NCBI RefSeq assembly: GCF_016865485.1
Contig: NZ_AP024452.1
Location: 1,758,501-1,822,500 of the forward strand
Origin: Luteitalea sp. TBR-22
GTDB taxonomy: Bacteria; Acidobacteriota; Vicinamibacteria; Vicinamibacterales; Vicinamibacteraceae
DNA: 64,000 nt
Direction of reading: 5' to 3'
Positions 1 to 64,000 of the stretch are shown piece after piece. The notes beneath the pieces are model-generated. The model searched no databases. It was not told the DNA's origin and saw nothing but the letters and a program-made list of their open reading frames with translations. The translations under genes and the position numbers were made by a program. The first letter of the stretch is position 1. Every line of letters starts with the position of its first letter.

Positions 1-190
1 GCACGTCCGGCTCGCTGGCCACCAGTTCCACGCGGAAGCCGGGCTCGGTGCGGATCTTCGTGATCGAGACCTCGGGGGCGTACGGGGGCGCCGCGGCAGG
101 CGCGGACCCGCCCTGGCCGAGGAGTGAGCTACCGCCAGCGAGGACGGCCGTCGCGACGACGCCGCCCAGGAGGGTGTTTCGAATGAGCAC
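1..190 (-). CDS. Exported dehydrogenase/cytochrome-type protein, N-terminal fragment
   Basis: This is the first 63 codons of a gene that runs off the left edge. I start it at a GTG at 190; a GGGAGG ribosome site lies about 11 bases upstream (around 206-211). The product begins with a hydrophobic export signal (LLGGVVATAVLAGG), then a Gly/Pro/Ala-rich linker, then a segment reading ITKIRTEPGFRVELVASEPD. That last phrase resembles the N-terminus of the membrane-bound dehydrogenase / haem-binding propeller proteins common in Planctomycetes and Acidobacteria (typically 'F.VELVASEP'). Only the N-terminus is visible, so the enzyme class is an inference. It is divergent from the deacetylase gene that starts at 292. 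Confidence 0.6.
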   Translation of the reverse strand, partial: MLIRNTLLGGVVATAVLAGGSSLLGQGGSAPAAAPPYAPEVSITKIRTEPGFRVELVASEPDV

Positions 191-291
191 CGCGGACCTT
201 GCCTCCCGGAGGTGAGACGAACACCAAGTCTACAGCGTCCTCGCAGCCGTCGGTCGCGTGCCTGCGGTACCATCCGCGCGGAGCCCCCCGC

Positions 292-1146
292 ATGCGCATC
301 GTGCCCGTCCGTGCCGCCCTCGCCGCGCTGGTCCTCACCGCGGCCCTCGCCCTCGTACCCGTGCCTGTGTCGACATCTCCCGGCGTCCAGGCGGCGCCCG
401 TCGTCGCCGCCACGGTGGGCTGGCCGGGCGGCGCGCGCATGGCGCTCAGCCTGTCGTTCGACGATGGCCGGGCCAGTCAGGTGACGCAGGGCCTGCCGGT
501 GTTTGCCCGACACGGGGCGCGGGTCACGCTGTACGTGGTGCCGTCGGCGGTCGAACGGTCACTCGACCTGTGGAAGCAGGCCGCCGCGGCCGGACACGAG
601 ATCGCCAACCACTCGCTGACGCACTCCTGCAGCGGCAACTTCCCGTTCTCGCGGCAGAAGGCGCTCGAGGAGCACTCGATCGACCGCATGCGCGAGGAAC
701 TCGCGCAGGCCAACCGTCGCATCGTCGAGTTGCTCGGCGTGCCACCGCCCCGCAGCTTCGCCTACCCGTGCGGGCAGACGTTCGTGGGCCGGGGTCGGGA
801 CACGCGGAGCTACGTGCCGGTGGTGGCCGAGGCGTTCGTGTCGGGGCGCACGTGGATGGACGAGGCTCCCAACGATCCGGCCTACGTCGACCTCGCGCAG
901 GCGACCGGCATCGAGATGGACGGGCGGGAGTTCGCCGACCTGCTGCCGGTGGTCGAGGGGGCGCGGACCGCGGGGGCGTGGCTCGTGCTCGCCGGGCACG
1001 ACATCGGGGCAGGCGGCCGGCAGACCACGCGCGTCGCGATGCTCGACGCGCTGCTCGCCCATGCCAGGGATCCCGCCAACGGCATCTGGCTGGCCCCGGT
1101 CGGCGACGTGGCCGATCACATCGTCAAGGCACGGGGCCACCGGTGA
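292..1146 (+). CDS. Secreted polysaccharide deacetylase (NodB/CE4 fold)
   Basis: This is a 284-residue exported enzyme predicted to remove N- or O-acetyl groups from a polysaccharide such as peptidoglycan, chitin or xylan. A signal peptide covers about residues 1-35. The NodB signature is clear: motif 1 SFDDG at residues 55-59, with the metal-binding second Asp, and motif 2 ANHSLTH near residue 100, with the two zinc-ligand histidines. AYPCG and AGHDIG downstream fit motifs 3 and 5. The open frame extends upstream to 199, but residues before Met-292 are Arg/Pro-rich and lack a signal peptide, so the ATG at 292 is preferred. It converges on the PIG-L gene, 85 bases away. Confidence 0.88.
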   Translation: MRIVPVRAALAALVLTAALALVPVPVSTSPGVQAAPVVAATVGWPGGARMALSLSFDDGRASQVTQGLPVFARHGARVTLYVVPSAVERSLDLWKQAAAAGHEIANHSLTHSCSGNFPFSRQKALEEHSIDRMREELAQANRRIVELLGVPPPRSFAYPCGQTFVGRGRDTRSYVPVVAEAFVSGRTWMDEAPNDPAYVDLAQATGIEMDGREFADLLPVVEGARTAGAWLVLAGHDIGAGGRQTTRVAMLDALLAHARDPANGIWLAPVGDVADHIVKARGHR

Positions 1147-1231
1147 GCCCGCGAGTCCCTCGGGGCAGGGCGCCGGGGACGCAGGCGCACGCCTGCCGCA
1201 GCCGTTGCGGGCACGACGCGGCGGCGCGTGA

Positions 1232-1972
1232 TCAGCGCAGCACGAGGAACGGCTCCTCGTGGGTGAGGTAGCGACGATACCCGTCGGTCTCGAAGGGAGT
1301 CGGGCGCGTCGGGGTGATCACGTCGAGGTGGCTGCGGAACTGCTGCAGCGCCTGTTGTTCGAGCGCCCTGAACCCGGACACGTCGACGCCGACGCGCCGG
1401 CGCGGGACGGCCGACAGGTCGGTGTCCCGCTTCAGGGTCACGATGAACTCGAAGACCTCGCCGCAGGCCCCCGACGCCTCGCAGGCGGCGCGCGCGATGG
1501 CATTGGTGGCGACGTGCTCGGCGTGCCCCTCGAAGGGACTCGGGATGTAGAGCTCGGAGGGACGCAACTCGGCCAGCAGTGCCGTGACGCGGCGGGTCGT
1601 CTCGGCCTGCTCGGCGACCAGGCGCTCGTTCTGCACGTCGAGGAACCGGATCTCGCCCTTGCCGCCGGTGAGGATGTCCACGGACCGGCGCGTCTCGTCC
1701 TTGCGCATCGTGGACACTTCCAACTCGCTGGGGTTGCTGGTCACGCCGAACCGGCGCAGCAGCGCCCGCCCGTCGGTCACCACGACCACGACCACGCGAC
1801 GGCCTTCCGCGGCGCGCCTGGCAATCACGCCGCCGCAACCCAGCGTCTCGTCGTCGGGGTGCGGTGCGAGAACGACCACCGGACCGGCCTGGGCGGCACG
1901 CAGGCGTCCGTGGGCAGGCGCGCCCGCCAGGGCGAGGAGGAGGCCGACGAGGGCAAGACGGGAGAGCCGCAT
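1232..1972 (-). CDS. PIG-L (LmbE-like) family deacetylase, exported
   Basis: The product has 246 residues with a signal peptide (about 1-28). It belongs to the LmbE/PIG-L zinc hydrolases, which deacetylate GlcNAc-type substrates. The hallmark APHPDDE motif is at residues 36-42, with His, Asp and Asp as metal ligand and base. A second metal-site region, EGHAEHVATN, lies in the C-terminal half; His-x-x-His is typical of the family. Many family members are cytosolic (MshB, BshB), so the signal peptide points to periplasmic action here. The substrate cannot be read from the sequence. Confidence 0.88.
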   Translation of the reverse strand: MRLSRLALVGLLLALAGAPAHGRLRAAQAGPVVVLAPHPDDETLGCGGVIARRAAEGRRVVVVVVTDGRALLRRFGVTSNPSELEVSTMRKDETRRSVDILTGGKGEIRFLDVQNERLVAEQAETTRRVTALLAELRPSELYIPSPFEGHAEHVATNAIARAACEASGACGEVFEFIVTLKRDTDLSAVPRRRVGVDVSGFRALEQQALQQFRSHLDVITPTRPTPFETDGYRRYLTHEEPFLVLR

Positions 1973-1983
1973 GGAGGGGTATT

Positions 1984-2018
1984 AGAACGCAGAAACACCT
2001 GACGCCTGACGCCGCCGT
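1984..2018. repeat. Short degenerate heptamer array
   Basis: Five 7-base units lie in phase (agaacgc, agaaaca, cctgacg, cctgacg, ccgccgt) between the divergent PIG-L and lipoprotein genes. Only the CCTGACG pair is exact. I include it because it matches the phase and words of the stronger arrays elsewhere in the window. Confidence 0.4.
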
Positions 2019-2193
2019 TCGGACCTGTCCGACGGTCAGGGCACGGCAGGCGAGGCACTGTCGACTGCACGACGCGCCGTGTACGGCGCCGAGCGGTGAG
2101 GCCGGCTCCACGTCAGACGCGGCAGGCGACGGGCGTTTCGGGCCCAGCGCGATCGCACCGGCCCTCCCGTGCCATCGCGCAGGGAGATCAACC

Positions 2194-3009
2194 GTGCATC
2201 GTCTGACACTTGCCCTCGTCTCGTCGCTCCTCGTCCTCGTCTCGGCCTGCAGCAAGGGTAGCGGGCCCTCCACGCCCACCGGCCCCTCGTCGAGCACGCC
2301 GACGCGCATCATCAACCTGTCGGGCAGCCTGGCGTTCGGCAGCGTGAACGTCGGGAGTTCTCGCGACGCCACCCTCACGATCACCAACACGGGCACCGCG
2401 CCGCTCACCGTCACCGGGATGAGCGCCACTGGTGGCTTCCCTGACCACAGCAGCGTGTCGTGGACGCAGGGCACCATTCCCGCCGGAGGCTCGCAGTCGG
2501 TGAACGTCCGCTTCGAGCCCAGGTCGGCCGGGACGTTCTCGGGCACGCTGACGGTGAACGCCGACCACACGGGCGGCGTGAACACCATCGCGGTGTCCGG
2601 CACGGGGGCCGGCGTCACCGCGGCCGGGACGTGGTCGGGCCGCTACGTCGTCGAGCGGTGCGACGGCACGGGGTCGGTGCAGGACCTGTTCTGCAGCGCA
2701 AACCGTGGGCTGTATCCGGCAGGCACGTCGCTGCCGCTCGACCTGGTGCTCACCCAGAGTGGGAGCACCGTCTCCGGAACCGCCTACTTCGGGCAGGTGA
2801 CCGGCCCGGTGACCGGCGTCGTGTCGTCCGGCGGGACACTCACCTTGCAGGGGACTGCACGGTCGAGCGGCCTCACGATCACCGTCACGGGATGGAGCAC
2901 GCCGATCAACGGCAACAGCATGACCGGCGTGATCAACTTCAACGTCGGCTCCGGCTCCCTGCCCGGCGTCGCGGCGATCACCGCTCGCCTCACGCAGGTC
3001 ACGCGGTAG
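2194..3009 (+). CDS. Choice-of-anchor D (ASH/Hydin-like) lipoprotein
   Basis: This is a 271-residue lipoprotein. A GTG start at 2194 is preferred because AGGGAGA lies six bases upstream and the product then begins with a perfect lipoprotein signal (LLVLVSAC, lipidated Cys19). A Ser/Thr/Pro-rich linker follows. Next comes one immunoglobulin-like repeat (about residues 38-135) with the pattern FGSVNVGSSRDATLTITNTG ... FEPRSAGTFSGTLTV, typical of abnormal-spindle/Hydin 'choice-of-anchor D' domains. The C-terminal 130 residues are a beta-rich region with no family I recognise. Role: probably surface or periplasmic binding or adhesion; no enzyme motif is seen. Confidence 0.8.
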   Translation: MHRLTLALVSSLLVLVSACSKGSGPSTPTGPSSSTPTRIINLSGSLAFGSVNVGSSRDATLTITNTGTAPLTVTGMSATGGFPDHSSVSWTQGTIPAGGSQSVNVRFEPRSAGTFSGTLTVNADHTGGVNTIAVSGTGAGVTAAGTWSGRYVVERCDGTGSVQDLFCSANRGLYPAGTSLPLDLVLTQSGSTVSGTAYFGQVTGPVTGVVSSGGTLTLQGTARSSGLTITVTGWSTPINGNSMTGVINFNVGSGSLPGVAAITARLTQVTR

Positions 3010-3344
3010 AGGCGTCGCCTCGACACCACCCGGCGGGGCGAGGCGCGGTCGGCTGTGCGCAGGGCCAGCGACCGCGCCCGATCCCTCCGGTGAGAGACTC
3101 GCCCGCCACAACCCGGGCATGCGTACAGGGGAAGGCGCAAGTGTACGGATGCGCCAGCGCACGTTCCAGAGGGAACGCCGGGGAGTCCCCCCAGCGCGAC
3201 CTCTGTCGCTGCCGCGCGGCATCCGGCACAACCTTGGGTGGTGTCCGGGCGGCCACCGCGATACCTTCTTCACGCCGGGGACCCACGGCAGAGCGCACCA
3301 GTCATGTCGAGCGATCCATACCAACACCGCATCCGTACCTGTCG
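3010..3344. other. Intergenic region with no recognised feature
   Basis: This 335-base gap lies between the lipoprotein stop and the kinase start. I find no small gene with a convincing ribosome site, no strong hairpin and no tandem repeat. It presumably holds the kinase promoter, but no clear -35/-10 pair stands out in this GC-rich stretch. Confidence 0.5.
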
Positions 3345-4967
3345 ATGATGACGTCGACTGCACCTCACGGCAGCAGCCTCACCCCCACGCTGACCACGTC
3401 GCTTCCGCCCGCCCTGATGGCGCAGGCGGCGCGTCGGTTGCGCGTCATGGCGCTGCTCTACGCTGGCGTGTTCTTCGTTGCGGGCATCCTGCCGGTGCTG
3501 CTCCTGCCCGAGGAGCGCACCATCTTCTTCTCGCATCCGACCCGCTGGCTGCCGTCGGCGCTCTCGATCGGGACGGCGCTGGTGGTCGCCTTCGTCGCCG
3601 GTCGCCCCGCCCTCACACCGGAGGCGGTGGTGCGGCTCGGCTTGCTGTTCCAGGTCGTCGGCACGCTCGGCATCGCCTGGTCCGAGTACCTGCAGCCGGC
3701 CGACGGCACCACCGCGATGTCGCCGATGAAGGGCCTGTCGTGGGCGGCGGTGTGGATGCTGTCGTTCACGATCACGGTGCCGAGCCCGCCGCGCCAGGCC
3801 TTCACCGCCGCGATGAGCTCGGCCGTGATGGTGCCCCTGGTCGCCGCACTCGCCACGCGCTGGGGCTACCTGCCGTCGGTCTCGGGACCCGAGTTCTTCC
3901 TCCACGTCGTGCTGCCGTACCTCGTCGTGGTGGCCATCGCGGGGGTCGGCGCCCGCCTGGTCTACAGCCTCGGCGTCGACCTGAAGCGTGCGCAGGATCT
4001 CGGCAGCTATCAACTCGAGGAGCGCCTGGGCTTCGGCGGCATGGGCGAGGTGTGGCGGGCGCGGCACCGGCTGCTGGCGCGCCCGGCGGCCGTCAAGCTC
4101 ATTCGCCCGGAGGTCTTCGAGGCAGCCGGCATCGCGCGGCAGTCGGAACTGCGGCTGCGGTTCGAGCGCGAGGCGCAGACCACCGCGCTGCTGCAGTCAC
4201 CGCACACGATCCATCTGTTCGATTACGGCGTCACCGAAGAGGGCGCGTTCTACTACGTGATGGAACTGCTCGACGGCTTCGACCTGCGGACGCTGGTCGA
4301 CCGCTTCGGGCCGCTGCCGGTCGAGCGCGCCGTGCACCTGCTGGTGCAGGCGTGCCACTCGTTGGCCGAGGCGCACGCGGTGGGGCTGGTGCACCGGGAC
4401 ATCACGCCGGCCAACATCTTCGTGTGCCGGTACGGTCGCGACGTCGACTTCGTGAAGGTCCTCGACTTCGGCCTCGTCAAGCCGCACGAGACCAGCGTGC
4501 GCGACGAGTCGATCGCGCGCCGCGATCGCGTCGGCGGCACGCCGGCGTTCATGTCGCCCGAACAGGCGCTGGCCGATCGGCCCATCGACGCGCGGTCGGA
4601 CCTCTACGCCCTCGGCTGCGTGGGGTACTGGCTGGTCACCGGCGCCGTGGTGTTCCCCCGCAACACGCCCATGGCCATGGCAGTGGCGCACACGCAGGCC
4701 GTGCCGGAGCCGCCGTCGGCACGGACCGAACTGCCGATCCCGCCCGAGTTCGACGCGCTGATCCTCGAGTGCCTGGCCAAGGCGCCCGAGGATCGGCCGC
4801 CGTCGGCCGAGGACCTCGCGCAACGCCTGCAACGGCTCACCGGCTTGCCTCCCTGGGAGCGCGCCCAGGCGCGCGCCTGGTGGAACCTTCACAAACCGAT
4901 CGATCCGGCCCGCAAGCGGTTGGCCGCCGACACGACCGCCGTGCGCACGGTGCGGCCGAGGCGGTAG
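3345..4967 (+). CDS. Membrane Ser/Thr protein kinase, N-terminal six-TM sensor
   Basis: This is a 540-residue eukaryotic-type kinase. About six hydrophobic segments fill residues 30-210, followed by a C-terminal cytosolic kinase. Kinase motifs: glycine loop GFGGMGEVW from residue 229, ATP lysine in AVKLI (K251), catalytic loop HRDITPAN with D352 and N357, DFG at 374-376, and GTPAFMSPEQ as the activation-segment end. The lysine usual two residues after the catalytic Asp (HRDIK) is Thr here. Most bacterial STKs of this type carry the kinase first and the membrane anchor second; this order is reversed, so the membrane domain may be the sensor. Start codons at 3345 and 3348 are both possible; no good ribosome site is visible. 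Confidence 0.88.
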   Translation: MMTSTAPHGSSLTPTLTTSLPPALMAQAARRLRVMALLYAGVFFVAGILPVLLLPEERTIFFSHPTRWLPSALSIGTALVVAFVAGRPALTPEAVVRLGLLFQVVGTLGIAWSEYLQPADGTTAMSPMKGLSWAAVWMLSFTITVPSPPRQAFTAAMSSAVMVPLVAALATRWGYLPSVSGPEFFLHVVLPYLVVVAIAGVGARLVYSLGVDLKRAQDLGSYQLEERLGFGGMGEVWRARHRLLARPAAVKLIRPEVFEAAGIARQSELRLRFEREAQTTALLQSPHTIHLFDYGVTEEGAFYYVMELLDGFDLRTLVDRFGPLPVERAVHLLVQACHSLAEAHAVGLVHRDITPANIFVCRYGRDVDFVKVLDFGLVKPHETSVRDESIARRDRVGGTPAFMSPEQALADRPIDARSDLYALGCVGYWLVTGAVVFPRNTPMAMAVAHTQAVPEPPSARTELPIPPEFDALILECLAKAPEDRPPSAEDLAQRLQRLTGLPPWERAQARAWWNLHKPIDPARKRLAADTTAVRTVRPRR

Positions 4968-4977
4968 GGCAGGAACT

Positions 4978-4998
4978 CCCGAACGCCGAACGGCGAAC
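4978..4998. repeat. Heptamer repeat, three GCCGAAC-type units
   Basis: Units cccgaac, gccgaac and ggcgaac follow in exact 7-base phase, starting 10 bases after the kinase stop codon. The same word recurs at 5806, 50277 and 57182. Confidence 0.5.
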
Positions 4999-5066
4999 GA
5001 GAACGACGGAGGCTACCCAGCGGGGCGGGCGAATCTGCGATACCGTGCTGGCGTCGGAGGTCGTGC

Positions 5067-5762
5067 ATGGCCAGGCAGCCCCTCGTCCACATCGTCGGCA
5101 TCGACTGCGCCACGCGCGAGGCGAGCACCGGCGTCTGTCTCGCCACGTGGGATGGACGCCACCTCACGATCGCGGAGGCGTGCACCTGTCGTCCCGACCG
5201 AACGGCCGAGGATGCCGCGCGCGGCTGGCTCGCCGACGCCCCCAGCGGCATCGTGGCCCTCGATGCCCCCCTGGGCTGGCCCGACCCGCTCACTTGCGCG
5301 CTGGCCGACCACCAGGCCGGCGGACGCCTGCCGTTCGTGGCCGACGACCTCTTCGCGCGCGAGACCGATCGCGCCATCACCCGACGTCACGGCCGCACCC
5401 CGCCGCACATCGACGGCAACCAGGTGGCGCGCACGTCCCTCGCCGCGCTGCACCTGCTGTCGCGTCTGCGCGAGGACCTGGGGCGCCCGATTCCCCTTGC
5501 CTGGGCCTCCGGCGCGCCCGACGGGCTGGTCGCCATCGAGGTGTTTCCGGCGGCCACCGCTCGCGCGCACGGCCAGGACGGCACGCTGCCCTCGTGGGTC
5601 ACGCCCAACCCGCACCCGGCGATGACCCGGACCATGCACGCGCGCGACGCGATCCTGTCGGCCGTCGCCGCCGTGGACATGCTCGAGGGCCGCGCCGTGC
5701 CGCCACGCGGCGCCGAACAGGAACGGCTGTCGCGGCGCGAGGGATGGATCTGGGCCAGGTAG
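5067..5762 (+). CDS. DUF429 family protein
   Basis: The product has 231 residues with no signal peptide. The features fit DUF429, an RNase-H-like-fold family of unknown function: N-terminal GIDCA at residues 11-15, IVALDAPLGWP near 62-72, a central ETDRAI and HIDG region, and the late EVFPAA and DAILSAVAAVDMLEG helix. The acidic residues in GID, ALDAP and RDA would form a metal site if the fold is catalytic; that is inference. It stands alone between the kinase gene and a convergent secreted protein. Confidence 0.75.
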   Translation: MARQPLVHIVGIDCATREASTGVCLATWDGRHLTIAEACTCRPDRTAEDAARGWLADAPSGIVALDAPLGWPDPLTCALADHQAGGRLPFVADDLFARETDRAITRRHGRTPPHIDGNQVARTSLAALHLLSRLREDLGRPIPLAWASGAPDGLVAIEVFPAATARAHGQDGTLPSWVTPNPHPAMTRTMHARDAILSAVAAVDMLEGRAVPPRGAEQERLSRREGWIWAR

Positions 5763-5763
5763 T

Positions 5764-5819
5764 GTTTGACGTTTGACGTTTGACGTCGAGCGCCGAGCGC
5801 CGGACGCCGAACGCGGAGG
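5764..5819. repeat. Heptamer array with drifting word (GTTTGAC to GCCGAAC)
   Basis: Eight consecutive 7-base units start two bases after the DUF429 stop: gtttgac three times, then gtcgagc, gccgagc, gccggac, gccgaac and gcggagg. Phase is never lost although the word changes stepwise along the array. It lies between two convergent genes. Confidence 0.8.
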
Positions 5820-5852
5820 CGTCGGCTGCCGCGCGATCGTGACACGCCCGCG

Positions 5853-6491
5853 TCAGCCCCCCGGCCTGGTCGTGCCAGTGGGCACCTTCCGGATGGCGTT
5901 CATGAACTGCGCGTTGGTCAGCACGTTGCTGGCCAGGTCGAGGATCGCTGACGTGATCGTCTCCGTGTAGTTGAGGCGCCGCATCCGCCGCCCCCAGTTC
6001 TCCCCGCGGCCGGTGGCGAGCGCCGCCCAGACCTCCGCGCCCTCCCTGTTTGTCAGGCGCAGGCGTACTCGCACGGTGCCGGTGTACGTCTCGCCGTCGT
6101 CGATCCAGAACTGGGTGAGCTCGCCGGTGAGTGTCAGGTCTGCGTCCTCCGTGACGAGATCGAGCCCGCCACTTGCCAGCTCACGTCGCAGGTGCTGGTC
6201 GACGAACGCCGCCACGTCGGTGCCCGTCACGACACGCGTGTTGCGACCGGTGACGTCGCCGATGGACGTGCGGTCCTCGCGCGCGTCCGCCAATGGCACC
6301 ACGCGCAGCCGCTCGAGGCCGCCCGTGAGATCCACCACGGGCACGGCAGGGACTTCCCGCGGTGTCCATTCCAGCGGGACGTCGAACGACTTGACGGGTG
6401 GCTGCGCGGCCACGCGCGCGCCAGCCAACAGCGCGATCGCGGCGACCGCCACGATGGCGAAGCTGCGTGTGGGCCGTGAGTGGTGAGGCAT
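5853..6491 (-). CDS. Secreted protein of unknown function, YajG-like
   Basis: This is a 212-residue protein with a signal peptide ending near residue 29 (VAAQ). The mature part begins with a VPLEW...VPVVDL segment. A typical 'resistance to degeneracy' alpha/beta pattern follows: VVPLADARED, a VAAFVDQHLRRELASGG helix, ADLTLTGELTQFWID, and YTGTVRVRLRLTN. This layout resembles YajG/LptE-like small periplasmic proteins that carry a variable N-strand followed by an amphipathic helix. No lipobox is present. Function unknown; the family call is tentative. Confidence 0.7.
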   Translation of the reverse strand: MPHHSRPTRSFAIVAVAAIALLAGARVAAQPPVKSFDVPLEWTPREVPAVPVVDLTGGLERLRVVPLADAREDRTSIGDVTGRNTRVVTGTDVAAFVDQHLRRELASGGLDLVTEDADLTLTGELTQFWIDDGETYTGTVRVRLRLTNREGAEVWAALATGRGENWGRRMRRLNYTETITSAILDLASNVLTNAQFMNAIRKVPTGTTRPGG

Positions 6492-6526
6492 GTGGATTCT
6501 TCCTCGTTACCCGGCACTCCGTGCGC

Positions 6527-6596
6527 GGTGCCCGGTGCCCGGTGCCCGACGTCCGCTGCCCGGTGCCCGGTGCCCGGTGCCCGGTGCCCGGTGCTA
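6527..6596. repeat. GGTGCCC heptamer array, ten units
   Basis: Ten 7-base units lie in unbroken phase: ggtgccc three times, gacgtcc, gctgccc, ggtgccc four times, ggtgcta. The last unit contains the stop codon of the minus-strand DUF1080 gene (complement of cta, 6594-6596). Weaker units (ggcactc, cgtgcgc) extend it to 6513. The same word forms the array at 51344. Confidence 0.9.
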
Positions 6597-7442
6597 GTAC
6601 CGGCAACTCCCCGGCTCGTCGTGGACGATGTAGCGCTTGTAGTTGCGCGCCTTGGGGTCGCGGCACCCCGACAGGTTCAGGAGCTCCACCTTGCGGAAGT
6701 CGACCGGGTGGCTCTCCGACTGCAGGGAAATCGACCCGCTCGTCAGCAGCGTCCCATCGACCTTCTGGCGCGGGTCATGGTTGGTGACGTTGCCGCCGCC
6801 CACCTGCGGGCGCTGGTACTCGAGCACGACCTGCCCGTTCACCACGTGACGGATGAACTCGCCGCCGTGCACGTGCGCCTCCGCGCGCACCCATTGGTCG
6901 CCGTCGAAGGTCGCCGACGACGAGTTCTGGCAGTGTCGGGTGAACAGCACGCCGTTCATCTCGACGTTGGTTCCGGGCGTGCACAGGTTGGCCGTGGTGC
7001 GCGGGCCCTTGCCCAGGCCACCGAGCAACTGCACCTCGATCGAGATCGGGAAGTCCTGCTCGCGCTGCATGGTCTGCGCGGGTTGGCCGTGGACCATGAT
7101 GCCGCTGTTGCGCGTCGCCCAACCGGGGCCGCCGGACACCTGATCGCCGACGAAGCGGTACTCGACCGCCACGACGTAGTACGAGAAGGCATCCTTGTAG
7201 AACAGGTGCCCGAACCGTTCCTTGAAGGTGTCGTACTCGTCGTAGCGCACCTTCAGCAGGCCGTCCTCGACGCGGAACGTGTGCAGCGCGTTCTCGCCGA
7301 CCGGGTAGCCGGTGATCTTCGGGGTCCATCCCGCCAGGCTCTTGCCGTCGAACAACTGGATCCAGTCCTCTCGGTCGGCAGGCGCCTGCGCGGCAGAGAG
7401 GACCGCCCCGGCGACCAGCACCCACGGCAGCAGCAGCTTCAT
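6594..7442 (-). CDS. DUF1080 (3-keto-disaccharide hydrolase-type) secreted protein
   Basis: The product has 282 residues with a signal peptide (about 1-20). The DUF1080/GH16-like concanavalin fold is shown by WIQLFDGKSLAGW near the N-terminus, then RFVGDQVSGGPGWATRNSGIMVHGQ, SIEVQLLGG and the late ISLQSESHPVDFRKVELL strand. Members bind or cleave sugars such as 3-keto-glucosides outside the cytoplasm. The C-terminal tail has a Cys pair (GCRDPKARN...GSCRY) not needed by the fold. ATG 7442 is chosen over GTG 7451 because AGGTGA precedes it by five bases. Two relatives lie at 37204 and 38160. Confidence 0.85.
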   Translation of the reverse strand: MKLLLPWVLVAGAVLSAAQAPADREDWIQLFDGKSLAGWTPKITGYPVGENALHTFRVEDGLLKVRYDEYDTFKERFGHLFYKDAFSYYVVAVEYRFVGDQVSGGPGWATRNSGIMVHGQPAQTMQREQDFPISIEVQLLGGLGKGPRTTANLCTPGTNVEMNGVLFTRHCQNSSSATFDGDQWVRAEAHVHGGEFIRHVVNGQVVLEYQRPQVGGGNVTNHDPRQKVDGTLLTSGSISLQSESHPVDFRKVELLNLSGCRDPKARNYKRYIVHDEPGSCRY

Positions 7443-7593
7443 CGCGGTCACCTGGCGCTGGCCGCAATGAGGGCCGCAAGGCAGGACGAGACGAGCGGTG
7501 GGACGTCGACGGCGGCGGGCAGCACACGCATGGCGACAAGAGTAGCCGAGGATGAGGGGCCGGTTCGCCGCGCCCCTCGAGGACCGCCAGGGG

Positions 7594-8481
7594 CTATGCG
7601 AGCTTCGCCTTGAAGAACTCCAGCGTGCGCGTCCACGCCAGTTTCGCCGAGGCCTCGTCGTAGCGCGGCGTCGTATCGTTGTGGAAGCCGTGCTGCGCGC
7701 CGGGGTACATGTGCGCGGTGTAGGTCACGCCTGCAGCCTTCAGCGCCGCCTCGTAGGCCGGCCAGGCCGCGTTGATGCGCTCGTCCTTCTCGGCCAGGTG
7801 CACGAGCAGCGGCGCCTTCACGGTCGCGGCGTTCTCGGGGGGCGGCGTGTTGCCGTAGAACGGCACCGCGGCCGCCAGATCCGGCAGCCTGGTGGCGAGC
7901 AGGTGCGCGATGCCGCCGCCGTAGCAGAAGCCCACCACGCCGACCTTGCCGGTGCAGTCCGCGTGTCCCTTCAGGAAGCGGAACGCCGCCATCATGTCCT
8001 CGCGCGTCTTCGGCTGCTCGAGGGTCGCGAAGAGCGCGCGGGCCTTGTCCTCGTCGCCGGGATAGCCGCCGAGTGGCGCGAGCGCGTCGGGCGCGAGCAC
8101 CACGAAGCCCTCCAGCGCGAACCGCCGGGCGACGTCCTCGATGTGTGGGTTGAGGCCACGGTTCTCGTGGACGACGAGCACGCCCGGCTGCTTGCCCGTG
8201 GCGGCCTTCGCCTTCACGAGGTATCCGCGCGTCGTCGGGTAACCCTGCGGTGATGGGTACGTCACCGACTCGGTCACCAGCCGGGCGTCGTCGCGGGCGA
8301 TCACCTGCGCCTCGGCGAACCGCGGGTTGAGCGCGTCGAGCAGCATCGCGGCCGTCACCCCGCCCACGGCGAACCTGCTGGCGCGATCGAGGAAGCCACG
8401 CCGGTCGATGTCGCCGTGGACGTACGCGTCGAACAGGATCAGCAGTTCCTCGTCGAAATCGGCTGCGGTCTTGCGTTCCAT
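7594..8481 (-). CDS. Tat-exported dienelactone hydrolase family protein
   Basis: This is a 295-residue alpha/beta hydrolase. ATG 8481 has AGGGAGA five bases upstream. A Tat-like RRGFLDRAS motif (residues 27-35) precedes a hydrophobic stretch. Like YghX-type proteins, it has about 25 residues ahead of the twin arginine. The dienelactone hydrolase triad is readable: nucleophile Cys186 in GFCYGG, Asp233 in EKDERI and His264 in GAQHGF. Classical DLH opens dienelactones in chlorocatechol breakdown, but no such pathway genes are nearby, so the substrate is open. A 112-base same-strand gap separates it from the DUF1080 start. Confidence 0.88.
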   Translation of the reverse strand: MERKTAADFDEELLILFDAYVHGDIDRRGFLDRASRFAVGGVTAAMLLDALNPRFAEAQVIARDDARLVTESVTYPSPQGYPTTRGYLVKAKAATGKQPGVLVVHENRGLNPHIEDVARRFALEGFVVLAPDALAPLGGYPGDEDKARALFATLEQPKTREDMMAAFRFLKGHADCTGKVGVVGFCYGGGIAHLLATRLPDLAAAVPFYGNTPPPENAATVKAPLLVHLAEKDERINAAWPAYEAALKAAGVTYTAHMYPGAQHGFHNDTTPRYDEASAKLAWTRTLEFFKAKLA

Positions 8482-8601
8482 CGGGTCTCCCTGTCGCCCG
8501 CGCCTCGGCGGGGCGGCGGCATCCGGCGCCGGCATGCGGTCATGCCTGGTCCCGGCCGTGATGACGGTGTCGCCCTGATTACTGCCGCGAGGGGCCGGGC
8601 G

Positions 8602-9351
8602 TTACACGAGGATGAGTTTCCCCCCGGCGATGATCAACACGACGCCGAGGAGCTGGCGGAAGGTGTGGGGAGCGATACGGCGCGCGCCGAGGTCGCTGCC
8701 GATCACGCCGCCGACCACGGCCGCCGTCGCCAGGAGCGGCAACCCCGGGGCGAAGGTGGCGGTCGTCGGCGCGTTGCCGAGCAGGCCGGCGACCGAGTTG
8801 ACGAGGATGAAGGCGGCCGACACGCCGCCGGTGTCGCGCGTCTCGGCCCAACTGGCGAAGATGAGCAGGGGGCTCAGGAAGATGCCCCCGCCGGTGCCGG
8901 TCAGGCCCGACAGCAACCCGATTCCCGCACCGAGCACCACCGCGACCGGGACCGACAACCGGCGCGTCACCTCGCGCGTGCGGTCGGCGACGACGGCGCT
9001 CGCCGGGCGCAACAAGCGCCACGCGGCGACGAGCAGCACGAGTCCCACCAGCGTCTTGTGCCAATGACCGCCCAGCTGAAGGGCGCCGCCCACGAACGCC
9101 AGGGGTATGGACCCCAGCGCGAAGGGCCAGAGCAGCGCCAGCGAGAAGTGCCCGGCGCGCATGAACCGCCACGTCGCGATCGTGGCGACCAGGATGTTGA
9201 GGACGAGGGCGGTCGGGCGCATCACCTCGGGCGCCACGCTCAGCAGCGCCATGGCGGCGAGATAGCCGGAGGCGCCAGCATGCCCGACCGACGAGTAGAG
9301 CAGCGCGGCCACGAAGATCAGTCCGGCCAGCACGAGCGTGGAGGTCAGCAC
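8602..9351 (-). CDS. TauE/SafE (TSUP) family permease
   Basis: The product has 249 residues with about seven to eight membrane segments and the two-fold pattern of the TSUP family: SSVGHAGASGYLAAMALL in the first half and GLLSGLTGTGGGIFLSPLLIF in the second. The family exports sulfite, sulfoacetate or other small anions. No sulfur genes flank it, so the substrate cannot be assigned. It is divergent from pssA across a 119-base region that contains a heptamer array. Confidence 0.85.
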   Translation of the reverse strand: MLTSTLVLAGLIFVAALLYSSVGHAGASGYLAAMALLSVAPEVMRPTALVLNILVATIATWRFMRAGHFSLALLWPFALGSIPLAFVGGALQLGGHWHKTLVGLVLLVAAWRLLRPASAVVADRTREVTRRLSVPVAVVLGAGIGLLSGLTGTGGGIFLSPLLIFASWAETRDTGGVSAAFILVNSVAGLLGNAPTTATFAPGLPLLATAAVVGGVIGSDLGARRIAPHTFRQLLGVVLIIAGGKLILV

Positions 9352-9367
9352 GCTTGCATGCTAAACC

Positions 9368-9430
9368 GGGAGTCGGGAACCGGGACTCGGGAGTGGGGAG
9401 TCGGGAGTCGGGAGTCGGGAGTCGGGCGGC
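9368..9430. repeat. GGGAGTC heptamer array, nine units
   Basis: Nine 7-base units lie in phase: gggagtc, gggaacc, gggactc, gggagtg, gggagtc four times, gggcggc. They fill the divergent promoter region between the TSUP permease start (9351) and the phosphatidylserine synthase start (9471). Confidence 0.9.
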
Positions 9431-9470
9431 TGGCCTTGCGCAACGTCGGCGTTCCAGCCTCCAATGCCCC

Positions 9471-10088
9471 ATGCCACACCTCTCGATGCTGCGGTCGTAC
9501 ACGTGGGCCGATCTCCTGACGATCGGCAACGCCGCCTGCGGGACGCTGGCGATCCTGCTGTGCCTCGAGTCGCTGGCCGAGCAGAACCCGGCCTGCCTGT
9601 GGTACGCGATGGGGTTGCTACCGCTGGCGCTGGCGCTCGACGTGGCTGACGGCTACGTGGCGCGACTCGACCGACGCCGCCAGTCACGCCTCGGCGCCGA
9701 CCTCGACTCGCTGGCCGACGTCATCTCGTTCGGCGTCGCGCCGGCAGTCATCGGGTACGCCCTCGGGCTGCGCGGCGGCTGGGACATCGCGGTGCTGACC
9801 TACTTCGTCGCGTGCGGGGTGAGCCGACTGGCGCGCTTCAACGTGACCGCCTCGGCGCTGGCCGACCAGGCGACCGGCAAGGTGAAGTACTTCGAGGGCA
9901 CGCCGATCCCGACCAGTGTGCTGATCGTTGCCCTGCTGGCGGCCGCGACGTGGGCCGGACGCACCGGTCCGGACCTGTGGCTCGGCGCGGTTCGGCTCGG
10001 CCCTGCCTGGCTGCACCCGCTCGTGCTCGTCTACGCCGCCAGCGGCAGTGCCATGATCAGCGCCACCTTGCGGATCCCGAAGCCGTAG
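9471..10088 (+). CDS. pssA: CDP-diacylglycerol-serine O-phosphatidyltransferase
   Basis: This is a 205-residue integral membrane enzyme that joins CDP-diacylglycerol and serine to give phosphatidylserine, the precursor of phosphatidylethanolamine. The CDP-alcohol phosphotransferase motif is complete: DVADGYVAR ... GADLDSLAD, with the DG-x2-AR-x8-G-x3-D-x3-D spacing that binds the metal and CDP. VSRLARFNVT and YFEGTPIPTS are typical of the serine-specific (PssA type II) branch. Starts at 9471 or 9486 are both plausible; the frame reads upstream through the heptamer array, which is clearly non-coding. No phosphatidylserine decarboxylase is adjacent. Confidence 0.87.
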   Translation: MPHLSMLRSYTWADLLTIGNAACGTLAILLCLESLAEQNPACLWYAMGLLPLALALDVADGYVARLDRRRQSRLGADLDSLADVISFGVAPAVIGYALGLRGGWDIAVLTYFVACGVSRLARFNVTASALADQATGKVKYFEGTPIPTSVLIVALLAAATWAGRTGPDLWLGAVRLGPAWLHPLVLVYAASGSAMISATLRIPKP

Positions 10089-10091
10089 GGG

Positions 10092-10115
10092 GATGCCGCG
10101 ATGCCGCGGTGCTGC
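10092..10115. repeat. Octamer repeat GATGCCGC, three units
   Basis: Units gatgccgc, gatgccgc and ggtgctgc begin four bases after the pssA stop. The reverse complement, GCGGCATC, matches words in the arrays at 12551 and 60641. Confidence 0.5.
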
Positions 10116-10199
10116 ATGCAGAAAGCGATCGTGGCAGCGCGCCTCTGACCAAGGCGTCGTTCCGTTGCGCGGCCGTCTTCGTTACAAGGAGCAGGACAC

Positions 10200-11912
10200 G
10201 TGTTGCTCCGCTCGCTCCTCGCCCTCCTGTCCCTGGCGCCGCTCATGGCGTTCCAGCCCGCGACGGTCGCGCCCGATCCCGACGTCGCCGCCAGCGTCAC
10301 CCGGATCCTCGGCAGCGCGCGCCATCCGGGCCTGCGGTGGGCGTCCATCGACGACGTGTCCCGCGACCTCTGGGTGGTCTACGAGGGCGAGCCCGATCGA
10401 CTCGCCTGGTTCGACGGCGGCGCCCCCCTGCCGACGACGGCGGCAGCCGTCGCGGCGGTGGCCGATGCGGCCCGTTTCGGCCTCGACCCCGAAGACTACG
10501 ACGCCACCCGGCTGCAGGCGCAGTGGGCCGACCTGCAGGGAGGGCCGGCCGCCGCGGCCACCCGCGCGCAGTTCGACGTTGCGTTGAGTGTCGCCGTGGC
10601 GCGGCTCGCTCGCGCGGTGCACGTCGGGCGGATCGAGCCGGAACTCCTCGGGTGGAAGTATGCCGGTGCGCACCAGCGCCATGACGGCGTCGCCGCGGTG
10701 CTCAACGCCCGCACCAGGGGGCTTGCCGAGGTGCTCCGCGATCTCGAGCCCCGCGCCGACGGCTACACGCAGACGCGCGCTGCACTGGCGACGTATCGGG
10801 CGCTGGCGGCACTGGGCGAACCGGTGCAGGTGCCGCCGCTGCCCTCGACGATGCCGCGCCTGATGGCTGGGGCGACCTGGGCCGGCGTGCCGGCCCTTGC
10901 CGCCCGACTCGTCGCGACCGGCGACCTGCCGTCGGCACCCGCGATGGACAGGGCACCGCGGTACGCCGGGACGCTCGTGGACGCCGTGCGGCGCTTCCAG
11001 GGACGCCACGGACTCGAAGCCGACGGGCGCGTGGGCGCCGCCACGCTCGCGGCGCTGAACGTGCCGTTGGCCGAGCGGGTGCGACAGATCGAGCGTTCCC
11101 TCGAGCGTCTCCGGTGGCTGCCCGACCTCGCCGACGTGCCACACATCCTGGTCAACATCGCGTCGTTCCGGCTGCGCGCCAGCGACCCCCGCACGCCGGG
11201 CCCGCCGCTGCGCATGAACGTCGTCGTCGGGGGAGCCGCCGATCGCCAGACCCCGTTGTTCATCGAACAGCTCGAGTACGTCGAGTTCCGGCCCTTCTGG
11301 AACCCGCCGCCGAGCATCGTCAAGGACGAGATCCTCCCGAAGGCGCGCGCCGACGCGACGTTCCTCGCGCGAAACGCCTACGAGATCGTCGCCAGCCGCG
11401 CCGCCAGTGCGACTGCGATCGAGGCCACGCCCGAGAACCTCGCCAAGGTGGAGCACGGGCGGTTGTACATCCGGCAGCGCCCGGGGCCGGGCAACTCGCT
11501 GGGCCTCGCGAAGTTCGTGTTCCCCAACGACGACGCGATCTACATGCACGGCACCCCGACGCGGCACACCTTCCGCAAGGCGCGGCGGGACGCCAGCCAC
11601 GGGTGCATCCGGGTCGAGCACCCCGAAGCGCTGGCCGCCTGGCTGCTGCGGGGCGACGCCGCCTGGACGGCAAGGCGCATCGATGCGGCGATGAAGGCCG
11701 AGACGACCTCGCGGGTCATGCTCGACGCGCCGGTGCCGGTGATCCTGTTCTACGACACGGTCCAGGTGAGCGACACGGGCGACATCGCGTTCCTGCCTGA
11801 CATCTACGGACACGACCGCACCCTGGCTGCAGCGCTGGCCAGGGGCTACCCGTACCCGGCGATACCGCAGGCGGCGCTCCCGCAAGCGGTCGGAGAGACC
11901 AGCAAGCGGTAG
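10200..11912 (+). CDS. L,D-transpeptidase, LdtD/YcbB-like
   Basis: The product has 570 residues with an N-terminal hydrophobic signal or anchor. It starts at GTG 10200; AAGGAG lies seven bases upstream. Domains: an N-terminal scaffold (about 30-220), a peptidoglycan-binding repeat near 260-285 (VRRFQGRHGLEADGRVGAAT), and a YkuD catalytic domain with MHGTPTRHTF and SHGCIRVEHP, nucleophile Cys469 and the catalytic His in MHG. It would form 3-3 (mDAP-mDAP) cross-links in the periplasm. Length and domain order match E. coli YcbB/LdtD (615 aa). A YcbK/MepK-type gene follows 66 bases later, as in E. coli. Confidence 0.9.
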   Translation: MLLRSLLALLSLAPLMAFQPATVAPDPDVAASVTRILGSARHPGLRWASIDDVSRDLWVVYEGEPDRLAWFDGGAPLPTTAAAVAAVADAARFGLDPEDYDATRLQAQWADLQGGPAAAATRAQFDVALSVAVARLARAVHVGRIEPELLGWKYAGAHQRHDGVAAVLNARTRGLAEVLRDLEPRADGYTQTRAALATYRALAALGEPVQVPPLPSTMPRLMAGATWAGVPALAARLVATGDLPSAPAMDRAPRYAGTLVDAVRRFQGRHGLEADGRVGAATLAALNVPLAERVRQIERSLERLRWLPDLADVPHILVNIASFRLRASDPRTPGPPLRMNVVVGGAADRQTPLFIEQLEYVEFRPFWNPPPSIVKDEILPKARADATFLARNAYEIVASRAASATAIEATPENLAKVEHGRLYIRQRPGPGNSLGLAKFVFPNDDAIYMHGTPTRHTFRKARRDASHGCIRVEHPEALAAWLLRGDAAWTARRIDAAMKAETTSRVMLDAPVPVILFYDTVQVSDTGDIAFLPDIYGHDRTLAAALARGYPYPAIPQAALPQAVGETSKR

Positions 11913-11978
11913 GAGTACGCGACACGGCTGCGATCAAACGGCGAAGGTGTGCCGGGACGCGGATGCTAAGGTGTCTGG

Positions 11979-12509
11979 ATGCACCACCGGCGTCGCTTCC
12001 TCAGGACCCTGGCTACCGCCGCCCCGCTCGCTGCTTTCCCAGGCAAGGCCCTCGCGGCCATGCGCAGGCCGCGCGTGCTCGCGTTGGCGCACCTCCACAC
12101 GGCCGAGACGCTGAAGGTCGAGTACGGTGACGCCGACCGCTACTTCCCGGACGCGCTCGCGGCGGTCAACAAGCTGCTGCGCGACTTCCGCACCGGCGAC
12201 GTGCACGACATCGACCCGGCACTGCTCGACCTGCTCGCGGCGCTGCGCGCCCGCACCGGCACCGCCACGCCCTTCCAGGTGATCTCGGGGTATCGGTCGC
12301 CGCAGACCAACGCGATGCTGCACCGCCGCAGCCCCGGCGTCGCGTCGGGCAGCTTCCACATGAAGGGCCAGGCGATCGACATCCGCCTCGGCGACGTCTC
12401 CCTCGGGGCGCTCCGCAATGCCGCGCTCGACCTCGGCCTGGGTGGGGTGGGGTACTACCCGTCGTCCAACTTCGTCCACGTCGACACCGGCCCCATCCGA
12501 ACCTGGTAG
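11979..12509 (+). CDS. MepK/YcbK-like murein endopeptidase (DUF882, M15 fold)
   Basis: This is a 176-residue protein with a Tat signal (HHRRRFLRTLATAAP). The peptidase M15A/DUF882 core shows the zinc ligands SFHMKGQAIDIR (His and Asp) and FVHVDTG (His), plus ISGYRSPQTNAML. E. coli MepK cleaves the 3-3 cross-links that L,D-transpeptidases make. The gene sits directly downstream of an LdtD-like gene on the same strand, so a make-and-cut pair for L,D-cross-links is likely (inference supported by the known ycbB-ycbK neighbourhood). Confidence 0.87.
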   Translation: MHHRRRFLRTLATAAPLAAFPGKALAAMRRPRVLALAHLHTAETLKVEYGDADRYFPDALAAVNKLLRDFRTGDVHDIDPALLDLLAALRARTGTATPFQVISGYRSPQTNAMLHRRSPGVASGSFHMKGQAIDIRLGDVSLGALRNAALDLGLGGVGYYPSSNFVHVDTGPIRTW

Positions 12510-12550
12510 GGCTTCGGTCCCTCGCGCCCGGCCTTCGGCCTTCGCGCACC

Positions 12551-12590
12551 GCATTCCAGCATCGCCGCTTCGCAGCATTCCGTAATGCCG
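12551..12590. repeat. Octamer array running into a start codon
   Basis: Five 8-base units lie in phase: gcattcca, gcatcgcc, gcttcgca, gcattccg, taatgccg. The ATG at 12585 of the macro-SIR2 gene is bases 3-5 of the last unit. Upstream are two cggcctt heptamers (12529-12542). No Shine-Dalgarno sequence is visible, so the array occupies the position of the ribosome site. Confidence 0.7.
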
Positions 12591-14159
12591 TCCCGCACCG
12601 GCCACGTCTTCGTCACGCTCGGCGACCTGACGCGTTTTGCCGCCGACGCGCTGATCCTGCCCACCGATCGCGCCTTCACCGTCGAGGAAGGCTGGCGCAG
12701 CCTCCTCGACGCCGGCGCCTGCCCACCTGCCGGCCTCGCGCAGGGCCGCGTGCGCGCCTTCGTGCACCGGCCGACGGGCCACGAGGACCAGCGGGTGCGC
12801 GTGTGGACCAACGTCGGCGCCGAGTCGCCCGTCGGCAGCGAGTGGTTCGTCGATGGCGCGTGCGAGGCGCTGGAGCTCGCGGCCGATGCGCTCGGGGGCC
12901 AGACGATGCCGGGGGCCGCAGGGCGCCGACCGCTGGTGGCCCTGCCACTGGTCGGCACGGGACTCGGCGGCGGCCGGCACCGCTCCGGCGACATCGTGAA
13001 GGCGCTGCTCCCGCGCCTCGGCGCGACGGCGACCGCCAAGGGCGTCGACGTGGCCCTCGTGCTGATGCGCGAGCGCACCTACGCGGCGGTGCAGGCTGCC
13101 CGCGCGTCGATGACCGGCACGACCTTCGACACGCTGCTCACGCCGGTTCTGCGCGCCGAGGGCGACACGCTGGCCGGGTACGCGCGGCGCGGCGACCTCG
13201 TGCTGTTCATCGGCGCCGGCGCCAGCATCGGCGGCGGCCTCCCCGGCTGGGGCGACCTGCTTGATCGGCTCGCCGGCGACGCCGGCTTCTCGCTCGACGA
13301 GCGCGCGAAGCTGCGCAATCTCGACGAGCTCGATCGCGCGCGCATCGTGCAGATGCGCCTCGAGGCGCGCAGCCAGCGGCGGCTCGGCGAGCACATCGCC
13401 TCGATGATGAGCGCGAGTCCCTTCCGGCCGCTCACGCAGACGCTGCTCGCGTCGCTGCCGGTGACCCAGGCTGCGACGACCAACTACGACCAGCTGTTCG
13501 AGGGCGCCTCGGGCGACGTGGGCATCGACTGCGCCATCCTGCCGTACGCGCCTGCCCCGGCGCGCCGGCGCTGGTTGCTCAAGCTGCACGGGTGCGTCAC
13601 GCACCCCGAACACATCGTGCTCACGCGCGACGACTACCTGCGGTTCTCCTCGAGCCGCGCCGCGCTCGCCGGCATCGTGCAGGCGCTGATGGTCACGCGG
13701 CACATGCTGTTCGTGGGGTTCTCGCTGCGCGACGACAACTTCCATCGCATCCTGCACGACGTGCGCAGCACGATGACCGCCGCGGGCGTCGGCGACCAGC
13801 CGTTCGGCACGGCGCTCGCCCTGTTTGCCGAGCCCTTCAAGCAGGACCTGTGGGAACGCGACGTGCGCATCATCCCTGCCTCCACCGAGGAGTGGGCGAG
13901 CGCGCACGGCGACCCGATCCGCGAGCAGGACGCGGTGCGGCGCCTGCTCGTCCTGCTCGACTACATCGGGATGCGCGCCTCGAGCGGCGCGTCGCACCTG
14001 CTCGACCGGCACTTCGACGGCGTGCTCTCGGACGCGGAACTCGAGGTCGGCCGGGCGCTGCAGGCGCTGGCCGCGGGTTTCACGCCGGCCGAGTGGCACA
14101 CGACGGCCGGCCAGCGGGTCCTGGCCCTGCTCAGGGAGTTGGGCTGGGACGGCGCGTGA
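12585..14159 (+). CDS. Macro-like domain fused to SIR2 family NADase-type domain
   Basis: This is a 524-residue cytosolic protein. Residues about 5-175 look like a macro domain (ADP-ribose binding): GDLTRFAADALILP aligns with GDIT...DAIVNAAN, and LPLVGTGLGGG...IVKALLPRL with the central phosphate loop. Residues about 200-400 are a SIR2 domain: FIGAGAS (G210-S214), TTNYD (N300, D302), KLHG with catalytic His335, and VGFSLRDDNF. This SIR2 type is typical of NAD-degrading anti-phage effectors (ThsA, SIR2-APAZ, DSR) rather than of protein deacetylases, and the Cys4 zinc site of deacetylases is absent. The last 120 residues are helical and unrecognised. Its 3' end overlaps the convergent acyltransferase by 29 bases. 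Confidence 0.83.
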   Translation: MPSRTGHVFVTLGDLTRFAADALILPTDRAFTVEEGWRSLLDAGACPPAGLAQGRVRAFVHRPTGHEDQRVRVWTNVGAESPVGSEWFVDGACEALELAADALGGQTMPGAAGRRPLVALPLVGTGLGGGRHRSGDIVKALLPRLGATATAKGVDVALVLMRERTYAAVQAARASMTGTTFDTLLTPVLRAEGDTLAGYARRGDLVLFIGAGASIGGGLPGWGDLLDRLAGDAGFSLDERAKLRNLDELDRARIVQMRLEARSQRRLGEHIASMMSASPFRPLTQTLLASLPVTQAATTNYDQLFEGASGDVGIDCAILPYAPAPARRRWLLKLHGCVTHPEHIVLTRDDYLRFSSSRAALAGIVQALMVTRHMLFVGFSLRDDNFHRILHDVRSTMTAAGVGDQPFGTALALFAEPFKQDLWERDVRIIPASTEEWASAHGDPIREQDAVRRLLVLLDYIGMRASSGASHLLDRHFDGVLSDAELEVGRALQALAAGFTPAEWHTTAGQRVLALLRELGWDGA

Positions 14160-15213
14160 CGCGGCGCGCCCATTCGCGTGCCGGCCACTCCACCAGGTGA
14201 TGCACCAGCGCAGCCAGGGCCAGTGAGGTCGGCAGGCCGATGAACGCCACCCATGGCCACGTCCAGCCGGCGAAGAACAGCGCGCCGAACAGCGGGTAGT
14301 GCCAGAGGAAGAACGGGTACGACACGTCGCCCATCCACAGGGACCAGGGGTGGCGCAAGAGGCGGTCGGCCATCCCGGCGTCGCGGGACCGCTCCGGCAT
14401 CGCCGCGACCAGCAGCGGCACCGAGGCCAGCAGCGCCACGGTCAACGCCGGCATGAGCAGCCCCAGGCGCCGCCACGGCACGCAGAAGCTCGCCCCGAGC
14501 AGCACCGTCGTCAGCGTCAGCACGCGCGGATGTCCCCACCAGCCGTCCAGGCGCGCCCGCATCCCGGGCTCGAACCGGACCAGCGCCAGCGCAGCACCGA
14601 TCATCGGCGCCGCCAGGCGGCTCGCCGGCGCGTTGTAGGCCCAGGCGATGTCGGCCACGGCCCACGGCGCGTGTCGCATCGCGAGCGAGGCCAGGCCGAG
14701 CAGGGCGGTCGTTGCTGCCGCCACCAGAGGCCGTGTCGACACCAGTCGGCAGGCGCCGAGCACCAGGGGCAGCAAGGCGTAGAACTGCACCTCGAGCGCC
14801 ACCGACCAGGTGTGACCGAACAGGAGGGGGTAGTCCAGTCCGGCGGCGCGCGTCAGGTTGGCGCGGAAGGTCGCAGCCACCCAGGCGTCGCGCTCGACCT
14901 GCCCCCAGGCGGGGGTGGCCCACCCGGCGGCCGCGGCGAGCGTGAAGGCCACCAGCGTCACCAGCAGGGCCGGCAGCACGCGCGCGGCCCGTCGTGACGC
15001 GTAGGCGATCGTCGGCATCCGACCGACCCTGTCGGCGTCGCTCCACAGCGCGTGCGCGATGACGAACCCGCTCAGCACGCAGAACACTTCGAGGGTGAGC
15101 GGCCCGCCCGGCGCGAGGCGCGGCTTCAGGTGGAAGGCCGCGACGACGAGGCACAGGATGCCGCGCACGCCGTCGAAGGCGCGCCACGCATGCGGAGGGC
15201 TCCCGGCCGACAC
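14131..15213 (-). CDS. Acyltransferase 3 (OafA/YrhL-like) membrane protein
   Basis: The product has 360 residues with ten or more membrane segments. Family marks: AFDGVRGILCLVVAAFHLKP at the N-terminus (the R and H positions of the acyltransferase 3 family), FCVLSGFVIAHALW, ASRRAARVLPALL, FGHTWSVALEVQFYALLP with the conserved SVALE, and a C-terminal SYPFFLWHYPLF. Such proteins move O-acetyl or other acyl groups onto extracytoplasmic glycans. Its 3' end overlaps the convergent macro-SIR2 gene. Confidence 0.87.
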   Translation of the reverse strand: MSAGSPPHAWRAFDGVRGILCLVVAAFHLKPRLAPGGPLTLEVFCVLSGFVIAHALWSDADRVGRMPTIAYASRRAARVLPALLVTLVAFTLAAAAGWATPAWGQVERDAWVAATFRANLTRAAGLDYPLLFGHTWSVALEVQFYALLPLVLGACRLVSTRPLVAAATTALLGLASLAMRHAPWAVADIAWAYNAPASRLAAPMIGAALALVRFEPGMRARLDGWWGHPRVLTLTTVLLGASFCVPWRRLGLLMPALTVALLASVPLLVAAMPERSRDAGMADRLLRHPWSLWMGDVSYPFFLWHYPLFGALFFAGWTWPWVAFIGLPTSLALAALVHHLVEWPAREWARRVTRRPSPTP

Positions 15214-15240
15214 GCCGAAGAGCCTACTGCACGGGCGCCG

Positions 15241-15633
15241 TCACTCCGGCGCGTTCCTGATGTCGGCAGCCGCGCGCGCGTGCTTGTCGGCGAGGGTACG
15301 CATCGCCCGGGCGTCCTTGCGGGCACGAGCCGCGTCCTGGCGCTCGGTGTAGCCGGCGCGATGCATCGGCGCGGCCTTGTATTCGTGGGGATACCAGCCC
15401 TGCTCGAGCTGGCGCGCCTTCTTCTCCAGCCGTCTCGCCTCGCGCTCGAGGCTGGCGGCGCGGTCGCTGTAGGCGTCGGCGACCTGCGTGTGCTGCTCGG
15501 CCGATTCGGCCACGGCTGCCAGCCGCGCCAGTTGCTGCTCCGCCGTGAGCACCTGCGCCGCGCCGGCGAGGCTGCTCCCCAGCATGGTGGCCGCCACGAC
15601 CGCGGCCGCGATCAACCGTCGTTGTCGTTGCAC
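15241..15633 (-). CDS. Small exported coiled-coil protein, unknown function
   Basis: The product has 130 residues. GTG 15633 is chosen: GGAGAGGAG lies five bases upstream and the protein then begins VQRQRRLIAAAVVAATML, a good signal peptide ending near Ala-26. The mature part is almost all charged helix (AEQQLARLAAVAESAEQH, DRAASLEREARRLEKKARQLEQG), with a WYPHEYKAAPMHRAGYT break in the middle. No family recognised. The N-terminal 12 residues of the longer open frame to 15669 have no signal character. Confidence 0.65.
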   Translation of the reverse strand: MQRQRRLIAAAVVAATMLGSSLAGAAQVLTAEQQLARLAAVAESAEQHTQVADAYSDRAASLEREARRLEKKARQLEQGWYPHEYKAAPMHRAGYTERQDAARARKDARAMRTLADKHARAAADIRNAPE

Positions 15634-15740
15634 GTCGACTCCTCTCCTGGTTAAGGACGGTCCCGCCACACCAACGGATCCAGTAAGCCAGATCGGGCGG
15701 ACTGGTGCAACACGCCCCGGGCCCGTGGCAGGATGCGGGC

Positions 15741-16241
15741 ATGACGCGCAATGACCTCGGGCGCCTGGTCGACTATCACTACTGGGCGCGTGATCGACTG
15801 CTGCAGGCCGTGGCCCGGCTCGATGCCGAGGCCTTCACCCGCGACCTCGGGAGCAGTTTCGCCTCGGTGCGCGACACGCTGGCGCACCTGCAGGGCGCCG
15901 AATGGATCTGGATCTCCCGGTTCAAGGGAGAGTCGCCGACGCAGTCGCTGCCCCTCGAGCGGTTCGCCACCCTCGACGAGCTACGCGCGGCCTGGGTCGT
16001 GACGGAGGCCGATCTCCGTGCGCTGGTCGACGGCCTGCCAGCCGACGGCTCGGCGCGCGTCGCCTACCGGCTCCTGAACGGCCAGCCCGGCGAGAACACC
16101 ATCGCCGAACTGGTGCAGCACCTGGTCAACCACGGCACCTACCACCGGGGCCAGGTGGTCACCATGCTCCGGCAACTGGGCGCAACGCCACCGGCGTCGA
16201 TGGATCTGGTGGCGTTCTTTCGGGAACACCCGGTCCCCTGA
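15741..16241 (+). CDS. DinB family protein
   Basis: This is a 166-residue four-helix-bundle protein of the DinB/YfiT type. It opens LVDYHYWARDRLLQAV, and three candidate metal-site His are visible: His in LAHLQGAEWIW, and LVQHLVNHGTYHRGQV, whose HxxxHR pattern is the family hallmark. Bacterial relatives include thiol-S-transferases such as BstA; no bacillithiol genes are nearby, so the substrate is open. The start at 15741 removes an upstream Pro-rich extension. Confidence 0.85.
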   Translation: MTRNDLGRLVDYHYWARDRLLQAVARLDAEAFTRDLGSSFASVRDTLAHLQGAEWIWISRFKGESPTQSLPLERFATLDELRAAWVVTEADLRALVDGLPADGSARVAYRLLNGQPGENTIAELVQHLVNHGTYHRGQVVTMLRQLGATPPASMDLVAFFREHPVP

Positions 16242-16337
16242 GCCCACGGGCCGGGGGCGGCCCTACCGCCCAGGAGCCGCAGCCCGCTGCCATCCCCGCG
16301 CCGGCGCGCCGGACGGGGGGCGACTGCCTGTTGCCGC

Positions 16338-16568
16338 CTAGGCGCGCCAGCTGCGATGCGGGGCCGCCGACTGGCGACGGTCGGGGCTCCAGATTTCGCC
16401 GCAGGGCTCGCATCGCCAGTATCCGTGCGCGCTCGGCGACTTGGCCGCCGACACGATGCGCGTGGAGGCACAGGAGGGGCAGGTCGTGGGCAGTGATTCG
16501 TCGGTGGCGGACGCGGCGAAAGCCTGGCGCGCGTCGCGCGCCGGCAGGGACGACGATGGGGGAACCAT
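16338..16568 (-). CDS. Small zinc-ribbon protein
   Basis: The product has 76 residues. A single zinc ribbon is obvious: CPSC at residues 30-33 and CEPCGEIW about 20 residues later, separated by a beta-hairpin (STRIVSAAKSPSAHGYWR). Both tails are Ser/Ala-rich and probably disordered. Likely a nucleic-acid or protein-binding adaptor; function unknown. It converges on the DinB gene. Confidence 0.68.
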   Translation of the reverse strand: MVPPSSSLPARDARQAFAASATDESLPTTCPSCASTRIVSAAKSPSAHGYWRCEPCGEIWSPDRRQSAAPHRSWRA

Positions 16569-16773
16569 CCGTCATCGTCTCACGCGTGCTCATGGCCGCG
16601 GCAGGAATCGACGACAGCCGAGCTGGTGCGGTCGGGAGCGGGTGCGGGAAATCACGCGAACTGGCGGCAGACGACGAACCCGCGCCGCAGTTTCCCGCGG
16701 CGCCGCGTCGCGGGCAGGGCGGCACCCATCGTGCAGTCACTGTTCCGGACGCACCTCAGCAACGGAGGGCACC

Positions 16774-17163
16774 GTGCGCGTGGCCGACGTGATGGATACG
16801 CAGGTGGACGTGCTCGACATCCGCACGCCCGCGGAAGATGCGTGGGATCTGATGAAGCGGCGCCAGTTGCAGCTGCTCGTGGCGGCCGACGGCGACCGCA
16901 TCGTGGGGGTCGTCGATCGGGCGCGGCTCGGCGGACCCCACGGCCTGGCACACCGCCACCACCGGACGCTGGTCGACTTCCTGCGGCACGACCCGCTCGT
17001 CCTTTGCGCCGATTACCCCGTGGGACGCGCCGTCGAACTGTTGGCCGACGACGTGGCCGGCTGCGTGCCGGTCGTCGACAACGGCCGGCTGGTGGGCGTG
17101 CTGACGGTGGGCGGGTTGCTCAAGCGCCTCCACGAGACGGCGGCGTCGCGCAAGCGGGCGTGA
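16774..17163 (+). CDS. CBS-domain pair protein
   Basis: The product has 129 residues. GTG 16774 is chosen because GGAGGG lies about five bases upstream and the product then starts exactly at the first CBS motif (VRVADVMDTQVDVLDIRTPAEDAW). Two CBS repeats follow: residues about 3-55 (LQLLVAADGDRIVGVVDR) and 60-120 (GCVPVVDNGRLVGVLTVGGLLKRL). CBS pairs bind adenosyl ligands such as AMP, ATP or SAM and act as switches. The 3' end overlaps the convergent P-type ATPase by 44 bases. Confidence 0.82.
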   Translation: MRVADVMDTQVDVLDIRTPAEDAWDLMKRRQLQLLVAADGDRIVGVVDRARLGGPHGLAHRHHRTLVDFLRHDPLVLCADYPVGRAVELLADDVAGCVPVVDNGRLVGVLTVGGLLKRLHETAASRKRA

Positions 17164-19768
17164 GCGCGTCGGCGCCGAAGAACCAGCGCTTCTGCAGCTC
17201 GGTCGCGCCGACGTACGCGGTGGTGATGCCGACCACGGTGGCCAGCAGCGGCAGTGGCAGGGGCACGAAACCCACCAGTCCTGCCCCCGGCAGGTACGGC
17301 AGCGCCAGCGCGAAGGCGATCAGCGCGATCGTGCTCACCAGCAGGAACGTCCCGGGGCGGCTCTGCGTCATCGGGCGGCGCGTCCGGACGACCAGCGCCA
17401 CCACCAGTTCGGTCAGCAGGGATTCCACGAACCACCCGGTGCGGAAGGTCGCCGGCGTGCCCGGCGCCATGCGCAGCAGCACCGCGAAGGTGCACAGGTC
17501 GAACACCGAGCTGAGGGCGCCGAAGGCCACCATGAAGCGGATGAGCCCGCGGAGGTCCCAGCCCTCCGGGCGCGCCACCAGCTCGGGATCCACGTGGTCG
17601 CCGGCGATGCCGATGGCGGGGACGTCGGAGAGCAGGTTGTTGAGCAGGATCTGGCCGGCCGTCAGGGGCAGGAAGGGCAGGGCCAGCGAGGCGACGGCCA
17701 TGCTCGCCATGTTCCCGAGGTTGGCGCTCGTCGTGATCCGGATGTAGGTCATCGTCGTGGCGAACGTCCGGCGCCCCTCCTCGACGCCGCGTCGAATGAC
17801 GTCCAGGCTGCGATCGAGCAGCACGAAGTCGGCCGCCTCCCTTGCCACGTCCACCGCCTCGTCGACCGACAGGCTGGTGTCGGCGGCCCGCATGGCCGGG
17901 GCGTCGTTGATGCCGTCGCCGAGGAAGCCGACCACGTGTCCCCGCGCGCGCAACGCCGAGATGATGCGTGCCTTCTGCCGCGGGTCCACCTCCACGTAGA
18001 GGTCCGTGTCGGACACGCGGGCGCCGAAGGCCTCGTCGCCGAGGTCGTCGAGGTCGCGGCCGGTGATCACGCGCGTGTCGGGGATGCCCACCGCCCGGGC
18101 CACGTGCCGGGCGACGAGGGCGCTGTCGCCGGTGACCATCTTCACGGCGATGCCGAGGTCGGCCAGCGCCCGCACCGCCTCCGCCGCGCCGGCCTTCGGC
18201 CTGTCGAAGAAGGTGACGAAGCCGAGCAGCGTCATGTCGCGCTCGTCCTCGCGCGTGCACGGAGCCTCGGCGTCGACCAGCCGCGTTGCGACGGCCACCA
18301 CGCGGAGGCCCTCGCCGGTCCACGCCTCGTACCGGGCCTCCCACGCCGCTCGCTCGCGGGCCTCGCCCCGGCAGGCGGCCAGCACGGCAGCCACCGCGCC
18401 CTTGGTCACCAGCCGCACGCCGTCGCGGTCGGTCACCGCGACGGTCACGCGCCGGCGCACGAAGTCGAAGGGCACCTCCCCGCACTTGCGGAGGTCGGCC
18501 AGTCGCGTCGGGAAGGCCCGCAGGATGGCGTCGTCGAGCGGGCTGGCGACCCCGGTCTCCAGCGCGGCATTGATCGCGGCAGCCTCGAGGACGTCGCGGG
18601 ACGGCTCGCCGTGGGCGTCATAGGCGCCCTCCACTTCCACGTGTCCTTCGGTGAGCGTGCCGGTCTTGTCGGTGCACAGCACGGACATGCCGCCGAGGTT
18701 CTCGATCGCGTGCAGCCGTCGCACGAGCACGCCGCGCGTCGCCATGGCCTGCGCGCCGCGGGCCAGGCTGACGCCGAGCACGGCCGGCAACAACTCCGGA
18801 CTGAGCCCGACGGCCAGGGCGATCGAGAAGAGGAGCGTTTCGGCCGGTGGTCGCCCGCCGAGCATGTGCGCGGCGAACACGACCAGGACCATCGCCAGCA
18901 TCACGATCGTCAGCAGCCCGCCGAAGTGGCGGAGGCCGCGGTCGAAGCCGGTCTCGGGCGCCGGCTGCGCAAGGCTGCCAGCCAGCCTGCCGATCTCGGT
19001 GCGCGCCCCGGTGGCGACGACGAGCACGCGCGCCGTGCCGCTGGCCACGCTCGTGCCCTGGTACACGCTGTTGGTGCGGCGCGCCAGCGGCGCGTCGGGC
19101 GGCACCACGCCGGCGGCCTTGGCGACCGGGAAGCTCTCGCCGGTCAGCGGCGCCTCGTCCACGCAGCAGTCGGTGGCGTCGAGCACCAGTCCGTCGGCTG
19201 GCACGAGGCTGCCGGCGGCCAGGCGCACGACGTCGCCGGGGACCACGTCTTCCATCGCGAGGGAGGTGGGACTGCCGTCGCGGATCACCGTGGCCCGCAC
19301 GTGGAGGCGTGAACGCAGGGCGGCGGCAGCCCGCTCGGCCCGGTACTCCCGGACGTCGCCGATCACGGCGCTCGCGCCGACGATGATCAGCACGACCGCC
19401 GCGTCGGTCCATTCGCGCAGGGCCAGCGAGACCGCGGCGGCGAAGACGAGCAGCAGGATCAACGGGCTGCGCAGTTGCCGCAGGAAGATGGACAGGTGCG
19501 AGACGGCGCGCGCCGGGCGCGGGCTGTTGGGGCCGATGGCCCGCAATCGCGCGGCGGCGTCGGTCGTCGTCAGGCCCTCGGTGGAGCTGTGCATCCCCGC
19601 CGCGACCTCGGCGGCGGGCACGGCCCACCACGCGCGGGCGCCCGTTCCGGCTCCCGTCGTGCGCTCCCGCTCGGACTGCGACGGCGCCTCGTCCATCATC
19701 GCCCTGCCGATGGGACACGCAAGGTCGCTGCCATCGCGTGGACGCCCGCCGACGCGCCGCGGGCTCAT
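17120..19768 (-). CDS. MgtA-like P-type cation ATPase
   Basis: This is an 882-residue pump. The phosphorylation site is CTDKTGTLT (Asp367); TGES, MVTGDSALVA and GDGINDAPAM give the actuator and hinge motifs. The membrane segment IALAVGLSPELLPAVLGVSLARGA matches the M4 helix of P3B magnesium-transport ATPases (MgtA/MgtB), in which Pro-Glu-(M/L)-Leu-Pro replaces the PEGL of Ca2+ pumps. About ten membrane helices are present. Mg2+ import is the best guess. Starts at 19699 and 19696 (MMDEAPS) are alternatives; the first 24 residues of the longer form are uninformative. Confidence 0.85.
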   Translation of the reverse strand: MSPRRVGGRPRDGSDLACPIGRAMMDEAPSQSERERTTGAGTGARAWWAVPAAEVAAGMHSSTEGLTTTDAAARLRAIGPNSPRPARAVSHLSIFLRQLRSPLILLLVFAAAVSLALREWTDAAVVLIIVGASAVIGDVREYRAERAAAALRSRLHVRATVIRDGSPTSLAMEDVVPGDVVRLAAGSLVPADGLVLDATDCCVDEAPLTGESFPVAKAAGVVPPDAPLARRTNSVYQGTSVASGTARVLVVATGARTEIGRLAGSLAQPAPETGFDRGLRHFGGLLTIVMLAMVLVVFAAHMLGGRPPAETLLFSIALAVGLSPELLPAVLGVSLARGAQAMATRGVLVRRLHAIENLGGMSVLCTDKTGTLTEGHVEVEGAYDAHGEPSRDVLEAAAINAALETGVASPLDDAILRAFPTRLADLRKCGEVPFDFVRRRVTVAVTDRDGVRLVTKGAVAAVLAACRGEARERAAWEARYEAWTGEGLRVVAVATRLVDAEAPCTREDERDMTLLGFVTFFDRPKAGAAEAVRALADLGIAVKMVTGDSALVARHVARAVGIPDTRVITGRDLDDLGDEAFGARVSDTDLYVEVDPRQKARIISALRARGHVVGFLGDGINDAPAMRAADTSLSVDEAVDVAREAADFVLLDRSLDVIRRGVEEGRRTFATTMTYIRITTSANLGNMASMAVASLALPFLPLTAGQILLNNLLSDVPAIGIAGDHVDPELVARPEGWDLRGLIRFMVAFGALSSVFDLCTFAVLLRMAPGTPATFRTGWFVESLLTELVVALVVRTRRPMTQSRPGTFLLVSTIALIAFALALPYLPGAGLVGFVPLPLPLLATVVGITTAYVGATELQKRWFFGADALTPACATPPSRGGA

Positions 19769-19899
19769 GGACGCCGGGAAAACAGGCGGACTGCCCGCGC
19801 GCGTCGGGCATGCCGGCCGCGCCGACCGCGGACGTTCCCGGCGTAGCGGCGAAAATCCCGCAGGACCGCCGCCGACCCCGGTGTAGGCTCTGAACCGTC

Positions 19900-20736
19900 A
19901 TGTCCACCACGCGTCGCTCGTTCCTGTCGTCCACCCTCGCGGCCTCCGCCGCAGCCGCCGCCTCCACCGGCCTGTACGCCCAGAAGGCGCCCGCGTCGAA
20001 GAAGGCCGCGCGCGAGTACTACGAACTTCGTGCCTATCGCCTGAAGCCCGGCGCCTCGCCCGACCTCCTCGACGGCTACCTCGAGAAGGCGTTCCTGCCC
20101 GCCCTGGCGTCGCAGAAGGTCGGCCCGGTCGGGGTGTTCACCGAGATCGACGTCGACAAGCAGGCGCAGACCGGCACGCCGAAGGCCGACACGCCCGTGT
20201 GGGTGCTGATCCGGCACCGCACCCTCGACTCGTTCGTGCGGGTGAGCACGGCCATCAACACCGATCCGTCGGTCGTGAAGGCCGGCGCGACCTACCTGCA
20301 GGTGCCCAAGGCCACGCCCGCCTTCGACCGCATCGACACGTGGCTCTACCTCGCGTTCGCGGGGCAGCCGACGATGACGATGCCGGCGCATGCGACCTCG
20401 CGGGTGCCGACGCGCGTGTTCGAGATGCGCGACTACGAGAGCCACAGCGAGGAGCGCGCGCTGTCGAAGATGGAGATGTTCAACGACGGCGAGATCGAGG
20501 TGATGCACTCGCTGGGCATGGGACCGGTGTTCTTCGGTCAGGGGATCGCCGGGCCCAACCTGCCGCACCTGCGGTACTTCACGTCGGGGCCCGACCTCAA
20601 GACGCACCTCGACGCCTGGAAGAAGTTCGGGCCGGACCCGCGCTGGGTCGCCATGAAGGACAAGCCGCAGTACAAGGACAACACGTCGAAGAACACGGCG
20701 CGTTTCCTCGTGCCGCGGCCGTACTCGCAGATCTGA
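19900..20736 (+). CDS. Tat-exported NIPSNAP family protein
   Basis: The product has 278 residues with a Tat signal (TTRRSFLSSTLAASAAA). Two dimeric alpha-beta-barrel NIPSNAP repeats follow: residues about 35-135 (YYELRAYRLKPG) and 155-270 (VFEMRDYESHSEERALSKMEMF, then KKFGPDPRW). The family is of unknown chemistry; the fold resembles stress-responsive and monooxygenase-type barrels. An export signal on NIPSNAP is usual in Acidobacteria and Planctomycetes. Convergent with the small basic protein 20 bases downstream. Confidence 0.87.
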   Translation: MSTTRRSFLSSTLAASAAAAASTGLYAQKAPASKKAAREYYELRAYRLKPGASPDLLDGYLEKAFLPALASQKVGPVGVFTEIDVDKQAQTGTPKADTPVWVLIRHRTLDSFVRVSTAINTDPSVVKAGATYLQVPKATPAFDRIDTWLYLAFAGQPTMTMPAHATSRVPTRVFEMRDYESHSEERALSKMEMFNDGEIEVMHSLGMGPVFFGQGIAGPNLPHLRYFTSGPDLKTHLDAWKKFGPDPRWVAMKDKPQYKDNTSKNTARFLVPRPYSQI

Positions 20737-20755
20737 CCCGACACCGGGCGTGCGG

Positions 20756-21004
20756 TCAGCGCTTCTTCGACGCGCGCCTGGTCGCCTTCTTCGCGGTCCG
20801 CTTGGCCGGGCGCGTGGACGCCGAGCGCCCTGCGGTCTTCCTCGCCGGCGCCTTCGTCTCGCCCGCCTCGCGCCGTTGCTTGTTGACGGTCCGCGCCGCG
20901 ATTTCCTCGGCGCGGGCCTCGCTGACGCCGCGCTCCTGCTCCGACTCCTTGATGTGCTCGTACTGACGGGTCCGCTTCGCGCTCTTCACTCCGCGTGGTG
21001 GCAT
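20756..21004 (-). CDS. Small basic 'plasmid stabilization'-type protein
   Basis: The product has 82 residues and is very basic. The first half (SAKRTRQYEHIKESEQERG, then EARAEEIAARTVNKQR) is the conserved core of a small family often named 'plasmid stabilization protein' in databases, found on chromosomes; no ParE-type toxin similarity is visible. The second half is a Lys/Arg/Ala histone-H1-like tail ending RTAKKATRRASKKR, which would bind DNA or RNA non-specifically. Nothing nearby suggests a plasmid. Confidence 0.75.
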   Translation of the reverse strand: MPPRGVKSAKRTRQYEHIKESEQERGVSEARAEEIAARTVNKQRREAGETKAPARKTAGRSASTRPAKRTAKKATRRASKKR

Positions 21005-21126
21005 CAGTCACCTCCTGACGGGGCGTGTCGGTGCGGGCGAGCCCGGACTTTACTCGGCCGCTCGGAAGCCGTCATGCTCTCGACTGCTCCCCGGTGGCCG
21101 GTGCCCGGACCCCTCCGAGAGGCCCC

Positions 21127-21489
21127 ATGTTCCACGTCTTCCGCGAATATCGTTTCGAGGCCGCCCACCGCCTCACCGGCCTGCCCGAGGGCCACAAGTG
21201 CGCCCGCCTCCATGGCCACTCGTTCGTGGTGCAACTGCACTGCTCGGGTCCGATGGACGAGGCGAAGGGCTGGCTGATCGACTACTACGACATCGACACG
21301 GCGTGGGCGCCCTGCCACGAAGCGCTCGATCACCGCTTCCTGAACGACGTCGCGGGCCTCCACAACCCCACGAGCGAACACGTCGCACGGTGGATCTGGG
21401 AGCGCGTGAGGCCGCAGTTGCCGTCGCTGTCCCGGGTCGTCGTCAAGGAGACCTGCGACGCCGGGTGCATTTACGCCCCGGAGCCCTGA
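21127..21489 (+). CDS. queD: 6-carboxytetrahydropterin synthase / PTPS family
   Basis: The product has 120 residues. It starts at ATG 21127 with GAGAGG upstream; the frame upstream is unlike the family. Zinc ligands are His14 (FEAAH), His29 and His31 (LHGHSF); the catalytic Cys25 sits in HKCARLHGH. DYYDIDTA, LDHRFLND and the NPTSEHVARW stretch complete the 6-pyruvoyl-tetrahydropterin-synthase fold. The Cys context and short length fit QueD of the queuosine/7-deazaguanine pathway. No queC or queE is adjacent. Confidence 0.88.
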   Translation: MFHVFREYRFEAAHRLTGLPEGHKCARLHGHSFVVQLHCSGPMDEAKGWLIDYYDIDTAWAPCHEALDHRFLNDVAGLHNPTSEHVARWIWERVRPQLPSLSRVVVKETCDAGCIYAPEP

Positions 21490-21627
21490 AAGGGCCGCCG
21501 CCGCCGCTCAGCGGCGCTACAATGGCGACGGCAGCCGGGGCCTTTCTCCACCCGCGGCAGGCCATCGCGTCCCCGGTCCTCTCGCGGGCGCTGGCGAACC
21601 CCCGCCGGCCAGAAGAGGACTGTCCCC

Positions 21628-22674
21628 ATGAGAGGCCTGCGAACGCTCTCCGGACTCACCCTGCTCCTCTCCGCTTGCCTCGTGACGCCCCTCGTCGCGC
21701 AGGACCCGCAGATGGCACAGGCGCAGAAGATCTTCTCGCCCATCCCGTTGACGCCGCCGGCCCTGCCCGGCAATGCCGCGACGCCTGCCAAGGTGGAACT
21801 CGGCAAGAAGCTCTACTTCGATCCACGCCTCTCGGCCAGCCACGCCATCAGCTGCAACTCGTGCCACGTGGTCGGCATGGGCGGCGTGGACGGCGGCGAG
21901 ACCTCCATCGGGCACAAGTGGCAACGCGGCGGGCGCAACGCACCGACGACGCTCAACGCCGTGTTCAACATGGCGCAATTCTGGGACGGCCGTGCGGCCG
22001 ACCTCGAGGAGCAGGCCGGCGGACCGATGCGCAACCCGGTGGAGATGGCCTCGGCGCCCAAGGACGTGCTCGCGCAGTTGTCCTCCATCCCCGGCTACGT
22101 CGCGGCGTTCCGCGACGCGTTCCCCGGCCAGGCGCAGCCCGTGTCGCTGGCCAACGCGCAGAAGGCCATCGCCGTGTTCGAGGCCACCCTGATCACGCCG
22201 AATGCGCCGTTCGACAAGTACCTGCGGGGCAACGCCAGCGCGCTGTCGGCCGTGCAGAAGGAAGGACTCGGGCTCTTCGTGAACAAGGGCTGCGTGATGT
22301 GCCACAACGGCGTGAACGTCGGCGGTGGTCGATACGCGCCGTTCGGGCAGGTGCAGAAGCCACCCGCCCACCTGCTTCCGCCCGGCGACAAGGGTCGCCT
22401 CGCCGTGACCGGGCAGCAGAGCGACGCCTTCGTGTTCCGGACGCCGACGCTGCGCAACGTCACGCTGACGGCGCCCTACTTCCACACCGGGAGGGCCTGG
22501 GACCTGCGCGAGGCCGTGAGGGTGATGGGCACGTCGCAGCTGGGCGCCACGCTCTCGGATCGGGAGGCCGACGCCGTGGTGGCCTTCCTCGAGAGCCTCA
22601 CGGGCGAGCAGCCGCGGGTGGTCTATCCCATCCTCCCGCCGAGCGTCACCGCGACGCCTCGTCCGGCACCCTGA
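21628..22674 (+). CDS. Di-haem cytochrome c peroxidase / MauG family
   Basis: This is a 348-residue periplasmic protein with a signal peptide (to about residue 25). Two haem c sites are visible: CNSCH at 76-80 and CVMCH at 222-226. KVELGKKLYFDPRLSAS and APTTLNAVFNMAQFWDGRA before haem 2, and FRTPTLRNVTLTAPYFHTG after it, are signature segments of the CCP/MauG family. It would reduce hydrogen peroxide with electrons from small cytochromes, or oxidise another substrate. It is followed by a strong hairpin shared with the convergent TonB receptor gene. Confidence 0.9.
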   Translation: MRGLRTLSGLTLLLSACLVTPLVAQDPQMAQAQKIFSPIPLTPPALPGNAATPAKVELGKKLYFDPRLSASHAISCNSCHVVGMGGVDGGETSIGHKWQRGGRNAPTTLNAVFNMAQFWDGRAADLEEQAGGPMRNPVEMASAPKDVLAQLSSIPGYVAAFRDAFPGQAQPVSLANAQKAIAVFEATLITPNAPFDKYLRGNASALSAVQKEGLGLFVNKGCVMCHNGVNVGGGRYAPFGQVQKPPAHLLPPGDKGRLAVTGQQSDAFVFRTPTLRNVTLTAPYFHTGRAWDLREAVRVMGTSQLGATLSDREADAVVAFLESLTGEQPRVVYPILPPSVTATPRPAP

Positions 22675-22798
22675 CCCTCGCCGGTCCGCGGGGCCGCGTC
22701 CGACCCGGACGCGTCCCTGCTGCGCCGAATCGACACGGTCGCGTCACAGTCCCGTCACGATCCGCGCGTCCAACGTTCCAGCATGGCGCCATGCACGT

Positions 22799-22845
22799 GC
22801 GGCCGGGACGAGTCCTTCCTTCCATCATCCTCTCGTCCCGGCCGC
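22799..22845. terminator. Bidirectional hairpin, 14-bp perfect stem
   Basis: An inverted repeat with arms 22799-22812 and 22832-22845 (GCGGCCGGGACGAG and its exact complement) and a 19-base loop lies between two convergent genes. There is no T-tract, as is usual at this GC content. Confidence 0.65.
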
Positions 22846-22880
22846 CCTTGTCCATGGCCGACGTTCGTGCCCGGGCGGCG

Positions 22881-25268
22881 CTAGAAGCGCGTGGTCAGCG
22901 CGACGCGCAGCGCGCGAGGACTGCCCGGCGTGATGTTCGTGTTGTTGTGGGCACTGATCGCGTAGCGCTCGTTGGTGAGGTTCTCGAGATTGGCCTGCAG
23001 CCGGACCGCGCGCGTCAGGTCGTAGAACACTGCCGCGTCGACGCGTGTCCATGACGGGAGCACCACCGTGTTGTCCGTGCCGGCGTACATGTCGTCGCGG
23101 TACAGCACGCCGAGGGCTGCCGACAGCCGGCTGGTGAGCGTCACCCTGTTCCACAGCGAGATCGAGTGTCGCGGCAGGTGGGCGAGCGAGGCGCCGGCCT
23201 GCGCGGTGGCCGAGATCGAGCGCGTGATCTCGCCCTGTTGCCAGGCGTACCCACCGGCCACGCTCCAGGCCCGCGTCAGGTACCCGTTCACCTCGACCTC
23301 GACGCCGCGGCTCCGCTGCGCGTCGACGAGGATGGACTGCGTCGGATCGAGCGGGTCCGGCACGGCCACGTTGCCGCGATCGAGCCGGTACACCGCCGTG
23401 GTGAACGACAGGCGGCGGGTCAGGTCCCACTTCGCGCCGACCTCGTAGTTGCGGAACTCCTCCGGATCGAGCGCCTGGTTGCTGATCGACAGCGACGCCA
23501 GTTGCTCGCCGGCGCGCGGCAGGTAGGTGAGGCTGTAGCTGCCGTAGACCGACAGCGGCTGGATCGGCTTGTAGACGAGCCCGAGGCGAGGCGAGACGAG
23601 CCCGTCGTCGCTGCGGAATTCCTGGTTCGAGCGGAGATTGGTGGCCCGCACGCGGAAGCTGTCCACCCGCAGGCCGACCACCGCGCTGAGCTGGTCCGAG
23701 AACGCGACCTGATCCTGCGCAAAGGCCGCGGCGATCGTCGTCACGCCGGTGTTGTCGGCGTCGGTGGCGCTCTGCCGGAACTCGATGGGCAGCGACGTGG
23801 TGGGGGAGGCGAGCGGCGCCTGGACGCTGGTCACGTTGGCGCCGATCGACGTGAAGTAGCCGGTGCGCCGGAGATTGTCGGTATCCTGCCGTCCGAACTC
23901 CGCCCCCGCGAGAATCGTGTGTCGCAGGCGCCCGGTGCGCGCCGTGATCACCGCGTCGGTCTGGTTGAACACGTTCTGGCGCGTCGTCGCGTTGTCGTAC
24001 GCCGACAGCGCGACGGTCGTCCCGGCTGCGTTCACCGCGCCCGGGAAGACGTTGGCGTAGAACTTGTCGTAAGCGCCGAAGGTGGTGCGGCTGCGCAGCA
24101 GCACGGCAGGACGCAGGCGATGCTCTATGACCGCCGACGCCAGGTGCACCGTCGCGTCGGACGTGCTGCGGCTCGGGTCGCCGAAGAACGTCGACGGGGC
24201 CGTGTCGACGGGACGGCCCTGCCACGACGAGATCCCACGGTCGGCCGTCCGCGTGTCGCTGAAGAACTCGTAGCCGGCGCGCACCGTGGTCGCCGGGCTG
24301 AGGCGGAACGCCACCGTTGGATTGATGCCGAAGCGCTCGAGGCTCACGCCGTCGCGGTAGGACTCGCTGTCCTCGTACATCGCCGTTGCGCGCACGGCGA
24401 CGGTGTCCGAGAGCCCACGCCCGACGTCGGCCGACAGGCGGCGGTTGTCCCACGAGCCGAGCTGCACCGAGACCTCCTGCTCCTGCCCCCACTCGGCCTG
24501 GCGCGTCACGCGGTTGATGACGCCGCCGCCACCGCCGCGCCCGAAGATCATCGCGTTGGGTCCCTTGAGGGCTTCCACGCGGTCGACGTTGTAGACGTCG
24601 CGGAAGTACTGCACGTCGTCGCGCACGCCGTCGACGAAGAAGTCGGCCGTCGTGCTGTTGCCGCGCAACACGGGCGTGTCGCGGTTGCCTTCGCCCTGCG
24701 CGAACCCGACGCCGGGCATGTAGCGTGCGACGTCGGCCATGCTCGTCATGCGCTGCTCGGCGATGAGCGTGCGCGACACGACGCTCACCGCCTGCGGGAT
24801 GTCGCGCAGCGGGGTCGGCGTGCGCGTCGCCGACGACACTTCGGGGACCGCGTACGAGGGCGCCGCGCCACCCACGCTGACCGTCTCCTGGATGCCAGCC
24901 ACCCGCAGCGTGAAGTCGGCCTGCAGCGTGACGCCGGCCCCGACTGCGATGCGCCGCGAGGCGTCGTCGAAGCCCTCGGCCGAGACCCGGACAATGCGCC
25001 CGCCGGCGGCGACAGGCAGCGTGTAGGCGCCGTCCTGGTCGGTGACGCCGCTCACCGTGGCGCCGGTGCGTTCTGCCACGATCTCCACCTTCGCGCCGAC
25101 GATGGCGCCGCCGCTGGTGTCGACGACGCGGCCATGGACGGTCCCATCGGGAGCAGGAGCCTGGCCTGCCTGGAGAGGGTCTGCTGAGATGGCAGCGGGC
25201 AGGACCAACAGGGCGAGGAGGGCGACCGCGAGCCGGGGCATCGCTCGCAACTGCTTCTTGATAAGCAC
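22881..25268 (-). CDS. TonB-dependent siderophore-type receptor
   Basis: This is a 795-residue outer-membrane receptor. A signal peptide is followed by a carboxypeptidase-regulatory-like beta domain (about 40-118: VHGRVVDTSGGAIVGAKVEI), a plug (about 135-245: TPTPLRDIPQAVSVVSRTLI, then VEALKGPNAMIFGRGGGGG), then the 22-strand barrel, ending in the terminal aromatic LTTRF. The plug matches ferric-siderophore receptors (FpvA/FhuE type). The start is a GTG at 25268; ATG 25241 would also leave a signal peptide. Upstream is a sigma70-like promoter with a palindromic operator (25297-25357), consistent with iron control. Confidence 0.87.
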   Translation of the reverse strand: MLIKKQLRAMPRLAVALLALLVLPAAISADPLQAGQAPAPDGTVHGRVVDTSGGAIVGAKVEIVAERTGATVSGVTDQDGAYTLPVAAGGRIVRVSAEGFDDASRRIAVGAGVTLQADFTLRVAGIQETVSVGGAAPSYAVPEVSSATRTPTPLRDIPQAVSVVSRTLIAEQRMTSMADVARYMPGVGFAQGEGNRDTPVLRGNSTTADFFVDGVRDDVQYFRDVYNVDRVEALKGPNAMIFGRGGGGGVINRVTRQAEWGQEQEVSVQLGSWDNRRLSADVGRGLSDTVAVRATAMYEDSESYRDGVSLERFGINPTVAFRLSPATTVRAGYEFFSDTRTADRGISSWQGRPVDTAPSTFFGDPSRSTSDATVHLASAVIEHRLRPAVLLRSRTTFGAYDKFYANVFPGAVNAAGTTVALSAYDNATTRQNVFNQTDAVITARTGRLRHTILAGAEFGRQDTDNLRRTGYFTSIGANVTSVQAPLASPTTSLPIEFRQSATDADNTGVTTIAAAFAQDQVAFSDQLSAVVGLRVDSFRVRATNLRSNQEFRSDDGLVSPRLGLVYKPIQPLSVYGSYSLTYLPRAGEQLASLSISNQALDPEEFRNYEVGAKWDLTRRLSFTTAVYRLDRGNVAVPDPLDPTQSILVDAQRSRGVEVEVNGYLTRAWSVAGGYAWQQGEITRSISATAQAGASLAHLPRHSISLWNRVTLTSRLSAALGVLYRDDMYAGTDNTVVLPSWTRVDAAVFYDLTRAVRLQANLENLTNERYAISAHNNTNITPGSPRALRVALTTRF

Positions 25269-25296
25269 GTTAGAGCCAGAGTCTGAGGAGGTTCAC

Positions 25297-25357
25297 GAAA
25301 GTGAGACAAGTCTCATTTACGAAACCGACTCTAAGTCCGACCGAAACAGTCCGTCAA
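25297..25357 (-). promoter_or_regulatory. Promoter with palindromic Fur-like operator
   Basis: Read on the minus strand: TTGACG (25357-25352), 18 bases, TAGAGT (25333-25328). Twelve bases downstream lies TGAGAC-AA-GTCTCA, read on the plus strand at 25302-25315, inside a 24-base imperfect palindrome. The ATGAGA...TCTCA form resembles Fur boxes. The block is AT-rich against the GC-rich background, and a T-run (cttttttc) precedes the -35. It lies upstream of the TonB receptor start. Confidence 0.6.
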
Positions 25358-25487
25358 GAAAAAAGAGACTGCGCTGGTCGGATTTATGCCCCTGGCTCTC
25401 GATCAGGCATCGACGCCGGCCCGTCCTCCGGGCCGGCGCCCTGGCCGGGTTCTGGCCGGTATCGGCAGCGCGCCGCCGGCCGACGGG

Positions 25488-26117
25488 TCAGCCGCGCAGC
25501 GCCGCCCACACCAGGCGCGGGTCGGCGCCGCCGACGCGCACCATCCGCACCCACAGCAGGGTCATGTGCTCGAGGTGCAGCGCCTGCGCCAGGCCCCCTA
25601 CGTCCACCGCCTCCCAGCCCAACTCGGTGGCCAGGCCAGCCACCAGGGCCTTGCTCGCGGCATCGTCCCCACAGATCGGCATCATCGGCCTGACGCCGCG
25701 GGTGGCCTCGCGTCGGACGAAGTTCTCGTAGCCGTACACGCTGAACGCCTTGACGACGCGCGTGCGTGGCAAGGCGGCTTGCACGGCTTCCGATCCCGAG
25801 CGCTCGCTCCGCAGACCGTGCTGCAGCCCGGGGCCGACGGGATTGGTGCAGTCGACGAGCACCTTGCCGGACAGGGCGTCGCCCATCGTCGCCGCCACGT
25901 CGTCGAGGGCGCCGAACGGCGTGGCCAGGAACACCACGTCGGCCGAACGGAGTGCGTCGGCCGGCGGTGCCACCCTGACGGCCGCGCGCGAGGCCAGCGC
26001 CCGCAGGCGGTCGTCGTCGCTCGACGCGGCCGCGATCGTCACCTCGTGCCCGAGGTCGGCGAGGCTGGCGGCCAGCGCGCCACCGACGTGCCCGTGCCCG
26101 ATGCAGGCGATCCTCAT
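25488..26117 (-). CDS. NADPH-dependent F420 reductase-like oxidoreductase
   Basis: The product has 209 residues. A Rossmann fold begins at residue 1 (MRIACIGHGHVGGALAASLADLGHEV, with GxGxxG replaced by GHGHVG). VVFLATPFGAL, KVLVDCTNPVGPG and VVKAFSVYGYENF follow the layout of NADP-oxidoreductase coenzyme-F420-dependent proteins (NpdG/FNO-like), which also include F420-independent members such as YrpG. The ATG at 26117 overlaps the upstream TGA (ATGA), so the gene is translationally coupled to the DJ-1-like gene. No F420 biosynthesis gene is in view. Confidence 0.82.
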   Translation of the reverse strand: MRIACIGHGHVGGALAASLADLGHEVTIAAASSDDDRLRALASRAAVRVAPPADALRSADVVFLATPFGALDDVAATMGDALSGKVLVDCTNPVGPGLQHGLRSERSGSEAVQAALPRTRVVKAFSVYGYENFVRREATRGVRPMMPICGDDAASKALVAGLATELGWEAVDVGGLAQALHLEHMTLLWVRMVRVGGADPRLVWAALRG

Positions 26118-26860
26118 CGCCCCAGTGCCTCGACGACCAGCCGTGCGGCGGCAGCACCGGAGAACTGCTGCTGGCCGGTGACCAGCAACCCGTCGCGCAC
26201 GGCGAACGGGCGGAAGCGTTGATCGACGACGAAGTTGGTGCCGGCAATGGCCCGCGCCTCGTCCTCGATCCAGAAGGGCTGGATGCGCTGGCCGACGAAG
26301 GCGTCGGCGAACTGTTCCTCGCTGGTGGCAAAGCCGGTCCACGTGCGTCCGGCCACCAGGAGATCGCCACTGGACAGTCGGGTCTCGAGGAGCAGGCAGG
26401 TGGCGTGGCACACCAGGGCGGTCACCTTGCCGGCCTCGAAGAAACGCGCGACGAGCGACTGCAGCGCCGTGTTGCCGCGGAAGGTCACCATCGGCGACTG
26501 CCCGCCGACGAAGAACACCGCGTCGTAGGCCGCGACGTCCACGTCGGCCACGCTGCGGGTGTCCTGCAGGAGCGCGGCGTGCGCCGGGCTCTTCTTGAAG
26601 CCGAGGCTCAGGATGTCGGCAGCCGCGTAGCCGCTGGTGTCCTCGGGGTCGCTGAAGCCGTCGGCCTGCAGCGGCCCACCATCGGCGCTGCGGATCTCCA
26701 CCTCGTAGCCCGCTTCGGTGAACTCCCAGTACGGGTGCGTGAGCTCGGCCCACCAGAAGCCGACGGGCCACCCGGTGGTGGGCGAGGTGGCAGGGTTGGC
26801 GACGACCATCAGCACCTTCTTCCGGCGCTGAGGGGTGGTGACGTTGGCGTTGGCACTCAT
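26114..26860 (-). CDS. DJ-1/PfpI (Hsp31-like) family protein
   Basis: The product has 248 residues. The class I glutamine-amidotransferase-like fold is clear: KVLMVVANPA near the start, YDAVFFVGGQSPMVTF, then the nucleophile elbow VTALVCHATC with the reactive Cys, and GTNFVVDQRF near the end. WPVGFWWAELTHPYWEFTEAGYEVEI is typical of the Hsp31/glyoxalase III branch that detoxifies glyoxals or repairs glycation. It forms an ATGA-coupled pair with the oxidoreductase downstream and lies 107 bases after the LysR gene on the same strand. Confidence 0.87.
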   Translation of the reverse strand: MSANANVTTPQRRKKVLMVVANPATSPTTGWPVGFWWAELTHPYWEFTEAGYEVEIRSADGGPLQADGFSDPEDTSGYAAADILSLGFKKSPAHAALLQDTRSVADVDVAAYDAVFFVGGQSPMVTFRGNTALQSLVARFFEAGKVTALVCHATCLLLETRLSSGDLLVAGRTWTGFATSEEQFADAFVGQRIQPFWIEDEARAIAGTNFVVDQRFRPFAVRDGLLVTGQQQFSGAAAARLVVEALGR

Positions 26861-26917
26861 CGGTGGACTCCAGGGAAGCAGGCGAGATTGATGCCTCCAC
26901 GGTAGGAGTCCCCATTC

Positions 26918-26957
26918 ATTGCATCAAGACATCTCGGCGCACTTCACGATTGCACCA
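26918..26957. promoter_or_regulatory. Direct repeat ATTGCA(T/C)CA, possible LysR operator
   Basis: ATTGCATCA (26918-26926) and ATTGCACCA (26949-26957) are 31 bases apart, about three helical turns, between the LysR stop and the DJ-1-like gene. ATTGCAC recurs at 27965 in the LysR upstream region, followed by gcc and GTGCACA, a near-palindrome. Confidence 0.4.
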
Positions 26958-26967
26958 GATGAAATCC

Positions 26968-27906
26968 TCAGCGCGCCGCCCGAGGCCCGCGACGGGGCCG
27001 CCGCGAGGCCTCGCGCACCGCCGCGGCGGCGCGCGTGAATACGTCGCGAAGCCAGGCGTTGGCCGGCTCGTTGTCGAGGCGTGGGTGCCAGAGCAGGCTC
27101 ACGGGATACGTCGGCAACGCGACGGGGGCCTCCACGACATCGAGCGGGAGACGTGCCCGCACCGCCTCGACGGCCGATGCCGACACCGTCAACACGTCGT
27201 CGGACGCCGCCACCAGGTGCAGCGCCGCGGCGAAATAGGGCACGACGAGGCGGATGCGACGCTCGTGACCACGCTCGGCGAGCACCTGGTCGACGACGCT
27301 CTGTCGTCCGAGTGGCGCGACCACCACGTGGTCCAGTGCCAGCCAGGCCTCGAGCGTGAGCCGACGAGCCAATGCCGGGTGTCCGGCGCGGCCGACGCAC
27401 ACGAAGCGCTCGGTGAGCAGCGGCGACAGCCGGAACTCCGGCGGAAATGCGCCAGGCAGGCATACCGAGAGGTCGACCGTGCCGTCGCGCAGCAGCACCC
27501 AGTCGTCGACGATGCTGGGAAGGTAGCGGAGCGTCACCCCGGGCGCCTCGGCGCGGACGATGCCGTCGACGATCGGCGAGAACACCAGCAGCGCGTGATC
27601 GGTGGCCGTGATGGTGAAGGTCCGCGCCAGCGTGCGCGGTTGGAAGGGCTGCGAGGTGGTCAGCACGCGGTTGGCGTCTTCCACCAGGTTCCGGACGAGC
27701 GGCCGCAGTTCCTCGCCCCTCGGCGTGAGGCGCATCGACCGCCCCGTCCGCACCAGCAGGTCGTCGGCGAGGCGCTCGCGGAGGCGCGCGAGGGCGTGGC
27801 TGACGGCCGGCGTGCTCAGGCCGAGGCGGCGCGCCGCGCGGGTCACGTTGGACTCCTGCAGCAGGGCATCGAGCGTCAGCAGGAGGGACAGGTCGCGTGC
27901 GTCCAT
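26968..27906 (-). CDS. LysR family transcriptional regulator
   Basis: This is a 312-residue regulator. The winged-helix DNA-binding domain is at residues 3-62 (ALLQESNVTRAARRLGLSTP, then AVSHALARLRERLADDLLVR), followed by the effector-binding domain (FTITATDHALLVFSPIV ...). The arrangement with the DJ-1-like/oxidoreductase pair downstream on the same strand suggests it controls them, perhaps in response to an electrophile or quinone; that link is inference. The upstream region is shared with the divergent SnoaL-type gene at 28040 and contains the ATTGCAC near-palindrome. Confidence 0.88.
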   Translation of the reverse strand: MDARDLSLLLTLDALLQESNVTRAARRLGLSTPAVSHALARLRERLADDLLVRTGRSMRLTPRGEELRPLVRNLVEDANRVLTTSQPFQPRTLARTFTITATDHALLVFSPIVDGIVRAEAPGVTLRYLPSIVDDWVLLRDGTVDLSVCLPGAFPPEFRLSPLLTERFVCVGRAGHPALARRLTLEAWLALDHVVVAPLGRQSVVDQVLAERGHERRIRLVVPYFAAALHLVAASDDVLTVSASAVEAVRARLPLDVVEAPVALPTYPVSLLWHPRLDNEPANAWLRDVFTRAAAAVREASRRPRRGPRAAR

Positions 27907-28039
27907 GGCCGACGATGGCGCGCCGCACGACCGCTGTCAATACTGTGAAACGCGATCATCAGGCATTGCACGCCGTGCACATGACTGTTGTCCGGGGCGG
28001 TGCTTGTCGGCCACGGCGTCCCTGTCGATACTCCCGCCC

Positions 28040-28909
28040 ATGACCATCGAGTCGGTCGTGCAGGCCTGGGGCGCGGCATGGGATGCCCGGGACGGAGCGG
28101 CGGCCGCGGCGTTGCTCGCGGCGGACGGCACGTTCGAGGATCCGGTGAGCGGCGGTGCCGTCGGGCGGGCGTCGGTGCCCGACAGCGTCGAGGCGCTGGC
28201 GCGGGCCTTTCCCGATGCCCGGTTCGCGCGCGTCCCCGTCGTCGCCGGTGCGCGTGGCGTGATCGAGTGGGTCATGGAGGGGACGCACCTCGGGACATGG
28301 CAGGGTGGGCCCGCGACGGGGCGGACGGTGCGGCTCGAGGGCGTGGACGTGCTCGAGGGCGACGCCGCCGGCCTCCGTAGGGTGCGCCGCTACTTCGACC
28401 CGACGGCCCTGGCCGAGCAACTGGGATGGGTCACGCTCGTGCAGCCCGAGTCGGTCGGGCGCGCGCGCTACGGGTATTCGATGCGGGTCGCCTCGGGCAA
28501 TCCCCGGCCGCCCGGGGTCATCGCCCTCACGTGGATCGAGGCCGCCGACCAGGGCGAGAAGGACAGGATTCGGGCGCATTCCCGCCAGAACGTCGACGAC
28601 TTCCTGCAGGAGCCCGGCTTCATCGCCATCGTCACCGGCTTCACCGGGCTGCGCGGCTTCACCGTGACCGCATGGGAAGACGAGGGGGCGATGCGGCGGG
28701 CGCTCGGCAAGCACCACGCGGTGGCGATGGAGGAGCTGTTCGGCGAGCGGTTCGTGGCAGCGGTGTGGACGAGCGTGTGGCAGGCCACCCGCATGAATCG
28801 CATCTGGGTCCGCTGCCGCGAGTGCGGATCGTTGCAGGACGTCAACGACGATCATCGGACGTGCACGGCCTGCGCCGCCGGGCTGCCCGAGCGCCCGGCC
28901 TTCTGGTGA
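28040..28909 (+). CDS. SnoaL-like / monooxygenase-type barrel / zinc-ribbon fusion
   Basis: This 289-residue cytosolic protein has three apparent parts. Residues 1-125 are a SnoaL/NTF2-like ester-cyclase domain (VVQAWGAAWDARDGAAAAALL, with FEDPV and VRRYFDPTALAEQLG). Residues about 140-245 look like an antibiotic-biosynthesis-monooxygenase-type barrel (QNVDDFLQEPGFIAIVTGFT, GLRGFTVTAWEDEGAMR). Residues 252-289 are a zinc ribbon (CRECGSLQD ... CTACAAGLP). I do not know a named family with this order; function unknown. It is divergent from the LysR gene. Confidence 0.72.
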   Translation: MTIESVVQAWGAAWDARDGAAAAALLAADGTFEDPVSGGAVGRASVPDSVEALARAFPDARFARVPVVAGARGVIEWVMEGTHLGTWQGGPATGRTVRLEGVDVLEGDAAGLRRVRRYFDPTALAEQLGWVTLVQPESVGRARYGYSMRVASGNPRPPGVIALTWIEAADQGEKDRIRAHSRQNVDDFLQEPGFIAIVTGFTGLRGFTVTAWEDEGAMRRALGKHHAVAMEELFGERFVAAVWTSVWQATRMNRIWVRCRECGSLQDVNDDHRTCTACAAGLPERPAFW

Positions 28910-28919
28910 GGAAGCAGGG

Positions 28920-28947
28920 GGGCCGCGGCGACCCGTGCCCGCGGCCC
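28920..28947. terminator. Hairpin, 9-bp GC stem
   Basis: GGGCCGCGG (28920-28928) and its complement (28939-28947) with a 10-base loop lie ten bases after the stop of the gene at 28040-28909 and before the convergent symporter stop. No T-tract. Confidence 0.5.
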
Positions 28948-28998
28948 TGAGTCACGGCCGTCGGGCCCGACGCCGCGGTGCGGCGCCGGGCATCGTCG

Positions 28999-30795
28999 CT
29001 ATCCGCGGAAGTACAGGTACGCGCCCAGGATCGCCGACAGCACGAAGGCCGAGCCGGCCACGTCGCGCCAGTCCCAGCTGTCGCGCGTCTCGGCGTGGTC
29101 CGCGTCGGTCGCCGTCGCATACGTCAGGCCGCCGATCCTCGCGTAGTCGGGCGGAGGCGTGGCCAGGCTCACCACCACGGCGACCACTGCCGACACCAGC
29201 GTGATGAGCACGCCGAAGTACTGGAAGTAGGTGCGGTTGACGATCCAGAGGAGCGAGCCCTCCGGATAGCCGTGCTCGAAGCCGGCCATGCCCAGCGACA
29301 CCGGTGTGTCGACCGCCATGCGGAGCAACCCCATGGCGAAGCCGACGATCATCGCCCACAGGCAGCCCTGCCAGTTCATGCGCTTCCAGAACACGCCCAG
29401 GAAGAACACGACGAAGACCGGCGGCGCCAGGTAGCTCTGCACCGCCTGCAGGTAGTTGTAGAGGCCGTGCGCGCCCTGGATCACCGGCAGCCACGCCAGC
29501 GCGATCACCACCATCACGATGGTCGCGGTGCGGCCGATGCTGACGATCTTCTCCTGCGAGGCGTGCGGGTTGATCTTGGAGTACAGGTCCACCGTGAACA
29601 GCGTCGAGCAGGCGTTGAACACGCCGGCGAGCGAGCCCATGAGCGCCGACAGCAGGCCGGCGACCACCAGGCCGCGCAGGCCGGCGGGCAGCAGGTGCTG
29701 CACCATCATGGGGAACGCCGCCTGCGCCACGTTCCGGTCGGTGGCGATCGCCTCGAGGCCCGGCACCTTGCCGCTCTTGGACAGCGCGAAGGCCACCAGC
29801 CCGGGGATGAGGAACAGGTACACCGGGAACAGCTTCAGGAAGGCCGCGAAGATGCTGCCGCGCCGCGCCTCGGTCTGGTTCGGGGCGCCGAGCGCGCGCT
29901 GCACGATGTACTGATCGGTGCACCAGTACCAGAGGCCGATGATCGGCGCGCAGAACAGCATGCCGGCCCACGGGAAGTTGTCGTTGAAGTACCACGCCAT
30001 CCGCGTCACCTGTCCTGCGGCGTCGCGCTCGATGACCGGCGCCCAGGTACCCTCGACGCCGGCCGGAATCAGCGGCTTCCACAGGTTGAACATCTCCGGG
30101 CCGACGATCCGCCGCAGCTCGCCCCAGCCGCCGAGTTGATAGAGCCCGTAGAAGGTCAGCGCTGCCGACCCGGAGATCAGCACCAGCACCTGCACCGCGT
30201 CGTTGTAGGCCACCGCGCGCATGCCGCCCAGCGCCGTGTACAGGCCCGTGAGCACGATGACCAGGATCGAGCCGATCCAGAAGCTGCTGATCTCGGTGGC
30301 TCCGAGCGTCAGGTGCAGTTCCGGCAGCAGCGTCGAGAACACCACGCCGCCGGCGAAGATGCCGACGGCGATCTTCGAGATGACGAACGTGATCAGCGAG
30401 ACGATCGACAGCACGTACCGCGACGCCGGCGAGAACCGGCGCTCGAGGAACTCCGGCATCGTGAACACCTGCGAGCGCATGTAGAAGGGCACGAACACCC
30501 AGCCGAGCACGAGCAGGCACCACGCGTGCAGCTCGTAGTGCGCCATCGCGACGCCGTCGGCCGCGCCGGAACCGGCCAGGCCCACCACGTGTTCCGATCC
30601 GATGTTGGAGGCGAAGATCGACGCGCCGACGATCCACCAGCTCAGGTTTCGCCCGGCCAGGAAGTAGTCGTCGGCGGTGTTCTTGCTGCTCGAGACCACC
30701 TTCCAGGCGACGGCGCCGAGCACGCCGAAGTAGAGGGCGATCATGATCCAGTCGAGGCCGGTGAGCGTCGAGGTGGCGTGCGCCGTCGCGTCCAT
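28999..30795 (-). CDS. Sodium/solute symporter, vSGLT-like
   Basis: This is a 598-residue transporter with about 14 membrane helices. AGGAG lies five bases before the ATG. GLDWIMIALYFGVLGAVAW, DDYFLAGRNLSWWIVGASIF and ASNIGSEHVVGLAGSG closely follow the Vibrio Na+/galactose symporter vSGLT (SSS family). SxxFTVDLYSKINP-like NACSTLFTVDLYSKI and ALGGMRAVAYNDAVQ are family landmarks. A sugar or sugar-acid is the likely substrate; the neighbouring sugar-binding lipoprotein supports a carbohydrate context. Confidence 0.9.
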   Translation of the reverse strand: MDATAHATSTLTGLDWIMIALYFGVLGAVAWKVVSSSKNTADDYFLAGRNLSWWIVGASIFASNIGSEHVVGLAGSGAADGVAMAHYELHAWCLLVLGWVFVPFYMRSQVFTMPEFLERRFSPASRYVLSIVSLITFVISKIAVGIFAGGVVFSTLLPELHLTLGATEISSFWIGSILVIVLTGLYTALGGMRAVAYNDAVQVLVLISGSAALTFYGLYQLGGWGELRRIVGPEMFNLWKPLIPAGVEGTWAPVIERDAAGQVTRMAWYFNDNFPWAGMLFCAPIIGLWYWCTDQYIVQRALGAPNQTEARRGSIFAAFLKLFPVYLFLIPGLVAFALSKSGKVPGLEAIATDRNVAQAAFPMMVQHLLPAGLRGLVVAGLLSALMGSLAGVFNACSTLFTVDLYSKINPHASQEKIVSIGRTATIVMVVIALAWLPVIQGAHGLYNYLQAVQSYLAPPVFVVFFLGVFWKRMNWQGCLWAMIVGFAMGLLRMAVDTPVSLGMAGFEHGYPEGSLLWIVNRTYFQYFGVLITLVSAVVAVVVSLATPPPDYARIGGLTYATATDADHAETRDSWDWRDVAGSAFVLSAILGAYLYFRG

Positions 30796-30854
30796 GGAGC
30801 TCCTGCGTGGGTGGCGTGCGTGACGCCGGTGTCCGAAAGTTGCCGCCGAGTCTA

Positions 30855-31652
30855 TCAGGCAGGACGGCGCAGCCGCAGGTGCAGGAAGGTGGCGACCAGC
30901 GTGGCGTCGTGCAGCCGGGGGATGCGGCGCACCGTGTCGGCGTCGGGGCGTGGTTCCTGGACCTGCTCCAGCCGCCAGCCCGCCCCGAGGAACAGCATCA
31001 GCCACTCCGAGAGCGTTCGCGTGAACTGCGGGATGCGGAACGGCCGGACGGCCGCCCGGATCTCGGGCGGCGCCTGGCCGAAGGTCCACTCGCTCACCTC
31101 GCCGTCGCGTCGCTGGAAGTACCCGGCCACCTCGATGGCCACCGTGCGACCCTCGGCGTCCTTCACCTTGCGCCGGTGCGGCGTCAGGAAGCAGGGGTGC
31201 TCGATCGAGGCCTGCAGGAAGCCGCCGGGCCGCAGCACGCGCGCCGTCTCGGCGATCACTCGCTCCACGTCGGGCATGTCCATCAGGCTCATGAAGGCCG
31301 TGGCGAAGTCGAACGAGGCATCCCTGAAGGGGAGCGATGCGGCGCTCGCGTGCACGTAGGCGATGGGCGCGGGGATCCCGGCGTTGGCGACTCGCGCGTC
31401 ACGCAGGAAGGCCTCCGACAGGTCCACGGCGGTCATCACGGCGCCGCGCGCGGCCAGCAACCGCGTGTTGTGTCCCTCGCCGCACCCGAGGTCGAGGCCC
31501 CTGGCGCCCGCCACGTCCGGCAGCATCGCCAGGAAGGCCGGCGTGTTGAAGCCGTCGCGGTAGACGTCGTAGCCGGCCCGGGCCAGCCGCGTCCAGGTCT
31601 CCGCGTTGCCGTTCCAGTAGCCCCGCACGTCGCGATCGTCCATGGCGTCCAT
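30855..31652 (-). CDS. SAM-dependent class I methyltransferase
   Basis: The product has 265 residues. SAM-binding motif I LDLGCGEGHN is near residue 53; VMTAVDLSEAFL is motif II; DFATAFMSLMDMPDVERVI and VLRPGGFLQASI are post-motifs typical of UbiE/Methyltransf_11 enzymes. Substrate unknown. The start at 31652 or 31643 (second Met) cannot be decided. It is divergent from the sugar-binding lipoprotein, with start codons about 20 bases apart. Confidence 0.85.
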   Translation of the reverse strand: MDAMDDRDVRGYWNGNAETWTRLARAGYDVYRDGFNTPAFLAMLPDVAGARGLDLGCGEGHNTRLLAARGAVMTAVDLSEAFLRDARVANAGIPAPIAYVHASAASLPFRDASFDFATAFMSLMDMPDVERVIAETARVLRPGGFLQASIEHPCFLTPHRRKVKDAEGRTVAIEVAGYFQRRDGEVSEWTFGQAPPEIRAAVRPFRIPQFTRTLSEWLMLFLGAGWRLEQVQEPRPDADTVRRIPRLHDATLVATFLHLRLRRPA

Positions 31653-31669
31653 GGCAGGATATGCCCGAC

Positions 31670-32695
31670 ATGATGTCCACGACGAGATGGATCGGGGTGG
31701 CGGTGGTGGCCGTGCTCGCGGCCGGCTGCGGCTCGGGCGAGTCCCCTGCGGTGGGGGGCAACCGCGCTGCCGGCAGTCGGCCCGGCGCGCCCTATCGCAT
31801 CGGCGTCATCCCGAAGGGCTCCACCCACGAGCACTGGAAGCGCGTGCGCATCGGCGCCGAGAAGGCGGCCGCCGAGTACACCGCGGCGGGCGTGCCGGTG
31901 GAGATCATCTGGAAGGGGCCGCTGCGCGAGGACGACCGCGAGCAGCAGGTGCAGGTGGTCGAGGGCTTCACCAGCCAGGGGCTGTCGGGCATCGTGCTGT
32001 CGCCGCTCGACTCGAGCGCCCTGCGTCGACCCGTCGAAGAGGCGTTCCGCGTCGGCATCCCGACGGTCATCTTCGACTCGGCCCTCGCGGCACCGAACCC
32101 GACGATCAGCTACGTCAGCACCGACAACGGCAAGGGCGGCCGCCTGGCCGGCGAGCGGATGGGCGCGCTGCTCGGCGGCAAGGGCACCGTGCTCATGCTG
32201 CGCTACCAGGAAGGCTCGGCGGCCACCGAGGAGCGCGAGCAGGGCTTCCTCGACGCGCTGAAGGAGAAGTACCCCGGCGTCACGGTGATCTCGTCGGACC
32301 AGTACGCCGGCGCGACGCGCGACACGGCCAAGCGCGCGTCCGAGAACCTCCTCAACCAGTACGGCGATCGCCTCGACGGCATCTTCACGTCCAACGAGTC
32401 GGCGACGGCGGGGATGCTGCTGGCGCTGCAGGACGTCGCGAAGGCCGGCAAGGTGACCTTCGTCGGCTTCGATTACAGCTCCAGCTTCCTCGAGCCGCTG
32501 AAGAGGGGCGAACTGCATGGCTTCATCGCGCAGCACCCGGTCAACATGGGCTACCTCTGCGTGAAGACGATGGTCGAGCACCTGCAGGGGAAGGCCGTGC
32601 CGAAGGTCGTGGACACCGGGGTCGTGCTCGTCACGCCAGAGAACGTCGACGACCCGGCGATCCAGGCGGTGATCAATCCGCCGGAGGCGAAGTAG
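31670..32695 (+). CDS. Orphan sugar-type ABC substrate-binding lipoprotein
   Basis: This is an approximately 341-residue periplasmic-binding-protein-like I (RbsB/LacI-type) protein. The lipobox is VLAAGC. The fold is shown by YRIGVIPKGSTHEHWKRVRI, LSGIVLSPLDSSALRRPV, YVSTDNGKGGRLAGERM and DGIFTSNESATAGMLLAL. AGGA sits ten bases before ATG 31670; ATG 31661 and 31673 are alternatives. No permease or ATPase lies nearby, so it either uses a distant ABC transporter or acts as a sensor or scavenging protein. Confidence 0.87.
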   Translation: MMSTTRWIGVAVVAVLAAGCGSGESPAVGGNRAAGSRPGAPYRIGVIPKGSTHEHWKRVRIGAEKAAAEYTAAGVPVEIIWKGPLREDDREQQVQVVEGFTSQGLSGIVLSPLDSSALRRPVEEAFRVGIPTVIFDSALAAPNPTISYVSTDNGKGGRLAGERMGALLGGKGTVLMLRYQEGSAATEEREQGFLDALKEKYPGVTVISSDQYAGATRDTAKRASENLLNQYGDRLDGIFTSNESATAGMLLALQDVAKAGKVTFVGFDYSSSFLEPLKRGELHGFIAQHPVNMGYLCVKTMVEHLQGKAVPKVVDTGVVLVTPENVDDPAIQAVINPPEAK

Positions 32696-32716
32696 GCCCG
32701 GCCCCGGGGCGCAGGC

Positions 32717-32878
32717 TCACGCGGCGCCGAAGTACTCGAGCAACGCCTCGCCGAGTTGCTCGCGGACGTCGTCGAGCGTGAGGCCGAAGACCACGACCGG
32801 CAGGTCGACGGCCACGCCGTTCCAGAGGTCTCCGTACGGGAAGAAGTGCACGGCGATGGCGTCGTGGATGTAGGGCAT
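32717..32878 (-). CDS. Small HicB-like protein without a toxin partner
   Basis: The product has 53 residues. It reads MPYIHDAIAVHFFPYGD..., then WNGVAVDLPVVVFGLTLDDV, then a helix REQLGEALLEYFG. The strand, the 'DLP...G.TL..V' turn and the EALLEYF helix resemble the partial RNase-H fold of HicB/DUF1902-type antitoxins (pattern PDLPG...GDT.EEA...A.EAI). No HicA-like toxin ORF with a double-stranded-RNA-binding fold is visible on either side. No strong ribosome site. Too short for standard ORF cut-offs, but codon use and length look real. Confidence 0.5.
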   Translation of the reverse strand: MPYIHDAIAVHFFPYGDLWNGVAVDLPVVVFGLTLDDVREQLGEALLEYFGAA

Positions 32879-32957
32879 CGCGGAGGAGCGGGGATGCCTG
32901 GGCAGTCCCTGCCCTCACATCGGCGCCTCGCGCGGCGGCTTCAATGGCTGACCTTGG

Positions 32958-34193
32958 TTAGCGCGAGAACCGCGCCGTTGCCGTTCGCACCACCGGCGGC
33001 TCCGCGCCGGCGTCGGTCCAGGCGAACACCAGCGCGTCGCCGTGGCGCGTCATGCGCGGGTAGCCGCTCGTGCGCGAGCCCTCGAGTGCGGTCACGCGCA
33101 CGGCAGGCGACATCGTCCCATCGTGGGACACCGTGCGCACCATGAGCGCGGCGCCCTCGTTGCCGATCTCGATCCAGGTCGCCACCGCCGTCCCGTCGTC
33201 GAGCAGCGCGAGATCGACGCGGCCCATCGACGTGCCGGCGTCCAGTCGGACGCGCCGACCGAACGTACGGCCGGCGTCGGACGAGAACGCCACGTAGGCA
33301 TGCCCGGCGTCGCCCACGGCGGTGAACCACGCCAGCGCGACGCGACGCCCCGACGCGGCGAGGCGCGGGCCGTTCACGGGGCACGCCGCAACCGTCCAGC
33401 CGTCGGGCGCGACGACGGTCGGCGTCGTCCAGCGTCCCTGCTCGAGCCGGGCGACCGCGATGTCGCGCACCTCGCTCTCACTGCGGTCGCGGAAGGCGAC
33501 GACCGGGCCATCGCTCGTGACGGCGACGGCGGTGGGACAGCAGTCGCACGCGCGCAGGTCGATGGCCGCATCCGCGACGCGCCGCCAGGCACCGTCGTAG
33601 GCGGCATGGCGCACCGTCATCGCGCCTCCGGCGCCGTGACCGTCGTGCCCGGCCGCCGGCCGCGTCGCCCGCCCATCGAGCCAGACGGCGCCGAGGCCCT
33701 GCCCGGGGGCGACGAACAGCGTCGCGAACCCGTGCTCGGTCTTCGTCCCGTCGTCGTGCGGGGAGATCGAGGGCGACCACGTGCGGCCGCCATCGATGGA
33801 GTGCGAGAGGCGAACGTCGTAGGCGTACTTCTCGGGACCACTGCGCTGCAGCCAGTGCGCGGCCATGCGCGTGGCGTCGAGGCGAATCACCGACGGCACG
33901 TCGGCCCAGTTGACGAACCAGTCCTCGCCCGACGCGACGACGCGGGCCTCACCCCAGCGACCGTCGGCCAATTCGGCGAACTTCAGGGTGGCCGTCGCGC
34001 CTCGTCGCTCGACCCAGCTGAGGATGGTGCCGGCCGCCGAGGCGTGCAGGTGTGGCTGGCCGCTCGGTGCCGCGATCGGCGCCGGCAGCAGGGTGACCGG
34101 TCCGAGCCAGGACTCCGCGGCCGACGAGCGCCGCGCCACCGCCGTCGCGCCAGCCAGGCCCGACAGCAGGACCGTGCGTCGTGAAACGAGCAT
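32958..34193 (-). CDS. Exported sialidase-fold (BNR repeat) protein
   Basis: This is a 411-residue protein with a Tat-like signal (VSRRTVLLSGLAGATAVA). The mature part is a six-bladed sialidase-type propeller. Asp-box-like repeats are visible: SIDGGRTWSP near residue 110 and SSDAGRTFGRR near 310. A DCCPTAVAV segment with adjacent cysteines precedes the third blade. Catalytic Arg triads of true sialidases cannot be placed with confidence, so it may be a non-enzymatic propeller. ATG 34193 is chosen because the Tat signal begins there. Confidence 0.75.
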   Translation of the reverse strand: MLVSRRTVLLSGLAGATAVARRSSAAESWLGPVTLLPAPIAAPSGQPHLHASAAGTILSWVERRGATATLKFAELADGRWGEARVVASGEDWFVNWADVPSVIRLDATRMAAHWLQRSGPEKYAYDVRLSHSIDGGRTWSPSISPHDDGTKTEHGFATLFVAPGQGLGAVWLDGRATRPAAGHDGHGAGGAMTVRHAAYDGAWRRVADAAIDLRACDCCPTAVAVTSDGPVVAFRDRSESEVRDIAVARLEQGRWTTPTVVAPDGWTVAACPVNGPRLAASGRRVALAWFTAVGDAGHAYVAFSSDAGRTFGRRVRLDAGTSMGRVDLALLDDGTAVATWIEIGNEGAALMVRTVSHDGTMSPAVRVTALEGSRTSGYPRMTRHGDALVFAWTDAGAEPPVVRTATARFSR

Positions 34194-34255
34194 GGCCCTG
34201 AGTCTACTGTGGCCGTCGCTCCAGGGGCCCTCGGCTTTCCCTTTCCATCCTTTCC

Positions 34256-34304
34256 CCGAGTCCTGAGCCCTGAGCCTCGAACCCCGAGCCGCAAGCCGTA
34301 AGCC
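34256..34304. repeat. CTGAGCC heptamer array, seven units
   Basis: Seven units in phase: ccgagtc, ctgagcc, ctgagcc, tcgaacc, ccgagcc, gcaagcc, gtaagcc. It ends three bases before the ATG at 34308 and fills most of the divergent promoter gap after 34193. The same word forms the array at 50334. Confidence 0.8.
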
Positions 34305-34307
34305 GAT

Positions 34308-34904
34308 ATGATTGGCGACGTGCCGCTCGCCCCGCCCGTCTCGCCCTGGTTCCACGTGGGCGTCCGCAAGCTGGCGGTGATGTGCGTGGGCACGCTCGGC
34401 CTGTACCAGGTGTACTGGTTCTACGAACAGTGGAGGCATGCGGCCGCGCAGGACGAGGAAGACATCTGGCCCTGGGCGCGTGCCGTCTTCGGCGTGTTGT
34501 TCTGTTTCCCCTTGTTCGACCGGATGACCGAGTGGGCCCGCGACCGCGGCGTCGAGATCAAGGACTCGGCGCTCCTGCTCTCGGCCGCCTTCGTCGTCTT
34601 CACCTTCGCGCAGCGGCTCCCCGGCGCCTGGGCGCTCGTGACCCTGCTCACCGCGTTGCCGCTGCTGGCCGCGCAGGCCCGCGTGAACGCCGCGCCCGCG
34701 ATGCGCGAACTCCCGCCCGACCTGCGCAACGACCGGCTGTCGCCGGTCAACCTGATCGGGGTGTTGCTGGGCGCGTTCGCCATCTGGTTGTTCGTCTCGG
34801 GCATGCGCGAGGCACAGCGCGGTCAGGGGGGCACCGGGGTGCCGAGTCGGCAGTCGGCCCCGGCGCGTCAGCCAGCCTCGGCATTGCCGGCGCGCTCACT
34901 CTGA
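34308..34904 (+). CDS. Membrane protein, paralogue of the 42973 protein
   Basis: The product has 198 residues with about five hydrophobic segments. WFHVGVRKLAVMCVGTLGLY, QVYWFYEQWRHAA, EEDIWPWARAVFGVLFCFPL and LFDRMTEWA align with VGVPKFVVLSLLTFGLYQLL, WWYRHWV, GEDVWPVPRTVF and FFFDRVNEEA in the protein at 42973, so the two are paralogues (DUF4234-like 'LGLYQxYWFY' motif). Unlike that protein, it ends soon after the last helix, with a Gly/Arg-rich tail. Function unknown. The start codon lies just after a heptamer array. Confidence 0.72.
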   Translation: MIGDVPLAPPVSPWFHVGVRKLAVMCVGTLGLYQVYWFYEQWRHAAAQDEEDIWPWARAVFGVLFCFPLFDRMTEWARDRGVEIKDSALLLSAAFVVFTFAQRLPGAWALVTLLTALPLLAAQARVNAAPAMRELPPDLRNDRLSPVNLIGVLLGAFAIWLFVSGMREAQRGQGGTGVPSRQSAPARQPASALPARSL

Positions 34905-35007
34905 CGGGTGGCGCCCGCCCCGGGCGCGGCGCGGCACGCCGGCCGGGACGTCCGCGGTGGTGGGGCGATGGGCGAAGACGCGGGGCCGACCGCTAGAATG
35001 AACGGCC

Positions 35008-36231
35008 ATGTCCCCGCATCGCGCTGCCCCCGGGCGGTCGTCCTCGATCATCGCGTCCGCCACCGTGCTGGCGGTCCTGTGTGCCGTGGGCTCGCAGGCG
35101 CAGGCGCCCCAGACCGCGACGCTCCCGCCGTGGCAGCCGGGCAACCTGGACATCCACGTGATCAACACGGGCCGCGGCGACGCCGCGCTGCTCGTGTTGC
35201 CCGACGGCACCTCGCTGCAGTTCGACGCCGGCGACGGCGGCTTCCCGCCGGGCTCGCCACGCGGCGTCCCCGTCGTGCCCGACACGTCTCGCCCCCCGGG
35301 CGAGTGGATCGCCCGCTACGTCACGCGGGTCCTGTCGCCGTTCCGTGAGCCGCGCATCGACTACGCGCTCGTGTCGCACCTGCACGACGACCACATCGGC
35401 GGCATCCCCACCCTCGCGCAGCACGTCCCGATCCGCAAGCTCCTCGATCGCGGCTGGCCCGACTACGCCGACGGCGTGGGCCCCGCCCCGGCGAAGGGCA
35501 CCGCGGAGAAGTACATCGCCTTCGCGAAAGCCGAGCCGTCGCGCATGGAGCGCTTCGAGGCCGGTCGCGCCGACCAGATCACGCTGCTGCGCGACCGCAC
35601 CGCGTATCCGACCTTCTCCATCCGCAACATCGTCGTGAACGGCCAGGTCTGGACGGGGGAGGGCACGGCGTCGCGGGCGCGCTTTCCGGCTGACTGGGCG
35701 TCGCTGCCGCCGGCGCAGCGGCCCAACGAGAACGAGTCGAGCCTCGGCATCCGCGTCAGCTACGGCCCGTTCGACTTCTACACGGGCGGCGACATCCCGG
35801 GCCGGGCGCGGCTCGGCGCCCCGGAGTGGCACGACATCGAGAGTGCGGTCGCACGGGCGGTCGGCCCCGTCGACGTCGCGGCGGCGAACCACCACGGCAA
35901 TCGTGACTCGACCAACGTGACCTGGGTGTCCACGCTGCAGCCGCGCTTCTGGATCCTGCAGGTGTGGTCGGCCGATCACCCCGGGCACGACGTGCTCGAC
36001 CGCATGCTGTCGCGGGAGCTCTATCCCGGCGATCGCGATGTGCTCGCCACGAGCGTGCACCCGGCCAACCGGCTGGTGATCGGCACGCTGCTCGACCGGG
36101 TGCTGGTTTCCCGCGGACACATCGTGATTCGCGTCGACCGCGGCGGCGCCACGTACCGCGTCCATTCGCTCGACGACACGGACGAGTCGATGCGCATCAC
36201 CGCGACGCACGGCCCCTACGCGTCGAGGTAG
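35008..36231 (+). CDS. Exported ComEC-like metallo-beta-lactamase-fold hydrolase
   Basis: The product has 407 residues with a signal peptide (to about residue 32). The metallo-beta-lactamase fold starts with LDIHVINTGRGDAALLVLPD; the metal site is HLHDDHIGG, with His, His, Asp and His ligands, and TGGDI supplies the later Asp. HHGNRDSTN resembles the 'HHGS..S' motif of ComEC C-terminal nuclease domains. It may cleave extracellular DNA or phosphodiesters; no competence genes are nearby, so this is tentative. Confidence 0.82.
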   Translation: MSPHRAAPGRSSSIIASATVLAVLCAVGSQAQAPQTATLPPWQPGNLDIHVINTGRGDAALLVLPDGTSLQFDAGDGGFPPGSPRGVPVVPDTSRPPGEWIARYVTRVLSPFREPRIDYALVSHLHDDHIGGIPTLAQHVPIRKLLDRGWPDYADGVGPAPAKGTAEKYIAFAKAEPSRMERFEAGRADQITLLRDRTAYPTFSIRNIVVNGQVWTGEGTASRARFPADWASLPPAQRPNENESSLGIRVSYGPFDFYTGGDIPGRARLGAPEWHDIESAVARAVGPVDVAAANHHGNRDSTNVTWVSTLQPRFWILQVWSADHPGHDVLDRMLSRELYPGDRDVLATSVHPANRLVIGTLLDRVLVSRGHIVIRVDRGGATYRVHSLDDTDESMRITATHGPYASR

Positions 36232-36318
36232 CGGTCGTCCGAGCGATGACTCCGGCCGTCATGGGCCGTCTCTCTGGCAGGATGTCGGATCACCCGACAC
36301 ATGCACGAGGACTCAGCA

Positions 36319-36840
36319 ATGACCCGGACCCCATCGGCTCGCCCGTTCGTCTTCGACCCGGCGCTCGACCTCGAGATCGAGCGCGTCGTGCCCGTATCCG
36401 CTTCCCACCTGTGGCGCGGCTGGACCGATCCCGAGACGCTCAAGCAGTGGTTCTGCCCGCGGCCCTGGCGCGTGACCCACTCGGAGATCGACCTGCGCCC
36501 GGGCGGGCGCTTCTTCAACGTCATGGAAGGGCCAGCCGGCGAGCGGCACGAGCGGCACGAACTGCTCGGGTCGTTCCTCGAGATCGTGCCGGAACGGCGC
36601 CTCGTCTTCACGGGCCTGCTGGGGCCCGACTTCCGCCCGCTGCCGGCGCCCCCTGGCGTCCCCCTGTTCACGGGCCTGGTGCTGCTCGAGCCGCTGCCGG
36701 ATGACCAGACCCGCTACATCGCACGTGCCATGCACGCCGACACGGCGGCGCGCGATGCCCACGCCGCCATGGGCTTTCACCAGGGCTGGAACGCCGCGCT
36801 CGATCAGCTTGTGGAACTGGCCACGGCGTCGCGCCGCTGA
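36319..36840 (+). CDS. SRPBCC (START/AHSA1-like) family protein
   Basis: The product has 173 residues. ATG 36319 is favoured because GAGGA lies seven bases upstream; ATG 36301 is possible. The fold's landmarks are present: LEIERVVPVSASHLWRGWTD, PETLKQWFCPRPW, SEIDLRPGGRFF, FLEIVPERRLVFTG and the C-terminal HQGWNAALDQL helix. This is the 'activator of Hsp90 ATPase homologue 1-like' group, which binds hydrophobic ligands in a deep cavity. Ligand unknown. Confidence 0.87.
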   Translation: MTRTPSARPFVFDPALDLEIERVVPVSASHLWRGWTDPETLKQWFCPRPWRVTHSEIDLRPGGRFFNVMEGPAGERHERHELLGSFLEIVPERRLVFTGLLGPDFRPLPAPPGVPLFTGLVLLEPLPDDQTRYIARAMHADTAARDAHAAMGFHQGWNAALDQLVELATASRR

Positions 36841-36852
36841 CCGCCGGTCGAG

Positions 36853-37155
36853 TCACCCGTCGCCGTCCGGACCCGCGCCGGCGGCAGGCGGCCGCGTGAG
36901 GTCGGAAGTGGCTTCGGATGCAGGGCGGGGCACGCCGTGCCCCGCATCCTGATACCCCCACTCCTGCCCGGGCTCGAGATCCCTGATGGTCACCGACGTG
37001 TCGCGCAACACGACGACGACCATCCACGGCACAAGCACGAGACCCAGCCCGCTGACCAGCTGTACCGCGCCGGGCAACAGGCCCAGGCTCGCGAGCGCCG
37101 TGTTGGCGACGAGCAACAGGGTGACGATGAGGACGACGCGCGGCGCATTGACCAT
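36853..37155 (-). CDS. Small two-TM membrane protein
   Basis: The product has 100 residues. Two membrane helices occupy residues 6-30 (VVLIVTLLLVANTALASLGL) and 32-52 (AVQLVSGLGLVLVPWMVVVV), followed by a cytosolic or periplasmic Gly/Pro-rich tail. No family recognised. Convergent with the SRPBCC gene. Confidence 0.55.
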   Translation of the reverse strand: MVNAPRVVLIVTLLLVANTALASLGLLPGAVQLVSGLGLVLVPWMVVVVLRDTSVTIRDLEPGQEWGYQDAGHGVPRPASEATSDLTRPPAAGAGPDGDG

Positions 37156-37203
37156 GCGAGCAGGCGCTGCAAGGCCCGCGCCCGCCAGGTGTCGTGTACT
37201 GTG

Positions 37204-38136
37204 ATGGACCTCATGCGACGCCGCGCCGCCCTGACCGTGCTCGCGTCAGCCGTCATTGGCGGCGAGGCGGCAGGACGTGCGATCACGTCCGTATGCGGAG
37301 TGGTCCCGGGCCCAGGTGCCCGAAACCAGGCGCCCGGGGAGGACTGGACCCCGCTGTTCAACGGCCGCGATCTCTCCGGCTGGGACACCTTCCTGGGCAA
37401 GCCACATGCCTCGTCGGAGTACCCCGGCCTGGCGCGCGCTGCCGACGGCACGTACACGGACGTGGTCGGCGTCAACCGCGATCCGCGCCGCGTGTTCTCG
37501 GTGGTCGAGGTCGATGGCGGCGCCGCGATCCGCATCTCCGGCGAGACCTACGGCGGCCTCATCAGCCAGGCCGAGTACGGCGACTACCACCTGCGACTCG
37601 AGTTCAAGTGGGGCACGAGGCGATGGCCTCCACGGCCAGAGCAGCCACGGGACACCGGCTGTTGCTACCACTCGGTGGGACCGCACGGCGCCAGCTATGG
37701 CTTCTGGATGAAGTCCTTCGAGTTCCAGATACAGGAGGGCGACGTCGGCGACTTCTACAGCCTGGCCGGCGTCATCGTCGACGTCCGGGGGACGCCCGTC
37801 GATCCGGCCGATCCCAGGAGTGACATCGTGTACGGTCCGGGCGCGCCGCGCATCAGCGGCACGCGCAACCGCGTCATCAAGGCCGCCACGGTGGAGAAGC
37901 CGGCAGGCGAGTGGAACACGCTCGACCTCTACTGCCTCGGGCAGCAGAGCGTCCACGTCGTGAACGGGCACCGGCAGGTCGTGCTGTCGGGGCTGCGGCA
38001 CGTGATCGAGGGCCGCGAGGCGCCGCTGACCCGCGGCAGGCTGCAGTTGCAGTCGGAAGCGGCGGAGGTCTTCTTCCGCAACATCGCGATTCGGAGGATC
38101 TCGGCCGTCGCGATGGCCGCGTTGCTGGAAGGGTAG
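37204..38136 (+). CDS. DUF1080 (3-keto-disaccharide hydrolase-type) protein
   Basis: The product has 310 residues with a signal-like N-terminus (RRRAALTVLASAVIGGEA). WTPLFNGRDLSGWDTFLGKP opens the DUF1080 domain; EYGDYHLRLEFKWGTRRWPP, then DTGCCYHSVGP, KSFEFQIQEGDVGDFY, and GRLQLQSEAAEVFFRNIAIR complete it. The GFWMKSFEFQIQEGDVGDF stretch is characteristic of the family's carbohydrate-binding face. ATG 37204 or GTG 37201 could start it. It is convergent with a relative at 38160-38957, only 23 bases apart. Confidence 0.85.
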   Translation: MDLMRRRAALTVLASAVIGGEAAGRAITSVCGVVPGPGARNQAPGEDWTPLFNGRDLSGWDTFLGKPHASSEYPGLARAADGTYTDVVGVNRDPRRVFSVVEVDGGAAIRISGETYGGLISQAEYGDYHLRLEFKWGTRRWPPRPEQPRDTGCCYHSVGPHGASYGFWMKSFEFQIQEGDVGDFYSLAGVIVDVRGTPVDPADPRSDIVYGPGAPRISGTRNRVIKAATVEKPAGEWNTLDLYCLGQQSVHVVNGHRQVVLSGLRHVIEGREAPLTRGRLQLQSEAAEVFFRNIAIRRISAVAMAALLEG

Positions 38137-38159
38137 GGGCGGGATGGGACAACGCAACC

Positions 38160-38957
38160 TTACCTGATGACCAGGGGGCGCAGCGGTCGCACATGGATGT
38201 TGCGGTAGGCGATCGGCCCATGGTCGCCCTGCAACATCAGGGGGCCCTCCGGTGACTCCGCCCGCTCGATGGCCGAGCGCGTCGGCCCAGGGACGTCGAT
38301 GTCGGTCTGCACCAACTGCCCGTTGAGCAGCACGCGAAGGAACCGCGCCGGCTGCAGCTTCCGCCCGGACGCGTCGAACCGCGGGGCCCGGAACCACGCC
38401 TGGTACGACTGCCACTCGCCTGGCCGGCGAGCGGCATTCACCCGCGGCCCCGACCCGCCGACGCCCTTGCCGTCGATCCACTGGTGGTAGATGCCGCCCA
38501 GGTCGCCGTAGGTGAGCGGCTCGGGCTTGCCGAAGCTGTCGAGAATCTGCATCTCGTAGAGCCCCTGCAGGTAGACACCGGAGTTGGAGCCCTTCGGCAG
38601 CATGAACTCGAGGTAGAGCTCGACGTCGCCGAACGTGCGCGAGGTGCAGAGATTGGCGGTCTTGCCGGTCGGGCCGTTCAGGATCACACCGCCGTTGCCG
38701 CCGAGGCCGGAAAGCGCCGCTGGTGCGAGCGCGCCGTCGTAGCGGATGGCGCGCACCGCGCGCCACGCATTGGCGGCCGTCGCGTCGCAGGCCTGCCATC
38801 CGGCGAGCGACGTGCCGTCGAGCAGCGGCTCCCACCCGTCTTCGAGCAGGAACGGCGGATCGCCGTGCGCCTCCCCATCCTGGATGGGCGAGGGCGTCGG
38901 CGCCGTCGACGGCGCCTGCGACAGCAGCGCGAGCACGAGGATCAGCAAGGCACGCAT
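38160..38957 (-). CDS. DUF1080 (3-keto-disaccharide hydrolase-type) protein
   Basis: The product has 265 residues with a short signal peptide (to about 18). WEPLLDGTSLAGW, FGDVELYLEFMLPKGSNSGV, YLQGLYEMQILDSFGKPEP and GPLMLQGDHGPIAYRNIHVR are diagnostic of DUF1080. This SNSGVYL...YEMQILDS form is closer to the canonical family than its two relatives in the window. No lipobox. Likely acts on a glucoside outside the cytoplasm; convergent with the relative at 37204. Confidence 0.88.
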   Translation of the reverse strand: MRALLILVLALLSQAPSTAPTPSPIQDGEAHGDPPFLLEDGWEPLLDGTSLAGWQACDATAANAWRAVRAIRYDGALAPAALSGLGGNGGVILNGPTGKTANLCTSRTFGDVELYLEFMLPKGSNSGVYLQGLYEMQILDSFGKPEPLTYGDLGGIYHQWIDGKGVGGSGPRVNAARRPGEWQSYQAWFRAPRFDASGRKLQPARFLRVLLNGQLVQTDIDVPGPTRSAIERAESPEGPLMLQGDHGPIAYRNIHVRPLRPLVIR

Positions 38958-39017
38958 GCGCGGGAGTGTACACGTCCCACCGAGCCCTGGCCGGCCCCAC
39001 GCGTCGCGTGAGCGGCG

Positions 39018-39452
39018 TCACGCCACGACAGGCGTGCTCCTGGCGCGTGCCGCATGGGCGTCACGAACGGCGCCCATCAGGGCCACGGCCGTGAACGGAG
39101 ACGCCAACACGTGGACGTGATGATCGCGCAGGAGGTCGGCCGTCTCCACCGGCGAGGTCGACAGCACCACCACGCCGATGCCGACCAGCGCCCGCGACGC
39201 CAGCAGCGACAGCAGCGGCCCGCCGGCCGGTCCATGCACCGGCGCGAGTCGCCACACCACGACTTCGGGCTCGTTCGCCTTCAGTTGCGGCCCGATGGCC
39301 CCACCACTGTCGGCCTGGCAGTCGAGCGGGACGACCCGACAGCCGAGGACGAACAGCGTGGCACTCAACAGGCACTGGCCGTCCTTGTCGGCGTCGACGA
39401 CGCCCACGGCGACGGCCGGTAATGGCGGACGCGCGACTATGACGCGAGGCAT
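39018..39452 (-). CDS. Degenerate receiver-like domain protein
   Basis: The product has 144 residues. The layout follows a response-regulator receiver: VAVGVVDADKDGQCLLSATL (beta1 with acidic residues), EPEVVVWRLAPV (beta3), VGIGVVVLSTSP (beta4 with the Thr/Ser), HVLASPF (beta5). The usual phospho-acceptor Asp at the end of beta3 is replaced by Trp, and the Lys of the K-P-F turn by Ser, so it should not be phosphorylated. It forms a pair with the small membrane protein nine bases upstream. The receiver call is by pattern only. Confidence 0.5.
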   Translation of the reverse strand: MPRVIVARPPLPAVAVGVVDADKDGQCLLSATLFVLGCRVVPLDCQADSGGAIGPQLKANEPEVVVWRLAPVHGPAGGPLLSLLASRALVGIGVVVLSTSPVETADLLRDHHVHVLASPFTAVALMGAVRDAHAARARSTPVVA

Positions 39453-39461
39453 GTGCCGGGC

Positions 39462-39665
39462 TCAGTCCCGGCCGCGATGGATGGCTTCACTCATCGTCAC
39501 GGGGGCCGGGGCGGAGACCACCCAGAGGCCTGCGGGAAGGGCGAGGCCGACCACGCACCAGGTCAGCCAGCCGGACGCCGTCTCCGGGGTGAACGTGAGG
39601 CACAGGACCACGGCGACGAGGAGCCAGGAGGCAGCGAGGGCGAGGCGGAAATTTCCACGAGTCAT
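39462..39665 (-). CDS. Small two-TM membrane protein
   Basis: The product has 67 residues. Two hydrophobic helices: residues 8-25 (ALAASWLLVAVVLCLTF) and 33-52 (LTWCVVGLALPAGLWVV), then a short charged tail. ATG 39665 is preferred to GTG 39674. It precedes the pseudo-receiver gene by nine bases on the same strand. Function unknown. Confidence 0.5.
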   Translation of the reverse strand: MTRGNFRLALAASWLLVAVVLCLTFTPETASGWLTWCVVGLALPAGLWVVSAPAPVTMSEAIHRGRD

Positions 39666-39755
39666 GACACCCACCCTAGCAGGCGGCTGGACTTGCCGCT
39701 GTGCTGTCCGGTACAGCGTCTGTCGCCCAGTCGCGGGTTTCGTGTCGCGGGCCCG

Positions 39756-40448
39756 TCACGGCTTGAAGGCCGACTTGTTCTTCGCGCGCTCGTCCTGCAG
39801 TGCCGCGGCTTCCGCCGTCCGTGCGGCCGCCCGCCGGGCCGGCGCCTCGGTGGCATCCTGCGAGATCGCGGCCGCGGTACCGCGCTGCGCGTCGGCGCCG
39901 AGCGCGATCGAACGCACCACCAGGCGCAGGTCCTCGTACGGCCCCCGAACCAGCGTCATCGTCGCGTCCGGGTCGGCCCAGTGGCCGAGGACGGTCGTTC
40001 CCGCAGCGCTGCCGATCGGCAACTGGGGGCGCGTTGTCGCGGCCGCGGCGCCATACACCGCCTCGACCCCGGCGATCAGGTCGGGGGTGGTGAGACCGCC
40101 GACCCGCACGCGGTCGTAGTCCACCGTCATCTGGTACAGCCGTCCATCGACGAAGCCGAACGTGATCGTCTTGACCGGATCGACCGCCTCCCCTGAGCTC
40201 GCGTACGGCGTGTGCCACTCCAGTTGCTGGATCAACGCCGGCCGATCGTGGATGGTCTTCACATCGGCGGGGCGCGCCCTGGTCAGGGTGAGCACGTCGG
40301 CCACCGCACTGCCGAGCGCGAAACCGCGGTAGCGGGACACGGCTTCGGCGTGGAGGGTGGGCGCGGTCGCCCCGAGGACACAGAGTGCGGGGACGAGGAG
40401 GCGGGTGGCGGCACGCAGGCCGCGACGAGTGGAAAGGGACGGCACCAT
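39756..40448 (-). CDS. Exported protein of unknown function
   Basis: The product has 230 residues; a signal peptide ends near residue 33 (TLHAEA). The mature N-terminus SRYRGFALGSAVADVLTLTR resembles small periplasmic alpha/beta proteins with a 'G..LG.S..DV' opening. The middle contains KTITFGFVDGRLYQMTVDYD and TMTLVRGPYEDLRLVVRSIAL strands; the C-terminus is an Ala/Arg-rich helix. No family recognised. It is divergent from the CRTAC1 gene. ATG 40448 is chosen because the signal peptide begins there. Confidence 0.65.
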   Translation of the reverse strand: MVPSLSTRRGLRAATRLLVPALCVLGATAPTLHAEAVSRYRGFALGSAVADVLTLTRARPADVKTIHDRPALIQQLEWHTPYASSGEAVDPVKTITFGFVDGRLYQMTVDYDRVRVGGLTTPDLIAGVEAVYGAAAATTRPQLPIGSAAGTTVLGHWADPDATMTLVRGPYEDLRLVVRSIALGADAQRGTAAAISQDATEAPARRAAARTAEAAALQDERAKNKSAFKP

Positions 40449-40556
40449 GCGTCCAGCATGGGCCGCCGGCCGCCGCGGCGCTGTCCCGGACGATACAGAC
40501 GGGCGCCGGCAGGCACGGTCGGGCGGCCAGAAGTGACGCCCGTCGTAGGATGCACC

Positions 40557-42272
40557 ATGCCTCAACGGTGCCTGTCCGGTCACGTCCTGATGCTCGGTGC
40601 CAGCCTGGCCGTCGTGCTCCAGGCGACGCCCGGGACGCCACGGCGGGTGCGACTCACCGACGTGACAGCGGCCTCGCGCATCACGGCGAGGAACGACACG
40701 GGGCGACCGGATCGCAAGGACTACATCTTCGAAGTGAAGGGCGGCGGCGTCGGGGCCTTCGACTACGACGGCGACGGCTGGGTGGACCTGGTGTTCTCAC
40801 GCGGGTCGTCGATGGAGCAGTGGCGCCGGGGCGACAACCCCGGACCCGCGCTCTACCGCAACCGGCGTGACGGCACCTTCGAAGACGTCACGCGCAGGGC
40901 CGGACTCGACCGCGGCGGCTGGGGCGTTGGCGTGGCCGTGGCCGACTACGACAACGACGGGTGGCCCGACCTCTACCTGACGAACCTGGGCCCGGACGTC
41001 CTCTACCGCAACAACGGCAACGGCACCTTCACCGACGTCACCGAGCGGGCGGGCATCCGAGCCCCCGGATGGAGTTCGTCGGCCGCCTTCGGCGACTTCG
41101 ACGGGGACGGCCACCTCGATCTCTACGTCGCGGCCTACCTCGATGTCGGGCCCGACGCGCTTCCCCAGGACCGCGCGGGTGGCAGTTGCAGCTACGTCGG
41201 CGCGCCCGTGCTGTGCGGTCCGCGCGGGCTTCCCGGCGCGAGAGACCTCTACTTCCACAACGATGGCGACGGCACGTTCACCGAGCAGTCAGAGGCGTCT
41301 GGCGCCTCCGACGAGAAGCGCTACTTCGGCCTCGGCGTGGTCACCGCCGACGTCGACGGCGACCGCGACCTCGACATCTACGTCGGCAACGACGCGACGC
41401 CGAACTACCTCTTCGTGAATCGTGGGAACGGTCGCTTCGACGAACGCGGGTTCGAGAGCGGCACTGCGGTGAGCGGCGACGGCAACGAGCAGGCCAGCAT
41501 GGGCGTCGATGCGGCCGATTACGACAACGACGGCAGACTCGACCTCTACGCGACCCACTTCGCCAACGACTACAGCACCCTGTACCGCAACCTGGGCGAC
41601 CTCCTGTTCGAGGACGTCACGGTCCGCGCCCACCTGCGTGCGCCGGCCTGGGCGTTCGTGAAGTGGGGGACGGCCTTCCTCGATCTCGATCAGGACGGCT
41701 GGAAGGATCTCGTCCACGTCAACGGCCACGTCTACCCGCACCTGCGTGGCAGCGCTGGCAAGGAGACCTACGAGCAACCGGCGCTCACCGTCTACCTCAA
41801 CGACCGCGACGGCACTTTCCGCGACGCGTCGGAGGAGGCCGGACCCGACGCGACGACGCGCGTGGTCGGCCGTGGCCTGGCCTACGCCGACCTCGACAAC
41901 GACGGCGATCTCGACGTGGTGGTGGCTTGTCTGGACGCGAGGCCCATCGTGCTGCGCAACGATGGCGCGCCGGGGCGTTGGCTGATGCTGCGCGCCGTGG
42001 GACGCTCCGGGAACCGGGACGCCATCGGGGCGCGGATCACCGTGCGCACCGGGACGCGGACGCAGGTGTGGGAGGTCAAGCGCACCGTCGGGATCTACTC
42101 CGCCAGCGACCCGCGTGCGCACTTCGGGTTCGGCGAGGCACCGAAGGCCGACGTGGTGCGCGTCGAGTGGCCGGGCGGCAAGGTGGACGAGTTCCGCGAC
42201 GTCCCGGCCGGCCGTCACTATCTCGTGGACGAAGCGAAGGGGCTCTCGCCCGAGCCCCTCCGCGGTCGGTGA
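40557..42272 (+). CDS. CRTAC1 family protein: FG-GAP/VCBS propeller with ASPIC/UnbV domain
   Basis: This is a 571-residue exported protein. AGGA lies six bases before the ATG. After the signal peptide, repeated calcium-binding loops make a seven-bladed integrin-like propeller: FDYDGDGWVDLVF, DYDNDGWPDLYL, DFDGDGHLDLYV, DVDGDRDLDIYV, DYDNDGRLDLYA, DLDQDGWKDLVH and DLDNDGDLDVVV. The C-terminal 95 residues are an ASPIC/UnbV domain (DAIGARITVRTGTRTQVWEV, then FGFGEAPKADVVRVEWPGG). Such proteins are cell-surface or secreted and common in Acidobacteria and Planctomycetes; function is not established. Confidence 0.9.
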   Translation: MPQRCLSGHVLMLGASLAVVLQATPGTPRRVRLTDVTAASRITARNDTGRPDRKDYIFEVKGGGVGAFDYDGDGWVDLVFSRGSSMEQWRRGDNPGPALYRNRRDGTFEDVTRRAGLDRGGWGVGVAVADYDNDGWPDLYLTNLGPDVLYRNNGNGTFTDVTERAGIRAPGWSSSAAFGDFDGDGHLDLYVAAYLDVGPDALPQDRAGGSCSYVGAPVLCGPRGLPGARDLYFHNDGDGTFTEQSEASGASDEKRYFGLGVVTADVDGDRDLDIYVGNDATPNYLFVNRGNGRFDERGFESGTAVSGDGNEQASMGVDAADYDNDGRLDLYATHFANDYSTLYRNLGDLLFEDVTVRAHLRAPAWAFVKWGTAFLDLDQDGWKDLVHVNGHVYPHLRGSAGKETYEQPALTVYLNDRDGTFRDASEEAGPDATTRVVGRGLAYADLDNDGDLDVVVACLDARPIVLRNDGAPGRWLMLRAVGRSGNRDAIGARITVRTGTRTQVWEVKRTVGIYSASDPRAHFGFGEAPKADVVRVEWPGGKVDEFRDVPAGRHYLVDEAKGLSPEPLRGR

Positions 42273-42276
42273 TCGC

Positions 42277-42786
42277 CTACTTGACGTCGACCCAGTGGCG
42301 GCCGACGTACAGACGGCCGTTCAGCACCTGGAGCGGCACGGGACGGGGCAGGGCGGCGTCCCACTGGGCCGGCACCTGGACGACCTTGTCGCCGCCGACG
42401 TCATAGATCACCAGGGTGCCCGGACCTTCCGGCGGCGTGCCCTTCTGCAGGCCGAAGCCGTAGGCGCCGGTGCCGACGGCGGCGCCGCCGATCGAGGTCT
42501 TCCGCTCGAGGATCAGCATCCCGGCGTACTTCTGCTGGATGTCGGTGCTGTACCCGCTGGTGTCGAGCAGGCCGAACACCATCCGCTTGCCGTCGGCGCC
42601 CTTGAGGACCACCGTGTTGCGCTTCTGGGCCGGGATCGCGTTGCCCTCGAGATAGAAGTCCTTCACGGCGGCCGCGTCGAACGCCTTCCCGGCGAGCTTC
42701 TCCTGGGCGTGGACGGGCACGGGGGCGAGGGTGACCAGGGCTGCGACCGCGACGGCCAGCGGGGCCGACCAGATGACCTTGAACAT
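42277..42786 (-). CDS. Exported protein of unknown function
   Basis: This is a 169-residue protein with a signal peptide to about residue 27 (PVHAQ). GGAG lies six bases before ATG 42786. The mature part is beta-rich: KRNTVVLKGADGKRMVFGLL, YAGMLILERKTSIGG, GTLVIYDVGGDKVVQVP. No catalytic motif or family recognised. Only four bases separate its stop from the stop of the convergent CRTAC1 gene. Confidence 0.65.
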   Translation of the reverse strand: MFKVIWSAPLAVAVAALVTLAPVPVHAQEKLAGKAFDAAAVKDFYLEGNAIPAQKRNTVVLKGADGKRMVFGLLDTSGYSTDIQQKYAGMLILERKTSIGGAAVGTGAYGFGLQKGTPPEGPGTLVIYDVGGDKVVQVPAQWDAALPRPVPLQVLNGRLYVGRHWVDVK

Positions 42787-42972
42787 CACGTCTCCTTCGA
42801 TGAGTCGCCGCCCTTCTGGCGCCTCGGGGACGGGGCGGCGAAGGAGGGCGGCACCATTATGGCCCTCGCCCCTGAACTGCCCGCGTCCGGCGCAGTTCAG
42901 TTAAGATGCCGGGAAACCCCAGCACACCACACCCTCCCGAGGTGTTGCTGCCATCGCGTTGCGAGGCGCAGC

Positions 42973-43884
42973 ATGTCCGAGTCCGTCATCGATCCCGTGC
43001 CGCAGGCGCCTGCGCCTGGCGAGGTCGTCGCCGAGCCGCCCGCCGCGGCCGTCCCGTTCTTCCTGGTGGGCGTCCCGAAGTTCGTCGTCCTGTCCCTGCT
43101 CACCTTCGGGCTCTACCAGCTGCTCTGGTGGTACCGACACTGGGTACGCCTGCGTGACGTCGGCGGGGAGGACGTGTGGCCCGTGCCGCGCACTGTCTTC
43201 GCGAACGTGTTCGCGTACTTCTTCTTCGACCGCGTGAACGAGGAGGCCGACCGCCAACTCACCCCGACGCTGCTGTCGCCGCCCCTGCTCGCGGTCGCCT
43301 ACTTCGTGGCGCTGACGAGCGGTTACCTGGGCGCGCCCGACTGGGTGCCGGTCGTGGCGCCCGTGCTCCTGCTGGCGTATGCGCAATCGGTCATCAACGC
43401 GCTCCCCACCGTGCAGGGGCTACCGGGCCAGGCGCGCAATACGCGGTTCACCCTGCGCAACGTCGGCGGCGTAGTGGGGTGCGTCGTGCTCCTCGTGCTC
43501 TTCGCCCTGATGAGCCAGTCGACGCCTGCCAGGCCGGACGCAGACGCGGCGGTGTCGCTCGACACGGTCGTCGAGCAGTTGAACCGCGACCTGCCGCAGA
43601 CGGTGTCGGGCGGCCTCACCATGGAACGGGTCGAGGGCGATGCCGGCGGTCTCGTCGTGTTCGTGCGCCTCACGCAGGTCGAGGTACGTGAGGCCGTCAA
43701 CGCCGACGTCGTCGGCAGGGCGCAGCGGCAACTGCTCGAGATGGCCTGCGCCAGCGAGGGCATCGAGCGGATGGCGCTCGATGGTGGCGTGCCGCTGCGC
43801 TACACACTCGTGGACAAGGCGCACACGGCGTTCGCGTCGATGCACATCACGTCGCGCGCCCAGTGCAGCGCCCTCGGCGACTGA
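42973..43884 (+). CDS. Membrane protein with extra C-terminal domain, paralogue of the 34308 protein
   Basis: The product has 303 residues. Residues 30-190 hold five or six membrane segments with the LTFGLYQLLWWYRHW / GEDVWPVPRTVF / FFFDRVNEEA motifs shared with the protein at 34308. Unlike that relative it continues with a soluble 110-residue domain (VVEQLNRDLPQTVSGGLTME, ... LVVFVRLTQVEVREAVNADV, MALDGGVPLRYTLVDKAHT), probably periplasmic. Function unknown. Confidence 0.72.
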   Translation: MSESVIDPVPQAPAPGEVVAEPPAAAVPFFLVGVPKFVVLSLLTFGLYQLLWWYRHWVRLRDVGGEDVWPVPRTVFANVFAYFFFDRVNEEADRQLTPTLLSPPLLAVAYFVALTSGYLGAPDWVPVVAPVLLLAYAQSVINALPTVQGLPGQARNTRFTLRNVGGVVGCVVLLVLFALMSQSTPARPDADAAVSLDTVVEQLNRDLPQTVSGGLTMERVEGDAGGLVVFVRLTQVEVREAVNADVVGRAQRQLLEMACASEGIERMALDGGVPLRYTLVDKAHTAFASMHITSRAQCSALGD

Positions 43885-43890
43885 GCGCCG

Positions 43891-44352
43891 TCAGAAGTTG
43901 AACAGGTCGTCGAACGCCTTCTTGGCGCTCGAGGTGCTCGAGGGCGCGACCGACGAGGACGTCTCGCGTTCCCACGAGGCGCGCACCGCGAAAAGCGTGC
44001 AGTCGTTGGCCGCGTCCTTGGGCGACACCCGCGCGGGGATCTTCTGCTGGCACTCGAACGTCGCGCTCGTGTCGAAGTGCGCGCACTGCACGCATGCGTG
44101 GAGTGCCTGCCCGCACTTGCCGCACGTGCTGAGCGACAGGATGGCCGGGTCGACGGGCGCCCCGCAGCGGGCGCACTTGACGACCTCGTGGTAGCCCATG
44201 AGGTTCGGGTTGCGCGCGCCCTCCGACGACAGTCGGCGCGTGGCTGCCGGCGCCCCGGGCTGTGGCGCCGGGCGGCTGGTGCGCTCCGGTTGGCGCCCGC
44301 GGTCGCGGTCGTCGTCCTGGTAGCCGCGTTGACGGTACTTGCGATCAGACAT
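43891..44352 (-). CDS. Zinc-ribbon/double-zinc protein with basic N-terminus
   Basis: The product has 153 residues. The first 45 residues are Arg/Asp/Pro-rich and disordered (RGYQDDDRDRGRQPERT). Cysteine pairs follow: CARCGAPVD, CGKCGQALHACVQCAHFDT and FECQQ, giving two zinc sites. The C-terminus is Ser-rich and ends KKAFDDLFNF. CGxC pairs spaced this way resemble rubrerythrin-like or DZR ribbons that bind RNA or proteins. Function unknown; convergent with the membrane protein gene, six bases apart. Confidence 0.7.
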   Translation of the reverse strand: MSDRKYRQRGYQDDDRDRGRQPERTSRPAPQPGAPAATRRLSSEGARNPNLMGYHEVVKCARCGAPVDPAILSLSTCGKCGQALHACVQCAHFDTSATFECQQKIPARVSPKDAANDCTLFAVRASWERETSSSVAPSSTSSAKKAFDDLFNF

Positions 44353-44462
44353 GGTGTGCCTCGTGGGTGCGCAGGCCGCGCGCTCCCGCCTCCCGGACGC
44401 GCCGACGTCGCGCACGCCTCCGGGGGCCGGTGATGTATGGTGCACCGAAACGACGATTCCCG

Positions 44463-45797
44463 ATGCGCACTCTGCTGCGGCCCTGCGCCGCGTCCCTGCT
44501 CCTGCTCGTCCTCGCGGCCGGCGCCCTCGCGCAGCCGACCCGCATCGACGTCGTCACGCCCCTGGCGCCCGACCTGGCGGCGTTCGGCCCGCAGGCGGTC
44601 GGCGTCCGCACGATCACTGCCGTGGATCGTCAGCGCCCGGACGTCCTGCGGGCGAAGGAGGGCGAGCCGACGCCGCGCTACGACCGGCGGTTCGTCCTCG
44701 AGGTCTGGTACCCGGCCTCGCTCGCCCCGGGGCAGGCGCCCGGCGGCACGTACAAGACCGTGTCTCGTGATCCATCGGTTGCGGTCACGCTACGGGGACG
44801 GGCGGTGCGCGATGCGTCGATCGTCGGGGCGGGCGGACCCTTTCCGCTGGTCATCCTGTCGCACGGCTATCCGGGCAGCCGCTACCTCCTGAGCCACCTC
44901 GGCGAGAACCTCGCCAGCAAGGGTTTCGTCGTCGTGTCGATCGACCACGCCGACAGCACCTACGACGACCAGCAGGCCTTCGCCAGCACCTTGTACAACC
45001 GTCCCTTCGATCAATTGTTCGTCCTCGACGAGATGGCGCGGCTCGGCGCGGCCGGGTCCGGCAGTTTCCTGGCCGGGCGCCTCGACGCGACGCGCACCGG
45101 CATCGTCGGCTACTCGATGGGCGGATACGGCCTGATCAACGTCATCGGCGGTGGCTACAGCGAGACGAGCCAGACGATGCGTGGCGCGCCACCCAACCGC
45201 CTGCTGGCCGCGCGCGCGGCCAGCAACGCCGCCTATCGCGCGTCGATCGACCCACGCGTCAAGGCCGCCATCGCCATCGGGCCGTGGGGCATGCAGGCGG
45301 GCCTGTGGGACGCCGCCGGGCTGGCCGGCATCCGCACGCCGGTCCTGTTCGTGGCCGGCAGCGTCGACGACATCTCCGGCTACGCCAGGGGCGTGCGCGC
45401 CATGTTCGAGGGCGCGGTCAACGCCGATCGCTACCTGCTCACGTTCGTGAACGCCAACCACAACGCCGCGGCGCCCCACGAGGCGCCCGCCGAGACGCTC
45501 GATGCCACGGGGCGGGCGGTGGTGGGCTTCACGCAGCACGCCGACCCGGTGTGGGACAGCGTGCGCATGAACAACATCCTGCAGCACTTCGCCACCGCCT
45601 ACTTCGACCGTCACCTGAAGGGTGACCAGGGCAGGCAGGCCTACTTCGACGTGCTCCCGAAGGGCAGCGAGGCCGTGTACGCCGTGGACCGCGACGGCGT
45701 GCCGCAGCCGGCCCATACCTACTGGAAAGGCTTCAAGCGGGGAACCGCGGTCGGTCTGATCCTCGAGCACCTCCCGCCCGGCCCGGACGGCCGGTAG
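44463..45797 (+). CDS. Secreted alpha/beta hydrolase, PAF-acetylhydrolase/dienelactone type
   Basis: The product has 444 residues; a signal peptide ends near residue 23. The nucleophile elbow GYSMGGYG contains Ser218; LVILSHGYPGSRY supplies the oxyanion HG motif; FVAGSVDDISGY supplies the acid; the catalytic His is one of those in FVNANHNAAAPHE. WYPAS near residue 80 and the overall layout fit the PAF-acetylhydrolase-like esterases. ATG 44463 is chosen over 44433 because the signal peptide begins there. The M28 peptidase follows 36 bases later on the same strand, a likely operon. Confidence 0.85.
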   Translation: MRTLLRPCAASLLLLVLAAGALAQPTRIDVVTPLAPDLAAFGPQAVGVRTITAVDRQRPDVLRAKEGEPTPRYDRRFVLEVWYPASLAPGQAPGGTYKTVSRDPSVAVTLRGRAVRDASIVGAGGPFPLVILSHGYPGSRYLLSHLGENLASKGFVVVSIDHADSTYDDQQAFASTLYNRPFDQLFVLDEMARLGAAGSGSFLAGRLDATRTGIVGYSMGGYGLINVIGGGYSETSQTMRGAPPNRLLAARAASNAAYRASIDPRVKAAIAIGPWGMQAGLWDAAGLAGIRTPVLFVAGSVDDISGYARGVRAMFEGAVNADRYLLTFVNANHNAAAPHEAPAETLDATGRAVVGFTQHADPVWDSVRMNNILQHFATAYFDRHLKGDQGRQAYFDVLPKGSEAVYAVDRDGVPQPAHTYWKGFKRGTAVGLILEHLPPGPDGR

Positions 45798-45833
45798 TTG
45801 CGGGCGGCAGCGGCACGCTAGGATGGGCCCACG

Positions 45834-47546
45834 ATGAAACACACCGTTGCGCTCCTGTTCCTGCCATTGGCGCTGGCTGCTGCGTGCAGCCGCGAACCCG
45901 CGCCGGCCGCCCCGGCATCCGCACCGACGGCGGCTCGTCCCACACCGCTCGCCGACCTGCCGGCCGTCGATGGTGCGCGCCTGCTCGAGCAGATTCGCGC
46001 GCTGTCTTCCGACGAGTTCCAGGGGCGCAAGCCGGGAACGGAGGGCGAGGTACGGACCGTGGCGTACCTCGAGCAGCAGTTCAAGGCGCTGGGGCTGCAG
46101 CCCGGCAACACCGACGGCACGTACGTGCAGGACGTGCGCCTGGTGGGCCTGACGCCCGCGCAGAAGCGGCCCTTCACCGTGACGGGGGGCGGCAAGAGGG
46201 CGACGTTCGCCTGGCGTGACGAAGTCGTGGCGTGGAGCAAGCACGTCGCCGACACCGCCAGCATCGAGAACTCCGAGTTGCTGTTCGTCGGCTATGGCGT
46301 CACGGCGCCCGAGTTCGACTGGAACGACTTCAAGGACGTCGACATCAAGGGCAAGACGATCGTCGTGCTCGTCAACGACCCGCAGGTGCCCTCGGCGACC
46401 GATCCGACGACGCTCGACGACAACGTCTTCGGTGGCCGCGCCATGACCTACTACGGCCGCTGGACCTACAAGTACGAGGAGGCCGCGCGCCGTGGCGCGG
46501 CCGGCGTGCTCATCGTCCACGAGACCGGCCCGGCGGGCTACCCGTTCTCGGTGGTGCAGGGCAACCTCGGCGAGCGCCTCGACCTGGTGCGCGAGGACAA
46601 GGGGATGAGCCGGGCCAGCATCGAGGGCTGGCTGTCGCTCGACGCCGCCCGGAAGCTGATGGCGATGGCCGGGCAGGACCTCGACGCGCTGAAGAAGCAG
46701 GCGCTCACCCGCAGCTTCCGGCCCGTCCCGCTCGGCCTGTCGGCCTCGATGACGATCGGGACGACGGCCCGGACGATGGCGTCGAAGAACGTGCTGGCGA
46801 AGCTGGAGGGCAGCGACCCCGCGCTGAAGGACGAGTACGTCATCTACACGGCGCACTGGGACCACTTCGGCGTCGGCGAACCCGTCGACGGCGACCGCAT
46901 CTACAACGGCGCGCTGGACAACGCGTCAGGCACGGCGCTGGTGCTCGAACTGGCCCGCGCTTTCACGCAGGTCACGCCGAAGCCGAGGCGGTCGGTGGTG
47001 TTCCTGCTGGTCACGGCCGAGGAGCAGGGCCTGCTGGGCTCGGCGTACTACGCGGAATACCCGGTGTATCCGCTCGCCAAGACCGTAGCGGTCGTCAACA
47101 TCGACGGCATCAACCAGTGGGGCCGCACCAGGGATCTCACCGTGATCGGCCTGGGCGCCTCGCAACTCGACGACTACCTGCGTGAGGCGGCCACCGAGCA
47201 GGGGCGGACGCTGCGCCCTGATCCTGAATCGGAGAAGGGGTACTACTACCGCTCCGACCACTTCAACTTCGCCAAGAAGGGCGTGCCGGCCCTGTACCTC
47301 GACAGCGGCATCGAGTATGTCGGCAAGGACGCCAGCTACGGCACGCAGAAGCGCGACGAGTACACCAACCGCGACTACCACAGCCCGTCCGACGAGGTGA
47401 AGGAGGACTGGGACCTGACCGGGGCCGTCGAGGACGCGCGCGTGTTGTTCGCGGTGGGCTATCGGGTGGCCAACGCGGCGACCTGGCCGGAGTGGGCGCC
47501 GGGCAACGAGTTCCGCGCCGCCCGCGAGCAGATGCGCAGGCCGTGA
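45834..47546 (+). CDS. M28 family zinc aminopeptidase lipoprotein with PA domain
   Basis: This is a 570-residue lipoprotein (lipobox LALAAAC). A protease-associated domain spans about 120-240. The M28 catalytic part carries all five metal ligands of the family: AHWDHFG (His), NGALDNASGTA (Asp), VTAEEQGLLGS (Glu-Glu), NIDGINQWG (Asp) and YHSPSDE (His). It would release N-terminal residues from peptides at the cell surface. A strong terminator hairpin follows the stop. Confidence 0.9.
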   Translation: MKHTVALLFLPLALAAACSREPAPAAPASAPTAARPTPLADLPAVDGARLLEQIRALSSDEFQGRKPGTEGEVRTVAYLEQQFKALGLQPGNTDGTYVQDVRLVGLTPAQKRPFTVTGGGKRATFAWRDEVVAWSKHVADTASIENSELLFVGYGVTAPEFDWNDFKDVDIKGKTIVVLVNDPQVPSATDPTTLDDNVFGGRAMTYYGRWTYKYEEAARRGAAGVLIVHETGPAGYPFSVVQGNLGERLDLVREDKGMSRASIEGWLSLDAARKLMAMAGQDLDALKKQALTRSFRPVPLGLSASMTIGTTARTMASKNVLAKLEGSDPALKDEYVIYTAHWDHFGVGEPVDGDRIYNGALDNASGTALVLELARAFTQVTPKPRRSVVFLLVTAEEQGLLGSAYYAEYPVYPLAKTVAVVNIDGINQWGRTRDLTVIGLGASQLDDYLREAATEQGRTLRPDPESEKGYYYRSDHFNFAKKGVPALYLDSGIEYVGKDASYGTQKRDEYTNRDYHSPSDEVKEDWDLTGAVEDARVLFAVGYRVANAATWPEWAPGNEFRAAREQMRRP

Positions 47547-47553
47547 ACGGGCC

Positions 47554-47591
47554 GCGAGGGCTCGCCGCCTGGTGGCGGGACGAGCCCTCGC
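47554..47591. terminator. Bidirectional terminator hairpin, 11 + 5 bp
   Basis: GCGAGGGCTCG (47554-47564) pairs with its exact complement at 47581-47591; inside, CCGCC and GGCGG (47565-47569, 47574-47578) close a TGGT tetraloop, with a two-base bulge. It sits between convergent genes. Confidence 0.75.
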
Positions 47592-47601
47592 GCCGCAGAC
47601 G

Positions 47602-48642
47602 TCAGGCGAGCACGCGCCGGCAGAACTCGACGCAGGAGCGCACTTCTGCCACCGGATCCGAGGTGGCCGGCACCTCGTATTCCATCTCGATCGTCGCCGG
47701 CATCCGGTACTTGTTCTTGCTGACGGTCTGCAGGATGCGCTGGATTGGCGTGTCGCCCTGGCCCCACGGCACATTGGCGCCGCCGTTCTCCTTCGACTTG
47801 CGGTCCTTCAGGTGGAAGCTGCAGATGCGGTCGTGGAACTTCTCGAGGAAGACCACCGGGTCGCCGCTGCCGGCCGCCACGTAGTGCCCGAAGTCGACGT
47901 TGGCCATGTTGGCCTTCGACACCGCGAACGCCTCGTCGAAGGCGGTGAGCGTGCCCTGCAGGTGCGTGTGGTAGCCCACGTACACCTTCTTCTTCTCGCC
48001 CCACGCGCCGAGCCGCTTCAGCACCGCGCCGTCGGTGGACAGCTCCAGCGTCGTGTGATTCGCGCCCAGGGCCTCCGCCACGCTGAACACGTACTCGAGT
48101 TCCTCGTCGGACATGTTCGGCGCCAGCATCTTCGTCGCGTAGATGGTGACGCCCGCGTCGTTGTACATCTTGCGGAGCGCCTTGAACTTGTCCATCGACT
48201 GCGACAGGCGCCAGGCCTTGAGGTCGGCCGCGTACTTCTCGCGCGCCGCGACCTCCTCGGGCGTGAGCTGACGACGCATGCCGGGACCGCCTGGCCCAGC
48301 GGGCGTGGGCGGGGCGCCAGCGGCGGCAGGTCCGGCCGGGCGAGCCGCCGGGGGCGGCGCGGGACGGAACGGCATCGCCGGCGCGCCCGCGAACGACTCG
48401 ATGGGACCACCCATCAACTCCACGGCGCTGATGCCGGAGTCGAGGATGTACTTGAGCGTCGCCTCCGCGCTCTGGTCCTTCATGGCGCGGTAGCTGTAGG
48501 TGATGGTACCGACCTGCACGCCCTTGATCAGCGAGTTGGGCTTCGCGGCCGCAAACGCACTGCGCAGGGCACCTTCGCCGAGCAGCGCCCCGGGAACTGT
48601 GGCGATGGCCAGCTTGCCGAACTCACGACGGGTGACACTCAT
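47602..48642 (-). CDS. Tat-exported sugar phosphate isomerase/epimerase-type protein
   Basis: The product has 346 residues with a Tat signal (VTRREFGKLAIATVPGALLG). The xylose-isomerase-like TIM barrel is shown by ILDSGISAVELMG, YATKMLAPNMSDEELEYVF, VYVGYHTHLQGTL, NVDFGHYVAAGSGDP, DRICSFHLKD and YRMPATIEMEYEVP; the His/Glu/Asp positions suit a metal site. A Pro/Ala-rich insert (about 103-140) interrupts the barrel after the first strand-helix units. Often neighbours DUF1080 genes in Planctomycetes, but here the nearest are 9 kb away. Confidence 0.85.
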   Translation of the reverse strand: MSVTRREFGKLAIATVPGALLGEGALRSAFAAAKPNSLIKGVQVGTITYSYRAMKDQSAEATLKYILDSGISAVELMGGPIESFAGAPAMPFRPAPPPAARPAGPAAAGAPPTPAGPGGPGMRRQLTPEEVAAREKYAADLKAWRLSQSMDKFKALRKMYNDAGVTIYATKMLAPNMSDEELEYVFSVAEALGANHTTLELSTDGAVLKRLGAWGEKKKVYVGYHTHLQGTLTAFDEAFAVSKANMANVDFGHYVAAGSGDPVVFLEKFHDRICSFHLKDRKSKENGGANVPWGQGDTPIQRILQTVSKNKYRMPATIEMEYEVPATSDPVAEVRSCVEFCRRVLA

Positions 48643-48679
48643 TGCGCGAACCTCCAGCGATTCGGAAGGCCCCATTCTA

Positions 48680-48706
48680 ATGCCGGCAATGCCGGACATG
48701 CCGCAA
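48680..48706. repeat. Nonamer repeat ATGCCGGCA, three units
   Basis: Units atgccggca, atgccggac and atgccgcaa lie in phase, 38 bases upstream of the minus-strand isomerase-type start. Confidence 0.35.
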
Positions 48707-48777
48707 GCCTTCGATGCGGCCGGCGGGATCCGGGCGCGCGGCGCCCTCGCGCCGATCGACCCGCTGCGCGGCGAGCC

Positions 48778-50253
48778 CTAGCCGGGCAGGTGCACGGCGT
48801 CGACGATGGCGCGCACCGCCTTGTCGAACAGCCGCATGCCCACCGTGTCGCCACGCATGTGCCCGAGCCGGACGATCACGAGGTCGCGCGACGGGATGAT
48901 CACCACCCGCTGCCCGCCAGCGCCGGCCATCCAGTAGGCGTCGGGCGGCGCATCGAGTTCCTTCGTGCCGTTGATCCAGAACAACCCGCCGTAGCGGGGC
49001 GTCGCCCAGCCCGGCGCCGGCGTGCTGACCAACCGCGCGAAGCCCTCGGGCAGCAGCCGCGTCCCCTGCCACACGCCGTCCTGCGCGTACAACAGCCCCA
49101 GCCGCGCCCAGTTGCGCACCGTGCCGTAGTCGAATCCGCTCAGCACGAAGTTGCCGTACGCATCGGGCTCCAGCACCTGCCGCCGGATGCCGATCCGATC
49201 GAAGAGCGCCCGCTGCGGCCACGTGAGGTACTCCTCGCCCCGTGCCTCCACGACCTGCCGCACGATCGCGCCGAGGGTGATCGGATCGCAGTTGCGATAG
49301 CGCCCCTCGGTGCCGGGCTCGAACTGCAGCGGCCGACTGGTGGCGAAGCGGAAGACGTCGATCGCTCCCGTGTAGATGAGGACGTGCGGCGGATAGCCGT
49401 CGCGCTCGGGCGCGTAGTCGGCATCGCCGGGCGAGGCGCAGCGCAAGCCGCTGCTCATGCGCATCAGGTGGCTGATCGTGATCGCCCGTCTCGGGTCGCC
49501 AGGCGCCTGCCACGCCTCGACCGGAGCCGGGGCGTCGAGCGACAGCGCGCCCTCCCTGATCAGCACCCCGACCAGCGTCGCCGTGAGGCTCTTGCCCATC
49601 GACCAGCTCTCGAGCTGCGTGTCGGCCGTCGCGCCGAGGGCGTACCGCTCGGCGACGATGCGTCCCCGGTGCAGGACCAGCATGCCGGCCGTGAGCGCCT
49701 CGGGGTCGGAGAAGGCGAGCGCGACACCAGCGTCGATGCCACGCCTGTCGAGGTCGGTCGGCCACGGCGCGTCCGGCACGACGTCGCCCATCGGCCACCG
49801 CTGCGTCCTCGCGTCCGGCAGCGTCGTCGTCACCGCGGTCGGCGTGAAGAACACCGAGTCGGTGCCCTCGGGGTGGATGACGCAGCCCTGATCGCCATAG
49901 AAGCCGGCCGTCCGCGTCACCAGCCCGCGCACCGTGACGCGCACGACCTTGCGCTGGCGATCGACCATCGTCGTCACGTGGTCGCGCTCGGCCTCGGGCG
50001 TGAGGAAGAACGCGCTGTTGCGGCGCGCCTCGGCCTCCTCGCGCCCGGAGACGAAGATCGCCGAGCACAGGATCTTGGCGTACCCCGCTGCGCCGAGCGT
50101 GAGTGGCGTGTCGCGCGGCGAGAAGCCGCCGGTGGCGGCAGGATTCAGCGTGGTCGGATCGGGGCGAACCTGGCCGGCCGGTGTCGCCGTCCAGGTGAGG
50201 GCGGCGCCAAGGGCCAGCGGCAGGACGAACGAGGCGATCGGGATACGACGCAT
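48778..50253 (-). CDS. Beta-lactamase/penicillin-binding-protein-like serine hydrolase
   Basis: The product has 491 residues with a signal peptide (about 1-24). ATG 50253 has GGAG nine bases upstream. Class C beta-lactamase-family motifs: SxxK as S218-M-G-K221, YxN as Y319-R-N321. The N-terminal 150 residues (AAGYAKILCSAIFVSGREEA ... DQGCVIHPEGTDSVFF) are an extra domain seen in many 'serine hydrolase domain-containing' proteins. It lies downstream of murQ on the same strand, 128 bases apart, like yfeW beside murQ in E. coli; a role in peptidoglycan peptide trimming is inferred. Confidence 0.87.
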   Translation of the reverse strand: MRRIPIASFVLPLALGAALTWTATPAGQVRPDPTTLNPAATGGFSPRDTPLTLGAAGYAKILCSAIFVSGREEAEARRNSAFFLTPEAERDHVTTMVDRQRKVVRVTVRGLVTRTAGFYGDQGCVIHPEGTDSVFFTPTAVTTTLPDARTQRWPMGDVVPDAPWPTDLDRRGIDAGVALAFSDPEALTAGMLVLHRGRIVAERYALGATADTQLESWSMGKSLTATLVGVLIREGALSLDAPAPVEAWQAPGDPRRAITISHLMRMSSGLRCASPGDADYAPERDGYPPHVLIYTGAIDVFRFATSRPLQFEPGTEGRYRNCDPITLGAIVRQVVEARGEEYLTWPQRALFDRIGIRRQVLEPDAYGNFVLSGFDYGTVRNWARLGLLYAQDGVWQGTRLLPEGFARLVSTPAPGWATPRYGGLFWINGTKELDAPPDAYWMAGAGGQRVVIIPSRDLVIVRLGHMRGDTVGMRLFDKAVRAIVDAVHLPG

Positions 50254-50276
50254 GCGGCACATCTCCACAGCGGGAG

Positions 50277-50297
50277 GGCGAACGGCGAACGCAGAAC
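50277..50297. repeat. GGCGAAC heptamer repeat, three units
   Basis: Units ggcgaac, ggcgaac and gcagaac begin 24 bases upstream of the serine hydrolase start codon. A second array at 50334 fills the rest of the same gap. Confidence 0.5.
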
Positions 50298-50333
50298 GAG
50301 GAGACGACCAGCCCCCTGGATCTGAAAGGGTCT

Positions 50334-50382
50334 CTGAGCCCTGAGCCCTGAGCCCTGAGTCGAGAGCCCTGAGCCGTGCCGT
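50334..50382. repeat. CTGAGCC heptamer array, seven units
   Basis: Units in phase: ctgagcc three times, ctgagtc, gagagcc, ctgagcc, gtgccgt; the array ends at the murQ stop codon. The word is shared with the array at 34256. Confidence 0.85.
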
Positions 50383-51287
50383 CAGCCTTCCTGTCCCAGC
50401 GACGCGATGGCCCTGTCGATCACGCCCCCTGCACTGGCCAGCGCCTCGGCGGCGCGCTCGCGGGTGCAGCCCGACTTGACCATCACGACTGCCGTCGCGA
50501 CGTCGCCCCCGCCGGCCTCGAGGGCGGTCGTGGCCGCCGCCTCGTCCAGCCCCGTCTCCGACTGCAGGATGCGCACCGCGCGTGCCTGCAGCTTGCTGTT
50601 GCGCGCCCGCATGTTGGTCATGCGGTTGCCGCGCACGTATCCCAACTGGATCATCGCCGTCGTCGAGATCATGTTGAGCACGAGCTTCTGCGCCGTGCCG
50701 GCCTTCATGCGGGTCGAACCCGCGACCACTTCCGGGCCGACGACCGGCACGATCGGCACGTCGACCGCCTGGGTGATCGCCGAGCCCGGCACGCAGGTGA
50801 CCGCCACGGTGAACGCGCCGATCGACCGGGCGTGCGCGACGGCGCCGATCGTGTACGGCGTCCGCCCCGAGGCGGCGATGCCGACGACGACGTCCGCGGC
50901 GGTCACGCCACGCGCCGCGAGGTCGCGCGCCCCGGCCTCGCCGTCGTCCTCCGACGCCTCGACGGCCCGCCAGCACGCCTCGTAGCCGCCGGCGATCAGG
51001 CCCTGCACGAGCTCGGCCGGGACGCCGTAGGTGGGCGGGCATTCGGACGCGTCGAGCACACCCAGGCGCCCCGACGTGCCCGTCCCGACGTAGATGATCC
51101 GGCCGCCCTGCCGCAGGCGCGCCACCACGCCCTCGACGGCCCGCGTGATGCTGGGCAACTCCCGCCGGACCGCCGCAGGCACCCCGTGGTCCTCGTCGTT
51201 GATGAGCGCCAGGGTGTCGGCGATCGACAGCGTGTCGAGCCCGCGCGAGCGCTCGTTCTCCTGCTCGGTGATCGGGAGGTCGGACAT
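50382..51287 (-). CDS. murQ: N-acetylmuramic acid 6-phosphate etherase
   Basis: This is a 301-residue cytosolic SIS-domain enzyme that cleaves the lactyl ether of MurNAc-6-phosphate to GlcNAc-6-phosphate and D-lactate in cell-wall recycling. Signature stretches: RIIYVGTGTSGRLGVLDASE, CPPTYG, GIAASGRTPY, GPEVVAGSTRMKAGTAQK and LVLNMISTTAMIQLG; the C-terminal 55 residues form the UBA-like helical cap. No MurNAc transporter or anhydro-MurNAc kinase is next to it; the neighbour is a beta-lactamase-family protein. Heptamer arrays lie on both sides. Confidence 0.95.
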   Translation of the reverse strand: MSDLPITEQENERSRGLDTLSIADTLALINDEDHGVPAAVRRELPSITRAVEGVVARLRQGGRIIYVGTGTSGRLGVLDASECPPTYGVPAELVQGLIAGGYEACWRAVEASEDDGEAGARDLAARGVTAADVVVGIAASGRTPYTIGAVAHARSIGAFTVAVTCVPGSAITQAVDVPIVPVVGPEVVAGSTRMKAGTAQKLVLNMISTTAMIQLGYVRGNRMTNMRARNSKLQARAVRILQSETGLDEAAATTALEAGGGDVATAVVMVKSGCTRERAAEALASAGGVIDRAIASLGQEG

Positions 51288-51320
51288 GACGGGACGAGTC
51301 TATCAATGCCGCGGCGTGTC

Positions 51321-51392
51321 GGCAGGCGGCAGGCGGCAGTCCAGGTGTCCGATGCCCGGTGCCCGGTGCCCGGTGCCCGATGCCCGGCTCCT
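51321..51392. repeat. Two adjacent heptamer arrays (GGCAGGC, then GGTGCCC)
   Basis: Three units ggcaggc, ggcaggc, ggcagtc (51321-51341), a two-base slip, then seven units ggtgtcc, gatgccc, ggtgccc three times, gatgccc, ggctcct (51344-51392). They lie in the divergent gap between the murQ and iorA-like starts. Confidence 0.85.
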
Positions 51393-51422
51393 GTGATATG
51401 ACGCACGAGAGAGTCGACCACC

Positions 51423-51923
51423 ATGCCCACCTACACGCTCCGCATCAACGGCAAGGCCCACGACGTCGAGGCCGAGCCGGACGACACCCTCCTTTCGGTC
51501 CTGCGCGACGACCTCGACATGACCGGTTCGCGCTACGGGTGCGGCGAGGGGCAGTGCGGCTCGTGCACGGTGCTGGTCGACAACCGCGCGATGCGTTCGT
51601 GCGTGGCCAAGGTCAGCGCCGTCACCAAGGCGCAGATCGTCACCATCGAGGGCCTCGCGACCGGCGACACGCTGCACCCGGTGCAGCAGGCGTTCCTCGA
51701 GGTCGAGGCCTTCCAGTGCGGCTACTGCACGTCGGGCATGGTGATGGCCACCGTGGCGCTGCTGCGAACCAACCCCTCGCCCACCGAGGCCGACATCGTC
51801 AAGGCCCTCGACCGCAACGTGTGCCGGTGCGGCACGTACCCGCGCATCGTGAAGGCGGTCAAGCTCGCCGCCGAGCGCCTGCGCGGGGCGACGCCGGCCA
51901 CCGCCCAGGAGGCCCGGCGATGA
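51423..51923 (+). CDS. Xanthine-dehydrogenase-type [2Fe-2S] subunit (IorA-like)
   Basis: The product has 166 residues. An N-terminal plant-type ferredoxin site is present: CGEGQCGSCTVLV plus RSC. The C-terminal four-helix [2Fe-2S] domain has FQCGYCTSGM and NVCRCGTYPRI. It is the electron-transfer subunit of a molybdenum hydroxylase. Its TGA overlaps the ATG of the large subunit (ATGA), so the pair is translationally coupled. Confidence 0.92.
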   Translation: MPTYTLRINGKAHDVEAEPDDTLLSVLRDDLDMTGSRYGCGEGQCGSCTVLVDNRAMRSCVAKVSAVTKAQIVTIEGLATGDTLHPVQQAFLEVEAFQCGYCTSGMVMATVALLRTNPSPTEADIVKALDRNVCRCGTYPRIVKAVKLAAERLRGATPATAQEARR

Positions 51924-54046
51924 ACCCGCGGCGCGACGAGACGATCGAGGTCGAGCGGTACGAACTGGCCGCGCCGCCCACCTACGTCTTCGAGATGGAG
52001 CGGCGGACGTTCCTCGCCATCTTCGGCGTCCTGGGCAGCGGCCTGCTCGTCGCCGCGACGCAGGCGCACGCGCAGGAGTCCGGCGGGCAAGCGGGCTCGC
52101 GCAGCCTGCCCACCGACGTCAAGGCCTGGGTGCACGTCGGCGAGGACGGGCGCGTCACCGGCTACACCGGCAAGACCGAGATCGGGCAGAACATCCGCAC
52201 CTCGCTCGCGCAGGCGATCGCCGACGAGTTGCACGTGCCGCTCGATCGCGTGTCGCTGGTGATGGCCGACACCGACCTGGTGCCCTTCGACCAGGGCACC
52301 TTCGGATCGCTCTCCACGCCCCGCATGGCGCCCGTGCTGGCGCGGGCGGCGGTCACCGCGCGCGAGATGCTGATCGACCGCGCGGCCGCGCGCCTCGGCG
52401 CACCGCGGGCGTCGCTGTCGTGCGCCGACGGCCGGATCAGCGGCGCCGGCAGGTCGGTGGCCTTCGGGGAACTGGTCAAGGGCGCGCAGCTGACCGGCGC
52501 CGTGCCGGCTGACGCGCCGCTGATGCCGCGCAGCGCCTGGCAGGTGCGCGGCACGGCCGCGAAGAAGGTCGATGGCCGCAGCTTCGTCACCGGCGCGCAC
52601 CGCTACACGCCCGACCTGACGCGCCCCGGCATGGTCCACGGGCGCGTCCTGCGGCCGAAGGGCTACGCCGGGACGCTCACCTCGCTCGACGACAGTGCCG
52701 CAAGGGCGATCGACGGCGTCACCGTCGTCCGTGACGGCAGCTTCGCCGGGGTGGTCGCGCCGAGCGCCCGGGTGGCGCGACGCGCGGCGGCCGCGGTCAA
52801 GGCCGAGTGGACCGTGCCTGCCGACCTGCCTTCCTCGATGACGGTGTACGACCACCTCAAGGCGACCGGTTCGGCCGCCTCGGCCGGCAGGGGAGCGGCG
52901 CCGACACAGGTGGGCGATCCGGCCCGGGCTCGCGCTTCGGCGGCCCGGTCGTTCACGGCCTCGTACCGCATCCCCTACATCGCGCACGTCCCGCTCGAGC
53001 CCCGTGCCGCCGTCGCCGAGTGGACCGGCGACAAGCTCACCGTGTGGACCGGGACGCAGCGCCCCTTCGGCGTGCGCGCCGAGCTCGCCACGGCGTTCCG
53101 GGTCCCCGAGGAGCGCGTGCGAGTGATCGTGCCCGACACCGGGTCGGCATACGGCGGCAAGCACACGGGCGAGTGCGCCGTCGAAGCCGCGCGCCTCGCG
53201 AAGGCCGTCGGCAAGCCCGTCAAGGTCGTCTACTCGCGGCCCGAGGAGTTCTCGTTCGGCTACCTGCGCCCGGCGGGTGTGATCGACGTCGCCGCTGCCG
53301 TCGACGCCAACGGGACGCTGGTCGCCTGGGAGTTCGACAACTGGAACTCCGGCGGGGCGGGGCTCGCGACGCCCTACGACGTGCCGAACGTGCGCACGCA
53401 GTTCCACCAGTGCGACTCGCCGCTGCGGCAGGGCTCCTATCGAGGCCTGGCGTCGACGGCCAATCACTTCGCGCGCGAGATGCACATGGACGCGATTGCG
53501 CGGGCGCTCGGCGTCGATGCCGTGGAGTTCCGCGTGCGCCATCTCGCCGGCAACGAGCGGGTGCGCGCGGTGCTGCAGGCGGCCGCGAAGGCCGCGGGCT
53601 GGCCGACGCCGTCGGCGGCGGGGCGAGGACTGGGCATCGCCTGTGGCACCGACAAGGGCAGCTACATCGCCACGGCGGCCGAGGTGAGCCGCGTCGACAA
53701 CATCATCAAGGTCGAGAGGCTGGTCGTGGCGTTCGAGTGTGGCGCCATCGTCAACCCCGACGGCGTCCGCAACCAGGTGGAGGGCTCGATCGTGCAGGGT
53801 CTCGGCGGCGCCCTGTTCGAGGCGATCGCGTTCGCCAACGGCGTCATCACCAACGGCAACATGGCGTCGTATCGCGTCCCGCGGTTCCGCGACGTGCCGC
53901 CGATCGAGCTGGTGATGCTCGATCGGCCGGATCTGCCATCGGTCGGCGCCGGCGAGACGCCCATCGTGTGCGTGGCGCCGGCGATCGGGTCGGCGGCGCG
54001 TGCGCTGGGCACGGTGAACGACGCCATGCCCGTGCGCTTCGCCTGA
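51920..54046 (+). CDS. Molybdopterin-binding hydroxylase large subunit (IorB-like)
   Basis: The product has 708 residues. A Tat-like ERRTFLAIFGVLGSGLLVAA segment (about 26-45) marks export, as in isoquinoline 1-oxidoreductase beta. Domains: a first MoCo-binding half (VTGYTGKTEIGQNIRTSLAQ), the a/b hammerhead near 210-300, and the main MoCoBD half (GSAYGGKHTGECAVEAARLA, QGSYRGLAST). The catalytic Glu is in VGAGETP near the C-terminus. It hydroxylates an aldehyde or N-heterocycle in the periplasm. No cytochrome or cofactor-chaperone (XdhC) gene is adjacent. Confidence 0.9.
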   Translation: MNPRRDETIEVERYELAAPPTYVFEMERRTFLAIFGVLGSGLLVAATQAHAQESGGQAGSRSLPTDVKAWVHVGEDGRVTGYTGKTEIGQNIRTSLAQAIADELHVPLDRVSLVMADTDLVPFDQGTFGSLSTPRMAPVLARAAVTAREMLIDRAAARLGAPRASLSCADGRISGAGRSVAFGELVKGAQLTGAVPADAPLMPRSAWQVRGTAAKKVDGRSFVTGAHRYTPDLTRPGMVHGRVLRPKGYAGTLTSLDDSAARAIDGVTVVRDGSFAGVVAPSARVARRAAAAVKAEWTVPADLPSSMTVYDHLKATGSAASAGRGAAPTQVGDPARARASAARSFTASYRIPYIAHVPLEPRAAVAEWTGDKLTVWTGTQRPFGVRAELATAFRVPEERVRVIVPDTGSAYGGKHTGECAVEAARLAKAVGKPVKVVYSRPEEFSFGYLRPAGVIDVAAAVDANGTLVAWEFDNWNSGGAGLATPYDVPNVRTQFHQCDSPLRQGSYRGLASTANHFAREMHMDAIARALGVDAVEFRVRHLAGNERVRAVLQAAAKAAGWPTPSAAGRGLGIACGTDKGSYIATAAEVSRVDNIIKVERLVVAFECGAIVNPDGVRNQVEGSIVQGLGGALFEAIAFANGVITNGNMASYRVPRFRDVPPIELVMLDRPDLPSVGAGETPIVCVAPAIGSAARALGTVNDAMPVRFA

Positions 54047-54118
54047 TCGGCACGGCCGGCCCCTGACAGCCGGTGGTCCTGCGCGAGCCTGGCCGTCGCC
54101 GACCCTGTGGGAATTTCA

Positions 54119-54148
54119 GCCGGGGTGCGGAAAGCTTCGCACCCCGGC
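54119..54148. terminator. Bidirectional hairpin, 11-bp stem
   Basis: GCCGGGGTGCG (54119-54129) and its exact complement (54138-54148) with an 8-base loop (gaaagctt) lie between the convergent IorB-like and Hsp20 genes, six bases before the Hsp20 stop. Confidence 0.7.
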
Positions 54149-54154
54149 ACGTGG

Positions 54155-54682
54155 TCACTTGGTGACCGGGACGGGCTCGGTGATGGGCAGCTGCCGGGTC
54201 GCCGGCGCGGTCGGCGCCGCAATCTCGAACGCCACCTCGAGGACGCCATCCTTGAACGTGGCCACCGCGGAGTCGGCCTTCACGACCTCCGGCAGGGCCA
54301 GCGTGCGGGAGAAGTGCCCGTAGGAGCGCTCGGTGCGGTAGTACCCGTCAGCCGTGTCGCGGCTCGATTCCCGCCGTTCCCCCTCGATCGTCAGCACGTG
54401 CTCGCCGACCTCGACCTTGATGCCCTCGCGGGTCATGCCCGGCAGGTCGGCGCGGAAGAACAACTTGCCGTCCTTCTCCTGCACTTCGACGGCCGGCAAC
54501 CAGCCGGCGTGGGCCGTCTCGAACAGCCGCGAGGCGAGCGGCCAGCGACCGACGCCCATGCCGACATCATTGAAGAAGCTTTCGATGTCGTCGCTCAGCG
54601 CGCGCATCAGGCTGTAGGGCGTGCGGGTGGTGATGGCCGACGTCGCCTTCGGCGTCGGGCGCGCAACGGTGGTGGTGGCCAT
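54155..54682 (-). CDS. Hsp20/alpha-crystallin small heat-shock protein
   Basis: The product has 175 residues. GGAGGG lies six bases upstream of ATG 54682. The alpha-crystallin domain spans about 60-160: LPAVEVQEKDGKLFFRADLP, GMTREGIKVEVGEHVLTIEG, YGHFSRTLALPEVV and KDGVLEVAFEI; the C-terminal tail has ITEPVPV, similar to the I-x-I/V motif. It would act as an ATP-independent holdase. No heat-shock (CIRCE/HrcA) operator is evident upstream. Confidence 0.92.
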   Translation of the reverse strand: MATTTVARPTPKATSAITTRTPYSLMRALSDDIESFFNDVGMGVGRWPLASRLFETAHAGWLPAVEVQEKDGKLFFRADLPGMTREGIKVEVGEHVLTIEGERRESSRDTADGYYRTERSYGHFSRTLALPEVVKADSAVATFKDGVLEVAFEIAAPTAPATRQLPITEPVPVTK

Positions 54683-54855
54683 ATGAGTCCCTCCGGTGTC
54701 GGCCCACCGGCACGCCGCTGCCCACGCGCGTGGCGTCGCTGCCAGCTGCGGGGCGCTCGGTGCGTCCACGGGGCCACCCTGGACGGATGCATCAGGCGTG
54801 CCTGTGCGGCGCCGCCGCCGGGGCCGACGGCCGCGCCTCGATTGCGAACTCCGGC

Positions 54856-55635
54856 TCAGATGCCCACGTACCAGGACCAGCCGTTCTGGATGTTGCCGGC
54901 CCGCCCGTGGTCGTCGAACGTGTCGGTGACGACAATGCGGTCGAGGAACTTGAGGCTCTTGTACCCGAGTTGCCGTTCGACGCGCAGGCGCAGCGGGCCA
55001 CCATGCGGAACCGGCAAGGGCCGGCCGTTCATCGCGTACGCGAGCAGGGTCTGCGGGTGCAGGGCGTCCACCATGTCGATGCCGTCGGCCCAGCCGTCGA
55101 AGGCGTGGAACTGCACGAATCGGGCACTGGGCAGCGTCCCGGCGGCGGCGAGCACGTGCGACAGGGCGACGCCCGTCCATTCCGCGATGGCCGACCAGCC
55201 TTCCTCGCACGTGTGCCGCGTGATCTGGGTGCGGCTCGGGTAGCGGCGCAGCGCCTCCAGCGTGTAGGTGCCAGGACGCGCGACACGGCCCTCGACCTTC
55301 AACGCGAACTCGCGGAACTCCGTGGCGCGCAGCCGCCCGTAGCGCTCGCCGTCGGGGCCGTAGAACGGACGTGCCGGGTCGGCCGGATCGGTGGTGCCGA
55401 TGGCGGGGAACGACGAGATGTCGGCCCGCGTGTACTCGCGCACCAGCGAGTCGGTCGGCAGCACCGCCCGGTGCGCCACGTAGGTGAGGTTGTCCCCGAG
55501 GCGCAGCAGGTGGCCGTACGTCGGCGGGAGCTCGCGTCCCGCGCAGCCCTGGACGAGCAACCCGCCGGCCAGGCCGCCGGCCCCCGTGAGTGCGGCGCGC
55601 AGCACGTCGCGCCTGCTGGGAATGTGTCTGGGCAT
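54856..55635 (-). CDS. Tat-exported molybdopterin-dependent oxidoreductase
   Basis: The product has 259 residues with a Tat signal (SRRDVLRAALTGAGGLAGG) and a lipobox-like QGC. The sulfite-oxidase fold is shown by GRVARPGTYTLEALRRYPSR, the molybdenum-ligating Cys in RHTCEEGWSAIAEWTGV, and LAYAMNGRPLPVPHGGPLRL. LKFLDRIVVTDTF and WSWYVG follow. It resembles MsrP/YedY and related periplasmic oxidoreductases. It follows, four bases downstream, a cytochrome b gene that should be its electron partner. Confidence 0.88.
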   Translation of the reverse strand: MPRHIPSRRDVLRAALTGAGGLAGGLLVQGCAGRELPPTYGHLLRLGDNLTYVAHRAVLPTDSLVREYTRADISSFPAIGTTDPADPARPFYGPDGERYGRLRATEFREFALKVEGRVARPGTYTLEALRRYPSRTQITRHTCEEGWSAIAEWTGVALSHVLAAAGTLPSARFVQFHAFDGWADGIDMVDALHPQTLLAYAMNGRPLPVPHGGPLRLRVERQLGYKSLKFLDRIVVTDTFDDHGRAGNIQNGWSWYVGI

Positions 55636-55639
55636 GCGG

Positions 55640-56386
55640 TCAGCCTCCGATCGTCATCGCGCGGACCTGCCGGCGGAAACCCGTGGCGATCACCATCGCC
55701 AGGTGCACGAGCGCAAACGCCACCAGGGCCGCCCACGTCCCGAAGTGGATCGTGCGTGCCGACTGCATGCCGCCGAACAGCGTGAGCAGCGACGGGACGG
55801 CCGCAGTGACCGCCGGGGACATGGCGAGGCCGGTGAGGGCGGCGAGCGGGACCAGTCCGAACACCACGGCCGAGTACGCCCACTTCTGCAGCGTGCCGTA
55901 CGGCGCGCCCGCGCCGCCCGCGACCTCGAGGCGTACGTGCCGCCGCACGTCCTCGGCGATGCGCGCCGGCCGGAGATCGTCGGCGGTCGGCACGACGCGC
56001 CGCCGCAGGTGGCCGGTGAGGACGCCGAGCCCGACGTAGGCGACACCAGCCGCGACCAGCGTCCACGCCGCCAGGAAGTGAAGGCTGCGACCCCAGGAAT
56101 TCTGGTTGAAGATCTCGTAGGTGCGACTGGCCGTCACCGGCGACCCCGGGCCCGGCGTGAACGGCGTGGCCGGCGTCCATCCGCCGTGACGGTGGTTGCG
56201 GCTGATGGGCAGTTCGATCAGCGCCGGCGTGAGGTCGTTGCCGACCTCGCCCCAGTACAGGCGCGGGTGCGCCATGAGGATGACCACGCCGGTGAACGCG
56301 AGCAGCGCGATGCTCAGGGCGGCAATCCAGTGCGTGCAGCGCATCCACACGGGGTGGCGCGCCACGGACGGAGCGGCGGGTGTCAT
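55640..56386 (-). CDS. Cytochrome b561-type membrane subunit
   Basis: The product has 248 residues with four to five membrane helices. RHPVWMRCTHWIAALSIALL starts the di-haem cytochrome b/b561 domain; haem-ligand histidines are in the first helix (CTHW), LHFLAAWTLV, RTIHFGTWAAL and LVHLAMV. An inserted loop (PISRNHRHGGWTPATPFTPG) faces the periplasm. It is the quinone-side partner of the molybdopterin oxidoreductase downstream; the pair parallels MsrPQ, although MsrQ itself is a different (ferric-reductase-like) cytochrome. Confidence 0.87.
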   Translation of the reverse strand: MTPAAPSVARHPVWMRCTHWIAALSIALLAFTGVVILMAHPRLYWGEVGNDLTPALIELPISRNHRHGGWTPATPFTPGPGSPVTASRTYEIFNQNSWGRSLHFLAAWTLVAAGVAYVGLGVLTGHLRRRVVPTADDLRPARIAEDVRRHVRLEVAGGAGAPYGTLQKWAYSAVVFGLVPLAALTGLAMSPAVTAAVPSLLTLFGGMQSARTIHFGTWAALVAFALVHLAMVIATGFRRQVRAMTIGG

Positions 56387-56444
56387 GGCTGTGGTGCCCG
56401 ATGGTACGCCCGGTGGGCGGCGGGCGCCAGCACGAGTCCTCGGG

Positions 56445-57071
56445 TCAGTCCTTGCGCGGCTTCTGTGGTACCGGTGTTTCGCCGCGCGCGAGCATGTCGA
56501 CGAGGCTGGCGATCTTCCTGGCCCGGCCGGCCGCCGTGCGCATGGTGGTGACGCGGAACGTGAGCGCGAAGAGGTTCTGCTTGCCGAGCGTGCGGAAGGT
56601 GGCGAGCGCCCGCGGGTTGGCGTCGATCGCGGCGCGCAGGTCGGGCGGGATGGTCTCGGCCGAGCCGGCGCGGACCGGCGCGTAGGCGGCGTCCCATCGG
56701 CCGTCCGCCTTGGCGGCGTCCACCTGACGCTGGCCGTGCGGCGTCATGCGGCCAGCCGCCGTGAGCCTGGCGATGTGCTCGCGATTGACCTGGCTCCAGA
56801 GGCTCTTCGGCCGGCGCGGCGTGTAGCGCTGCAGGTACGACACCTCGTCGAGTCCACGCCTGAGCCCGTCGATCCAGCCCCAGCAGAGGGCGACGTCGAG
56901 CGCCTCGCCGATGGTGATGGACGGGATTCCGGAGCCCTTCTTGTAGACGCGAATCCAGATCTCGTCCGCGCGGTCGTGGTGCTTGCGCATCCAGGTCTCG
57001 AACGCGGCGGCGGTGCGGAACGACTTCTCCTGGCCTGGCGCGGGGGTGAGGGGCGGCATGGGCGGGACCAT
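56445..57071 (-). CDS. YdeI/OmpD-associated family protein
   Basis: The product has 208 residues. SFRTAAAFETWMRKHH, EIWIRVYKKGSG, ITIGEALDVALCWGWIDGLR, YLQRYTPRRPKSLWSQVNRE and FRTLGKQNLFALTFRV are the conserved stretches of the YdeI family, linked in Salmonella to antimicrobial-peptide and polymyxin resistance. Soluble and cytosolic here. The start at 57071 or 57059 cannot be decided. Confidence 0.85.
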   Translation of the reverse strand: MVPPMPPLTPAPGQEKSFRTAAAFETWMRKHHDRADEIWIRVYKKGSGIPSITIGEALDVALCWGWIDGLRRGLDEVSYLQRYTPRRPKSLWSQVNREHIARLTAAGRMTPHGQRQVDAAKADGRWDAAYAPVRAGSAETIPPDLRAAIDANPRALATFRTLGKQNLFALTFRVTTMRTAAGRARKIASLVDMLARGETPVPQKPRKD

Positions 57072-57074
57072 GGT

Positions 57075-57098
57075 AATGCGGCGATGCCGCGACGCCGA
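57075..57098. repeat. Octamer repeat AATGCGGC/GATGCCGC, three units
   Basis: Units aatgcggc, gatgccgc and gacgccga lie four bases upstream of the minus-strand YdeI start. GATGCCGC is shared with 10092. Confidence 0.4.
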
Positions 57099-57166
57099 CC
57101 GCCGAAGGACGAAGGGGTGCCCACATGCGCGGCGGCGCCGCGGCCAGGCGCACGGTGGCCGACGCG

Positions 57167-57763
57167 CTATCGGAAAGGAACGCCGAACGCCGAACGTGGG
57201 TGCCGGCCCGCTCCGGACGCAGGCGTCGGATCAGGGCACGCCAGAGAGGTCGGCTGCGCCTGGGTGGCGAGGCGCACGCAACGTTGCAGCAGGGCGAGTT
57301 GCTCATCGCGCACCGACTCACTGTCCCGGCACAGCCGGAGGTGCCGGCCGTCGGCCAGGGTCACGCTGATCGTGTAGGTCGTGTACGACTGGCTGCCCGA
57401 CTCGCTGGAGTAGCGGCCGGCCTCGAAGGGCGCGACCTGCGCGTACGGCACCGTTTGCACGGGCCGGCCTGCGGCGTCCTCGAAGGTGAGCGTGCGCGAC
57501 AGGTTGTCGAAGCGCAGCACGGGCGGTCGGCGTGGGCGTCGCCACATCGCCCACCCGCCGCCCGCGGCGCCGAGGGCCAGCGCGAACAGGCCGTAGGCCC
57601 AGACGCGATCGGCGACCTCGCCCTGCCAGAGCGCCTGACCGCCGAAGACGGTCAGCAGGACGGCGGCGGCCGCAAACGGCAGCACCGCGAGCACCTGCGT
57701 GTCCGGGTCGCCCGCAAAGCGCGCCCCCGTGGCATCGGCATGTTGGAGCGTGTAGTCGTACAC
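57167..57763 (-). CDS. Membrane protein of unknown function
   Basis: The product has 198 residues. Two membrane helices at about 27-42 and 54-72; the rest is a soluble beta domain (PVLRFDNLSRTLTFED, SQSYTTYTISVTLADGR). The last 30 residues read through GAACGCC-type heptamers (57175-57195) before the stop at 57167, giving an atypical tail (GRHPRSAFGVPFR). Function unknown. Confidence 0.65.
   Translation of the reverse strand: MYDYTLQHADATGARFAGDPDTQVLAVLPFAAAAVLLTVFGGQALWQGEVADRVWAYGLFALALGAAGGGWAMWRRPRRPPVLRFDNLSRTLTFEDAAGRPVQTVPYAQVAPFEAGRYSSESGSQSYTTYTISVTLADGRHLRLCRDSESVRDEQLALLQRCVRLATQAQPTSLACPDPTPASGAGRHPRSAFGVPFR
57175..57195. repeat. GCCGAAC heptamer repeat inside a coding 3' end
   Basis: Units aaggaac, gccgaac and gccgaac lie in phase within the last ten codons of the minus-strand gene that ends at 57167. 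Confidence 0.5.
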
Positions 57764-57806
57764 GCCCGCATTCTAGGGGCATCGCGCCCGGCGCGTGCGG
57801 CATCAC

Positions 57807-58982
57807 TCATGACGTTCGCGCTCCCATCACTCCCGCGAGGGCGAGGGTGGCGAATGCGGCGCCGGTGAGGAACGTGGCTGGCGCGCCCCACCGCGCCCAG
57901 AGCGCGCCGGCGATCACGCTGGCGAGTAGCAGCGACACACCGCTGGCGAGATTGAAGACGCCGAAGGCGGTGCCTCGGAGGTCCGCCGGCGCGGCGTCGG
58001 CCACCATCGCCGCGAACAGCCCCTGTGTCAGTCCCATGTGCACCCCCCACAGCACCACGCCGGGCAGCATCGCCATCCAGTCGATCGCGCCAGCGAGGAT
58101 CAGGTCGGCGCCGACGAGTGCGAGCAGGCCCCAGGCCAGGAGGGTGCGCCGCGACAGCCGGTCCGCCAGCCGACCCGCTGGATAGGCCGTGGCCGCATAG
58201 GTGACGTTCATCAGCACCATCACGAGCGGGATCAGGGCCGCGCGAACGCCGGCGTGCTGGGCGCGCAGCACCAGGAAGGCCTCGCTGAACCGCGCCAGGG
58301 TGAAGACCGCGCCGACGCCGACCACGCCCCAGTAGCGGGCGGGCAGGCGCGCCAGGGCCGCGAGGCGAACCGGCGGCGGGCTGCCAGGCGCGTGTTCACG
58401 GGCCGGCTCCCGGACGCCGATCACCAGCAGCGCGACCGCCAGGGCCGCCGGCACGACCGACACCCAGAAGATCGCCCGGAAGTCGCCACGCCAGTGCAGC
58501 ATCAGCACCACGGCCACGAGTGGCCCGAGGAAGGCGCCCGTGGTGTCGAGCGACTGGCGCAAGCCGAAGGCCGCGCCCCTGGCTCCCGGTGGCGCCAGGT
58601 CGGCCACCAGCGCGTCGCGTGGTGCCCCGCGCACCCCCTTGCCGACGCGATCGACCAGGCGCGCCGCCAGGACCATGCCGCTCCCGCTCGCGAGCGCGAA
58701 CAGCGGCTTGGTCACGGCACTCAGCGCATACCCGCCGACGGTGAGGCCCTTCCTCGAGCCGAGGCGATCGCTCAACGCTCCGGAGAACACCTTGGCGATG
58801 AGGGCCGTGGACTCGGCCAGCCCCTCGAGCACGCCGACGGCGAGCACGCTCGCGCCGAGCGTGTCGACGAGGAAGAGCGGCAGCAGCGCGTGGACCATCT
58901 CCGACGAGATGTCCATCAGCATGCTCACGAGTCCGAGGACCCAGATGGCTGCCGGCAGGCGCGTCCGCGGCATGTGACTCAC
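57807..58982 (-). CDS. MFS transporter
   Basis: The product has 391 residues with about twelve membrane helices. The loop after helix 2 reads GALSDRLGSRKGLTVGGYAL, a major facilitator motif A (G-x-x-x-D-R-x-G-R-K variant). VFGVFNLASGVSLLLASVIA-like segments appear in the C-terminal half. The DRVGKGVRGAPRDALVADLA stretch is typical of a small group of uncharacterised bacterial drug/nutrient-type MFS proteins. Substrate unknown. Confidence 0.87.
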   Translation of the reverse strand: MSHMPRTRLPAAIWVLGLVSMLMDISSEMVHALLPLFLVDTLGASVLAVGVLEGLAESTALIAKVFSGALSDRLGSRKGLTVGGYALSAVTKPLFALASGSGMVLAARLVDRVGKGVRGAPRDALVADLAPPGARGAAFGLRQSLDTTGAFLGPLVAVVLMLHWRGDFRAIFWVSVVPAALAVALLVIGVREPAREHAPGSPPPVRLAALARLPARYWGVVGVGAVFTLARFSEAFLVLRAQHAGVRAALIPLVMVLMNVTYAATAYPAGRLADRLSRRTLLAWGLLALVGADLILAGAIDWMAMLPGVVLWGVHMGLTQGLFAAMVADAAPADLRGTAFGVFNLASGVSLLLASVIAGALWARWGAPATFLTGAAFATLALAGVMGARTS

Positions 58983-59016
58983 GCCTGCATCATCCTCCGA
59001 TCGCGTGTCGCGTGCC

Positions 59017-59484
59017 TCAGGCGCGCTCGATGCGCGCCGCGTAGCAGCCGCGCACGGCGTAGTGCGCCTGCACGTAGCTGACGCGCGGATCGTCGAGCAG
59101 CGCGAGGATCGGGCCCTCGGCGTCGGCGCCCGAGACCAGGGTCGCGTCGACCATCATGTGTGCCGTGTCGAAGGCCCGCAGCGACAGCGGACGGTGCTGC
59201 ATCACCTCCGGCAGGCGCCCTACCGTCTCGGCTGCCCGCTCGGCCCCCTCACGCACGAAGATCGCGTGACTGGCGCGGTACGGCGAATCGCCGGGCTGGT
59301 GCACGTAGTTCAGCAGGAGGGCCGTCTCTCCGGGCTGCAGGTCACGCAATTCGACGCGGTCGGGAAATCCCGGCGTGCGGTCGACGATGTAGCGGCGTGC
59401 GTTGTGGGTCGCGAGCGCCTCGTCGGAGAGGTGATAGAGGTGGCGGAAGGGCGAGGGGTCCAGGCCGATGACACGGTAGCTCAT
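59017..59484 (-). CDS. DUF1203 family protein
   Basis: The product has 155 residues. ATG 59484 with GGAG six bases upstream. DPSPFRHLYHLSDEALATHN, DLQPGETALLLNYVHQPGDS, PYRASHAIFVREGA and VSYVQAHYAVRGCYAARI are conserved DUF1203 segments. Function unknown; no signal peptide. Confidence 0.85.
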   Translation of the reverse strand: MSYRVIGLDPSPFRHLYHLSDEALATHNARRYIVDRTPGFPDRVELRDLQPGETALLLNYVHQPGDSPYRASHAIFVREGAERAAETVGRLPEVMQHRPLSLRAFDTAHMMVDATLVSGADAEGPILALLDDPRVSYVQAHYAVRGCYAARIERA

Positions 59485-59650
59485 GACGTCTCCAGTCGAA
59501 GGAGACGCCACTCTAGCGAGCGGGCGGCGCGGGTCGCACTCCGGTTTGTGCCGCCGGTTCGATCGACACGACGGTGCAGGGCGCGACGGCGGGAGAACGA
59601 ATCGCGCGCATCAGCTTGCGCTTGGCGCGACATGCGCGCGTCATTGAAGG

Positions 59651-60304
59651 ATGGACTGGCTGCGACAACGCTCCCTGACGCTGGTGATGATGGCCCTCTT
59701 CGCCATCTGCGCGGTGGCGCAGGTGCTGACCGGCTGGCACGAGTACAACGCGAGCCAGGCCGACCACGGGGCCGCGATGGTCACCCTTGGCGGCTACTTC
59801 GCGACGGGGCATCTGTGGGAGGCGTTGTTCGAGAACTGGGAGAGCGAGTTCCTGCAGATGGCCGCCTTCGTGGTGCTCACCACGCGCCTGGTCCAGCGGG
59901 GCTCGCCCGAGTCGCGCCGTCCGGGCGTGGTGGAGCCGTTCGACGCCGACCCGCGACGCTTCCGCGAGATGCCGGGCGCGCCGTGGCCGGTGCGCAAGGG
60001 CGGGCTCTGGCTCCGGCTCTACGAGTCGTCGCTCGGCCTCGCGTTCGTGCTGCTGTTCCTGGTGTCGTGGATCGGCCACGCCTTGGGCGGCTTCTTCGAG
60101 TTCCGGCACGACCAGCTGGCGCACGGCGGCCCCTCGCCCGACCTGCTGGAGTACCTGTCGTCGCCGCGCTTCTGGTTCGAGTCGTTCCAGAACTGGCAGA
60201 GCGAGTTCCTGGCGATCGCGGCCATGGTCTGGTTGTCGGTGTACCTGCGGCAGCGGGGATCGCCCGAATCCAAGCCGGTACACGCCAGCCACGACGAGAG
60301 CTGA
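59651..60304 (+). CDS. DUF6766-type membrane protein
   Basis: The product has 217 residues with four membrane helices. The phrase FENWESEFLQMAAFVVLTT recurs as FQNWQSEFLAIAAMVWLSV, and QRGSPES appears after each, so the protein is an internal duplication. GWHEYN, GHLWEALFENWE and QLAHGGPS fit the DUF6766 family. Function unknown. tRNA-Pro lies 43 bases downstream. Confidence 0.82.
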   Translation: MDWLRQRSLTLVMMALFAICAVAQVLTGWHEYNASQADHGAAMVTLGGYFATGHLWEALFENWESEFLQMAAFVVLTTRLVQRGSPESRRPGVVEPFDADPRRFREMPGAPWPVRKGGLWLRLYESSLGLAFVLLFLVSWIGHALGGFFEFRHDQLAHGGPSPDLLEYLSSPRFWFESFQNWQSEFLAIAAMVWLSVYLRQRGSPESKPVHASHDES

Positions 60305-60347
60305 CGGGTGGACGGTCACGAGGCAGTGGTACGATTTCGACTCCGGT

Positions 60348-60424
60348 CGGGGCGTAGCTCAGCCTGGTAGAGCGCTCGCTTTGGGAGCGAGAAGTCGCAG
60401 GTTCGAATCCTGTCGCCCCGACCA
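60348..60424 (+). tRNA. tRNA-Pro (anticodon TGG)
   Basis: A complete cloverleaf. Acceptor stem CGGGGCG (60348-60354) pairs with CGCCCCG (60414-60420); discriminator A at 60421 and an encoded CCA (60422-60424). Anticodon stem CTCGC/GCGAG with loop TTTGGGA, anticodon TGG. T-arm GCAGGTTCGAATCCTGT. The gene reads on the plus strand. Confidence 0.97.
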
Positions 60425-60493
60425 TCCTCACTGCGTTCGTCTGGTCGGCGCGACCGCCTTCAGGCCCGCGGCTCCGCCTGCGGCTCGCCGTCG

Positions 60494-60620
60494 GGCTCAA
60501 ATCCTGTCGCCCCCGCACCGTTGCTCGCCTGCGGCTCGCTCGGTCTCTGCGTCTTCAGGGGCACGCCGTCGGGTTCGAATCCTGTCGCCCACACCGTTGC
60601 TCGGCTGCGTCTCGCTCGGT
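60494..60620 (+). repeat. Two degenerate copies of the tRNA-Pro 3' end
   Basis: The T-arm/acceptor segment ggttcgaatcctgtcgccc of tRNA-Pro (60400) recurs as ggctcaaatcctgtcgcccc at 60494-60513 and ggttcgaatcctgtcgccc at 60572-60590. Downstream flanks also match each other (accgttgctcg-c/g-ctgcg at 60517 and 60593). Spacings are 94 and 78 bases. No integrase or other element remnant lies between the copies. Confidence 0.75.
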
Positions 60621-60623
60621 CCG

Positions 60624-60671
60624 GCATTCCCGGCAGTTCCGCATCGTCGCATCGCGGCATGCGGCATCGCC
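60624..60671. repeat. GCATCGCC-type octamer array
   Basis: Units gcattccc (60624), then gcatcgtc, gcatcgcg, gcatgcg (one base short) and gcatcgcc (60641-60671). Words match the array that precedes the macro-SIR2 start codon. Confidence 0.45.
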
Positions 60672-60773
60672 CCCACGTCACCTGACCTGCGACCATTGGT
60701 GCGCTGACGAACGGCTGAGCCCGAGGCGGCGGGCTTTCGGTAGAATCGGCAACGCCTCCCCAAGGTCGCCGCC

Positions 60774-61814
60774 ATGCCGCTGCACTCATCTGCAGGATTG
60801 GCCACGCTCGTGGCGCACCTGTCCGAGGCCATCCTGGTCACGGACACGCACCAGCGCGTCACCCAATACCTCGGTCAGGCAGAACGCCTCTATGGCTGGC
60901 CTGCCGACCACGTGATCGGCCGCGCGCTCAGCGACCTGCCGCGAACGTACCCCGAGGGTGATGGCGACCTCTTCATGGCGCGGATGGCGGCCGCCGAGGA
61001 GGCGCGCGTCGTGATGCGCTGCCAGCGCCAGGACGGCACCTGCGTCGACCTCGACGTGGTCGTGACGCCCTTGCGCGACCAGTCGGGCGCCTTCATCGGG
61101 TGGCTCTCGGTGGCCCGCGACGTCACGCAGCGCCTCGAACTGCAGCAGCAGCTCCGCGCCGCGCACGGCCAGCTCGCCGACATGGCCTTCGGCGCCGATG
61201 ACGGCTACTGGGACTGGCACCTGCCGTCGGGCCAGGTGAGCCGCGATCGTCGCTGGGCCGAGATGCTCGGATACCGCCACGACGAGCTGCCACCCGACGC
61301 TGCAGTCTGGATCGACCTGCTGCATCCCGACGACGCGACGACCGCGATGCCTGCTCTCGAGGCGCACCTGCAGGGACGCACGCCCAGGTACGAGTCGGAG
61401 CACCGCCTCCGGCACAGGAACGGGCACTGGGTCTGGGTGCACGATCGCGGCAAGATCGTGCAGCGCGACGCGACCGGCGCGCCGGTGCGCCTGGCCGGCG
61501 CCCACACCGACACCACGGCGCGCAAGGTGATGGAGCACACCCTGCGTGAACGCGAGTCCGAGCTGCGCGCGGCGCTCGCGAGCAACGAGGCGCTCGTGGC
61601 CGACCTCCGCGCGGCCCTCGACCGGGTGAAGACGCTGTCGGCCCTGCTGCCACTCTGCATGCACTGCCGCCGCGTCCGCGACGATGCCGGCTACTGGGCG
61701 CAGATCGAGGAGTACCTCGCCCTCCACACCGAGACGTCGTTCAGCCACGGCATCTGCCCCGAGTGCCTGAAGGCGCATTATCCCGAGTACCCGCAACCCG
61801 GGGCGGGGCCATGA
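60774..61814 (+). CDS. Double-PAS protein with C-terminal CxxC module
   Basis: This is a 346-residue cytosolic protein. PAS 1 spans about 10-120 (ILVTDTHQRVTQYLGQAERL, YGWPADHVIGR), PAS 2 about 135-260 (GYWDWHLPSGQVSRD, HPDD, GHWVWVHDRG). A coiled coil (about 262-290) leads to a C-terminal module LPLCMHCRRVRDDAGYW ... SHGICPECL with two Cys pairs, likely a zinc or redox site. No kinase, GGDEF, EAL or phosphatase domain follows, so it may relay by protein contact. The same CxxC-RxxxGYW-FSHGICPxC ending recurs at the ends of many bacterial signalling proteins. Confidence 0.83.
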   Translation: MPLHSSAGLATLVAHLSEAILVTDTHQRVTQYLGQAERLYGWPADHVIGRALSDLPRTYPEGDGDLFMARMAAAEEARVVMRCQRQDGTCVDLDVVVTPLRDQSGAFIGWLSVARDVTQRLELQQQLRAAHGQLADMAFGADDGYWDWHLPSGQVSRDRRWAEMLGYRHDELPPDAAVWIDLLHPDDATTAMPALEAHLQGRTPRYESEHRLRHRNGHWVWVHDRGKIVQRDATGAPVRLAGAHTDTTARKVMEHTLRERESELRAALASNEALVADLRAALDRVKTLSALLPLCMHCRRVRDDAGYWAQIEEYLALHTETSFSHGICPECLKAHYPEYPQPGAGP

Positions 61815-61824
61815 GACTGCCGCG

Positions 61825-64000
61825 ATGCCGAACGACCGTCGAACCGTGAAGTACGCAGGGTCCACCCTCCTGGCCGGTGCACTCCTGCTGCTCTTCGCGA
61901 TCGGCGCCGCGCTGTGGTCCCTGCTCGGACGTGAGTCGGCGCCCGTACTGACCAGCCTCGAGCCGCCGGGACGCGCCGAGCGCGCCAGGCTCGGTGCCTC
62001 GTCGGCCACCCTCGTCAACGGCCGGCGCGTCACGCCGGCGGGCACCGTCATCCGCACGCAGTCGTACTCCTGGGGGCTCTCCATCAGCCCCGACCAGCGG
62101 CGCGCCGCGCTGTTGCGTGCCGATGCGATCGAGGTCGTCGACCTGGGTCCGCCCCACGCGATCCGCCGGTATCCACCACGCGGCACCAGGGATCGGGCCA
62201 TGGGCACCGGGGCCTACATGGGGATTGCCTTCGCGCCAGACGGGCGCTCCCTGTTCTACAGCAACGCCAATGAAGGGCAGATCCTGCGGCTCGACCTGGC
62301 CTCCGGCGAGGTCGTGGCGACCATCGACATCGACGGCGCCGGCATCGACGACAGCTTCGTCGGCGACTTCGTGCTGACCCGCGACGGCTCCACCATCGTC
62401 GCCGTCGACCAGTTCAACTTCCGGTTGGTGACGATCGACGTGGCCAGCGGTGCCGTACGACGGTCGGTGCGCGTGGGGCGACATCCGTTCGCGGTGGCCC
62501 TCGCCCCCGACGAGCGCACGGCGTGGGTGTCCAACGTCGGCATGTTCGAATACCCGCTGCTGCCGGGCGTGACGCCCGACAACCGGGCTACCGCCGGCCT
62601 CGCGTTCCCCGCCTACGGGGTGCCGTCGAGGGAAGCCGAGGAGGGCACGGTCGTCGACGGCGTGCGCGTGCCCGGCCTCGGCCCGCTCAACCACCCGGAC
62701 GCCATGTCGGTGTTCCAGGTGGATCTGGCCGGCGGGCGCGTGCTGCGGAAGATCCACACCGGTTACCTCGTGGGCGCCGAGCGTGACGACATCCGGACCG
62801 TCGGCGGCGCCAGCCCGGGCGCACTCGTCGTCGGGCGCGACCGGATCTATGTCTCCAACGCCACCAACGACACGGTGACGGTCCTCGACGCGGCGACGGG
62901 CAGTCGCGTCGCCGAGATCGAGCTGAACGTGCCGGGCCTCGAGCGCCTGCGGGGCGTGCTGCCGTTCTCCGTCGTGCTGTCGCCGGACGAGGCGCGGCTC
63001 TACGTCGCCTGCGCGGGGCTCAACGCGGTGGCAGTGATCGACGTCGCGCGTCGGCAGGTGGAGGGGTTCGTGCCGGCTGGCTGGTTCGCGGCGCTCGTCG
63101 CGCTGTCGCCCGACGGGCTGCGACTCTACGTGTCGAGCGCCAAGGGGCTGGGGTCGGGCCCCAACGCCGGGCCGACCTTCGAGGACCCGGGCCGCGGGCT
63201 GCATCCCGGCGACATCATGCAGGGCACCCTGCAGGTGGTCGACGCGCCGCGCGGCGAGGCGCTGGCGTCGGGTACCCGGCAGGTCGTGGCCAACACCTAC
63301 GCGGTGCGGCGCGTTCGTCCCGGACTGGCCGGGAGGCTGCCGTACGGCAACTCGCGCCGCGACGGCCCGATCCGGCACGTCGTCTTCGTCGTGAAGGAGA
63401 ACCGCACGTTCGACCAGGTCTTCGGCGCGCGGCGCGGCGTGCGTGGCAACCCGTCGGGCGCGACGTTGGGGCTCGGCGTCCGGGTGGCCAGCAAGGACGG
63501 CTCGCGTGTGCTCGACCGCGTCGACGTGACGCCGAACCACCACGCCCTGGCCGACCGCTTCGCGATCAGCGACAACTTCTATTGCGATGCCGATCAATCC
63601 AACACGGGCCATCGCTGGGTGGTCGGCGTGTACCCGAACGAATGGGTGGAAGTGAACGCGCGGTCCCGCATCGAGGCCCGGCCGTTCAGCGCCGCGCCGG
63701 GACGCCGGAACGTCAACGGCGCCAGCGCGGTCGTCAACCCGGAGGACTACAACGAGGCCGGGGCGCTGTGGGAACACCTGGCACGCCATGAGGTGTCGTT
63801 CTTCAACTTCGGGTTCGGCGCAGAGATGCCGCAGTCGATCGAGCAGCAGTTGCACAAGGAGACCGGCATCCGCATGTCGGTGAGCTTCCCGCTCCCCAGG
63901 CCGCTCTTCGAGCGTTCGTCACGGAAGTATCCGACCTACAACATGGCCATCCCCGACCAGTACCGGATGGACATGTTCGAGGAGGAACTGCGCGACCGGT
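61825..64000 (+). CDS. Beta-propeller/phosphoesterase fusion, truncated by window end
   Basis: At least 725 residues; it runs off the right edge. A single membrane or signal helix (about 10-32) precedes a YVTN-type beta-propeller (about 75-440) with repeated SVVLSPDEARLYVA and LYVSSAKG-like blades. From about 500 it becomes a PF04185 phosphoesterase/phospholipase-C-like domain: IRHVVFVVKENRTFDQVFG, TPNHHALADRFAISDNFYCD, GALWEHLARHEVSFFNFGFG. This 'bifunctional YVTN repeat/alkaline-phosphatase family' order is common in Acidobacteria. It starts 10 bases after the PAS gene, so the two may be co-transcribed. The ATG at 61811 stops after 12 codons and is not used. Confidence 0.85.
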   Translation, partial: MPNDRRTVKYAGSTLLAGALLLLFAIGAALWSLLGRESAPVLTSLEPPGRAERARLGASSATLVNGRRVTPAGTVIRTQSYSWGLSISPDQRRAALLRADAIEVVDLGPPHAIRRYPPRGTRDRAMGTGAYMGIAFAPDGRSLFYSNANEGQILRLDLASGEVVATIDIDGAGIDDSFVGDFVLTRDGSTIVAVDQFNFRLVTIDVASGAVRRSVRVGRHPFAVALAPDERTAWVSNVGMFEYPLLPGVTPDNRATAGLAFPAYGVPSREAEEGTVVDGVRVPGLGPLNHPDAMSVFQVDLAGGRVLRKIHTGYLVGAERDDIRTVGGASPGALVVGRDRIYVSNATNDTVTVLDAATGSRVAEIELNVPGLERLRGVLPFSVVLSPDEARLYVACAGLNAVAVIDVARRQVEGFVPAGWFAALVALSPDGLRLYVSSAKGLGSGPNAGPTFEDPGRGLHPGDIMQGTLQVVDAPRGEALASGTRQVVANTYAVRRVRPGLAGRLPYGNSRRDGPIRHVVFVVKENRTFDQVFGARRGVRGNPSGATLGLGVRVASKDGSRVLDRVDVTPNHHALADRFAISDNFYCDADQSNTGHRWVVGVYPNEWVEVNARSRIEARPFSAAPGRRNVNGASAVVNPEDYNEAGALWEHLARHEVSFFNFGFGAEMPQSIEQQLHKETGIRMSVSFPLPRPLFERSSRKYPTYNMAIPDQYRMDMFEEELRDR

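Follow-up and report, generated by a model that had tools for sequence, protein, structure and literature searches.

The window analysed here was a 64-kb stretch (64,000 nucleotides) of the genome of Luteitalea sp. TBR-22 (G000), a single contig of 6,468,984 bases; the chromosome is reported to have 70.5% G+C (PMC8852301). Eight tandem heptamers were confirmed on the plus strand at positions 5764 to 5819: GTTTGAC three times, then GTCGAGC, GCCGAGC, GCCGGAC, GCCGAAC and GCGGAGG. The repeat scan placed the end of the array at 5817, the last unit belonging to it only in part. The array sat in a 90-nt gap, starting 1 base past the TAG stop of a DUF429 gene and facing the 3' end of an LptE-like gene on the minus strand. 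The features of the locus were:

5067 to 5762, plus strand: upstream gene, DUF429 (PF04250)
5760 to 5762, plus strand: TAG stop ending the upstream gene, at offset -4 from the first unit and in the same register as the repeat's TGA
5764 to 5784, plus strand: (GTTTGAC)x3, the stop-bearing block of the species-specific GTTTRAC family, read from the sequence
5785 to 5791, plus strand: pivot unit GTCGAGC, consisting of GT from the left word and CGAGC from the right word, with the breakpoint at about 5786/5787
5792 to 5817, plus strand: GC-rich block GCCGAGC GCCGGAC GCCGAAC GCGGA(GG), from the sequence and the repeat scan
5853 to 6491, minus strand: convergent downstream gene, LptE-like (PF04390), with its start at 6452 according to the in-house caller
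4979 to 4999, plus strand: short array (CCGAACG)x3, a related GC-rich word, 12 nt past the stop of a protein kinase gene

The period-7 score of the array was 24.5, which places it among heptanucleotide simple sequence repeats (a tandem 7-nt unit beyond chance). Twenty first-order Markov resamples of the window yielded one array scoring at least 14 in total, and the best score was 15.5; the real window contained six such period-7 arrays.

The distances between successive units were 0, 0, 4, 1, 2, 1 and 3. The first-pass annotation had described each unit as one to three bases from its neighbour, a description that broke down at the key step, where GTTTGAC changes to GTCGAGC by four substitutions. 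It had also seen the GTTTGAC and GCCGAAC families as bridged within the array; the two runs instead met at one in-phase breakpoint with no intermediates. The GTTTGAC and GCCGAGC runs differed at five of seven positions, and the single breakpoint accounted for the whole pivot with no extra changes left over. The second half (GCCGAGC, GCCGGAC, GCCGAAC) drifted stepwise, as first described. The array was thus mainly a seam between two repeat stocks and not a gradual ladder: a GTTTGAC block 1 base past an in-register stop, joined in phase to a GC-rich block.

A congener (G001; 7,480,314 bases) had no DNA match for 4942 to 7612 of the window at the syntenic place, so that the array was without an orthologous site for comparison there. 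This part of the window holds the DUF429, LptE-like and 3-keto-disaccharide hydrolase genes, and G001 has 571 bases between the flanking matches. The search for an orthologue of the upstream DUF429 gene gave one distant Bacteroidia locus, at 32% identity.

Period-7 arrays were surveyed in the window plus 60 evenly spaced 20-kb stretches of G000 (1.264 Mb) and in 20 stretches of G001 (0.4 Mb; 19 evenly spaced and one picked for synteny with the window). In total, 121 arrays were found in the G000 sample and 65 in the G001 sample. Every other period from 4 to 18 gave at most 18 arrays in the G000 sample, except the harmonic period 14 (80 arrays). Sixteen of the 121 arrays were genic and four lay at stretch ends; period 7 was over-represented and mainly intergenic.

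Neighbouring units within arrays were more alike than shuffled ones. The interior-neighbour distance sum was 312 for 34 G000 arrays (shuffle mean 493, minimum 438) and 219 for 25 G001 arrays (shuffle mean 334, minimum 284), with 1000 shuffles each. Single substitutions made up 166 of 270 interior changes in G000 and 85 of 169 in G001. A scan for switches between runs of at least two copies, wider than the samples through the addition of targeted and syntenic stretches, found 113 run switches: 65 between words one base apart, 22 between words two bases apart, and 26 between words three or more bases apart. Eight of these 26 large switches were pure in-phase jumps (the present seam and seven others); 18 were not pure. 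Ladders were seen elsewhere, at L175:187, L162:175 and L067:4145, the first of which runs through six intermediate words. The earlier proposal that the words derive from each other by slippage and mutation was therefore partly supported: graded neighbours and ladders in other arrays bear it out, while the key step of this array is a jump.

The same evidence bears on the reading in which a single array drifted in place, GTTTGAC becoming GCCGAAC stepwise through slippage and point mutation. The graded neighbours, the 65 one-base switches and the ladders are in its favour, as is one orthologous site at which the congener's word is similar without being identical (TAACGTT and TAACGGC at L124:3928; GAACGTC and GAACGCC at L155:1594). 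The four changes and clean in-phase breakpoint of the pivot speak against it, as do the sharing of one word across the species and the lack of a single-copy seed at 645 stops (both below). Such drift is an unlikely origin for the array.

Word stocks were compared within and between the two species. Pairs of arrays with the same dominant word numbered 731 of 7260 in G000, 70 of 2080 in G001 and 111 of 7865 across the two genomes; the rate for random words of this G+C is 0.26%. The GTTTRAC family pattern, TRACGTTTRACGTTTRAC, had 68 forward and 63 reverse matches in G000 and no match in any of the 148 further genomes drawn evenly across the order, four of them of the same genus (97 of the 149 genomes drawn pass 90% completeness and 5% contamination). 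Other words were searched as triples in 40 genomes per search, occurrences rather than arrays being counted. GGTCTCA triples numbered 0 in G000, 132 in G001 and 2 in G004; CTGAGCC triples 91, 14 and 22; CGGGAGT triples 226, 58 and 72; and GCCGAAC triples 32, 59 and 0, respectively. This uneven spread means that some words occur in more than one species. Overall, word stocks were common to loci within a species and largely different between congeners.

Among 118 orthologues, arrays were present in both species on eight 3' sides and on five 5' sides, where the margins predict 6.4 and 2.8, respectively, some gaps being entered from both sides. Conservation of array position between congeners was rejected, co-occurrence being little above independence. 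By eye, the words of the printed orthologous pairs mostly differed; the pair L045:3186 and L165:19248 had CGGGTAA in common. We read the heptamer words as a species-wide pool with fast turnover, a turnover visible only indirectly because array positions common to the congeners barely exceed independence.

A stop followed by CGTT occurred at 6 of 645 genes, and all six were already tandem. Growth from pre-existing single TRACGTT copies at stops was rejected, since no single copy was found among the 645 genes (a modest sample for an absence). Exchange between loci is suggested by this constant tandem state. Moreover, one word at many unlinked loci, absent from 148 other genomes and with no single-copy seed, seems to call for either inter-locus copying or selection favouring a single word.

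The placement of words relative to replication was assessed with the origin assumed at coordinate 0, the G000 terminus at about 3.1 Mb from a weak GC skew, and the G001 terminus assumed at mid-chromosome. The clusters for this test were picked by hand from listings, and the bias had been noticed before it was tested. In G000, GCCGAAC triple clusters were on the plus strand up to 2.60 Mb and on the minus strand from 3.22 Mb. GCCGAAC lay on the inferred leading strand in 18 of 18 clusters in G000 and 29 of 34 in G001, and CTGAGCC in 43 of 53 and 6 of 7, respectively. Genes were co-oriented with replication in 579 of 1042 cases in G000 and 195 of 331 in G001. Against this gene baseline the binomial tails were 2.6e-5 (G000) and 9e-4 (G001) for GCCGAAC and 9e-5 for CTGAGCC in G000. 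Little or no bias was found for GTTTRAC (26 of 39; tail 0.11) and GGTCTCA (24 of 47) among the matches listed. CGGGAGT in G001 was on the leading strand in 11 of 36 clusters, its C-rich complement being there in the other 25. By word class in the G000 sample, leading-strand arrays were 16 of 19 for CTGAGCC, 5 of 5 for GCCGAAC, 19 of 28 for ACTCCCG (the commonest word in the even sample) and 2 of 8 for ACCGGGC. Strong placement on the inferred leading strand was thus found for two of the six words tested, and a replication polarity of heptamer arrays, seen before it was tested, is possible.

The reading that we favour, with modest confidence, is that of a composite heptanucleotide repeat whose units have been reshuffled through slippage linked to replication and through in-phase exchange among loci. 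Arrays would lengthen and shorten through slippage by 7 nt, and point changes would spread to adjacent units, giving local ladders. Blocks may in addition be copied in register between arrays at different loci; such copying would keep period 7, give each species its own word stocks, and leave abrupt in-phase seams such as the one at 5764 to 5819. Word sharing points to copying between loci; selection or a shared bias could also give common words. The process would be tied to replication, a link suggested by the two words found mostly on the inferred leading strand.

The relation of arrays to stop codons was examined with genes from a simple in-house caller, independently of any annotation. Of the 104 stop-facing array edges in G000, 38 lay within 7 nt of a stop, as compared with 12.2 expected from random placement in the same gap (0 of 1000 placements had as many); in G001 the figure was 16 of 67, with 4.0 expected. 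Adjacency to stops was thus three to four times that of random placement. When the GTTTRAC family was left out, 31 of 93 G000 edges were still within 7 nt of a stop (11.0 expected). Neither the G000 nor the G001 sample had an excess of arrays before start codons.

Forty-six GTTTRAC clusters were available, among the matches listed (100 of 140 places) and from the sampled stretches. Forty of them began at the stop of a coding ORF, and in 32 of the 46 the stop was in phase with the repeat. As controls, the opposite strand gave 4 of 46 and random positions 98 of 2000. Restricted to the even sample, the counts were 9 of 10 clusters at a gene stop and 8 of 10 in register. Because 7 equals 1 modulo 3 and the word holds a stop, consecutive units put TGA or TAA in all three frames. 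At the present locus the TAG at 5760 is followed by TGA at 5767, 5774 and 5781 (+7, +14 and +21), after which the word changes. Random-frame insertion truncating genes was rejected as the main cause of these positions: of the 32 in-register loci, 26 had the gene stop as the first stop-unit of the array, 5 as the second and 1 as the third, as compared with the equal thirds expected. A neutral start at any intergenic TRACG was also rejected, as it predicts 8.8 in-register starts among the 46.

These results raise the prospect of a selected cassette, in which stop heptamers behind stop codons are retained because they terminate translation that has read through or shifted frame, chance stops being scarce in a genome of 70% G+C. 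All frames were closed within 25 nt at 36 of 40 GTTTRAC genes, as compared with 0.5% of 954 other genes; this, together with the 32 in-register starts where neutral TRACG choice predicts 8.8, and the gene stop being the first stop-unit at 26 of 32 loci, is what such a cassette would produce, and the G001 array at L188:10519 has TGA or TAA in nine successive units whose other bases vary. However, only about 1% of genes carry one (6 of 645 by stop and CGTT), the search pattern itself requires two stop-bearing units, and the stop positions along GTTTRAC arrays were not clearly better kept than neighbouring positions. Arrays without stop words adjoin stops too (the 31 of 93 edges above), four of seven in-register arrays in G001 lose the stop in the next unit, and a survey reports no selection for extra stops in bacteria, least of all in GC-rich ones (PMC6764699). 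Conserved run length was discarded as proof of selection: exact runs had a median of 3.0 units for other words (159 runs) and 2.9 to 5.9 units for GTTTRAC in the sample, with no clear difference. Selection for such a cassette is accordingly quite unlikely as the explanation, and the three-frame stop is a striking but unproven consequence of a 7-nt stop-bearing word. Distinctly doubtful, too, is a wider proposal, in which the heptamer pool would put stop words in register with gene stops as frame-independent terminators, spread by fork-oriented copying that writes in-phase seams. The 7-nt period would be functionally apt for such terminators, since 7 is coprime to 3.

Finally, it is highly improbable that the array acts at the RNA level, its 5' words pairing with 3' words to form a terminator or a hairpin that stabilises 3' ends between convergent genes: GUUUGAC can by inspection pair with GUCGAAC (with one G-U), and the mean folding z against shuffles was -2.6 at 24 GTTTRAC gene ends and -0.8 at 60 others, but the GTTTRAC ends were weaker in mean energy (-33.2 vs. 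-38.6 kcal/mol), the present locus was unremarkable (z -1.0 on one strand and -0.8 on the other), and no Rfam family was found at the array, the sole Rfam match in the window being a tRNA.

Returning to the favoured composite repeat, several known systems resemble it in part. Heptanucleotide repeats are reported to be over-represented in bacteria and have been tentatively tied to the stretch of DNA contacted by the polymerase (PMC4692102, PMC4679880). Mrazek's surveys, which the same two papers cite, describe long simple sequence repeats of heptanucleotides in bacteria; these are likewise 7-nt tandems, mostly intergenic, at many loci of large GC-rich genomes. In the present arrays, by contrast, successive words grade into each other or meet in phase, the words of congeners are different, and stop codons lie adjacent. 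The GGGNATC and GGGGA(C/T)T G-quadruplex heptamers of Xanthomonas and Nostoc (PMC4692102) are also intergenic and near stop codons. The G000 word CGGGAAT is the same repeat as their GGGAATC, and CGGGAGT is a variant; the GTTTGAC and GCCGAAC words, unlike these, are without a run of three G, and GGG was absent from 5764 to 5817.

TAACTGA direct repeats, described in Beggiatoaceae and cyanobacteria (PMC4679880), are dispersed heptamers that hold stops in all three frames and in some cases overlap the stop of the upstream ORF, so that a three-frame stop made by such a heptamer had been noted earlier. The GTTTRAC arrays resemble them in their forward three-frame stops (the 36 of 40 loci closed within 25 nt). 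The TAACTGA repeats are reported to lie mostly just before starts, with single-base variants rarely tandem, whereas here many related words lie past stops; the word is another one, and 40 of the 46 GTTTRAC clusters (among the matches listed and the stretches) were at gene ends. GTAG REP elements (PMC3733652) are dispersed extragenic repeats whose end often gives a TAG stop to the flanking ORF. They are, however, palindromes linked to RAYT transposases; the units at 5764 to 5819 repeat in direct orientation, and a GTAG-tagged palindrome was absent from 5764 to 5817. REP-like elements followed GTTTRAC arrays at 2 of 24 gene ends, as compared with 39 of 1184 others, too few to tell.

Such arrays were not described in the titles and abstract openings of part of the literature matching Luteitalea, Acidobacteria or Vicinamibacter with repeats or genomes, nor in those of the papers listed for three-frame stops, cyanobacterial heptamers, concerted evolution and replication-strand bias. 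Heptanucleotide repeats are already known, and the present family is a further variety of them, stop-anchored and species-specific, with seams that keep phase and perhaps with a polarity relative to replication. The dominance of heptamers among bacterial microsatellites is still unexplained, and these genomes bear on it. G000 and its congener hold hundreds of arrays with seams, species words, stop anchoring and apparent strand polarity, and with so many arrays slippage, inter-locus copying and selection could be told apart using few strains. Were the three-frame stop reading true, it would be a counterexample to the report of no selected extra stops in bacteria (PMC6764699).

Several other repeats were observed. 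A common flank often accompanied CTGAGCC arrays, aatgcttt preceding CTGAGCC and aaagca following GGCTCAG, as though the two had spread as one; arrays with this flank included L030:8429, L049:19648, L061:18506 and L028:3591. Inverted array copies shared one gap at L040:11046-11206 (GGCTCAG ... CTGAGCC) and L051:11947-12062 (CCTTGG ... CCAAGG) and could fold back. AT-rich heptamer arrays (AATTTGA/AATTTCA), some in inverted pairs, were present in this 70% G+C genome at L011:16745, L030:3349 and 3447, L050:7066 and L063:2881. REP-like palindromes beginning GTAG (gtagccgtcg...cgacgg) occurred in many gaps, including L013 at about 11700, L043 at about 9820 and L046 at about 8600; GTAG[CG]CGTCG or its complement was within 120 nt of 41 of 1208 gene ends. 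Within the window, a 76-bp tandem repeat of 1.9 copies was found at 60482 to 60627, shortly past the tRNA-Pro at 60348 to 60424.
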